From Selenomonadales bacterium (GTDB lineage: Bacteria; Bacillota; Negativicutes; Sporomusales; UBA7701): a stretch of DNA of 32,822 bases. Positions 1 through 32,822 of this stretch are shown here, piece after piece (the first letter of the stretch is position 1; the number at the start of each line of letters is the position of its first letter). A model generated the notes under the pieces. It worked only from the letters and a program-made list of their open reading frames with translations, did no database searches and was not told where the DNA came from. The DNA is taken from positions 1 through 32,822 of the forward strand of contig JARKPR010000043.1 of the NCBI GenBank assembly GCA_029975165.1, in the 5' to 3' direction. The translations under genes and the position numbers were made by a program.

Positions 1-11
1 TGGAAAGTCCC

Positions 12-60
12 ACATGACCGCTGTCGGTCATGTCTGCCGCAAAATGACTTCCATCATTTT
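12..60. promoter_or_regulatory. Two adjacent perfect dyads at window start
   Basis: Positions 12-20 and 25-33 form a perfect 9-bp inverted repeat (ACATGACCG, 4-nt spacer). Positions 41-47 and 54-60 form a second perfect 7-bp dyad (AAAATGA, 6-nt spacer). No T-run follows the first, so it is not an obvious terminator; the second ends in five T's. I see no convincing gene in 1-153. These may be operators or part of a 3' region of a gene outside the window. Confidence 0.35.
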
Positions 61-153
61 TGCTGTTCTTCGGGACAACGCTCCTTATCTCCCGGCCATG
101 TAACGTTCCTTCCCACTTGACTTTTTATAGCCGGTCTTATACGATGTACAATG

Positions 154-510
154 TTATTCGGCGAACAGGAAGGCGCGCACGGCCTTGTGGCGGCGCTCCA
201 GCTCCAGGAACTTGGCCTGGACGGTATTTTTGAGCGACCCGAGGTAGGCAAGCCCGCTGGGAGTGATGGTGTAGATGCGCTTGCCGCGGGTCGCGGGGTT
301 TTCCCATTGGCCCTGGACGTAGCCGTCGGCTTCCATCTGGCGGAGGAGCGGGTAGAGGAAGTTGGGATTGGGGCGGACGGTGTCGCAGGTTATGCGCTTG
401 ATCTCGCCGGCGATTTTGCCGCCGTGGGTGGCTTTGGTTCTGAGAATCCGGAGGATGAAGAGGGCGGTGAGCAGTTTGACCCAGGTTTTCGGGTCGCAGT
501 GGCTGAGCAT
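154..510 (-). CDS. PadR family transcriptional regulator
   Basis: A 118-residue protein typical in size of the short PadR subfamily: an N-terminal winged helix (about residues 10-85) and a short C-terminal helix for dimerisation. The stretch with PNFLYPLLRQMEADGYVQ followed by KRIYTITPSG is the characteristic recognition helix plus wing. The start at 510 has a GGGAGGG Shine-Dalgarno sequence 7 nt upstream. Such proteins usually repress their own gene and nearby efflux or stress genes. Here a PadR-type operator sits right at its own promoter, so autoregulation is likely. No transporter is adjacent within the window; the real target may lie left of position 1. Confidence 0.9.
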   Translation of the reverse strand: MLSHCDPKTWVKLLTALFILRILRTKATHGGKIAGEIKRITCDTVRPNPNFLYPLLRQMEADGYVQGQWENPATRGKRIYTITPSGLAYLGSLKNTVQAKFLELERRHKAVRAFLFAE

Positions 511-543
511 GGCCGGTCCCTCCCTGTTTCGGTCTAACGCGAT

Positions 544-592
544 ATGTTAATAGTAACATGTTAATATTAATCACTTTGGACTGAGTAGTCAA
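544..592 (-). promoter_or_regulatory. padR promoter with PadR-type operator
   Basis: On the minus strand TTGACT (587-592) and TAATAT (564-569) are spaced by 17 bp. Directly downstream, over the expected transcription start, lies the perfect dyad ATGTTA-atag-TAACAT (544-559). This is exactly ATGT-N8-ACAT, the motif known for PadR-family repressors. The remainder of 593-839 holds no gene that I can support. Confidence 0.7.
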
Positions 593-839
593 TTTGGGAT
601 TGTTGTCAAGTATGGGGATTGCTGACAACGAACGTTTAGCGGTGATGCGGTCGCATGCCCGTAGGGCGGAGCGGTTAGAGGGACGACGGCCGGCCCTTTG
701 CGGGCGGAAAACCGTACGGACGCAGGCGGACCGGCGCCTGATTGAGTTTTTGCCGTGAAGCAGGCAGGAACTCTTTCCCACATGTAGAAGCATTTTATTA
801 AAGCTTATTGATTCCCACCAAGCAAAGGGAGGCGCGAAC

Positions 840-1034
840 ATGGCTGCGACTACGTATTCATTATGCCGGGCGAATTATTGCGGGTATTACCGCGAGGGCG
901 CGGCGGACGCGGAGGAGCGCTGTCCGTCGTGCCGGACGCGACTGGTTAGCAAGTGCCCGAGCTGCGGCGAGGCGGTAACTTCCAACGCGGCCCGCAACTG
1001 CGCGAAATGCGGCGCGGTGCTGAAGGACAGGTAG
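840..1034 (+). CDS. Small zinc-ribbon protein
   Basis: A 64-residue protein with four cysteine pairs (C9/C14, C28/C31, C39/C42, C54/C57). The last three are CPSC, CPSC and CAKC knuckles, so it probably folds as one or two zinc ribbons. A GGGAGG ribosome binding site precedes the ATG. No enzymatic domain is present. Such stand-alone zinc ribbons are common in Firmicutes, and their role (nucleic-acid or protein binding) cannot be told from sequence. It is followed by its own terminator, so it appears monocistronic. Confidence 0.75.
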   Translation: MAATTYSLCRANYCGYYREGAADAEERCPSCRTRLVSKCPSCGEAVTSNAARNCAKCGAVLKDR

Positions 1035-1063
1035 GCATATTTATCGTACCGGCGCCAACGGAT

Positions 1064-1092
1064 AGAGGACGGTTTCGAGCCGCCCTCTTTTT
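1064..1092 (+). terminator. Rho-independent terminator after zinc-ribbon gene
   Basis: AGAGG-A-CGG pairs with CCG-C-CCTCT across a short loop (one mismatch), followed by five T's. Confidence 0.7.
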
Positions 1093-1134
1093 CCGTGCCG
1101 CTCTGAGGAAAATGGCGTAGGCGAGGGGTAGCGG

Positions 1135-2010
1135 ATGAGGATAGATTTGCATATCCATACGGCGGCGAGCGGCGACGGGGAGCTGTCGCCGCAGGAGGTG
1201 GTCCGGCTGGCGAAGGAGAGTTCGCTCCGGGCCATCGCGGTCACCGACCACGATTCGGTGGCGGCAGTCGAGGAGGCGCTGTTCTGGGGCGAGCGGCAGG
1301 GCGTGGAGGTGGTGCCGGCCTGCGAGTTTTCCACCGGCTATGGGGGGAAGTGGCTGCATGTGCTGGGGTATTTCCTCGATATCCACCATCCCGCTGTGGA
1401 AAAATGGTGCCAGGAGGCCGAAAGGCTCCGCCGGGAGAACGTGGACGAGCAGATCGCGCGCCTGCGGGCCGCGGGGTTGTATCTGGAGAAGGAGAGGGTG
1501 CTGGCGGACGGTCCCCAGCCGATGCCGATATGTTACAGTATGGCGATTTTCGCCGACGGCCGCAACGACGGCAATCCGCTTGTCAATCAGTATAAGGCGC
1601 TGGAAAAGGGCGCGATCAGGTTCTGCCTGGACTGGATCGCCACCGGCCGGCCGTATAGCGCGGCGGTGCACCTGCCTGCGGCCCCGGAGGTGATCGGGCT
1701 GATCGCCGGCTGCGGCGGCGTCCCGGTGCTAGCGCATCCGGCCGCCACGCTCGGCACCGGGCACGACGGGCTGATAGGCGAGCTGGCGGGCTGCGGGCTG
1801 GCCGGGGTCGAGGCGTTCACGACCTGGCACACGGCGGAGCAGGAGGACCACTATTGGCGGCTGTGCGGCCGGTATGGGCTGATCGCCACGTGCGGCAGCG
1901 ATTTCCATGGCAAGAACAAGCCGCATGTCCGCATCGGCCAGGTGCGGAACAACGGCTACGAAACGGTCGAACTTTTGAAAGACGCCTGGCGGAAGCAGGC
2001 AGGGAGATGA
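1135..2010 (+). CDS. PHP-domain phosphoesterase (TrpH/RnaAM-like)
   Basis: A 291-residue protein of the polymerase and histidinol phosphatase (PHP) superfamily. Metal-binding motifs appear in order: DLHIHT (H6, H8), VTDHDS (D38, H39), PACEF (E64), AHP in the middle and GSDFHG near the C terminus. Full-length relatives include 5'-3' exoribonuclease/3',5'-nucleoside bisphosphate phosphatase (RnaAM/YciV) of similar length, so a cytosolic phosphoesterase acting on nucleotides or short RNA ends is the best guess. Start 1135 follows a GAGGGG site. The next small gene begins 6 nt after its stop and is probably co-transcribed. Confidence 0.9.
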   Translation: MRIDLHIHTAASGDGELSPQEVVRLAKESSLRAIAVTDHDSVAAVEEALFWGERQGVEVVPACEFSTGYGGKWLHVLGYFLDIHHPAVEKWCQEAERLRRENVDEQIARLRAAGLYLEKERVLADGPQPMPICYSMAIFADGRNDGNPLVNQYKALEKGAIRFCLDWIATGRPYSAAVHLPAAPEVIGLIAGCGGVPVLAHPAATLGTGHDGLIGELAGCGLAGVEAFTTWHTAEQEDHYWRLCGRYGLIATCGSDFHGKNKPHVRIGQVRNNGYETVELLKDAWRKQAGR

Positions 2011-2016
2011 TGCAGG

Positions 2017-2211
2017 ATGGGTAATTCGCAGGGCTGTTGTTTGGACGGGGTGTACGAGGCTTTCAAAAGAAAGCTGCTGCAGGAGGGCGCGGCGGTGTGC
2101 CTGAACGCGGTTACGGCGTCGGCGTTCGCGGCGCGGCTGGCGCAGGACGGGATAAAGGCCGTCAGGTTGCCGGCGGATGGCAAGCGGCACGAATTCAGGC
2201 TGGAGAAATAG
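2017..2211 (+). CDS. Hypothetical small protein downstream of PHP gene
   Basis: A 64-residue protein without a recognisable domain. It has a predicted amphipathic N-terminal helix (YEAFKRKLLQEGA), two Cys at positions 7-8 and a basic C terminus. It begins 6 nt after the PHP gene with GGAG about 12 nt upstream, which suggests translational coupling. Only its position and clean codon structure support it, and I cannot assign a function. A long palindromic repeat and a terminator follow. Confidence 0.6.
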   Translation: MGNSQGCCLDGVYEAFKRKLLQEGAAVCLNAVTASAFAARLAQDGIKAVRLPADGKRHEFRLEK

Positions 2212-2240
2212 GCACGGATATGCCCGCTTGCAGACAAATT

Positions 2241-2384
2241 CAGGCTGGCTAGAAAGGTCCGGATGCACGTTCTGATTTCGCCAGTTCTATCGGCGCAAAA
2301 CGCCTTCTGGCGATAGTCAGTACGAATAGTGTGCGGGGCGCACCGGAGGAGCAACGCCGCAGATGGACCTTTATCGCCCGCCTG
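2241..2384. repeat. Intergenic palindromic repeat, copy A
   Basis: Arms at 2241-2266 and 2359-2384 are imperfect inverted repeats. They carry the family signatures AGAAAGGTCCGGATGC (left) and GCAGATGGACCTTTAT (right), with GAGGAGCAACGCC just before the right arm. An inner hairpin (CGCCAG...CTGGCG around 2280-2312) lies in the centre. It follows the small gene ending at 2211 and ends next to a terminator. Confidence 0.75.
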
Positions 2385-2386
2385 AG

Positions 2387-2409
2387 CCTGCCGAAAGGCA
2401 GGTTTTTTT
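2387..2409 (+). terminator. Strong rho-independent terminator
   Basis: CCTGCC (2387-2392), loop GAAA, GGCAGG (2397-2402), then seven T's. It ends the PHP operon, and the asparaginase promoter region begins right after (TATAAT at 2436-2441). Confidence 0.9.
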
Positions 2410-2476
2410 GTGTCTTAAAATGGACAAGGCGGGAATATAATCAAGTGAACCATAAATTCGGGAGGAGTGTTGACGG

Positions 2477-3553
2477 ATGTTGAAACGGTTTGCTTTGCTG
2501 ACGGTCGCGGTGTTCGCGCTGGTGCTGTCGATGCAGGCGGCGATGGCAGCGCCGGCCGGCGGCGCGGAGCTGCCCAGCGTGAAGATCCTGGCGACCGGCG
2601 GTACGATCGCCGGCAAGGGGGCCTCGGCCACGCAGATGACGGGCTACGATCCGGGGGCGATCGGCGTGCAGGTGTTGATCGATGCGGTGCCGGAGCTCAA
2701 GCAGTACGCGAAGGTGTCCGGCGAGCAGGTCGCCAATATCGGCAGTTTCGCGATGACGCACGAGGTGTGGCTGAAGCTGGCCAGCCGCTGCAACGCACTG
2801 CTAGCGCAGGACGATGTGGACGGCATCGTTATCACCCACGGCACGGATACGCTGGAAGAGACGGCTTATTTCCTCAATCTGGTGGTGAAGAGCGATAAGC
2901 CGGTGGTGCTGGTGGGGGCGATGCGGCCGGCGACGGCGATCAGCGCCGACGGGCCGGTGAATATCCTAAACGCGGTCCGGCTGGCCGGCAGCAAGGAGGC
3001 GCGCGGCCGGGGGGTGCTGGTGGCGATGAACGACCAGATAAACGGCGGCCGCGATGTGACGAAGACGAATACGACGCATGTGGAGACTTTCAAGGCGCCC
3101 GAGCTGGGATATCTGGGGTATATCCAAAACGGCAAGCCTTACTTCTATCGGGAGAGCACCCGGCGGCATACGACGGAGAGCGAGTTCGACGTGACGGGGC
3201 TGACGAAGCTGCCGTATGTGGAAATCGTGTATGGCCACGTGAATCACGACCGGGTGGCGGTCGATGCCCTGGTGGCGGCGGGCGTGAAGGGGATCGTGCA
3301 TGCGGGGATGGGCCACGGCAGCATGTTCCCGGTGACGAGGGAGGCGCTGGGCGAGGCGGTGCGGAAGGGCGTCGTGGTGGTGAAGAGCTCGCGGGTGGGC
3401 AACGGCCAGGTGACGCGGGTGGCAGAGGACGATAAGTACGGGTTCGTGGCCGGCGATACGCTGAATCCGCAGAAGGCGCGCGTGCTGCTGATGCTGGCGC
3501 TGACGAGGACGGACGACCCGCAGGAGATCCAACGAATTTTTGACGAGTATTGA
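2477..3553 (+). CDS. Secreted type II L-asparaginase
   Basis: A 358-residue L-asparaginase hydrolysing asparagine (and often glutamine) to aspartate and ammonia. Both catalytic threonine motifs are present: ATGGTIAGKG with nucleophile T43, and HGTDTLEET with T123-D124. The catalytic lysine region follows as VGAMRPATAISADG. Residues 1-25 form a Sec signal peptide (KR, hydrophobic core, AMA-A), so the enzyme acts outside the cytoplasm, as type II enzymes do. A GGGAGGAG ribosome binding site and a TATAAT -10 box (2436-2441) precede it. It is monocistronic, with a terminator after the stop, and convergent with the lysE-like gene. I leave the symbol blank because ansA/ansB naming varies. Confidence 0.93.
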   Translation: MLKRFALLTVAVFALVLSMQAAMAAPAGGAELPSVKILATGGTIAGKGASATQMTGYDPGAIGVQVLIDAVPELKQYAKVSGEQVANIGSFAMTHEVWLKLASRCNALLAQDDVDGIVITHGTDTLEETAYFLNLVVKSDKPVVLVGAMRPATAISADGPVNILNAVRLAGSKEARGRGVLVAMNDQINGGRDVTKTNTTHVETFKAPELGYLGYIQNGKPYFYRESTRRHTTESEFDVTGLTKLPYVEIVYGHVNHDRVAVDALVAAGVKGIVHAGMGHGSMFPVTREALGEAVRKGVVVVKSSRVGNGQVTRVAEDDKYGFVAGDTLNPQKARVLLMLALTRTDDPQEIQRIFDEY

Positions 3554-3564
3554 AGCAGCGTGAA

Positions 3565-3594
3565 AAACTCCCGGATTGTCCGGGAGTTTCTTTT
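3565..3594. terminator. Terminator between asparaginase and LysE-like gene
   Basis: Perfect 11-bp stem AAACTCCCGGA (3565-3575), loop TTG, TCCGGGAGTTT (3579-3589), followed by TTCTTTTT on the plus strand and preceded by A's, so it may work in both directions. Confidence 0.9.
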
Positions 3595-3603
3595 TGCCGC
3601 TTT

Positions 3604-3626
3604 GAATTGCCGGGACCGTTCAGAAG
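3604..3626. repeat. Palindromic repeat remnant, copy F (left arm only)
   Basis: GAATTGCCGGGACCGTTCAG followed by AAG matches the outer left arm of copy B (7092-7114) at all but one base. The right arm is missing. It lies 8 nt beyond the stop codon of the minus-strand lysE-like gene, the same placement as complete copies. Confidence 0.65.
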
Positions 3627-3633
3627 GACTGCT

Positions 3634-4248
3634 TTAAAAGAGCAGCCGCCAGCCTTCGCGAAGAAGTAGAAACGCCAGAACCAGCAACCCTAGGGCCAGG
3701 ACACGCATGACGATGATGTAGCCGCGGCCGGCGAGGGCGCGGCGGGATTTGCTGACGGCGAGGGCGAGGAGGGTCATGGCGCCGACGAGGCTGGCGTAGA
3801 AGGCGGCGAGGAAGAGGGCGACGGCGGCGGGGCCGTGCTGGTTGTAAGCGCTGACGAGCAGCGGGCCGCCGACGGTGAGCCAGAAGAGGTAGGGATGGGG
3901 ACTGAGGAGGTTGACGGCGGCGCCTTTGAGGAGGGAGTTGGCGGCGGGGGCGTCCGCAGAGCCGGCGGGGGGCCGGGCGCGGAAATTTTCCCAGGCGAGG
4001 TAGGCGACGAACAGGCCGCCGGCAACGGCGATGAGGCCGAGGAGCTGGCGGTAGGCGGCAAGGCCGGCGAGCAGCCAGAGGGCGGCGACGATGACGGGCA
4101 GGTCGGTGAGGAGGGGCGAGCAGGCGGTTTTGGCGCCTTCGCGGAGGCCGTGCCTGACGGTCTGGGCGATGACGGTGGCGAATAGGGGGCCGGGGGCGAG
4201 GCCGGCCGACAGGCCGAGGGAGACGGCGGCGATCAGGTAGGTCAGCAT
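3634..4248 (-). CDS. LysE/RhtB family amino-acid exporter
   Basis: A 204-residue integral membrane protein with about six hydrophobic segments, the usual size of the LysE/RhtB family. The N-terminal GLSAGLAPGPLFATVI segment is the family signature (G-x-x-PGP). These proteins export amino acids or related small molecules by exchange with ions. The start at 4248 lies 3 nt after the stop of the upstream EamA gene, so the two exporters form an operon. The substrate cannot be inferred. Confidence 0.88.
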   Translation of the reverse strand: MLTYLIAAVSLGLSAGLAPGPLFATVIAQTVRHGLREGAKTACSPLLTDLPVIVAALWLLAGLAAYRQLLGLIAVAGGLFVAYLAWENFRARPPAGSADAPAANSLLKGAAVNLLSPHPYLFWLTVGGPLLVSAYNQHGPAAVALFLAAFYASLVGAMTLLALAVSKSRRALAGRGYIIVMRVLALGLLVLAFLLLREGWRLLF

Positions 4249-4251
4249 GGG

Positions 4252-5178
4252 TCAGCCAACTTTCCGCATACTAGCTATGGTCGGTTGCCGCCGGCCGCGG
4301 GCGAGCCAGAGGCCGAGGAAGATGATGGCCGCGCCGGCGGCCTGGAGGAGGCCGAAGCTTTCGTCGAGCCAGAGCCAGGCGAAGAGGATGGAGACGATGG
4401 GGCTGAGGTTGGGGTAGATGGCGACGCGGGTACTGCCGATGGCTTTTATGGCCCATACCCAGGCGAAGTTGGCGAGGGCGAGGGCGAAGACGGCGGAGTA
4501 GGCGACGCTGTACCAGCCGGCGGCCGGGACGGCGGCCCAGTCCAGGCGGACGAGGGCGGGGACGGAGATGAGGACGAAGAGGGCGGCGCTGATGGCGAAG
4601 ACGCAGGTGATGGTCTGGTAGAGGGAGTAGCCGGCGACGAGTTTGTGGAAGTTGACGGAGTAGTAGGCGTAGCCGCATTGGCCGAGGAGGATGAGGAGGG
4701 CGCCGAGGACGTGCGGGCCGGTGAGGCTGAGCTCGCGGCCGGCGCCGAGGACGGTGAGGATGATGCCGGCGAGGGAGACGACGATGCCGAGGGCGACCCG
4801 GCCGGAGAGGGGCTCGATGCGAAGAACGCGGTTGAGGAGGGCGACCTGGACGGGGAGGGTGGCGAGGACGAGGGCGGCGTTGCCGGCGGTGGTGGCTTTC
4901 ATGCCGTAGACGATGAAGACCTGGTTGGCGAAGAAGCCGAAGAGGCTGATGGCGGCGACCTGGCGGAGGTCGGCGGCGGTCATGGGCCGGTAGCTGCCGC
5001 TGTACAGGAGGGCGGCGGCGGCCAGGAGGGCGGCGATGACGAGGCGGAGGGTGTTGTAGACGAGGGGGTCCATGGCCATGAGGCCGATTTTCATGACCGG
5101 GGTGTTGATGCCCCAGACGATAACGGCGGCAATGAGCACGAGTTCGACCCGGCGGGTTTTCTTTTTGGCGGTTGTCAA
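4252..5178 (-). CDS. EamA/DMT family transporter
   Basis: A 308-residue member of the drug/metabolite transporter superfamily with ten predicted transmembrane segments in two EamA repeats (about residues 10-140 and 155-290). It starts with VWGINTPVMKIGL, typical of EamA repeat one. The frame stays open further upstream, but TTG at 5178 is the only start preceded by a good Shine-Dalgarno sequence (GAGGAG, 5 nt spacing), and the upstream extension is Arg/Pro-rich non-protein-like sequence. It is the first gene of a two-gene exporter operon. Confidence 0.88.
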   Translation of the reverse strand: MTTAKKKTRRVELVLIAAVIVWGINTPVMKIGLMAMDPLVYNTLRLVIAALLAAAALLYSGSYRPMTAADLRQVAAISLFGFFANQVFIVYGMKATTAGNAALVLATLPVQVALLNRVLRIEPLSGRVALGIVVSLAGIILTVLGAGRELSLTGPHVLGALLILLGQCGYAYYSVNFHKLVAGYSLYQTITCVFAISAALFVLISVPALVRLDWAAVPAAGWYSVAYSAVFALALANFAWVWAIKAIGSTRVAIYPNLSPIVSILFAWLWLDESFGLLQAAGAAIIFLGLWLARGRRQPTIASMRKVG

Positions 5179-5340
5179 TTTATCTCCTCGATTCCTGGGG
5201 TATGCGTGTATATTCCACGCCGCCCGCCCCCTCCCCTCCCCCCTGTCGCGAGAAAAAAAGGATTCGGCATAACGGCGGCGAAGGAATGGGCACGGCGGAA
5301 CAGGCGCACAGGCCACAAGAAAGGTAGAGGTTGCCTGATT

Positions 5341-5847
5341 ATGGACGACGTTGTTTGGGTTATAGAGGCGCGGGCGTTTCGCGTCAGGTTCACGCCTTTT
5401 ACGCATAATTTCTGGGTGCTGACGGCGGACGGGGCGGTGGCGGACCAGCTGCACGGCCTGGCGGTCGACCCGCGGACGGGGCGGACGAAGGCGGTGGGCT
5501 GTTCGCGCCATGTGCTGCAGGCGGTGCGGGGCGCCGATATCACCTGGGCGCTGCAGTCGGGGCAGCCGCGGGCGGTGTGCGCGAGCGGCCGGGAGGGCGA
5601 GGTGGCGCCGCGGTGGCGGGCGGCGGTGGCGGCAATGCCGGCGATCAATGCGCTGGGGCTGCGGTATCCCGACCTATGGCAGCATGCGTACCGGCCGAAT
5701 TGCAACGCGGTGTTCAATACGCTGGGGCAGATTATGGGGTTCGCGGCGCCGCAGGGGCTGCTGCCGACGCTGGCGCCGGGGATCGGGCTGGTGGTGTCGC
5801 AGGCGGTGATCGAGCGGTACGGGTATAGGCCATCGCCGGCGGGCTGA
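5341..5847 (+). CDS. Conserved-looking hypothetical protein (168 aa)
   Basis: A 168-residue soluble protein with no signal peptide, starting at ATG 5341. The open frame upstream is only an antisense shadow of the EamA gene. Visible motifs are FTPFTHNFWVL with a His near residue 21, DQLHGLAVDPRTG, and a C-terminal PNCNAVFNTLGQIMGF. A conserved HN..W.L/LHG.A/N-C-N pattern recalls small amidase or papain-like hydrolases, but I do not recognise the family and this is a guess. It stands alone between divergent and convergent neighbours. Confidence 0.7.
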   Translation: MDDVVWVIEARAFRVRFTPFTHNFWVLTADGAVADQLHGLAVDPRTGRTKAVGCSRHVLQAVRGADITWALQSGQPRAVCASGREGEVAPRWRAAVAAMPAINALGLRYPDLWQHAYRPNCNAVFNTLGQIMGFAAPQGLLPTLAPGIGLVVSQAVIERYGYRPSPAG

Positions 5848-5883
5848 CCGGCCGCGAGGCCGGCCGGGATACGGACAGGAACA

Positions 5884-5913
5884 GGGTCGGCCGGAGGTTT
5901 CTCCGGCCGGCCC
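5884..5913. terminator. Bidirectional terminator
   Basis: GGG-T-CGGCCGGAG, loop GTTT, CTCCGGCCG-G-CCC lies between two convergent genes. A second GC-rich dyad (CCGGCCGCGAGGCCGG) precedes it. The T-run is weak (TGGTTTG). Confidence 0.7.
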
Positions 5914-5931
5914 TGGTTTGTGGCGGCGAGG

Positions 5932-7053
5932 TTATTGGGTTTTGCCGCGGCAGAGGATGTTTAGCGTGAGTATTGTTTGGCCGTCGCCGACGAGATAGGC
6001 TTTGTCGTATAGGTTGCAGCAGGGGCAGATGTGGTTGGGGATGATTTCGATTTTGTCGCCGACCGCTAGCTGGCCGCTTAGTTCACGGTCGTTTATGATG
6101 CCATGCTCGTCGAACATGCCGGCGAGCCTGACGTTGGCGGAGTTTTTGACCAGGCCGTAGCCGTAGGTGGCGCAGATGCCGGTGCTGCGGTTCTGCGAGG
6201 TGAGCGCTTTGGCGCCGGCGTCGATTACTATCCGTTCGCCGGTCGGCTTGCTGATCACCGTGGCCAGCACGGTGGCCGCGCATGTCCCGAAATCGCCCAG
6301 GGCGCTGCCCTGGCCGACATCCATGAATATGTAGGTGCCAGGCCGTATTTCCGTTATGCCTGCCAGGATGTCGACCTGCATGAGGGAGGGCGTGGCGCCG
6401 ATGCTTACCGTGTCGACCGGAATCCCCCGGCTGCGGACGACGTCGGCCATGTGGAGGGTGCGCCGCTGGGCTTCGCGGGCCAGGGCGACGCAGTCGGCGA
6501 TGTCTCTGGCTTTGTAGGTGTGGCCTTCGTGGGAAAAGACGCCTTTGAGGAGGACGTTTTTTTTGCTTTTGACGTAGTCGACGAGGTCGATCAGGGGCTG
6601 TTCTTCGGCGATGCCGGAGCGGATTTCGCCCACTTCTATTTCGATGAGCACTTCGATGGGCGCGGGTTCGCCGGCGAAAACCGCGGCCAGTTCGTCGACC
6701 TGGTGCCGGTTGTCGATGCCGAGGCGCACTTTCGCTTTGGGCCTGAGCGCGCGGAGCCTTTCGAGTTTGCCGCGGCCGACGATCTGGTTGGCGATGAAGA
6801 TGTCGGTCAGGCCGTTTGCGGCCATGACTTCGGCTTCGCCGACCTTGGCGACGGTGATGCCGGCGGCGCCGGCGTCCGTTTGCAGGCGGGCGAGTTCGGG
6901 CATTTTGTGGGTTTTCGTGTGCGGCCTGAGGCTCACGCCGTAGCGGTTGGCCTTGTCTTGCATGGCTTTTATGTTGGCGAGCATCAGGTTTTCGTCGATG
7001 AGCAGTGCCGGGGTGTCGACGGCGGCATAGGGCGATACGACCGGTTTCGGCAT
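5932..7053 (-). CDS. D-threonine aldolase / D-serine dehydratase-like PLP enzyme
   Basis: A 373-residue fold-type III (alanine-racemase-like) PLP enzyme of the D-TA/DSD1 family, which cleaves D-threonine-type beta-hydroxy amino acids or dehydrates D-serine. RPHTKTHK near the N terminus carries the PLP lysine (K47). PNHICPCC near the C terminus holds the His and Cys (H341, C343) that bind the divalent metal in this family. A GGGAGAG site precedes the ATG at 7053. It appears monocistronic. The exact substrate (D-Thr, D-Ser, D-Asp derivatives) cannot be told from sequence. Confidence 0.87.
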   Translation of the reverse strand: MPKPVVSPYAAVDTPALLIDENLMLANIKAMQDKANRYGVSLRPHTKTHKMPELARLQTDAGAAGITVAKVGEAEVMAANGLTDIFIANQIVGRGKLERLRALRPKAKVRLGIDNRHQVDELAAVFAGEPAPIEVLIEIEVGEIRSGIAEEQPLIDLVDYVKSKKNVLLKGVFSHEGHTYKARDIADCVALAREAQRRTLHMADVVRSRGIPVDTVSIGATPSLMQVDILAGITEIRPGTYIFMDVGQGSALGDFGTCAATVLATVISKPTGERIVIDAGAKALTSQNRSTGICATYGYGLVKNSANVRLAGMFDEHGIINDRELSGQLAVGDKIEIIPNHICPCCNLYDKAYLVGDGQTILTLNILCRGKTQ

Positions 7054-7091
7054 GATTCTCTCCCCTACCCTGTTTATTGTTTCTCTATAAT

Positions 7092-7284
7092 GAATTGCCG
7101 GGGCCGTTCAGAAGTGCCCAGATGCACGGCGCACCGGAGGCTGACACCACCGTTTCCTCCGCGACAATGTTCATAGACGTTGTTTGCACAGGATCGGTTT
7201 AACAGCATCGAGCGTACACGGGACGTACGCCGAGGATGGCAGCCGAGGAGCAACGCCGCAGATGGGCGCTTATGGGCGGCCCCC
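7092..7284. repeat. Intergenic palindromic repeat, copy B
   Basis: The longest copy, about 190 bp. The left arm GGGGCCGTTCAGAAGTGCCC (7100-7119) continues with AGATGC and pairs with the right arm GATGGGCGCTTATGGGCGGC (7261-7280) with few mismatches, mostly G-T wobbles. GAGGAGCAACGCCGCAGATGG precedes it in the family order. A central GTAC...GTAC hairpin lies near 7212-7230. It ends 5 nt before the stop codon of the flavodoxin-like gene and fills the whole intergenic space. Confidence 0.8.
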
Positions 7285-7289
7285 ATGAA

Positions 7290-7844
7290 CTATTGCACTA
7301 GACTTTGGCCGGCGGCGAAGGCTTGGGCCATGAGGTTTTTGTCACCGGCGGCGGCGCGGGGGTCGTTGGCGCCGGCGGCGACGAGGGTGGCGGCGACGTC
7401 GAGGCCCATGATTTTGAGGATGGCAGCGTTGTCGGCGAAGGCGGCGGCGAAGGCCTGGGGGTCGGGGTTGCCCTGGGAGTAGACGGCAATGGCCTTCCTG
7501 GTGCCGAACCGCGGCTGGAAGCCGGCATCCATGAGGGGGAAGAGGCGGTCGAGGAAGGTTTTGGTCTGGCCGGTTACCTGGTGCATGTAGACGGGCGAGC
7601 CGATGACGACGGCGTCGGCGTCTTTTATGGACTGGTAGGCGGCCGCCATGTCGTCTTGCTGGGAACAGGCCGGTTCCTGGCGGCAGGTGAAGCAGCTCTG
7701 GCAGGGGGCGATGTTCATGGCGTAGAGGTCGAAAACGGCGGTCTGGGCGCCGGCCGCTTGCGCGCCGCGGACGATTTCGCCGACGAGGGCGGCGGTGTTG
7801 CCGTCCTTGCGCGGGCTGCCGATGAAGGCGACGAGTTTTTTCAT
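7290..7844 (-). CDS. Flavodoxin-like NAD(P)H-dependent FMN/iron-sulfur oxidoreductase
   Basis: A 184-residue flavodoxin-fold protein. GSPRKDGNTAALV near the N terminus is the FMN phosphate-binding loop. APCQSCFTCRQEPACSQQDDM is the cysteine motif of the iron-sulfur flavoprotein/NADPH-dependent FMN reductase group, and GSPVYMHQVTGQTKTFLDR is the flavin-ring loop. The preferred start, 7844, has AAAGGGA upstream; ATG 7862 is in frame but lacks a ribosome binding site. It is probably a cytosolic electron-transfer or quinone/nitro-reductase type enzyme; the partner is unknown. The gene is flanked on both sides by palindromic repeats. Confidence 0.88.
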   Translation of the reverse strand: MKKLVAFIGSPRKDGNTAALVGEIVRGAQAAGAQTAVFDLYAMNIAPCQSCFTCRQEPACSQQDDMAAAYQSIKDADAVVIGSPVYMHQVTGQTKTFLDRLFPLMDAGFQPRFGTRKAIAVYSQGNPDPQAFAAAFADNAAILKIMGLDVAATLVAAGANDPRAAAGDKNLMAQAFAAGQSLVQ

Positions 7845-7917
7845 GGAATTCATCCCTTTCATTTTGGCGGGTGGGTAGTCTCCTCCCCCACCCTCTTTAG
7901 TCGTTCTTCTTTGTACT

Positions 7918-8045
7918 GCCGGAACCGCTCAGAAGCCGTCAGATGCTAGGCGGCTCCGAGGACGCGAACGAAGACAGTACACGGAGGTACGGCGAGCGAG
8001 CGCCCGCAGGAACAACGACGCAGATGACGGCTTATCAGCGGTTCC
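7918..8045. repeat. Intergenic palindromic repeat, copy C
   Basis: Left arm GGAACCGCTCAGAAGCCGTC (7921-7940) continues with AGATGC and pairs with the right arm CAGATGACGGCTTATCAGCG then GTTCC (8021-8045). Compared with copy B the stem bases differ on both arms in a compensatory way (GCCCA/TGGGC becomes CCGTCA/TGACGG). A central GTACACGGAGGTAC hairpin is at 7977-7990. It ends 5 nt before the pgeF stop codon. Confidence 0.8.
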
Positions 8046-8050
8046 AAAGT

Positions 8051-8866
8051 TTATAGGCAGATGATGGCGCCGTGGCGGCCGGTTAGGGCGTGCTCGGCCC
8101 GGTGCGAATAAAACAGTACGGTGTTTTCGGCGGTGCAGACGCCGCTGATGTCGATTTGGCTGCGGGGGACGCCGACGGCTTCGAGCTGGTGGCGGTTGGC
8201 GTGCCAGAGGTCGAGGAGCCACCTGTCGCCGCGGGGGACGACGAGGTCTTGCCAGGTGCCGGCGAAGGCGGCCTGGATGGCTTCGAGGACGGGGGCGTCG
8301 ACTTCGTAGCAGCAGGGGCCGATGGAGGGGCCGATGCCGACGAGGCAGTCGGCGGGCCGGGTGCCGTAGTGTTCGCCCATGGCGAGGACGGTTTTGGCGG
8401 CTATTCGCGCGACAGTGCCTTTCCAGCCGGCATGGCTGAGGCCGATGGCCGGCCGCACGGGGTCGTAGATGAGGACGGGGACGCAGTCGGCGAAGAAGAG
8501 CATGAGGGGCAGGCCGGGCTGGTCGGTGATGAGGGCGTCGCAGGCGGGGACGGCGTCGGCGTGGCTGAGGGCGCCGCGCCCGGCGTCGGCGGCGCGGGCG
8601 AGGTGGATGCGGTCGCCGTGGACCTGCTGGCAGGTGATGGCGCGGGCGTAGTCGACGCCGACGGCCTGGCAGAAGAGGTCGCGGTTGAGGCGGACTTTGT
8701 CGGGGTCGTCGCCGCTTTTGAGGCCGAGGTTGAGGGTGGCGTAGGGGGCGTCGCTGAGGCCGCCGAGACGGGTGGATACGCCATGTTTGAGGCCGTGGTG
8801 GGCGAGGTGGGTGAACAGGCCGAACCAGACGCCGCTCATGGCACGCTTGATGACGAATTTGCTCAT
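8051..8866 (-). CDS. pgeF: PgeF/YfiH family laccase-domain protein (purine nucleoside phosphorylase/peptidoglycan editing)
   Basis: A 271-residue Cu-oxidase_4 (YfiH/YlmD) family protein. Metal-site motifs are present in order: QQVHGD, FFADCVP, LSHAGWKGT, GPCCYEV and the C-terminal RAEHALTGRHGA. Family members are described as multi-copper oxidase-like, purine nucleoside phosphorylase/adenosine deaminase or peptidoglycan-editing (PgeF) enzymes; which activity applies is open. The start at 8866 overlaps the upstream radical-SAM stop as ATGA, and AGGAGG lies 8 nt upstream, so translation is probably coupled. An AAGCGG-type in-frame extension upstream is only the shadow of that gene. Confidence 0.88.
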   Translation of the reverse strand: MSKFVIKRAMSGVWFGLFTHLAHHGLKHGVSTRLGGLSDAPYATLNLGLKSGDDPDKVRLNRDLFCQAVGVDYARAITCQQVHGDRIHLARAADAGRGALSHADAVPACDALITDQPGLPLMLFFADCVPVLIYDPVRPAIGLSHAGWKGTVARIAAKTVLAMGEHYGTRPADCLVGIGPSIGPCCYEVDAPVLEAIQAAFAGTWQDLVVPRGDRWLLDLWHANRHQLEAVGVPRSQIDISGVCTAENTVLFYSHRAEHALTGRHGAIICL

Positions 8867-10626
8867 GGGGTGGGGCCTCCTTCCGCCGCCCGGCCGGCAG
8901 GGCAGACGCCGCAGAGGGCGCAGCCCGGCCGGCAGGGGGAGGTGTATTTTTCGCTGCGGGCGCGGTCGAGTTCCTGGCGGAGGTAGCCGGGCGCGAGGCC
9001 CATGTCGAGGTGGTTCCAGGGGAGGAGTTCGCCGGGGGGGCGCTCGCGGTAGAGGTAGAAGGCTTCGTCGAGGCCGGCGGCGGCGAGGGCGCGGGGCCAG
9101 GCTTTGGGGCCGCCGCCGCGGTGGGCGGCGAGGAGGACGGCGCCGAGGCGGCGGTCGCCGCGGGAGAGGACGCCCTGGAGGTAGGCTTCGCGGGGGGATT
9201 CGACGAGGATTTCGATGTTTTTGTCGTTTTTGAGGGCGGCGCGGATGGCGGCCAGCCGCTCTTCGACGAGGGGCCGGGGGGCCATGGGCAGCCACTGGAA
9301 GGGGGTGAAGGGTTTGGGGATGAAGGGGTTGATGCTGAGGGTGAGTTTGCCGCTGCTGCCGGCGGCGAGCATGTGGGCGCGGGTGGCGCGGGCGAGGTCC
9401 GCAATGGCGGCGATGTCGGCGTCCTGTTCGCCGGGGAGGCCGACCATGAGGTAAAGGCGGACGTGGGGGATGCCGGCGGCGGCGGCGAGGGCGACGGCGC
9501 GCTCGAGGTGGGCGGTGTCGATGCCTTTGTTGATGACGCGGCGGAGGCGGTCGCTGGCGGCTTCGGGGGCGAGGGTGACGGTTTTGTGGCCGCTGGCGGC
9601 TAACGCTTGCGCGAGGGCGGGAGTGAGGGAGTCGGCCCTAAGCGAGGCGACGGAGAATTTGAGGCCTTGGGCGAGGATGAAGGCGACGAGGTCGTCGATG
9701 CCGGGGTAGTCGGAGACGGCGGCGCCGACGAGGCCGATTTTGCCGCGGTATTCCTTGGCGCGGCGGATGGCGGCCTTCAGGCCGTCGAGGGAGCGGACGC
9801 GGGGGCGGCGGAAGCAGTAGCCGGCCATGCAGAAGCGGCAGTGGCGGCCGCAGCCGCGGGCGATTTCGAGGAGGAACATGTCGCCGAATTCGGTGGCGGC
9901 GGTGACGACGGCGGTCTGGCCGGGGAAGGCGTCGAGGTCGCGGACCCAGCGGCGGGGTATGGCGGCCGGGACGGCGGCGAGGGGCCGGAGGGCGGCGAGG
10001 GTGCCGTCGGGGTTGTAGCCGGCGGCGTAGAAGCGGGGGATGTAGACGCCAGGGACGGCGGCGAGGGCGAGGAGCAGCCGCTCGCGGTCCAGCCCCTCCT
10101 CCCTGCCCCGCCGCCAAGCGGCGAGGAGTTCGCGGATTGTTTCTTCGCCTTCGCCGATGACGAAGGCGTCGATGAAGGGGGCGAGGGGCTCGGGGTTGAA
10201 GGTGGCGCAGGGGCCGCCGGCGATGACGATGGGGTCGGCCTCGTCCCGGTCGGCGGCGAGGAGGGGAACGCGGCCGAGGTCGAGCATGGCGAGGATGTTG
10301 AAGTAGTCCATTTCGAAGGAGACGGCGAAGCCGATGAGGGGGAATTGGTAGAGGGGCCGCCGGGTCTCGAGGGTCATGAGGGGGGTGGCGGTGCGGGCGT
10401 GTTCGGCGAGGTCCCTTTTGTCGGGCAGGAAGGCGCGTTCGCAGGCGGCGAGGCCGCTGGCGTCGATTTCGCGGTAGATGATGTGGAAGCCGAGGTTGGA
10501 CATGGCGACGTGATAGGTGTTGGGGAAGGCGAGGGCGAAGCCGGGCCGCGAGCCGGGGGCGTGGACGACGGCCCCTTGTTCGGCGGCGAGCCGCTGCCGG
10601 AGTTTTTCTTTGAGAAGCCAGGACAA
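8863..10626 (-). CDS. B12-binding-type radical SAM protein (TIGR03960-like)
   Basis: A 587-residue radical SAM enzyme. Residues 20-230 resemble a cobalamin-binding-like domain (FPNTYHVAMSNLGFHIIY). The core carries the 4Fe-4S motif ARGCGRHCRFCMAGY (C259, C263, C266), followed by the usual barrel and by a C-terminal Cys cluster CRPGCALCGVC that could hold an auxiliary cluster. It matches the long radical-SAM family often encoded beside a DUF2344 partner in Firmicutes, but no DUF2344 gene is visible here. The start is TTG 10626 with GGAAGTGA upstream. It overlaps pgeF by 4 nt. The substrate is unknown. Confidence 0.87.
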   Translation of the reverse strand: MSWLLKEKLRQRLAAEQGAVVHAPGSRPGFALAFPNTYHVAMSNLGFHIIYREIDASGLAACERAFLPDKRDLAEHARTATPLMTLETRRPLYQFPLIGFAVSFEMDYFNILAMLDLGRVPLLAADRDEADPIVIAGGPCATFNPEPLAPFIDAFVIGEGEETIRELLAAWRRGREEGLDRERLLLALAAVPGVYIPRFYAAGYNPDGTLAALRPLAAVPAAIPRRWVRDLDAFPGQTAVVTAATEFGDMFLLEIARGCGRHCRFCMAGYCFRRPRVRSLDGLKAAIRRAKEYRGKIGLVGAAVSDYPGIDDLVAFILAQGLKFSVASLRADSLTPALAQALAASGHKTVTLAPEAASDRLRRVINKGIDTAHLERAVALAAAAGIPHVRLYLMVGLPGEQDADIAAIADLARATRAHMLAAGSSGKLTLSINPFIPKPFTPFQWLPMAPRPLVEERLAAIRAALKNDKNIEILVESPREAYLQGVLSRGDRRLGAVLLAAHRGGGPKAWPRALAAAGLDEAFYLYRERPPGELLPWNHLDMGLAPGYLRQELDRARSEKYTSPCRPGCALCGVCPAGRAAEGGPTP

Positions 10627-10803
10627 AAGGCATCACTTCCGGATGGTATTTGTTGCCGTACAAGTATTATACGCGCTTATAGTGTTTCCCTGCCTGGCGG
10701 CGTCTGATGAGGAAAAGTTGGCGCGGGCCGCGCGGGGCCCGGTGGGGATACGGGGCCGGCGGGCCGGCCATACTTAGAGAAAAGGGACGAAGGGGGCGGC
10801 GGG

Positions 10804-12273
10804 ATGCGGCGGGAGGGCGGCTTGTCGGCGTGGCAGTTGATGATGATGGCGTTGGGGACGGTTATCGGCGGGTCTTTTTTTCTGGGGTCGGCGGTGGCGA
10901 TCCGCAGCGCGGGGCCGGCGGTGATCGTTTCTTTTCTGCTGGGCGGGGCGCTGGTGTATGTGATTTTGTTCGCGTTGTCGGAGATGACGGTGGCCGACCC
11001 GGCGCCCGGCTCGTTCCGGACGTTCGCGGAGCGGGCGTTCGGCCCGGCGGCCGGGTTCACGGTGGGCTGGGTGTACTGGACGGGCTTGGTGCTGGCGATG
11101 TCGAGCGAGGCGACGGCGGTGGCAATTTTTATCAAGGGCTGGCTGCCGGGGCTGTCGATCCCGCTGATGGGGTCGGCGATCATTGTGGCGGTGTCGGTGC
11201 TCAATCTGCTGGGGTCCGACAGGCTCAGCCGGCTGGAGAGCGCACTGGCGGCGGTGAAGCTGCTGGCGATCGCCGGGTTCATCGCGCTGGGAGCGGCGCT
11301 TGTCGCCGGGCTGCTGCCGGGGGCGCCGCCGGTGGGCGCGGGGGCGCTGGCCGCGGAGCCGCTGCTGCCGGCCGGAGCGGGCGGCGTGGCTGGGAGTATG
11401 CTGATCGTGATGTTTTCGTATGCCGGTTTCGAGGTGATCGGCCTGGCGGCGTCGGAGGCCCGCGATGCTCATCGCACGGTGCCGCGGGCGATCGGCCTGA
11501 CGGTGGCGGGGCTGGTGGGGCTGTATGTGTTGGCGGTGGCGGTGCTGCTGCCGCTGACGCCTACGGGAGCGCTGACGACGGAGGCGAGCCCGCTGGTGAC
11601 GGCGCTGGAGGCCTGGCGGCTGACGTGGGCGGGGAATGTGATGAACGCGGTGCTGGTGTCGGCGATTCTGTCGACGATGCTGGCGGCGATGTTCGGCCTG
11701 GGACGGATGATGCGGTCGCTGGCCGAGGAGGGCCACGCGCCGGCCTGGCTTAAGGATAGGGGCGATATCCCCTACCGGGGCATCCTGTTTTCGGGGGCGG
11801 GGATGCTGGCCGGGCTGGCGCTGGGGTTTACTTTGCCGGCGCAGGTGTATCTCTTTTTGGTGAGCACCGGCGGGTTTTCGCTGCTGATGGCGTATGCGGT
11901 TATCCTGGCGACGCATTACAAGTTCCGCCGGCTTCACGGCTGCCCGCCGCAGGGCAACTGCCAGCTGCCGGGCTACCCGTACACATCGTGGCTGGCGCTG
12001 GGCGGCTGCCTGGCGGTCATCGTCAGTATGCCGCTCGTCCCCGGGCAGGGGAGCGGGCTGGCGGCCGGCCTGGCGCTGTTGGCTATTTTCGCGGCGGCGT
12101 ATCTGGCGAAAAAGCGCCTGGAAGCAAGGGCGGCCGAGCCGGAGCGGCCGGGCGCCGGCGGCCGCGATTTGCTGTTTAGGATGCAGCTTGAGCTGGCGGA
12201 GGATTTCGACCTGGGTGAGGAGCGCGAACGGCGGGAAAGGGCCGGCGAAAAGAAAGAAGGCCCCCGCGAGTAG
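10804..12273 (+). CDS. APC superfamily amino-acid permease
   Basis: A 489-residue integral membrane protein with about twelve hydrophobic segments. LMMMALGTVIGGSFFLGSAV near the N terminus is the APC TM1 substrate/ion signature (G-x-x-I-G-G), and SYAGFEVIGLAASEARD is the TM6 consensus region. It presumably imports or exchanges amino acids or polyamines across the cytoplasmic membrane. A charged cytosolic tail of about 60 residues (Glu/Arg-rich) follows the last segment, longer than usual. It is divergent from the radical-SAM operon and monocistronic. Confidence 0.9.
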   Translation: MRREGGLSAWQLMMMALGTVIGGSFFLGSAVAIRSAGPAVIVSFLLGGALVYVILFALSEMTVADPAPGSFRTFAERAFGPAAGFTVGWVYWTGLVLAMSSEATAVAIFIKGWLPGLSIPLMGSAIIVAVSVLNLLGSDRLSRLESALAAVKLLAIAGFIALGAALVAGLLPGAPPVGAGALAAEPLLPAGAGGVAGSMLIVMFSYAGFEVIGLAASEARDAHRTVPRAIGLTVAGLVGLYVLAVAVLLPLTPTGALTTEASPLVTALEAWRLTWAGNVMNAVLVSAILSTMLAAMFGLGRMMRSLAEEGHAPAWLKDRGDIPYRGILFSGAGMLAGLALGFTLPAQVYLFLVSTGGFSLLMAYAVILATHYKFRRLHGCPPQGNCQLPGYPYTSWLALGGCLAVIVSMPLVPGQGSGLAAGLALLAIFAAAYLAKKRLEARAAEPERPGAGGRDLLFRMQLELAEDFDLGEERERRERAGEKKEGPRE

Positions 12274-12280
12274 GGCCTTT
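12257..12280. terminator. Bidirectional terminator overlapping permease stop
   Basis: AAGGCCC (12257-12263) pairs with GGGCCTT (12273-12279), and the permease TAG stop lies in the loop and stem. The minus-strand side is followed by CTTTCTTTT, so it can also end the mini-protein transcript. Confidence 0.75.
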
Positions 12281-12291
12281 AACGGGCGCCG

Positions 12292-12429
12292 TCAGTCGTT
12301 GGATTTCTGGTAGCCGCGCGCCTGGGTGGCCCGGCCGTCGGGGTCGCCTTTGACGAGGGGGTTGTTGTCGGCGATGATTTCCGAGAGGTTTTGGTCGTCT
12401 TTGCTGAAGTTGGTTTTGTCTTTGGCCAT
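12292..12429 (-). CDS. Mini-protein 1 of a tandem paralogous pair (45 aa)
   Basis: A 45-residue hydrophilic protein starting MAKDKTNFSKDDQNLSEII. A canonical GGAGGTG site lies 6-7 nt before the ATG. It shares the pattern [MV]A-x-DK...QNLS-x-x-I...PL with the next gene upstream, and their leaders are also alike (GGCACA-TAACA-CCGGAG). It has no transmembrane segment and no Cys. In size, hydrophilicity and tandem duplication it recalls small acid-soluble spore or coat-type proteins, but I do not recognise a family. It ends at the shared terminator with the permease. Confidence 0.75.
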   Translation of the reverse strand: MAKDKTNFSKDDQNLSEIIADNNPLVKGDPDGRATQARGYQKSND

Positions 12430-12468
12430 GGGATGCACCTCCGGGTGTTAATGTGCCCGCCGGCGGCT

Positions 12469-12621
12469 TCAGTCGCCGACTTTCCGGCGGCCGCGCGCGG
12501 GGCCGGATTGTTCGTAGGCGGTAGGGCCGTCCATAAGGGGGATGGTTTCACCGATGACGGCGGACAGGTTTTGCTCGGCCTGGCTGGTTGTGGTTTCGGC
12601 TTTGGCTTTGTCGTTGGCCAC
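12469..12621 (-). CDS. Mini-protein 2 of a tandem paralogous pair (50 aa)
   Basis: A 50-residue hydrophilic protein starting at GTG 12621 with GGAG 9 nt upstream. Its N-terminal half (ANDKAK...AEQNLSAVIGETIPL) aligns with the neighbouring mini-protein; the C-terminal half diverges and ends basic (ARGRRKVGD). A longer in-frame ORF exists upstream to 12714, but it runs into the palindromic repeat and lacks a ribosome binding site. The similarity of both peptide and leader indicates a recent tandem duplication. Function unknown. Confidence 0.72.
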   Translation of the reverse strand: MANDKAKAETTTSQAEQNLSAVIGETIPLMDGPTAYEQSGPARGRRKVGD

Positions 12622-12699
12622 TGGATGACATCTCCGGATGTTAGTGTGCCCGGGGAAGGAACGGCTTATAGGCATTTTGCGGCCGGAATATGCACAAGG

Positions 12700-12820
12700 C
12701 CGGAGGCCGTTCATAAGTGTCCGGATGCACGGCGCCCCGGATAAGCAGGCACATCACCGTTTTAGCGTTGATGTGATCGCTTATCCCCGAAAGGGTGCGA
12801 GCGCTTATGGGCGGCCGGGG
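12700..12820. repeat. Intergenic palindromic repeat, copy D (variant core)
   Basis: Outer arms CCGGAGGCCGTTCATAAGTG (12700-12719) and GCGCTTATGGGCGGCCGGGG (12801-12820) match copy B. The inside is different: GGATAAGC pairs with GCTTATCC, and CACATCA-C-CG with CG-T-TGATGTG, giving one long hairpin. The right arm overlaps the stop codon of the TetR gene and encodes its last residues (PGRP). Confidence 0.75.
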
Positions 12821-13428
12821 TTCGCTTTGGCGCCGGCAAGGCAGAGGTCGACGCACCGCCCGATGGTTTCGTCGGCCCGGAATTGTTCGGGGGCTTGGTA
12901 GAATTCCCGGGCGACTTCGAGGAAGGCGAATTCGAACAGGGCGACGAGGATGTCGCCGGGCAGATCGCCTCTGAGGTCGCCGTTTGCCTGGCCAAGGGCG
13001 GCGATTTCGGCCGTGAGCAGACGGAAGCCGCTGTTCGCGTCGGCGTCGCGGTGGAGGGCGAGCGTGTTTTGAAGCTGGTAGACGAAGTATTTTTGGAAGA
13101 TGCCCGGCTGGGAGGTTATGCCGCGGAGGAGTTCGGTGAGGACCCAGGCGAGGCGGGCGCGGGTGTCAGGCATGACCCGCAGCAGGGCGACGCGTTCGCC
13201 GCATTTGCCGGCGAAGGTGCGGCGGATGTATTCGCCGACGATGGCTTCCTTGACGGGGAAGTAGTTGTAGAGCGTGCCTTTGGCGATGTCGGCTTCGGCG
13301 GCGATGCTCTCCATGGTGACGGCGTCGAAGCCGCGGGCTTTGAAGAGGCTCATGGCGACGGCGACGATTTTCAGGCGGGTTTCTTCTTTTTTGCGTTCGA
13401 CGCGGCTGGCGGGGGCGGTTCGTTCCAC
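12805..13428 (-). CDS. TetR/AcrR family transcriptional regulator
   Basis: A 207-residue TetR-type repressor. The HTH lies at about residues 13-58 (KIVAVAMSLFKARGFDAVTM, then IAAEADIAKGTLYNYFPVKEA), followed by a helical ligand-binding domain. The start is GTG 13428 with GGAGG 8 nt upstream; the frame is open further 5' but the extension is not protein-like. It is divergent from a half-size DMT transporter, the usual target arrangement for this family. Its last codons and stop are built from a palindromic repeat, so the repeat forms the 3' end of the gene. Confidence 0.9.
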   Translation of the reverse strand: MERTAPASRVERKKEETRLKIVAVAMSLFKARGFDAVTMESIAAEADIAKGTLYNYFPVKEAIVGEYIRRTFAGKCGERVALLRVMPDTRARLAWVLTELLRGITSQPGIFQKYFVYQLQNTLALHRDADANSGFRLLTAEIAALGQANGDLRGDLPGDILVALFEFAFLEVAREFYQAPEQFRADETIGRCVDLCLAGAKANPGRP

Positions 13429-13495
13429 GGTGTTGGCCTCCGATTTTTTTAGGCGTCGTATAATGATGCGCGGAGTATATTGTCGGTACATGTGT

Positions 13496-13524
13496 ATTTT
13501 ACCAATCTGCCCAGCATTTGGCAA
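13496..13524 (-). promoter_or_regulatory. Promoter of tetR-like gene
   Basis: On the minus strand TTGCCA (13519-13524) and TAAAAT (13496-13501) are spaced by 17 bp, about 75 bp upstream of the GTG start. An imperfect dyad TACA-TGTGTA at 13487-13496 lies at the expected start of transcription and could be the repressor's operator. The rest of 13525-13695 shows no gene. Confidence 0.5.
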
Positions 13525-13695
13525 GGGGCGGACGGGGAACAGCGGCGCGGCAGGGCCGCGGGGTGCCGCAGGCGACCCGGCCGGCAGGATTTCGCCGGCG
13601 CGGGCCGAAGTACCTGTATTATGGCCGCAGGCGGGCGCAAGGGGCGCGAAGGGCCGTGCCCGCCGCCGGCCGGAAGATTTCGCGCATGGGGGTAT

Positions 13696-14124
13696 ATGAT
13701 GTCGTATTGGCCTTTGGGGCTGACGGTGGTCGCCAATGTTCTTTATCATGTGTTTTTGAAGGTTACTCCGGCCAGCGTCAACCCGGTGCTGTCGCTGGTG
13801 GTTACGTATCTGACGGCGGCGGCGGCGACGGCAGTGATTTTCGTCGCGGGGCCGGACAGGGTGCCGCTGGCGGCCGGCCTGAAGGAGCTGAACTGGGCGA
13901 GCTATGCGCTGGGTCTGGCGATCGTGGGCCTGGAGGTGGGGTTCATGCTGGCGTACCGGGCGGGCTGGAATATCAGCCTGGCGGGCCTGATTTCGAGCAC
14001 GACGGTGGCGCTGCTGCTGATCCCGGTGGGGCTGCTGCTGTTCCGGGAGTCGCTGACGATGGTGAATGCGCTGGGGGTGGCATTGTGCCTGGCCGGGCTG
14101 GCGCTGGTGAATTATAAGGGATAA
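13696..14124 (+). CDS. Half-size EamA/DMT transporter
   Basis: A 142-residue membrane protein with four to five hydrophobic segments, equivalent to one EamA repeat (SMR-like size). The ending LLFRESLTMVNALGVALCLA is the typical EamA C-terminal motif (F-x-E...G..L...G). Such half-size proteins work as dimers. The start at 13696 (or the adjacent ATG 13699) follows GGGGG. It is divergent from the TetR gene, which may control it. A perfect terminator follows. Confidence 0.82.
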   Translation: MMSYWPLGLTVVANVLYHVFLKVTPASVNPVLSLVVTYLTAAAATAVIFVAGPDRVPLAAGLKELNWASYALGLAIVGLEVGFMLAYRAGWNISLAGLISSTTVALLLIPVGLLLFRESLTMVNALGVALCLAGLALVNYKG

Positions 14125-14142
14125 GGCCGGTTGGCAAAGGGG

Positions 14143-14173
14143 AAAGCCTGTGTCGCAGGGACACAGGCTTTTT
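14143..14173 (+). terminator. Rho-independent terminator
   Basis: Perfect 12-bp stem AAAGCCTGTGTC (14143-14154), loop GCAGG, GACACAGGCTTT (14160-14171), then TT. Confidence 0.9.
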
Positions 14174-14239
14174 GGCGTTTGTGGGAGTTTGGGGGCGGCA
14201 GGGTTGCGGCGGCAGGGGTGGTTCGGTATTGACGATGTG

Positions 14240-14320
14240 TATTGTATGGACAGCAATGGCTTGGAGGTGGACGATTGAGATGAAGATGCGTATGTATGGT
14301 ATATATTGTATGGACAGCAA
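14240..14320. repeat. 17-bp direct repeat in non-coding stretch
   Basis: TATTGTATGGACAGCAA occurs exactly at 14240-14256 and 14304-14320, 64 bp apart. In both cases an ATGG(A/C)-GTTGG-like sequence follows loosely. No convincing gene spans 14174-14364; a 77-codon frame here has poor composition. Confidence 0.6.
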
Positions 14321-14364
14321 AATGGAGTTGGTGATGTTTTGGGGAAGGCGGGGGATGAGGATGA

Positions 14365-14499
14365 TCACTCCCCTTCCCTATCGGCAGGGTTATCCGTTGC
14401 GGTGAGTTTTTCCCATGCGGCCACGGCGAAGACACATATTATCAATGTCAAGATGGCCGATATGCAGTAGCGGCCCATTTGCGCGCCGCCGCTTTTCAT
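14365..14499 (-). CDS. Small membrane protein (44 aa), second of a coupled pair
   Basis: A 44-residue protein with one transmembrane helix (YCISAILTLIICVFAVAAW, residues 11-29) and a hydrophilic acidic C terminus. Its ATG overlaps the stop of the preceding 30-residue peptide as ATGA, and no separate ribosome binding site is visible, so translation is probably coupled. Size and topology resemble small accessory subunits of secondary transporters, but no large partner is adjacent and I do not recognise a family. Confidence 0.55.
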   Translation of the reverse strand: MKSGGAQMGRYCISAILTLIICVFAVAAWEKLTATDNPADREGE

Positions 14500-14588
14500 G
14501 TCATAGCTAGGGATTCGAGGATTGAGGCCACTATGGATTCCACGATTAAGAACATGATCAAATAAGCCGGGTAACCCAGAAAAGCCAC
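14496..14588 (-). CDS. Tiny hydrophobic membrane peptide (30 aa)
   Basis: A 30-residue, almost entirely hydrophobic peptide (AFLGYPAYLIMFLIVESIVA...) starting at GTG 14588 with GGGGGTGA 5 nt upstream. It would form one membrane helix carrying one or two Glu. It overlaps the next small gene by 4 nt. It could be a small transporter subunit or a type I toxin-like peptide. The roughly 150-nt leader upstream (14589-14738) is GC-rich with pairing potential, but I cannot match it to a known riboswitch. Confidence 0.5.
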   Translation of the reverse strand: MAFLGYPAYLIMFLIVESIVASILESLAMT

Positions 14589-14738
14589 GGAGTCACCCCC
14601 ACGTTACCGCGCCTGCTCTCTCCTGCCCAGGGGGATATTCTCCGTCTCCCCGGCCGTGGGGTCGCGCGGGCGCGGTGCGACTTACGGCGCGTTCGTCCGG
14701 GGCATCGGAGCAGAAGCCCGCTGTGATTTTTGTGGCTG

Positions 14739-15137
14739 CTACGCTAGGTTGGCGTTGCGGCGGGTTTCTTGGTCGGTTTTGGCGGCGGGGGCGGGGGGTT
14801 CGGTAGGCTGCAGTTTTTGGCAGTAGAGGGCAAAGCTGCGGAGGTAGGTGTCGTGGCCGATGCCGTGGCGGATGCGGAGGGCTTGGTTGATGCCGACGAG
14901 GAGGTTTTTGCCTTGCCAGGCGGCAAGGAGGAGGGTGAGGCCGAGGGCGAGGTAGACGGCGGTGGAGCCGACTGTGAGGCCGAGCAGATAGCCGGCGCCC
15001 TGCGCGAGGGCGACGAGGGTGGCGAAGACGGCGATGAAGAGGACGGAGGGGGCGAAGAGCTGGAGGAGGGTGGCGGCGATGAAGGCGGCCGGCCCCCGGA
15101 GGAATACGGGCGCGTGGGTTTGGTGTTTGACGGCCAT
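14739..15137 (-). CDS. Membrane protein of unknown function (132 aa)
   Basis: A 132-residue protein with three hydrophobic segments (about residues 18-38, 40-62 and 60-75) and a hydrophilic C-terminal third ending in a Pro/Ala-rich tail. GGGAGAG precedes the ATG. It is upstream of the two tiny membrane proteins on the same strand, so the three might form one membrane-associated operon. I do not recognise the family. Confidence 0.7.
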   Translation of the reverse strand: MAVKHQTHAPVFLRGPAAFIAATLLQLFAPSVLFIAVFATLVALAQGAGYLLGLTVGSTAVYLALGLTLLLAAWQGKNLLVGINQALRIRHGIGHDTYLRSFALYCQKLQPTEPPAPAAKTDQETRRNANLA

Positions 15138-15163
15138 GGCGATCTCTCCCTCTGTTAAATGTG

Positions 15164-15190
15164 AAGCCTAAGCACGGGGTGCTTAGGCTT
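15164..15190. other. Perfect 12-bp hairpin in 5' region of membrane-protein gene
   Basis: AAGCCTAAGCAC, loop GGG, GTGCTTAGGCTT. Neither side has a clear T-run, so it is not a standard terminator. It sits 27 nt upstream of the ATG at 15137 and would be in its mRNA leader, or act as an operator. Confidence 0.6.
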
Positions 15191-15250
15191 GTTGCGCGAA
15201 GAGGCTGCGAATGGTGTCGAGAAAATCCGTGCCGTTTTCTTTCTATTATG

Positions 15251-15386
15251 ATCTGCCGGGGCCGTTCAGAAGCCCCTAGATGCAAGGCGCACCGAGAAGC
15301 GCGTAGCGACGCGTACTTAGTTGCGTACGCTAGCAAGCGCTTTGAGGAGCAACGCCGCAGATGGGGGCTGCTGGACGGCCCCCCGG
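15251..15386. repeat. Intergenic palindromic repeat, copy E
   Basis: Left arm GCCGGGGCCGTTCAGAAGCC (15255-15274) then CCTAGATGC pairs with the right arm GCAGATGGGGGCTGCTGGAC (15358-15377) then GGCCCCCCGG. GAGGAGCAACGCC precedes the right arm as in copies A and B. The centre holds GCGTACTTAGTTGCGTACGC. It ends 2 nt before the nrdG stop codon. Confidence 0.8.
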
Positions 15387-15388
15387 TA

Positions 15389-15919
15389 TTAGGCGAAAAG
15401 TTTATCGCCGGTGTCGACTTCGGTCCATTCGACGGCTTGTCCGGCGATGAGGGAGCGGGGGACGTCGATGAGGCGCTGGTTGGCGGAGCCGCGGAAGGCG
15501 AGGCCGAGGTCGCGTTTGGCTTCCATGTAGGGGCCGTCGACGAGGAGGTCGCTGGCGGCGAGGAGGTCGCGGACGGCTTTGTCGGTGCCGCCTAGGGCGA
15601 GGAGTTCTTCGAAGCGGTAGCCGCTGTAGGTTACGAGGCCGAGGCCGAGAGCGCGGATCTGGCGAGCGAGCTGGACTAGGGGGGCGGCCTGAAGGAAGGG
15701 TTCGCCGCCGGAGAAGGTGACGCCGCGGATGAGTTTGGCTTTTTTTATTCTGTCGAAGATTTCGCCGAGGTCGACGAGTTCGCCGCCGTCTCTAGCGTGG
15801 GTCTGGGGGTTGTGGCAGCCGGGGCAGTGGTGGTCGCAGCCTTGGGCGAAGAGGACGAAGCGGATGCCGGGGCCGTCGACGACGCTTTCGGGGATGTAGC
15901 CGGCAAGACGGATTTTCAT
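15389..15919 (-). CDS. nrdG: Anaerobic ribonucleotide reductase activating protein
   Basis: A 176-residue radical SAM activase that uses S-adenosylmethionine to install the glycyl radical on NrdD under anaerobic conditions. The cluster motif FAQGCDHHCPGCHNP (C28, C32, C35) is intact, followed by the SAM-binding GG segment (TFSGGEPFLQ). Its ATG overlaps the nrdD stop codon as ATGA, giving coupled production. It is the last gene of the nrdR-nrdD-nrdG operon, and a palindromic repeat forms the region right after its stop. Confidence 0.96.
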   Translation of the reverse strand: MKIRLAGYIPESVVDGPGIRFVLFAQGCDHHCPGCHNPQTHARDGGELVDLGEIFDRIKKAKLIRGVTFSGGEPFLQAAPLVQLARQIRALGLGLVTYSGYRFEELLALGGTDKAVRDLLAASDLLVDGPYMEAKRDLGLAFRGSANQRLIDVPRSLIAGQAVEWTEVDTGDKLFA

Positions 15920-17949
15920 GTGGATACCTTCTTTTGGATTTTGTGGATGACGCGGTGTTTGAGTTCGGATATTTTGGCGTCGTTGAAGCGGTCGACGGTG
16001 CTGAGGTAGCCGGTGATGCGGCGGACGCGTCGGATGGAGGTGGTGCCGCAGGCGGGGCAGGCGTCGCCGTCGATGACGCCGAGGTGGCCGCAGGAGTCGC
16101 AGAAGTCGATGGGGAAGTTGATGGCGGCGAGGCCCATGTCGCAGTTTTTCATGTGGCGGATGATGTCTTCGATGGCGCCGAGGTTGTTGACGGGGGGGGC
16201 GTCGAATTCGACGTAGCTGATGTGGCCGGCGTTGGTGTATTTGTGGTAGACGCCTTCGAGGCGCATTTTGTCGTAGGCGCTGATGGGGAAGCTGACGGGG
16301 ATGTGGAAGGAGTTGGTGTAGTAGTCTTTGTCGGTGACGCCGGGGATGATGCCGTATTCTTTGCGGTCGATGCCGACGAAGCGGCCGGAGAGGCCTTCGG
16401 CGGGGGTGGCGAGGAGGGTGTAGTTGAGGTCGTAGCGGTCGCAGGCTTTGTCGATCTGGTTGCGCATGAAGGCGACGATTTCTTCGCCGAGGGCCTGGGC
16501 TTCTTCGCTCTGGCCGTGGTGGGAGCCGGTGAGGGCGACGAGGGTTTCGGCGAGGCCGATGAAGCCGATGGAGAGGGTGCCGTTTTTGATGACGTCTTCT
16601 ATGGAGTCGCCGAGACGGAGTCTGTCGGCATCGATATAGAGGCCTTGGCCCATGAGGAAGGGCATGTCCCGCACTTTCAGGGCGGCCTGGACGCGGTAGC
16701 GGTGGTAGAGTTGTTCGGCGGTTAGTTCGAAGGTGTCGGCGAGGTTCTGGTAGAATTTCATGAGGTTGCGCTCGGCTTTGATGGCGAGGCGCGGGAGGTT
16801 GATGGAGGTGAAGCTGAGGTTGCCACGGCCGTCGGTGACGGCGGGGCCGCGCCGGTTGGCCATGACGCGGGTGCGGCAGCCCATGTAGGCGACTTGGTCG
16901 CCGAAGGGGGCGTTGAAGGAGGAGTCCATGAAGCTGAAGGTGGGGTTGAGGCGTTTGGCGGCGACGCGGATAGCGAGTTTGAAGAGGTCGTAGTTGGGGT
17001 CGCCGGGGTTGTAGTTGATGCCTTCCTTGAGGCGGAAGATGATGTTGGGGAAGATGGGGTTTTCGCCGCGGCCGAGGCCTTTTTCGAAGGCGAGGAGGAT
17101 GTTTTTGGCGACGGAGCGGCCGGCGGGGGTGGTGTCGCAGCCGATGTTGAGGCTGGAGAAGGGGACTTGGGCGCCGGCGCGGCTGTGCATGGAGTTGAGG
17201 TTGTAGATGAGGGCTTCCATGGCCTGGAATACTTCGTTGTCGTCGGCTTTTTCCATGAAGGGGGCCATGTCGCGGTCGAAGAAGGCGAAGGATTGGCCGC
17301 CGTGCATGTCGTTCTGGGAGCTTTGGAGGATGATGGCGGCGAGGGCGGTGGCGGAGGCGGGCCTTTTCGGGGGGCGGATGAAGCCGTGGCCGTTGTTGAA
17401 GCCGTTGGTGAGGAGTTTGCCTAGGGGTATCTGGATGCAGGTGAGGGTTTTGCCGTAGAAGTCGAGGTCGTGGATGTGGATGTCGCCGCGCTTGTGGGCA
17501 ATGGCCATGTTTTCGGGGATGAGGCGGTCGAGGTAGTAGGCTTTGCTGGCGGCGCTGGCGATCTGGAGCATTTTGGCGGAGGGGGAGTTGGAGACGTTGG
17601 CGTTTTCGCGGCTGGTTTCGATGAGGATTTCGGCGACGGCGTCCATGAGGTCGGATTTGGCGTCGCGGATGCGGGTGCGCTGGTTGCGGTAGAGGATGTA
17701 GGCTTTGGCGGTGCGGGCGTGGCCTTTTTCGATGAGGACTTTTTCGACGGCGTCCTGGACGTCTTCGACGCCGAAGAGGCCGCCGTTGTATTTTTGCTTA
17801 AGGTGCTTGAGGACGTCGAGGGTTAGCTCGATGGCCATCTCTTTGTCGGCGCCGCCGACGGCTTTGGCGGCTTTGAAGATGGCGGCGGTGATTTTTGCTT
17901 CGTCGAATTGGACTTCGCGGCCGTCACGTTTGAGAATCTTTGCGAACAT
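15916..17949 (-). CDS. nrdD: Anaerobic (class III) ribonucleoside-triphosphate reductase
   Basis: A 677-residue class III reductase reducing ribonucleoside triphosphates to deoxy forms. Residues 1-90 are an ATP-cone (FAKILKRDGREVQFDEAKI) for allosteric control. The C terminus has the zinc site CGHLG...CPAC and the glycyl radical motif RRITGYLS with G647. The start at 17949 follows AGGTGAAGG. A much longer open frame upstream is the out-of-frame nrdR region and is not used. The operon position after nrdR and before nrdG fits. Its presence implies DNA synthesis without oxygen. Confidence 0.96.
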   Translation of the reverse strand: MFAKILKRDGREVQFDEAKITAAIFKAAKAVGGADKEMAIELTLDVLKHLKQKYNGGLFGVEDVQDAVEKVLIEKGHARTAKAYILYRNQRTRIRDAKSDLMDAVAEILIETSRENANVSNSPSAKMLQIASAASKAYYLDRLIPENMAIAHKRGDIHIHDLDFYGKTLTCIQIPLGKLLTNGFNNGHGFIRPPKRPASATALAAIILQSSQNDMHGGQSFAFFDRDMAPFMEKADDNEVFQAMEALIYNLNSMHSRAGAQVPFSSLNIGCDTTPAGRSVAKNILLAFEKGLGRGENPIFPNIIFRLKEGINYNPGDPNYDLFKLAIRVAAKRLNPTFSFMDSSFNAPFGDQVAYMGCRTRVMANRRGPAVTDGRGNLSFTSINLPRLAIKAERNLMKFYQNLADTFELTAEQLYHRYRVQAALKVRDMPFLMGQGLYIDADRLRLGDSIEDVIKNGTLSIGFIGLAETLVALTGSHHGQSEEAQALGEEIVAFMRNQIDKACDRYDLNYTLLATPAEGLSGRFVGIDRKEYGIIPGVTDKDYYTNSFHIPVSFPISAYDKMRLEGVYHKYTNAGHISYVEFDAPPVNNLGAIEDIIRHMKNCDMGLAAINFPIDFCDSCGHLGVIDGDACPACGTTSIRRVRRITGYLSTVDRFNDAKISELKHRVIHKIQKKVST

Positions 17950-17966
17950 AGTTTCCTTCACCTCGT

Positions 17967-18440
17967 TTAGTTGTGGCTCTTCCCCGACTGCGTTTTCATG
18001 AGCGTCTCGAGTTCTTGCATGAAGTTGTTGATGTCGGCGAACTGCCGGTAGACGGAGGCGAAGCGCACGTAGGCCACCTGGTCGATGTCTTTGAGGTGCT
18101 GCATGACGGTTTCGCCGATGCTGCGGGAGGAGACTTCGCGCTCCATGAGGTTGCGCAGTTGTTTTTCGACTTTGTCGACGACGGCTTCGGCGGTACTGAG
18201 GGAGATAGGCCGCTTTTCGCAGGCGCGGAGGATGCCGTTGAGCAGTTTGGTGCGGTCGAAGAGTTCCCGGCGGCCGTCTTTTTTGATGACCATGAGGGGG
18301 GATTCTTCGACGACTTCGTAGGTGGTGAACCGGCGCGAGCATGAAAGGCATTCGCGCCGCCGCCTGATCGAGCTGCCTTCTTCGGCGGCCCGGGAGTCGA
18401 TGACTTTGCTTTCGCCATAGCTGCAGAACGGGCATCGCAT
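17967..18440 (-). CDS. nrdR: Transcriptional repressor NrdR
   Basis: A 157-residue zinc-ribbon/ATP-cone repressor of ribonucleotide reductase genes. The N-terminal zinc ribbon MRCPFC...CLSC (C3, C6, C31, C34) and the [17 protein letters not shown] segment are diagnostic; an ATP-cone follows from about residue 49. NrdR senses ATP/dATP and blocks nrd transcription. It is the first gene of the nrdR-nrdD-nrdG operon, with nrdD starting 17 nt after its stop, so control of its own operon is expected. The predicted length matches the family. Confidence 0.96.
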
Positions 18441-18528
18441 GGGCTTGTCCCTCCTACTACCGTTTCTTCCGGCGTTGTGCTAGAATGGGGTTTGAGGGGT
18501 TTTCGGACGTTCAGAGGCTAAAAGAGGA

Positions 18529-18576
18529 CTACTATATTTAGTAGGTCCTAACTTATATTTACGCCACATATTGTGT
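18529..18576 (-). promoter_or_regulatory. Candidate NrdR-box pair upstream of nrdR
   Basis: CTACTATATTTAGTAG (18529-18544) matches most of the NrdR box core (CTATAT..GT). CACATATTGTG (18565-18575) is a second AT-rich dyad, with centres about 33 bp apart, roughly three helical turns. Paired, phased boxes are the rule upstream of NrdR-controlled operons. The match is imperfect. The remainder of 18441-18791 is AT-rich leader without a gene. Confidence 0.4.
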
Positions 18577-18791
18577 AAATCCTGCATGGGGAAGAAAATT
18601 CTACATAAAAATTGAATATTTTACAAATTAAAATTCCGACATTTATCCGCTGGCTGTCTGGCACGGTTAGCGTTTTTTCTTTTGGGCGGCGGCGGTAACG
18701 GCGCGGTTTCGACAGTAATCGCGGCCGGCGGTGGCGGATGGGGGCGGATTATGCGGGCATAAACAAGAGGTATGGGGAATATAATGCTTGG

Positions 18792-18820
18792 TTGCCGCTG
18801 CGACGGGGAAGTTTTATAAT
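18792..18820 (+). promoter_or_regulatory. Promoter of the FGGY kinase gene
   Basis: TTGCCG (18792-18797) and TATAAT (18815-18820) with a 17-bp spacer, 69 bp upstream of the ATG at 18889. Confidence 0.6.
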
Positions 18821-18888
18821 TTTAAGTGGATAAGAAATGTGCGCGGCGCGTGGCCGCGGGAGATGTTGCGCGAGGAGGCGTTTTCAGG

Positions 18889-20427
18889 ATGCCGGAGCAG
18901 GTGGTTATCGGCGCGGATGTGGGGACGACGGGCTGCCGGGCGGTGGTGTACCGCCCGGACGGGACGGCGCTGGCGGGCCGCAGCCGCGAGTACAGGTTGT
19001 ATACGCCGCAGCCGGGTTGGGCGGAGCAGGACGCGGAGGAGATTTATCAGGCTTTGGCGGCGACGGTGCGGGAGGCTTTGGCGGCGGCGGCGCTGCCGGC
19101 CGGGACGCCGGCGTGCCTGTGCCTGAGCACGTTTTTCCATAGCATAATGCCGGTGGACGCGGCCGGGCGGCCGCTGCACCGGCTGCTGATCTGGGCGGAT
19201 ACGCGCGGCCAGAGGTTTGTGGAGCAGCTTCGCGCCGACGGCGACGAGCGGGCGATATACGCGCGCACGGGGTGTATGCTGAGTCCGCAGTATCCGCTGG
19301 TGAAGATCAGGTGGTTCCGCGAGGAGCGGCCGGATATTTTTCGGCGGACGGCGCGGTTCGTTTCCATTAAAGAGTACATTTTGTTCCGGCTGACTGGGCA
19401 GTTCATGGCCGACCGGTCGATCGCGACGGGGACGGGGCTGTACCATATCGCGGCGCGGCGCTGGGACGAGGAGCTGCTGGCCTGGCTGGGGCTGGCGCCG
19501 GAGCAGTTGTCGCCGGTGTATGCGACGACGCACACGGCGACGGGGCTTGTGCCGGAGGCGGCGGCGGCGTTCGGGGTGTCCCCCGCTCTGCCGGTGGTGC
19601 TGGGGGCGGGCGACGGGGCGCTGTCGAACCTGGGCGCGGGCGCGGTCGGCTCCGGGCAGGTGGCGGCGATGGTGGGGACGAGCGGGGCGGTGCGGACGGT
19701 GACGCGGACGCCTTTTTCCCACCCGGAGCTTCGGACGTGGTGTTATAATCTGACGGAGGACCGCTGGCTGGCGGGGGTGGCGATGAACAGCGGCGGGATC
19801 GCGCTGCGCTGGCTGCGCGATACGCTGGGCGAGGCGGAGAAGGCGGCGGAGGCCAAGGGCGGCGCGGATGCGTACGAGCTTTTGACGGCGCTGGCGGCGC
19901 AGGCGCCGGCAGGAGCGGAGGGCCTGGTGGCGCTGCCGTTCTTGGCCGGGGAGCGGGCGCCGCTGTGGAACGCGCGCTCGCGGGGGGTGTTTTTCGGGCT
20001 GGGGCTGAACCACGGCCGGGCCCATATGGTGCGGGCGATGCTGGAGGGCGTGATGTTCGGCCTGTACGGGATTTTCCGCCCGGTGCGCGAGGCAGCCGGG
20101 GCGGCGACGGTGGTGCGGGCGGCGGGGAGTTTCAGCCGGTCGCCGCTGTGGCTGCAGATCATGGCCGATGTGTTCGGGTTGCCGGTGGAGGTGCCGGGCG
20201 AGCCGACGGGGTCGGTGTTCGGGGCGGCGTTACTGGGGATGCACGCCCAGGGGCTGCTGCCGGACCTGGAGGCGGCGGCCGCTCTGGTGAGGGTGGCGGT
20301 GCGGTACGAGCCGGACGCGGCTAACCACCGCCTGTACCAGGAGCGGTACGCGCTGTTCGAGACGCTGGCGGCGAAGCTGGCGCCGGAGTTCGAAGCGATA
20401 GCCAAGATGCAGGAAAAGAAGGCGTGA
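18889..20427 (+). CDS. FGGY family carbohydrate kinase, probably gluconokinase
   Basis: A 512-residue FGGY kinase. The N-terminal ATP-binding ribonuclease-H-like fold begins VIGADVGTTGCRAVVY; the second half contains GTSGAVRT and the FGGY signature region (ERAPLWNARSRGVFFGL; AAGSFSRSPLWLQIMADVFG). Substrates in the family include gluconate, xylulose and glycerol. The convergent neighbour is 6-phosphogluconate dehydrogenase, the next step after gluconate phosphorylation, so gluconokinase (gntK type) is the best guess. The start at 18889 has GAGGAGG upstream; the in-frame extension to 18826 lacks a ribosome binding site. Confidence 0.87.
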   Translation: MPEQVVIGADVGTTGCRAVVYRPDGTALAGRSREYRLYTPQPGWAEQDAEEIYQALAATVREALAAAALPAGTPACLCLSTFFHSIMPVDAAGRPLHRLLIWADTRGQRFVEQLRADGDERAIYARTGCMLSPQYPLVKIRWFREERPDIFRRTARFVSIKEYILFRLTGQFMADRSIATGTGLYHIAARRWDEELLAWLGLAPEQLSPVYATTHTATGLVPEAAAAFGVSPALPVVLGAGDGALSNLGAGAVGSGQVAAMVGTSGAVRTVTRTPFSHPELRTWCYNLTEDRWLAGVAMNSGGIALRWLRDTLGEAEKAAEAKGGADAYELLTALAAQAPAGAEGLVALPFLAGERAPLWNARSRGVFFGLGLNHGRAHMVRAMLEGVMFGLYGIFRPVREAAGAATVVRAAGSFSRSPLWLQIMADVFGLPVEVPGEPTGSVFGAALLGMHAQGLLPDLEAAAALVRVAVRYEPDAANHRLYQERYALFETLAAKLAPEFEAIAKMQEKKA

Positions 20428-20448
20428 CCGGTGGTCGCGCCTTCTTTT
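20418..20448. terminator. Terminator between kinase and gnd
   Basis: GAAGGCGTGACC, loop GGT, GGTCGCGCCTTC, then TTTT. It overlaps the kinase stop codon and separates the convergent genes. Confidence 0.85.
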
Positions 20449-20471
20449 ATATGTGGCAGCCGTTTATGGTT

Positions 20472-21890
20472 TTACTGTTTTTTGGTCCAGTCGGTGTGGA
20501 AAACGCCGGGGCGGTCGGTGCGTTCGTAGGTGTGGGCGCCGAAGTAGTCGCGCTGGGCCTGGATGAGGTTGGCGGGGAGGACGGCGCTGCGGTAGCCGTC
20601 GTAGTAGGCGAGCGAGGCGGCGAAGGCGGGGACGGCGACGCCGGCGCGCTGGCAGGCGGCGACGACTTCGCGCCAGCCGGCCTGGCTGCTTGCCAGGGCG
20701 TCGGCGAAGAAGTGGTCGGTGAGGAGGTTGGCGAGGCCGCGGTCGCGGTCGTAGGCGGCGGCGATGCTTTCGAGGAAGCGGGCCCTGATGATGCAGCCGC
20801 CCCGCCAGAGGAGGGCGATCTGGCCGTAGTCGAGGTCCCAGCGGTAGTTTGCGGCGGCGGCGCGCAGCAGGGCGAAGCCCTGGGCGTAGGAGCAGATTTT
20901 GGCGGCATAGAGGGCAGCCTCGAGGTTGTCGAGGAAGGCGGCAGGGTCGCCCGGCCATTTGTCGCGCGGGCCGGCGAGGATGCCGGCGGCGGCGAGGCGC
21001 TCGTCCTTGTAGGCGGAGAGGCAGCGGGCGTAGACGGCAGCGGTGATGGTGGGGACGGGGACGCCGAGGTCGAGGGCGTCCTGGGAGGTCCATTTGCCGG
21101 TGCCTTTCTGGCCGGCTTTGTCGAGGACGAGGTCGACGAGGGGGCGGCTGGTGAGGTGGTCGCGGCGGCCGAGGATGTCGGCGGTGATTTCGATGAGGTA
21201 GGATTCGAGCCGGCCCCGGTTCCAGCGGGCGAAGGCGGCCTGCATGGCGGCGGGGTCGAGGCCGAGGAGGTCTTTCATGGTGGCGTAGGCTTCGGCGATG
21301 AGCTGCATGTCGCCGTATTCGATGCCGTTGTGGACCATTTTGACGTAGTGGCCGGCGCCGTCGGGGCCGACGTAAGCGCAGCAGGGGCGGCCGGCGGCGC
21401 GGGCGGCGATGGCTGTGAGGACGGGGGCGACGGCGTCGTAGGCGGGACGGTCGCCGCCGGGCATGATGCTGGGGCCGGTGAGGGCCCCTTCTTCCCCGCC
21501 GGATACGCCAACGCCGAGGAAGTGGATGCCCTGGGCGGCGAGGGCGGCGTGGCGGCGGCGGGTGTCGGCGTAGTGGGAGTTGCCGCCGTCGAGGATGATG
21601 TCGCCGGGGTCGAGGTGGGGGCGGAGGGCGGCGAGCATGTCGTCGACGGCCTGGCCGGCTTTGACCATGAGGAGGATTTTGCGGGGCCGCGTCAGCATGG
21701 CGGCGAGGTCGGCGAGCGTTTCGGCGCCGCGGACGGGGAGGCCCTGGGCGCGACCGGCGAGGAGGGCGCGGGTTTTTTCGGCGGTACGGTTATAGACGGC
21801 GATGGGGTGGCCTTTGCCGGCGATGTTGAGGGCGAGGTTCTCGCCCATTACGGCGAGGCCGATGAGGGCGATGGCGCATTGTCCGGTCAT
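20472..21890 (-). CDS. gnd: 6-phosphogluconate dehydrogenase (decarboxylating)
   Basis: A 472-residue enzyme, full length for the family, converting 6-phosphogluconate to ribulose 5-phosphate with reduction of NADP. The N-terminal Rossmann fold shows GLAVMGENLALN (cofactor binding). GGNSHYADT, GVSGGEEGALTGPSIMPGG and, in the C-terminal helical domain, YAQGFALLR...WRGGCIIRARFL carry the family's substrate-binding and catalytic residues. GGAGG lies upstream of the ATG at 21890. Together with the convergent kinase it forms an oxidative gluconate-to-pentose route. Confidence 0.95.
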   Translation of the reverse strand: MTGQCAIALIGLAVMGENLALNIAGKGHPIAVYNRTAEKTRALLAGRAQGLPVRGAETLADLAAMLTRPRKILLMVKAGQAVDDMLAALRPHLDPGDIILDGGNSHYADTRRRHAALAAQGIHFLGVGVSGGEEGALTGPSIMPGGDRPAYDAVAPVLTAIAARAAGRPCCAYVGPDGAGHYVKMVHNGIEYGDMQLIAEAYATMKDLLGLDPAAMQAAFARWNRGRLESYLIEITADILGRRDHLTSRPLVDLVLDKAGQKGTGKWTSQDALDLGVPVPTITAAVYARCLSAYKDERLAAAGILAGPRDKWPGDPAAFLDNLEAALYAAKICSYAQGFALLRAAAANYRWDLDYGQIALLWRGGCIIRARFLESIAAAYDRDRGLANLLTDHFFADALASSQAGWREVVAACQRAGVAVPAFAASLAYYDGYRSAVLPANLIQAQRDYFGAHTYERTDRPGVFHTDWTKKQ

Positions 21891-21971
21891 GTTCTCTGCC
21901 TCCGTGTCGTGATTGTCGTATGCTATTATTCTCAGTTGCGGCGGAAGTTCCCTGTCTGGCGGAGGAGAATT

Positions 21972-21997
21972 AAAGAAAAAAGCGGCCGGAGCCGCTA
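21972..21997 (-). terminator. Terminator of PRC-barrel gene
   Basis: AGCGGC (21981-21986), loop CGGA, GCCGCT (21991-21996). On the minus strand it is followed by a TTTTTTCTTT tract. The stem overlaps the TAG stop codon. Confidence 0.85.
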
Positions 21998-22258
21998 TTT
22001 TTCGAGGTGCTTAAGATCGGCAAACTGAGGGCTTTCGACTAAAATGCAGTCGACGCCGATTTTGCTGATTTTGTCCCAGGGGATGACGATGTCTTCGTTG
22101 CGGCCGAACAGGCCGAGGAAGCGGCCGGGTCCGGGGACGACGATGGCGGTCAGCCGGCCGCTTTCGATGTCGATCTCGATGTCGGTGATGGCCCCCAGCC
22201 GCTTGCCGTCGATGACGTTGACCACTTCTTTAATTTTTAGATCGCTTGTTTTAATCAT
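21995..22258 (-). CDS. YlmC/YmxH family PRC-barrel protein
   Basis: An 87-residue PRC-barrel protein. LKIKEVVNVIDGKRLGAITDI and the ending GVDCILVE are typical of the YlmC/YmxH sporulation family found across endospore formers. The start is ATG 22258 with GGAGGGGG 8 nt upstream. The frame continues to ATG 22327, but that start has no ribosome binding site and lies in the integrated element's attachment site. The element has inserted about 43 bp upstream of this ATG, so the native promoter may be altered. Confidence 0.88.
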   Translation of the reverse strand: MIKTSDLKIKEVVNVIDGKRLGAITDIEIDIESGRLTAIVVPGPGRFLGLFGRNEDIVIPWDKISKIGVDCILVESPQFADLKHLEK

Positions 22259-22300
22259 GGTGCCCCCTCCGCCCTTCCCTGCTTGTTTCGCTAACAGTAT

Positions 22301-22326
22301 ATGAGGGACAAGGGGAAAGTGTTCCA
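22301..22326. other. attL core repeat
   Basis: The left copy of the 26-bp direct repeat contains GGACAAGGGGAAAGTGTTCC (22306-22325). It is identical to the right copy except at 22305. It lies in the upstream region of the PRC-barrel gene. Confidence 0.85.
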
Positions 22327-22425
22327 AGTAAATTTATTAAGGATTTTCGATGTTCACGGATGCCCAATTTTACTGGATTCTTGCTCTTTTATGCTCATTA
22401 AGAATCATCAAGTTTTAACCGTAAT

Positions 22426-22446
22426 TGTCCCAAAAACTGTCCCAAA
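22426..22446. other. Left integrase arm-type site (tandem TGTCCCAAA)
   Basis: Two TGTCCCAAA copies 12 bp apart form a 21-bp block that recurs exactly at 32537-32557. It lies 100 bp inside the left core and directly beyond the integrase stop codon. Confidence 0.7.
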
Positions 22447-22447
22447 T

Positions 22448-23590
22448 TTACAGGCCGTAATAGGCGGCCACGGCCTGGGTTATTGACTCGGTATCACCCG
22501 GCAGGAGGTGGCCGTAAATATCCAGCGTTGTACTTGTTTTCTCGTGCCCAAGCACCGCCGATATTGCTTTGATGTTTAATCCCTGGCTGATCGCCACCGA
22601 AGCGAAGGTATGCCGCAACTGGTGAATAGTCCTATACGGAATTGGCGCCTTGTCCATGATACGGCAGAACCTACTTCCCACCGTATTGGGGTGAATAACA
22701 TCTCCGGTAGGTTCGCAAAATACCAAGTCAAGGTTATTATACGCATCGCCAAGGTCTTTTTTCATCTTCTCCTGCTGCACCTTATGCCATTTCAAAACCT
22801 CTATTAACCGGGTACCAATAGGGATGGTGCGATAAGAAGACTTTGTTTTTAGAGAGCCAAGCACTACCCGCCCCGCTTCCACCTTCGCCTGTTGCCTCAC
22901 GGTTATCCGCTTTTTCTTGAAATCAACATCAACCCACTTTAGTCCAAGAACCTCGCCGCGCCGCATTCCCGTATGTAGCGCCAAAAAGATAATGTTGTAC
23001 ATGAAGCTGCCGGCGCCGGCCGCGTCCAACAGTATTTTGATCTCTTCCTGGTTAAGCGGATTGATCTCCTCTTTTTCCACTTGCGGAAGCTTTAGTTTCT
23101 TACAAGGGTTATTCAGTATAAGCTTATCAATCTCCGCCACGTTGAAGGCGTCGGCCAGTACGATTTTTATTTGCCCTAGGTAGCTCGGGGCAACCTTCTC
23201 CCCTTTTTCGTTGAGAAACTTTTGTATATCTGCCCGCCGAACCTTATCCAAAGACATTTTCCCCAGTGCTGTTCCCTTTATGTGGCAATTAACAATCGTC
23301 TTATAGATCGTATGGCTTTTGATCGAAACGCTGCCTTTTTTATTGACTTCCAGCCAAGTATCCATCCATTCTTGGAGAGTCAGCTTTTTTGCTTTCGGTT
23401 TAACGCCTAAGTCTATCGACTTCAAAAACTCTTTCTTTTTGGACAATACCTCGCCCTGACTCGCTGCCCTGATCGTCGTCCTTTTTAATTCGTCAGTATC
23501 TGGGTCACGGTAGGAAATTTTAAGCCACCACCGCCCATTTGCGGCCTGCATGGGCTCTGTTCCCGCCCCGTTTTCACGCCGTGTTGCCAT
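22448..23590 (-). CDS. int: Tyrosine-type site-specific integrase
   Basis: A 380-residue phage-type integrase. It has an N-terminal arm-binding domain (WWLKISYRDPDTDELKRTT), a SAM-like core-binding domain (about residues 70-165) and a catalytic domain with the full set R210 (HTGMRRGEV), H323-x-x-R326 (HQLRHTF), H349 (GHEK) and nucleophile Y359 (LDIYGHL). It would integrate and, with an excisionase, excise the element through the flanking direct repeats. It is transcribed toward attL, the usual place for an int gene. A GGTGA site precedes the ATG. Confidence 0.96.
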   Translation of the reverse strand: MATRRENGAGTEPMQAANGRWWLKISYRDPDTDELKRTTIRAASQGEVLSKKKEFLKSIDLGVKPKAKKLTLQEWMDTWLEVNKKGSVSIKSHTIYKTIVNCHIKGTALGKMSLDKVRRADIQKFLNEKGEKVAPSYLGQIKIVLADAFNVAEIDKLILNNPCKKLKLPQVEKEEINPLNQEEIKILLDAAGAGSFMYNIIFLALHTGMRRGEVLGLKWVDVDFKKKRITVRQQAKVEAGRVVLGSLKTKSSYRTIPIGTRLIEVLKWHKVQQEKMKKDLGDAYNNLDLVFCEPTGDVIHPNTVGSRFCRIMDKAPIPYRTIHQLRHTFASVAISQGLNIKAISAVLGHEKTSTTLDIYGHLLPGDTESITQAVAAYYGL

Positions 23591-23725
23591 ACCGTCACCG
23601 CCTATCGTTTTCTCTTGTCCCGCCCGGCCGCCTAGTGTACAATAAGGACGGCGGCGGGTTCTGGATGCTCCCGTGTCTGCCTGGCCGGTGTCGCTGTTAC
23701 CGCAGCGCCCGGCCCTTTGATTTTC

Positions 23726-23887
23726 CTAGTCGCCTTTAATGTCCAGTTCCTGACGCAGTAGCCGCTCGACCATCTCTGACACGGAAGTCTTGCGGGCTAT
23801 TGCTTCCTGTTTGGCCTTGATTATTACGTTCTCATCCACATATAAAGTCAGTTTTACAGCGCTTGGCCTTTTCTCTCTTGGTGTCAT
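23726..23887 (-). CDS. Ribbon-helix-helix (CopG-like) DNA-binding protein
   Basis: A 53-residue protein with the RHH layout: basic N terminus, beta strand (AVKLTLYVDENV), helix (IIKAKQEAIARKT) and second helix (SVSEMVERLLRQEL). GGAGGTG stands before the ATG at 23887. No toxin gene is adjacent, so it looks like a stand-alone regulator rather than half of a toxin-antitoxin pair. A palindrome overlaps the -35 of its promoter, which fits autoregulation. The spacer to int (23591-23725) holds GC-rich inverted repeats and no gene. Confidence 0.85.
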   Translation of the reverse strand: MTPREKRPSAVKLTLYVDENVIIKAKQEAIARKTSVSEMVERLLRQELDIKGD

Positions 23888-23906
23888 ACTTCACCTCCTC
23901 AATACT

Positions 23907-23997
23907 ATAATATCCAAATTAAAATTATACGTCAAGACGTAATGTTTAATGCTACGTCTGATAATAACTATTATGTAATCTTGTAATTAAATGTCAA
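23907..23997 (-). promoter_or_regulatory. RHH gene promoters and palindromic operator
   Basis: TTGACG (23930-23935) and TATTAT (23907-23912) are spaced by 17 bp on the minus strand. The perfect dyad TACGTC-AA-GACGTA (23928-23941) covers this -35, and a third TACGTC half-site is at 23953-23958. A further upstream promoter is TTGACA (23992-23997) with CATAAT (23970-23975), 16-bp spacer. Confidence 0.65.
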
Positions 23998-24046
23998 AAG
24001 TCCGCAAACCCTTGTAATTACTGGCTTCGCGGGCTTTTCGTTTTTT
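23996..24046. terminator. Terminator with long loop
   Basis: AAAAGTCCGC (23996-24005) pairs with GCGGGCTTTT (24029-24038) with one wobble, followed by CGTTTTTT on the plus strand; the minus side ends CTTTTG. Confidence 0.55.
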
Positions 24047-24467
24047 ATAATAATTTCTGCCTGTGGATAACCTTCTTTGTCCCGTGCCAGTGAACGGGAA
24101 AGTTCACCGCTGGCGGACATTGAAGGCTACTATTTATGATCCGCAAAACAATGTCCAACCTTTTTCACCCGGCGGCCGCCGGTGCACGACGGAAAAACCA
24201 CGACGCCCCATTATTGCCTAGTGGGTTTTTTACTCGGGGGGTACCCCATGTAGTGCCGGCTCTCGCCATCGCCCGTATAAGCGGTTTTTTTACCCTGCCC
24301 CGTGCGTTCCCCTTCGCCATCACCTTTTCGTGGCTCTGACGGCCTCTGGCGCGGTCGTGTGGTTGTTTCCGTGCCAAAATTTTCTCGCGCGCGCGAAAAA
24401 TATGTTTTGGGAGGACACCTCGCCGGTCCTGGTGGCGCAAAAAGGACATCAATTCCGAGAGACGGGG
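24047..24467. other. 420-bp stretch without a convincing gene
   Basis: This stretch lies between two terminators. It holds a near-palindrome with alternating CG (TTTTCTCGCGCGCGCGAAAA, 24380-24399), a CACCCGGCGGCCGCCGGTG dyad (24166-24184), a hairpin around 24091-24115 and the 12-mer CCTCGCCGGTCC (24418-24429) shared with the candidate RNA region. Minus-strand frames at 24165-24320 and 24211-24492 are open but Arg/Pro-rich and lack good start signals. Confidence 0.5.
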
Positions 24468-24469
24468 GG

Positions 24470-24502
24470 AGGTTAAAAAGAAAACCCGGCATTGCTGCCG
24501 GG
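24470..24502 (-). terminator. Terminator of the three-gene xis-like operon
   Basis: CCCGGCA (24485-24491), loop TTGC, TGCCGGG (24496-24502). On the minus strand the stem is followed by TTTTCTTTTT. Confidence 0.88.
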
Positions 24503-24513
24503 ACATTGACGCG

Positions 24514-24783
24514 CTATTCCTTTGCACTCGCTAACCCGTTGAACGTTTCCGCTGCTAGTTGCAGACCCGCCGCGAAGCCGGCCCGGAAGTACTGGTCGCA
24601 TTCATGGGCGGACTGCAAATTAAAGGCAGATTCAATCTTTAAATACCTTTTTTTGTCCTCCTGCTTCAGTTCTTCTATTACGGCCTTGTCCTCCGGGCTC
24701 GGCACATATGCCACGAAGCCGGGAATTTTCCCCTGCTCTAGTTCATCGGTCAGGACTTTAGTGACTATATCGACAATCTTCAT
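24514..24783 (-). CDS. Hypothetical element protein (89 aa)
   Basis: An 89-residue soluble protein, acidic in the first half and helical (DIVTKVLTDELEQGKIPGF), with a small-residue-rich C-terminal helix (RAGFAAGLQLAAETF). The ATG is preceded by GGAGAGG. It is the last gene of a three-gene operon after the HTH protein and the 165-residue protein, and it ends just before a strong terminator. No domain recognised. Confidence 0.75.
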   Translation of the reverse strand: MKIVDIVTKVLTDELEQGKIPGFVAYVPSPEDKAVIEELKQEDKKRYLKIESAFNLQSAHECDQYFRAGFAAGLQLAAETFNGLASAKE

Positions 24784-24799
24784 TATTACCTCTCCTTCC

Positions 24800-25297
24800 T
24801 TAATTAGCCGCAGCCCATTCCTCGCAATCAGGCACGCCGTTTTCCATGTATTCCCTAACAGTCATTGATATTTCAAGTAGCTTCTTTATTTCGGCATATA
24901 CGGGATTGTCGAGGATATAATTAACCGTGCCCTGCCCTATCATTGCCAGCGCCAGTTCGCTACTAAGGTAGACTATGCCACACAGCTCGCCGTCTTCTCT
25001 CTCGTGGATTACTATATACCGGCCGTCCGGCAGCTTCGCGCAACCCTTTTTCCCGTTTACTGGCAAATACAGGCCGGCGCATTGAAAAAGCAACATGTTT
25101 CCAAGAAATCGGCCGTCATCATAAACATTGACGTATTCGACCAGGCTTTTTCCCATGGGCAAACCCTCCTTCATTTGACTGATTCGCCCTGCCATTGCTA
25201 TAATGAAGCCGACAGGGCTTTGATTGAACGTCGGGGCTCTCGTTACCGGGTCCGGTCGCTGTGACAGCAGCGCCGGGCCTTTGTTTTTTGTTGTCAT
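24800..25297 (-). CDS. Hypothetical element protein (165 aa, or 118 aa from an internal start)
   Basis: A soluble protein with no recognised domain. The upstream start (25297) overlaps the stop of the HTH gene as ATGA and has GGAGG 3 nt before it. An internal ATG at 25156 has a better AAGGAGGG site at 7-8 nt, and the conserved-looking part of the protein (GKSLVEYVNVYDDGRFLG...) begins there. The first 47 residues are low-complexity and may be leader only, so the 118-residue form is plausible. The C terminus is helical and acidic. Confidence 0.7.
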   Translation of the reverse strand: MTTKNKGPALLSQRPDPVTRAPTFNQSPVGFIIAMAGRISQMKEGLPMGKSLVEYVNVYDDGRFLGNMLLFQCAGLYLPVNGKKGCAKLPDGRYIVIHEREDGELCGIVYLSSELALAMIGQGTVNYILDNPVYAEIKKLLEISMTVREYMENGVPDCEEWAAAN

Positions 25298-25482
25298 TCT
25301 CCTCCTCTCTTCAAGGAATCAAGATACCGATTCAGGTCGTCGCGATCAATCCGCCACTCAGCGGCCCGCCCTGTACCCAGCTTGATTCCCTGTAAGCGTT
25401 TTTCGTTCAACCACTTAACGACAGTCCGGGGCTTTACCTTGAGTTCCGCGGCGACTTCCGCCGGGGTTAAGAATTCTCCCAT
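25294..25482 (-). CDS. Excisionase-like helix-turn-helix protein
   Basis: A 62-residue DNA-binding protein of the excisionase/MerR-like HTH_17 type: FLTPAEVAAELKVKPRTVVKWLNEKRLQGIK followed by a beta hairpin (RAAEWRIDRDDLNRYL). This is the length and layout of phage-island Xis proteins. It heads a three-gene operon behind a consensus promoter and overlaps the next gene by 4 nt. It may act as excisionase for the tyrosine integrase or as a regulator; the sequence cannot separate the two. Confidence 0.88.
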   Translation of the reverse strand: MGEFLTPAEVAAELKVKPRTVVKWLNEKRLQGIKLGTGRAAEWRIDRDDLNRYLDSLKRGGE

Positions 25483-25513
25483 TGGACCACCTGCCTTTCC
25501 ATATTCTATAAAA

Positions 25514-25567
25514 ATTATATCTCTTTGTGTTATTTAGTGTCAATATATATCTTTAAATGTAATTTAA
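25514..25567 (-). promoter_or_regulatory. Consensus promoter and dyad for the xis-like operon
   Basis: On the minus strand TTGACA (25538-25543) and TATAAT (25514-25519) are both perfect, with an 18-bp spacer. The perfect dyad TTAAAT-GTA-ATTTAA (25553-25567) sits just upstream of the -35 and may be an operator. Confidence 0.8.
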
Positions 25568-25581
25568 CGTTTACACCCTAA

Positions 25582-25611
25582 GATAAAAAAAGCAGGGGCC
25601 GAAGCCCCTGC
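25582..25611 (-). terminator. Strong terminator closing the candidate RNA region
   Basis: GCAGGGGC (25592-25599), loop CGAA, GCCCCTGC (25604-25611). On the minus strand the stem is followed by a run of seven T's. Confidence 0.9.
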
Positions 25612-25993
25612 CCTTGCGACTCGCGTTCAGGATGAGCGTTCGACGCACATGTCGAACGGCACATTCCTTTTTAGGTTTTCGTACCACAGAACGAAAACCC
25701 CTGCCCCGCTCCGCATCAATGCGGAATGAGGTCAAGTATTTGGCGCCGGATAATTCGCAGGTTATCCGTATAGACGATTGTATTCACTATTCCATAAACT
25801 ACACCCCATATGCGCGGGCCTGGGTGTTACCTGGACCGTCCTCGCCGGTCCCATTGGTTATTCGCAGAAAACTCCACCCTGGGGAGGCTCCTCGGTAGGG
25901 TGTCATGCGCTCGTTACGCGCAAAAATTCCTGCCCCCTCGCCGGTCCTCGTTGGCTTTAGGCAGGCCTTAACCCCTGGGGGATATCCTCCCGG
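25612..25993 (-). ncRNA. Candidate large structured RNA (about 380-400 nt)
   Basis: No convincing minus-strand gene lies here, but at least nine perfect stem-loops are tiled across it and a strong minus-strand terminator follows. Stems include 25637-25658 (CGTTCGAC), 25674-25699 (GGTTTTCGT), 25711-25724 (CCGCAT), 25748-25767 (GGATAA), 25801-25827 (ACACCC), 25833-25851 (GGACCG), 25876-25901 (ACCCT), 25906-25922 (TGCGC) and 25929-25965 (CCTGCC). This density resembles large phage-associated RNAs (ROOL, GOLLD) or HEARO/omega RNAs, but I cannot match it to any. No clear promoter is visible, so it may be processed from the upstream operon. Confidence 0.5.
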
Positions 25994-26221
25994 CTAGTAG
26001 CAATAGCCCCTTCGCGGCTCATCCGGCCAATACAAAGAACACTTGACCACGCGCAGCATAACTTCATCGCCACACTTTGCCTTGACTATTACGCGCCCTT
26101 TTGTATCGCTCGGCCACCCGCACAAGCACCCCCACCCGACGCGCAGGCATGTCCAACATATGCTTTCAGGGACTCGACCATTGCCCTCCAGCGAGCATCG
26201 TTCCAGCGCCATCCCCTCCAC
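25994..26221 (-). CDS. Possible Cys-rich small protein overlapping the 133-aa gene
   Basis: A 75-residue frame with five Cys plus a Trp/Gly-rich centre (CWTCLRVGWGCLCGWPSDTKG) and a plausible beta-rich end (GRVIVKAKCGDEVMLRVVKC). It overlaps the end of the neighbouring 133-residue frame by 133 nt. The region past 26089 reads as coding in this frame only. It may be a real overlapping gene, a frameshifted continuation of its neighbour, or chance. Confidence 0.4.
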   Translation of the reverse strand: MEGMALERCSLEGNGRVPESICWTCLRVGWGCLCGWPSDTKGRVIVKAKCGDEVMLRVVKCSLYWPDEPRRGYCY

Positions 26222-26490
26222 CTCTTGATGAGCGTTCCCCTGTCTCCCGGGTGAAGCTCTGTCTCAATCCATTCCCCAACGATCCTTGTAATCTCACTCC
26301 TCTCATCAATACGAATTAACAGCAGTGCAATACTGTCCGGCCGGCCAAACCCTGTTTTCTGATTCTCCCCGCCGCCGCAAGCAGAATAGCAATTTAGCGC
26401 CATATCGCGCAGGGTATTCCACAAAAGATAGTAACGCGGGTATTCCGCCAGAATCTTTTCTACAGTCTCTTCGCCGGCTTCTATCTGCAT
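26089..26490 (-). CDS. Hypothetical phage-type protein (133 aa)
   Basis: A 133-residue protein with natural composition: helices (EETVEKILAEYPRYYLLWNTLRD), a GRPDSIALLLIRIDERSEI segment and a Trp-rich part (KRWRGWRWNDARWRAMV). Length and style recall small phage regulators located near replication genes, but no family is recognised. The start at 26490 lacks a strong ribosome binding site. A frame from 26638 (110 codons) overlaps its first half and reads less like protein, so translation may begin in that frame and shift. Confidence 0.6.
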   Translation of the reverse strand: MQIEAGEETVEKILAEYPRYYLLWNTLRDMALNCYSACGGGENQKTGFGRPDSIALLLIRIDERSEITRIVGEWIETELHPGDRGTLIKRWRGWRWNDARWRAMVESLKAYVGHACASGGGACAGGRAIQKGA

Positions 26491-26637
26491 GCTCTGCCTC
26501 TGCGCGGGTCCGGTCCTGGGCAGATACGCCGCGCATTCTCAAGCCGTGCTTTTTTGCTTCGGCCGGGTACCGGTACGATCCATGTTGCGGCGCATTCACC
26601 GCGACGGCGGAAATACCGCCAGCACGATAGGCAATCA

Positions 26638-26916
26638 TTAGTCAATTCTCTTCACCTCCAAAATATAGCCCGTACTAGGCGCCAGGTCAGAGGGGAAGCA
26701 GTGCGCCACCCTGTGCCCGCCGTCTGGGGTTTCTCCGTCCCCGCCGCCGTGCCTGTGTTGGCGTCCGCAGAATGGGCAAACGAATTGCAGACTCCAGTAC
26801 TTTGGCCCCTTCGGCCTTGCGGCTGACTGTGGGCGCAATACTGCCGAACAGCCTACAATGGGGATATTGCCCTCATATCCGAGAATGGGCGCCGGGTTTT
26901 GTTTTGTCATCGTCAT
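26638..26916 (-). CDS. Small zinc-finger-like element protein (92 aa)
   Basis: A 92-residue protein with a likely metal site: CPFCGRQHRHGGG (C47, C50, H54, H56) and HRVAHC (H72, C73). AAAGGAGGG precedes the ATG. It is the first gene downstream of the candidate origin on the minus strand and probably begins the small operon that leads into the candidate RNA. No known family recognised; the pattern suggests a nucleic-acid-binding zinc finger. Confidence 0.75.
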   Translation of the reverse strand: MTMTKQNPAPILGYEGNIPIVGCSAVLRPQSAARPKGPKYWSLQFVCPFCGRQHRHGGGDGETPDGGHRVAHCFPSDLAPSTGYILEVKRID

Positions 26917-26937
26917 ACCCTCCTTTCAAAAAAATAT

Positions 26938-26957
26938 AAGACCCCCTACGGTCTTTT
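26938..26957. terminator. Terminator at edge of origin region
   Basis: AAGACC (26938-26943) pairs with GGTCTT (26950-26955); TTT follows on the plus strand and ATATTTTTTT on the minus strand. It probably ends primase transcripts after they cross the iterons. Confidence 0.6.
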
Positions 26958-26958
26958 T

Positions 26959-27200
26959 GGCGTTTTTGGCGTGTCCGCGCCCTTGAAGCCTTATGCCTCT
27001 TGGCTTTGTACGGAAACGCCTTATATTAATTTGGCGTTTCCTTGGCGTTGCTGCTTATTAATTTGGCGTTGCTGCTCTCTTTCGGGAAACGCCAAATTTG
27101 TCTTCGGAAACGCCTAGGAAACGCGTAATTTTTGCATGGCGTTTCCGCCTGACCTCTTATAATTCATAGCTTGATGGCACACGGAAACGCCAGAAACGCC
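26959..27200. repeat. Iteron cluster, candidate replication origin
   Basis: Six perfect copies of GGAAACGCC or its complement occur at 27012-27020, 27033-27041, 27085-27093, 27106-27114, 27138-27146 and 27183-27191. One-mismatch copies are at 26968, 27117 and 27192, and GGCGTTGCT variants at 27044 and 27065. Start-to-start spacings from 27012 are 21, 11, 21, 20, 21, 11 and 21 bp, so sites lie on one face of the helix. Two sites are inverted pairs of the form GGAAACGC[CG]-N12-GGCGTTTCC with AT-rich centres. TATTAATTTGGCGTT is also repeated (27024-27038, 27056-27070). The cluster reaches the stop codon of the primase gene. Confidence 0.75.
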
Positions 27201-29800
27201 TAAATACCTGTATCACCCCCCGAGAATAATTTATCAGCCCACAAAAACAACACGCGGCGAGCTTCGCCGTGTATTTTTTTGAACCTCGCCCGCTCGCGCT
27301 TCCCGGCTATGTCGGTGCCCTCAAGGTACCCGTCCGCGTCAAGGTGTTTCAAGAGCATTTTTTCCGTAACACCGATCTCCCGCCCCTGATCCCGGAAAAA
27401 CATCTGCACGGCCCTGTATGTCGGTCCCGAGAGTAAATATGCGTAACTGTTGTCCCGCCAGCCTATAAATCGCCGCTCGTCTGGCGTCGTAACCGTATCT
27501 GCAACGTTCAAAATCTGTACTTGCCCCGCTGCTCTCATCTCTTTTAGTGCGATCATAAACCTTTCGGCGGGTTTCGATTCCTGCACGGCTGCCGACTGGT
27601 CGGCAGCTAGCTTCTTGAGCACTTCCCACGATTCGCCAACGAGGGAATCCATTTCCGCGGCAGATAACGCTCCGGTTTCATACATAAACTTTGCCCCGGC
27701 CGTTATACCTAATTGAAGCCACGCCATAGCTTCCGGCAGGCGCCCATGCCCTGCATTCTGTGCTTCTTGGCGTAATACCCGGAAAGCATCGCCCATTTTC
27801 TCCGGATCGCCCATCTGTGGCGCCAGCCATTCCAGGTAAGCCCGCATAAACCCGGCCAGTGTCCCGGCACTCGCGGCCCCCTGGCTCTTTGTTAACGCCT
27901 CCAGGTCAACCCCCCCGCGCGGGATTTCTACGGCCAGCATACGGGCCGCGCCGCTCTCGCCCACGTCTGGCAGGTCTTCGCCGGTCACTATACAGCCTCC
28001 GCGCGGGGCATATGCGGCCTTAATGGATAAGTCGGCATTCATGCGCCCCCGGCCGGCTCTGTCGCCGTAGGTCCGAAGTATTGCCTGCGCCTTGCCGGTC
28101 ATGTCCTGGCGCTCTTTGGTACTTGCTACCGGGTGAAAGTCATCCACAATTAATAAACTGTCCTTCAGCATAAAGGACAGTTTTTCTGTATGGTTCCGCG
28201 TGTCTTTGAAATTTGCCGGCAGCGTGTCCCGGCTGAAGTTCCCGAAAAAACTCAGGAACAACGCCGCCAGGCTGGATTTTCTCTGCCCGGTATGGCCGTA
28301 AAGCCATAGAACAAAAGACGGTTCACAATTTGCCCGCCGCAAAATATCGTGTAGCGGCGCCAGAAAGACCATTGCCAGCAGGGGCAATGTCACCTCGCGC
28401 GGCGCCACGTCCAGCACGGCCAGGGCGCCCCTAGCGGCCTCTTTCGCGTCCGGCGCGACTTCCGGCAGGCGGTACCTCCCCAGGACGAGCCCGCCCTCGG
28501 AAAGGTCAACTTGCAAACCGTCCGCTCCAACTGCGCCGCCTGCATGGAAATACGCCCATTTTCCGCCAACACGACGCCACCCGGTATGACAAAATACGAT
28601 TTCTTTCTTGGCGGCCTTGGCCGTCTGTTGAATTGCTACCCGCAGAGTGTCCTTCGTCGCCGTTCCAGCCAACACTAGCGCATCGGCTCCCCATACTTTT
28701 AGCGGCCATGACATACCGCTAAACTCTGCTGCAGGTACCACTCGCGGGGGCAGCCGGCGCCCGCCGGGCAATAGGCCGTCGATCTCAAAACATATGCGGG
28801 TTTCGTCGTCCGCCCCGCTGTCTCGGACTATTTCCCGCTTGATCCGTGCCACGAAGGCGGCGAGTGGTTTCTCCTCTTCGCCGTTATTTGTTGCCCGCTT
28901 TTGGCAAAGTCGGCCCCACTTGTCAATTAGAAATCCCGTCCCGGACAATAGCGCCCTATACTCCGTGTACCGATCCCCTTCCGCGCCTTGTTCCTCCTGG
29001 GGTTCCGCTTCGGGTATATACTTGCCGGCCGACACGGCAATTTTTTGGACTTCGCCAGCTTCTAGCGGCGGGCGGCAGCGTGCCGCGTTTTCACTGTTCA
29101 GTGCCGCAAATATTGCCCCCTCGGAAGCCCCTCGCCGCCGCATCGAGCACGCCAGCCGAAACAGGTAGTCATTTCGCCCGCCCTCCACGACAATTTCGGG
29201 TATCGCGGGGGTTTCTCTTGGCTTATCCCTGGTTATCAGCGCCAGCAGCCACGCGGGCGCCTCGGCCAGTGGCATTTCGTCGGGATGAAATACCGCGTCC
29301 CATTCGTAGCGCCGGCCCGAAATATGCCGGCTAGGAGACGCGACAATATACCCGCCATCGGCGCGAACATCAAGCCCGGGCGCAAGGCGGACGCGGTTTT
29401 TTATAACCCCGCCAGGATGGCGGAATAAGATATGCCGGCCGCCGCCGCCAGTCTGTGCCTCGGGAGTGTCCGGCAGTTGCCCGTAGTCGCCCACTAGGTT
29501 TTCGAGAGATTCTCGTCCGGCCTCTCCGTCAACATCGAGAACAAAAAAACCGGCCTTGGCGCCGGTTACCATGCCGATATTCGAATGAGGCCAGGAGCTC
29601 CACCATTTACGGATTTTTTCCGCGTCAGCCGTGGCGTCTCGCAAGCCGTTTTTTGTTCGAGGATGCTTGCCGGGTGAATCGCATTTACGGCCGCAGGAGC
29701 ACCCGACGCCCTCGGGGTTGTGAAGAGGAATTACGGGCCATCCCCGCGCCGCATACCCTAACGCCGCTTGCATCAGTCTATTGGTATCTGTTTTGTCCAT
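27200..29800 (-). CDS. PrimPol-PriCT-DUF927 replication protein (primase/helicase)
   Basis: An 866-residue replication protein. Residues 10-190 are a bifunctional primase-polymerase domain: CSCGRKC...GKHPR (C34, C36, C40, H46), LDVDG with metal-binding D89 and D91, GGGGRH (H123) and GLDVRADGGYIVASPS. Residues 200-265 are a PriCT-like helical domain. Residues about 340-640 are a DUF927-type AAA+ helicase with Walker A GHTGQRKSS (502-510) and Walker B LLIVDDF (549-555). The C-terminal 100 residues look like a winged helix that could bind the iterons directly downstream. It is probably initiator, primase and helicase for replication of the excised element. Confidence 0.93.
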   Translation of the reverse strand: MDKTDTNRLMQAALGYAARGWPVIPLHNPEGVGCSCGRKCDSPGKHPRTKNGLRDATADAEKIRKWWSSWPHSNIGMVTGAKAGFFVLDVDGEAGRESLENLVGDYGQLPDTPEAQTGGGGRHILFRHPGGVIKNRVRLAPGLDVRADGGYIVASPSRHISGRRYEWDAVFHPDEMPLAEAPAWLLALITRDKPRETPAIPEIVVEGGRNDYLFRLACSMRRRGASEGAIFAALNSENAARCRPPLEAGEVQKIAVSAGKYIPEAEPQEEQGAEGDRYTEYRALLSGTGFLIDKWGRLCQKRATNNGEEEKPLAAFVARIKREIVRDSGADDETRICFEIDGLLPGGRRLPPRVVPAAEFSGMSWPLKVWGADALVLAGTATKDTLRVAIQQTAKAAKKEIVFCHTGWRRVGGKWAYFHAGGAVGADGLQVDLSEGGLVLGRYRLPEVAPDAKEAARGALAVLDVAPREVTLPLLAMVFLAPLHDILRRANCEPSFVLWLYGHTGQRKSSLAALFLSFFGNFSRDTLPANFKDTRNHTEKLSFMLKDSLLIVDDFHPVASTKERQDMTGKAQAILRTYGDRAGRGRMNADLSIKAAYAPRGGCIVTGEDLPDVGESGAARMLAVEIPRGGVDLEALTKSQGAASAGTLAGFMRAYLEWLAPQMGDPEKMGDAFRVLRQEAQNAGHGRLPEAMAWLQLGITAGAKFMYETGALSAAEMDSLVGESWEVLKKLAADQSAAVQESKPAERFMIALKEMRAAGQVQILNVADTVTTPDERRFIGWRDNSYAYLLSGPTYRAVQMFFRDQGREIGVTEKMLLKHLDADGYLEGTDIAGKRERARFKKIHGEARRVLFLWADKLFSGGDTGI

Positions 29801-29851
29801 ATACTCACCATTTCCGCCGCCTCCCCGCGGCTTTTGTTCTGCATCCGCTCG

Positions 29852-30019
29852 TTACTCAGCGCCGCGGAGAAATGCTTCTAAGGCCCAGCCGGGAATCAGA
29901 ATCCGCCGCCCGGCGCGGACAGCGTGGAGTTTGCCCTCGTTGATAAGCTTTGTTACCGTGTTGCGCGCCAACCCTGTAATACTCTGCACTTCCTTAACCT
30001 GGTAGATAGCTTTTTCCAT
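29852..30019 (-). CDS. AlpA-like/excisionase-type HTH protein (55 aa)
   Basis: A 55-residue HTH_17 protein: IYQVKEVQSITGLARNTVTKLINEGKLHAVRAGRRILIPGWALEAFL. GGAGGTAAAGC precedes the ATG at 30019. It lies 51 nt upstream of the primase start on the same strand and is probably its operon partner. In phage islands such proteins act as excisionase or as activators of the replication module. The element has a second protein of this class (25294-25482), so the two probably divide these roles. Confidence 0.85.
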   Translation of the reverse strand: MEKAIYQVKEVQSITGLARNTVTKLINEGKLHAVRAGRRILIPGWALEAFLRGAE

Positions 30020-30058
30020 TTTGCTTTACCTCCTATTTGTGTTTTGGGCATAAAAAAA

Positions 30059-30102
30059 GCACTCATAATGAGTGCGAAATAAATGCCGGTCAATGACCGG
30101 CA
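30059..30102 (-). promoter_or_regulatory. Replication-operon promoter under two perfect dyads; also terminator
   Basis: On the minus strand TTGACC (30088-30093) and CATTAT (30065-30070) are spaced by 17 bp. Perfect dyads TGCCGGTCA-A-TGACCGGCA (30084-30102) and GCACTCAT-A-ATGAGTGC (30059-30075) cover the -35 and -10 exactly. The second is followed by seven T's on the minus strand and would also terminate the regulator gene ending at 30110. Confidence 0.6.
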
Positions 30103-30109
30103 GTATTAA

Positions 30110-30802
30110 TTACATATTTTCCAATTTCCACCTCCTCAGTTCTTCAAGGTCTCTTTGCCGTTGCGCTTCCTTTTCCTCTGGCGTCATGCTCTCTTTCTCT
30201 CTAATACTAGCAAATAAATCGTCAATCGCCTTTGCTCGTTCAGCTATTGCCTCTGGAGAAGAATAACGCCGAAAATTATCCATAACCTTGTTTTCTAATG
30301 CCTTCATAAGTTTAACTTCGGGACGCCCAGGATCATTCTCGTAAAATTCACCAACCAACCGCAGCCATAAAATCGAAGCGAACCATAGGTGTTCAGCTGT
30401 CCCGGACTCAACGGCATTTAATGCGTCCTCGCGTGCTTTTGCGACTCTTTCTGTCTTAAGTTTAAATCCACTATCATCAATTAAGCCGTTTATCATTCGG
30501 AAGGCAGTAGCTACGTGGGCCGGCGTTTCTTCTGCATAGTCGGTTATTTTTCCATGTCCCTTTCCCCCGTGCCCCCGCCACGGAGTTGGAATAAGACGTT
30601 TTTTTTCGTAGTTTCTCAAAGTTTGTTGTGTAACCTTAAATCCTTTTGCATCCAGTTTGCTCAATACTTCCTCAAGTCTCACGAGGCGCCCCCCTATCCC
30701 AAAACCTTTAACCCGGGGCTTCGATCTTTTTTTTGCCAACATCGAATTATAGTAGACATTGGAATAAAAGTCAGCATCCGCCAAGTCCTTAATTTTAGAC
30801 AC
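30110..30802 (-). CDS. MerR-like regulator of the element
   Basis: A 230-residue protein with a MerR-type HTH at about residues 38-85 (VRLEEVLSKLDAKGFKVTQQ then TLRNYEKKRLIPTP) and a charged helical C terminus rich in Glu/Lys/Arg (coiled-coil-like). GTG 30802 is the preferred start, with GGGAGAGG upstream and a promoter plus operator before it; the frame stays open to 30910, but that part overlaps the promoter. It is divergent from the cargo genes and upstream of the replication operon, the position of a master repressor in phage islands. The effector is unknown. Confidence 0.82.
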   Translation of the reverse strand: MSKIKDLADADFYSNVYYNSMLAKKRSKPRVKGFGIGGRLVRLEEVLSKLDAKGFKVTQQTLRNYEKKRLIPTPWRGHGGKGHGKITDYAEETPAHVATAFRMINGLIDDSGFKLKTERVAKAREDALNAVESGTAEHLWFASILWLRLVGEFYENDPGRPEVKLMKALENKVMDNFRRYSSPEAIAERAKAIDDLFASIREKESMTPEEKEAQRQRDLEELRRWKLENM

Positions 30803-30813
30803 ACCTCTCCCGC

Positions 30814-30871
30814 TATATAAGCAAAAGACATCTTTGCTTATATAATATATCCGCATAATCAGTTTTGTCAA
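30814..30871 (-). promoter_or_regulatory. Regulator promoter with perfect 12-bp operator
   Basis: TTGACA (30866-30871) with a -10 at 30844-30849 (TATATT, 16-bp spacer) or 30842-30847 (TATTAT, 18 bp). The perfect inverted repeat TATATAAGCAAA (30814-30825), 7-nt spacer, TTTGCTTATATA (30833-30844) covers the -10 edge and the transcription start. Confidence 0.75.
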
Positions 30872-30929
30872 GAAGTTGCACGACGTTATTTTTAAAATTA
30901 AGTATGTCATTTATGACGCCGCTTATTAC

Positions 30930-30958
30930 TTGTCCATTTATTTCCATTATGATATTCT
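30930..30958 (+). promoter_or_regulatory. Cargo promoter 1 (extended -10)
   Basis: TTGTCC (30930-30935), 17-bp spacer, TATTCT (30953-30958) with TG one base upstream of the -10. Almost the same 45 bp precede the second cargo gene. Confidence 0.75.
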
Positions 30959-30973
30959 GGTGTCGAAAGGAGC

Positions 30974-31414
30974 GTGAACACCTTGTCAGAAGAAACCAAA
31001 AAGCCCTCTCTCGGAGTGCAAATTTTTGCCGTGATTATTACGGCAGCCGTGTTTTTCTACCTCTTTTCGTCAATTAACAGCGTAAAAACGTCTACACCAA
31101 CGCCACCCCCCGCAAAGGCTAACGCGATTGACGCCCTCCAAATTCAAGAAGGATGGACGTGGGAGTTGAGCCGCAGTAATAATTATTCCTATATTAAAGG
31201 CAGTGTTAAAAACATCGACACAAAACCAATTTCATACTTTGAGGTTCGGGCCGAATACCTTGACGACAAAGGGAATGTCCTGGACACTTCCTACACCAAT
31301 TCTGGAGAACGAATAAACCCTGGGGCGCAAAAAAGATTTGAAATCATGCACAAGCATAGCGACGATTTTATTAAAGCGCGAATAATGGTTTCCAAGGTAG
31401 TATTTGCTAAATAA
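30974..31414 (+). CDS. Membrane-anchored FxLYD-domain protein
   Basis: A 146-residue protein with one N-terminal transmembrane helix (about residues 14-34) and an extracytoplasmic part. After a Pro-rich linker, residues 60-145 (YIKGSVKNIDTKPISYFEV...) match the FxLYD beta-sandwich pattern. GTG 30974 lies very close to the AAAGGAG site; TTG 30983 has better spacing, so the first three residues are uncertain. It is the first gene of the cargo block and shares a promoter type with the next gene. Function unknown, but envelope location is likely. Confidence 0.8.
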   Translation: MNTLSEETKKPSLGVQIFAVIITAAVFFYLFSSINSVKTSTPTPPPAKANAIDALQIQEGWTWELSRSNNYSYIKGSVKNIDTKPISYFEVRAEYLDDKGNVLDTSYTNSGERINPGAQKRFEIMHKHSDDFIKARIMVSKVVFAK

Positions 31415-31442
31415 AAAAATCCCCCGGCGTAGCTCCGGGGGG
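31411..31442. terminator. Hairpin after cargo gene 1
   Basis: CCCCCGG (31421-31427) pairs with CCGGGGG (31435-31441). An A-rich run before it makes a T-run only on the minus strand, so it is best at blocking leftward transcription; rightward termination is uncertain. Confidence 0.6.
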
Positions 31443-31458
31443 TAAATCGACATCAAGC

Positions 31459-31487
31459 TTGTCCACTTATTTCCAATGTGGTATTCT
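31459..31487 (+). promoter_or_regulatory. Cargo promoter 2 (near-copy of promoter 1)
   Basis: TTGTCC (31459-31464), 17-bp spacer, TATTCT (31482-31487) with TG one base upstream of the -10. CTTGTCCA-TTATTTCCA and AAAGGAG-G are conserved with promoter 1. Confidence 0.78.
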
Positions 31488-31509
31488 AAGGCCAAAAGGA
31501 GTGATTTGG

Positions 31510-32145
31510 GTGAGAAAAGCCATTTTTCTACTGGTCTGCCTATTCGCTTTTCCCTTGATATGTTCCGCAGAACCCATTCAGCAACAGCCAGTATTCTTTG
31601 ATACTAGCAACACCAAGAAAGTAGTAGGCATTTTTCTTGAAGCTCCCGTAACCTATGTCAATAATGAAAAAGTTAGGATACTGGTCCCTGAAAAAACGAT
31701 CCCACTCTTCCCGCGCCATCTGTTTACCGTGTTACCCTTCGACAAGTCTTCCATGGCTTTACGGACTTACAAAGAAGACAATCGCATGGTTATGAATCAA
31801 TACTACTCGCAGCCCGTCAATCGCTCCGATATTCAAAAAATTGCCAAGGAGCTTAAAGCTGACTATGCTTTGTTTATCATCATATCCAACGGCCCGCCGC
31901 GCGTCGGTGCCGGCCTATTCTCGGTTTCGTTCCGAACTACTGTGACTTGCGACGTAAGGCTTCTGGACGTAGAAACCGGCCAATACCTGGCTAGTAGGGA
32001 AATCGTAAAAGACGGCCAAAGCACAGCCGTTTATATGGGCGTACCGTCGTTTGATAACGCCTATAATGAGGCACTAGAAAAAGCGCTGTCTGAACTTACT
32101 CTTGATACGGCAAGCCTGCTAAAGACCAAGGAAAAAACGGAATAG
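31510..32145 (+). CDS. Secreted/periplasmic protein of unknown family (211 aa)
   Basis: A 211-residue protein with a clear signal peptide (RKAIFLLVCLFAFPLICSA, cleavage after CSA at residue 20, or a lipid-less type). The mature part contains IQKIAKELKADYALFIIISNG and LLDVETGQYLASREIV followed by NEALEKALSEL, a pattern of LpoB/TolB-N-like periplasmic folds that bind partners in the envelope. GTG 31510 is chosen because AAAGGAG lies 9 nt upstream; the frame continues to 31459 without a ribosome binding site. It is the second cargo gene, and neither its partner nor its function is known. Confidence 0.78.
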   Translation: MRKAIFLLVCLFAFPLICSAEPIQQQPVFFDTSNTKKVVGIFLEAPVTYVNNEKVRILVPEKTIPLFPRHLFTVLPFDKSSMALRTYKEDNRMVMNQYYSQPVNRSDIQKIAKELKADYALFIIISNGPPRVGAGLFSVSFRTTVTCDVRLLDVETGQYLASREIVKDGQSTAVYMGVPSFDNAYNEALEKALSELTLDTASLLKTKEKTE

Positions 32146-32154
32146 AAGCAACGA

Positions 32155-32178
32155 AAGCCCCCCGGCCAGCGCCGAGGA
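32155..32178. other. Imperfect hairpin after cargo gene 2
   Basis: CCCCGGC pairs with GCCGAGG across CAGC with one mismatch. Its first 17 bases resemble the 32480-32505 hairpin (GCCCC-CGGCCA-CGCCG). No T-run follows directly. Confidence 0.4.
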
Positions 32179-32225
32179 GTTTGCCCCTCTTGTTTTTATC
32201 TTCCGAAACAACTCGAGGTGACATC

Positions 32226-32474
32226 ATGAAAGAAGCTGGTATCGTAAGAAAACTCGATTCTCTTGGAAGGATCACTCTTCCGGTCGAAATCAGGAAAGGG
32301 TTTAATTTACAAGATGGTGCCCCGATTGAAATCCTCACTTATAAAGACCAAATCGTTTTCCGAAAGTATAGGTATGCCTGTATCTTTTGTAACATCACGA
32401 AAAATGTTGAGATATATAAGGGTAAGGCAGTATGCTCTAAGTGTAGGATCGCCATGGAAAACAGTGACATATGA
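32226..32474 (+). CDS. AbrB-type regulator with C-terminal zinc ribbon
   Basis: An 82-residue protein. Residues 4-48 are an AbrB/SpoVT swapped-hairpin DNA-binding domain (GIVRKLDSLGRITLPVEIRK, closing with IVFRKY). Residues 52-73 hold two knuckles CIFC and CSKC that make a zinc ribbon, a combination found in short Firmicute regulators. GAGGTGA precedes the ATG. It is the last gene before attR and could be co-transcribed with the secreted-protein gene. It probably regulates element or host transition-state genes; the target is unknown. Confidence 0.87.
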   Translation: MKEAGIVRKLDSLGRITLPVEIRKGFNLQDGAPIEILTYKDQIVFRKYRYACIFCNITKNVEIYKGKAVCSKCRIAMENSDI

Positions 32475-32479
32475 ACATA

Positions 32480-32505
32480 AGCCCCTCGGCCATCGCCGGG
32501 GGGCT
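32480..32505 (+). terminator. Hairpin after AbrB gene
   Basis: AGCCCC-T-CGGC, loop CATC, GCCG-G-GGGGCT. A good GC-rich stem, but no T-run, so its role as terminator is probable rather than certain. Confidence 0.6.
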
Positions 32506-32536
32506 TCGCTCGTTATATGAGGTTATACACTCCAAC

Positions 32537-32557
32537 TGTCCCAAAAACTGTCCCAAA
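32537..32557. other. Right integrase arm-type site (tandem TGTCCCAAA)
   Basis: An exact 21-bp copy of 22426-22446 in the same orientation, 61 bp inside the right core repeat. Confidence 0.7.
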
Positions 32558-32562
32558 AGGGA

Positions 32563-32599
32563 AAATACTGTGTTCTGAATTGCCAGGAACACAGTATTT
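32563..32599. other. Perfect 13-bp hairpin between arm site and attR
   Basis: AAATACTGTGTTC (32563-32575) pairs perfectly with GAACACAGTATTT (32587-32599) over an 11-nt loop. It is AT-rich and has no T-run; it may be a protein-binding dyad of the recombination site. Confidence 0.6.
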
Positions 32600-32618
32600 A
32601 TAAGGGTTTTTCAAATCC

Positions 32619-32644
32619 ATGAAGGACAAGGGGAAAGTGTTCCA
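32619..32644. other. attR core repeat
   Basis: The right copy of the 26-bp repeat, differing from attL only at 32623. It lies 16 bp beyond the stop codon of the ferredoxin-like gene. Confidence 0.85.
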
Positions 32645-32660
32645 GGGAAAATTTCTAATC

Positions 32661-32822
32661 TCACCCGGCGGCGGTATTGGGCTTGGCGCAGGAAGGGCAA
32701 GCCTGTTCGACGGCTTCTTGGCTCTCGGTGCCGGGGACGATGCCCAGCACCGCCGGGCGGATGGCCTTGGTCGGACACTTGGCCAGGCACTTGGCGTCGG
32801 TGCAGTTGTTGGCCACGCACAC
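32661..32822 (-). CDS. Ferredoxin-like 4Fe-4S protein, 3' part
   Basis: The last 53 codons of a gene that continues beyond the window. The piece has a cluster motif CVANNCTDAKCLAKCPTKAI, close to C-x4-C-x3-CP ferredoxin ligands with unusual spacing of the first Cys, and a C-terminal CPSC pair. It probably belongs to a 4Fe-4S electron carrier or ferredoxin-like subunit. In the uninterrupted chromosome it would lie upstream of the PRC-barrel gene on the same strand. Confidence 0.75.
   Translation of the reverse strand: MCVANNCTDAKCLAKCPTKAIRPAVLGIVPGTESQEAVEQACPSCAKPNTAAG

Follow-up and report, generated by a model that had tools for sequence, protein, structure and literature searches.

What do the short repeats crowded directly behind the gene of a primase-helicase (Rep) in a Selenomonadales contig do, and which part of Rep recognises them? 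The stretch of DNA analysed, called the window, is 32,822 nucleotides long and carries such a gene. We conclude that positions 26959–27200 are probably the replication origin, of the P4/SaPI kind, of the mobile element in which they lie, built of two head-to-head half-origins that would be bound by the winged helix of Rep, with one ring per half. This reading and three alternatives were treated as mutually exclusive, and the odds given to the four were scaled to sum to one. In the lines below, site coordinates give the start of each site and orientation refers to GGAAACGCC on the plus strand of the window.

27200 to 29800, minus strand: rep, encoding a Prim-Pol domain (aa 13–184), PriCT_1 (aa 204–261) and a divergent DUF927/SaPI-Rep-like helicase with a predicted C-terminal winged helix (aa 264–866)
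26959 to 27200, no strand: candidate replication origin, 12 nine-bp sites forming a 242-bp mirror-symmetric array of two half-arrays of six (from site scan and symmetry)
27085 to 27200, no strand: half-array 1, adjoining the rep stop, with sites 27192+, 27183+, 27138-, 27117+, 27106+ and 27085+ (template score 39 of 40)
26959 to 27073, no strand: half-array 2, mirror of half-array 1, with sites 27065-, 27044-, 27033-, 27012+, 26968- and 26959- (template score 36)
27183 to 27200, plus strand: outer pair of tandem sites spaced 9 bp, of which the first overlaps the rep stop codon (27200–27202)
26959 to 26976, minus strand: outer tandem pair at the other end of the array, degenerate
27126 to 27137, no strand: 12-bp spacer from the reversed site to the inner triple, rich in AT (83%) and perhaps a site of melting
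27021 to 27032, no strand: mirror counterpart of that spacer, 12 bp and 100% AT, perhaps likewise a site of melting

The exact word GGAAACGCC occurs six times in the window, at 27012(+), 27033(-), 27085(+), 27106(+), 27138(-) and 27183(+), all inside the array and confined to 180 bp directly 3′ of the stop of rep, which is read from the minus strand. A position-weight scan blind to spacing found the 12 sites at 26959–27200, together with a weak stray site about 100 bp inside the rep gene. Counted on the gene strand from the rep stop, the sites start at 2+, 11+, 56-, 77+, 88+ and 109+ in the first half and at 129-, 150-, 161-, 182+, 226- and 235- in the second. The spacings are thus 9, 45, 21, 11, 21, (20), 21, 11, 21, 44 and 9 bp with orientations ++-+++ and ---+--, a mirror image exact to 1 bp or less. 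Equal symmetry was reached in 24 of 100,000 random reorderings of the spacings, in which orientation was not counted and the stray site was left out. The two halves abut on a centre of 11 bp (45% AT), and the AT-rich 12-bp spacers sit inside each half. The sequence-only reading had correctly named the six perfect sites, both AT-rich 12-bp stretches and start spacings of 21, 11, 21, 20, 21, 11 and 21 bp, which are those of the inner eight sites; it had missed, or seen only in part, that all 12 sites are mirror-symmetric, that an outer pair lies at each end (26959/26968 and 27183/27192) and that the outer gaps hold a degenerate direct repeat of about 22 bp.

If one mismatch is tolerated, the word is found 18 times window-wide, as compared to a shuffle mean of 16.9, which is background; the signal therefore lies in the clustering of the sites. 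In the 300 bp behind the rep stop the commonest 7-mer has eight copies, a count reached in none of 300 shuffles, and 16 control stretches of the same locus have three or fewer. First-order shuffling of the 206-bp array, repeated 20,000 times, gave some 9-mer at least six times in 45 cases. A chance origin of the array was rejected, as both exact words and 7-mers cluster more than in shuffles. No match to the array was found in a nucleotide search of phages, no RNA family reached the gathering threshold in 22000–32822, and the window contains no tRNA.

Folded as a single strand, 254 nt of the array region give a single long, imperfect hairpin of −60.9 kcal/mol (z −8.6), and none of 200 shuffles is as stable. 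This fold would suit a reading in which a DNA hairpin or cruciform is what functions and the words merely form its stem, and a precedent lies in the same place, 3′ of a Prim-Pol/helicase gene, in the stem-loop of about 100 nt proposed as the pRN1 origin (PMC4234260, of which only part was available). We consider this highly improbable: any mirrored array folds so by construction, the gap elements are direct rather than inverted repeats, and the P4 origin and two related loci with one full half (L003, L005) keep the half geometry yet cannot form the whole hairpin.

The array also takes up the larger part of the interval from the rep stop to the start of the next open reading frame (26916; 92 aa). 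Such a position would be expected if the array were not an origin but an operator or silencer at which Rep, or some other protein of the element, regulates rep or the 92-aa frame. Initiators often regulate from iterons. We give this reading little credence; regulation alone leaves the conserved symmetry unexplained, the 12-site mirror array has the half geometry of the annotated P4 origin, and the spaced site pattern, the one pattern that was searched genome-wide, occurs only at the array.

The array and rep sit in an integrated mobile element of about 10.4 kb, defined by the following features.

22448 to 23590, minus strand: tyrosine integrase of the element
22301 to 22340, no strand: left attachment-site repeat, 40 bp, at the 5′ end of a gene that we take to be PRC-barrel-like
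32619 to 32658, no strand: right attachment-site repeat, with 85% identity to the left one
22423 to 22446, no strand: left tandem 12-bp repeats, probable integrase arm sites
32534 to 32557, no strand: right tandem 12-bp repeats, probable integrase arm sites

Among its ten open reading frames, compared with Pfam and PHROGs, the integrase and Prim-Pol matches are clear and a MazE-like match lies above the cut-off; MerR-like and CsgG-like matches fall just below it, and five frames have no match. The PICI gene set (divergent repressor, phage interference, terS) was not recognised among these ten frames, five of them unmatched. From the regulator-like gene to the right attachment repeat (30974–32474, plus strand) the frames encode a protein of 146 aa, one with weak resemblance to CsgG and a MazE/AbrB-like DNA-binding protein; these may be cargo. 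A nucleotide search of the element against plasmids gave no match. In one genome of the same genus (G004, locus L113) the same attB is occupied by an integrase-bearing element with similar arm repeats, and a phage baseplate-like protein is encoded a few kilobases beyond that attB. A second (G002) holds a seemingly similar element; the sequence past attB resembles that of the window by eye, and the contig ends within about 1 kb. In a third (G003) attB looks unoccupied, but the far flank is not homologous, so that an empty attachment site is not demonstrated there.

Rep has 866 residues. The Prim-Pol domain is matched by PF09250 (1.8e-46), and the C-terminal helicase module of about 600 residues is barely detected by Pfam (DUF927, 17.0 bits against a cut-off of 22.6). 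DUF927 is matched at E values up to 1 by seven of the 12 members of the helicase alignment, the window included, and its gathering cut-off is passed by the relatives L093, L095, L097 and L010. As its own score lies below the cut-off, the Rep of the window is a structural relative of DUF927 that is not filed there by sequence. The predicted model of the helicase module (pLDDT 90.3) has SaPIbov1 Rep (Foldseek E 1e-16) and SCCmec Cch (9e-14) as the nearest solved structures. VIA superposes it on SaPIbov1 Rep (8tch_B) with Z 24.7, 462 residues aligned and an rmsd of 5.0, and on Cch (5dgk_A) with Z 25.0, 486 residues and an rmsd of 5.8; the next row is an MCM with Z 15.1. On the model, the module is a structural relative of both proteins over nearly its full length, C-terminal winged helix included. 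The C-terminal 128 residues, modelled alone, are likewise predicted to form a winged helix (pLDDT 92.7). The best VIA match of this domain is the C-terminal domain of SaPIbov1 Rep (Z 10.1), which is also the best Foldseek match (E 1.4e-3); two uncharacterised or DUF1528 proteins (Z 9.6 and 9.4), an oriT-binding accessory protein of the pCW3 relaxosome (Z 9.0) and Cch (8.0) were matched as well. The P4 alpha domain is not among the structure matches listed for the C-terminal domain, which excludes nothing.

Natural swaps between parts of Rep indicate which part reads the words. In G003, locus L002 is 92% identical over aa 1–274 (Prim-Pol), has a DUF3987 helicase instead, and contains no GGAAACGCC in 20.8 kb. 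Locus L003 (G014) is 59% identical over aa 264–858, has a DnaG-type N-terminus, and carries a similar word and one full half of the layout. In L005 and L006 a separate DnaG-like gene lies just upstream. These combinations show the array to track the helicase/winged-helix part and not the primase; G003, which lacks the motif and shares the primase part only, suggests that the word is read by the helicase/winged-helix part. Over all pairs of loci, the similarity of iterons and proteins is only weakly related (Spearman 0.14–0.28, Mantel p 0.04–0.17), contrary to the strong covariation expected. The six closest pairs stand out with seven to nine of nine iteron positions in common, and seven of 99 more distant pairs also share at least seven positions when a register shift of up to 3 is allowed.

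A search of genomes, viral contigs and phage records for matches to a helicase-module profile gave 65 distinct loci including the window (L001); a locus was counted when the last 200 residues of the matched frame were distinct and the stop was present. The rep protein alone gave no pattern match in viral contigs; the helicase alignment as a query gave 31 loci. A 7-mer occurring at least four times in the 300 bp behind the stop was found in 19 of the 65 loci as compared to 19 of 1135 control windows taken from these loci. The remaining 46 loci have no such 7-mer behind the gene, among them the close relatives L007, L028, L013 and L014. A word-free search for a tandem pair 8–10 bp apart plus an inverted copy was satisfied by 15 of the 65 (9 bp in 14, 8 bp in L015), and for each of these 15 none of 60 shuffles was as good.

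The layout observed behind these genes recurs with other words. The site word is GGCGTTTCC in the window, TGCGTTACC in L003, GGCGTTACC in L005 and L006, TTGCCCACC in L008, TTGCGGCCA in L093, CCGGTACAA in L095, CCGGGACAT in L097, TCTGTTACC, TCAGTTACC and TCAGTAACC in L069, L073 and L075, respectively, and GATGTGTCG in L015. The same layout with 12 sites each is found in L006 (9, 45, 21, 11, 12, (40), 12, 11, 21, 45, 9), L008 (9, 45, 22, 10, 12, (40), 12, 10, 22, 45, 9), L097 (9, 44, 22, 11, 11, (43), 11, 11, 22, 44, 9) and L095, in which one gap is 55 bp, about 11 longer; the span is 242–246 bp in the window, L006, L008 and L097. It is kept in part in L003 and L005 (one full half, the other truncated), L093 (13 sites), L069, L073 and L075. 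L015 has ten sites, L009 and L011 have four clustered sites (two inverted pairs), and the clusters in L010, L062 and L068 depart from the layout.

Several further arrangements were observed. In L012, L029, L009 and L011 the array is minimal and consists of two inverted tandem pairs with a spacing of 8 or 9 bp; L012 and L029, which are nearly the same sequence downstream of the gene, have only the Prim-Pol part in common with the window, and the helicase of L012 is D5-type. In L015/L030 (G058:C243) rep is split over three reading frames and the array behind it is still symmetric. In L082 a mirrored cluster of 12 words (TGTCGGG/CCCGACA; 2730–3040) with the tight triple toward the centre lies upstream, not downstream, of rep; it is a half-array of opposite polarity.

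A tree was built from 40 of the 44 loci with a profile score of at least 200, four broken or partial ones being left out, with L082 scored as lacking an array and L085 as having one. On this tree the array label has to change five times, as compared to a mean of 13.1 after shuffling, and full mirrored arrays are spread over several separate groups. The spacing, whose conservation in relatives had been proposed as a check, is kept with other words in some relatives that retain the helicase, but L007, L028, L013 and L014 have no array behind the gene. Loss of the motif in a close relative that keeps the primase had been named as an outcome that would refute the origin; it does occur in G003, yet that locus shares the primase part only. 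The position directly behind the stop of a primase-helicase is as had been described, and the C-terminal winged helix assumed there is predicted, with SaPIbov1 Rep as its nearest match. The proposal of an origin and its comparison to SaPIs are borne out within the limits of sequence and structure prediction, binding and replication being inferred.

The geometry was also scored without regard to the word. The template has five sites (++-++) with steps of 8–10, 43–46 or 54–56, 20–22 and 10–12 bp, and a maximum of 40. Ten of the 65 loci, the window included, score 37–40 behind rep as compared to one of 500 control segments, and that sole segment at or above 37 is the cluster of mirrored words that precedes rep in L082. 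With a narrower template, 14 of the 65 loci score at least 33 as compared to none of 260 shuffles. Over the 108 overlapping segments of the window the array scores 39 and nothing else exceeds 33. Ten streptococcal satellites, hand-picked from the matches listed, score 34–39 with the extended template; eight reach at least 35 as compared to none of 255 shuffles (one shuffle at 34). The extension (8-bp pair, 54–56 gap) was made after Javan564 and Javan614 had been seen, so the fair test is with the other eight satellites, of which six reach at least 35. Seven phages with related primases (Sfi21, which has an annotated ori, TP-778L, LP-101, GBSInt2.2, Carvaje, Vibrio 1.270 and Abigail) score 29–33, not above shuffles; the experimentally annotated ori of Sfi21 scores 32 and does not fit.

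The outer gaps of both halves hold a direct repeat of about 22 bp in most full arrays. In the window its copies are degenerate.

27151 to 27172, minus strand: gap element copy 1, 22 bp, matching copy 2 at 14 of 22 positions when both are read in one direction (six of 300 shuffles as good)
26985 to 27006, minus strand: gap element copy 2, 22 bp

Identity between the copies, out of 22, is 21 in L093, 20 in L097, 19 in L008, 15 in L006 and L095, 14 in the window and 12 in L015 (not significant). In seven of ten streptococcal satellites at least 19 of the 23 positions of the L095 copy, AAAGCCAGTATTATCAAGGGTTT, are matched. Matches of at least 16 to the consensus have a density of 0.35/kb within 600 bp around the rep stop (15 matches) as compared to 0.026/kb elsewhere (11 matches) in 72 loci, a count that includes L095 and L008, the source of the consensus. 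The gap elements of the window match the L095-derived consensus at fewer than 16 of 23 positions, and inspection of the P4 gap by eye revealed no convincing gap element. A similar element of about 22 bp lies near the iterons in L008, L095, L119, L130, L132 and L133 despite their different iterons, and is common to elements of Negativicutes/Bacillota and streptococcal satellites. The gap element may be a site for a host factor, a primase start or a melting site.

As known phage satellites and some relatives show the layout with quite different words, the array is very probably the replication start of the element. In the proposed mechanism, the C-terminal winged helix of Rep would bind the 12 sites as monomers. 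Each half would present a tandem pair (9 bp), a gap of about 44 bp, one reversed site and then three sites at 21, 11 and 21 bp; its six sites, near one helical face, may nucleate one helicase ring. The two rings would face each other, melt the AT-rich 12-bp spacers first and unwind outward, and the fused primase would lay the primers. Binding, origin function, the hexamer count (six sites for six subunits), the place of melting and bidirectional replication are all inferred without bench data. Helical phasing at 10.7 bp gives R 0.77–0.90 in seven arrays (0.23–0.80 at 10.5 bp); 10.7 bp is the best of six periods tried, and there was no shuffle control. Six sites per half fit the window, L006, L008, L097, L095 and the L082 cluster; L015 (10) and L093 (13) do not fit exactly, and L009 and L011, with four clustered sites, do not fit. 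Against an origin stand the absence of an array from most relatives, the lack of an AT-rich centre and the weak overall covariation of iterons and protein.

A broader proposal, to which we give somewhat short of an even chance, is that P4, SaPI-Rep-like and D5-like initiators share one word-independent geometry that sets a hexamer, that its doubled form is an MCM-like loader of double hexamers, and that the gap element has a function of its own. The geometry would be a half-array of about six sites with a pair (9 bp), a gap of 44 or 55 bp, a reversed site and steps of about 22 and about 11. The word would change freely with the winged helix, the spacing would be held by the shape of the ring, and the gap element would be more conserved in sequence than the words. 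If this is true, a sequence-blind spacing rule would find origins of mobile elements with their matched initiators, the swapping of origin words would be explained, and a small bacterial model for the head-to-head placing of two helicase rings would be at hand; the abutting 6 + 6 layout makes the stoichiometry of the rings directly testable.

Among the literature matches listed, judged by title and the start of the abstract, we found no description of a shared spacing rule or gap element; subscription journals are largely missing from them, and absence is unproven. In the part of PMC4234260 available, ORF904 of pRN1 is described as combining Prim-Pol, helicase and winged helix, with an origin just 3′ of its gene that consists of a stem-loop of about 100 nt without iterons. 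The domains and the position of the origin are alike in the window; the window, however, has iterons, with a hairpin possible, and so does not qualify as pRN1-type. SCCmec Cch has the helicase fold in common with the Rep of the window (5dgk, Z 25.0). According to the accessible portion of PMC7581432, Cch2 binds downstream of its own gene through its C-terminal domain, at a site of three 5-nt iterons, and priming is left to a separate polymerase pair. The origins inferred here for streptococcal satellite phages (Javan) give half-array template scores of 34–39 in ten of ten, where 34 is as high as the best shuffle, but their words surround a longer AT-rich stretch (in the sequences printed), and the helicase of Javan564, the one tested, is of the D5_N/DUF5906 type.

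SaPI/PICI origins (SaPIbov1 Rep, SaPI5 PriRep1) lie 3′ of rep and consist of two iteron sets flanking an AT-rich region, as far as the available parts of PMC6092414 and PMC7581432 go. The iterons of the window likewise follow the initiator gene immediately in two sets, here mirrored halves of six, and the modelled helicase fold, C-terminal domain included, matches SaPIbov1 Rep. Unlike these origins, the window has no AT-rich region between the sets.

The closest geometry is that of P4. The annotated type 1 repeats of its ori (9310-, 9320-, 9331-, 9353+, 9396- and 9406-) and the window half each comprise six sites in the orientation ---+--, with spacings of 10, 11, 22, 43 and 10 in P4 and 21, 11, 21, 44 and 9 in the window. 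The template scores are 40 of 40 for the P4 ori and 39 for the window, which thus qualifies as having a P4-type half geometry. Both initiators are fused primase-helicases; the alpha primase of P4 is TOPRIM-type (PMC4234260, seen in part), whereas that of the window is Prim-Pol. The P4 ori consists of a single half, about 2.3 kb upstream of alpha, and its type 1 repeat word is GTGAACA as compared to GGAAACGCC in the window. Directly 3′ of alpha, much as the array follows rep, lies crr, which bears the ori words, is annotated as required in cis and separate from ori, and scores 34. By analogy, the array could be an incompatibility, partition or accessory region needed in cis, with replication starting elsewhere in the element. 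We consider this unlikely, though it deserves to be kept in mind; the half geometry is fitted best by the P4 ori and not by crr (40 as compared to 34), and the cluster scan found no other 7-mer cluster of more than three copies in the element. An origin of the P4/SaPI kind remains the preferred reading. Two iteron sets 3′ of rep are already in print for PICI origins (available part of PMC6092414), and the P4 repeats are annotated in its record; beside these systems the array is a variant of known iteron origins, and the surprise is the word-independent geometry.
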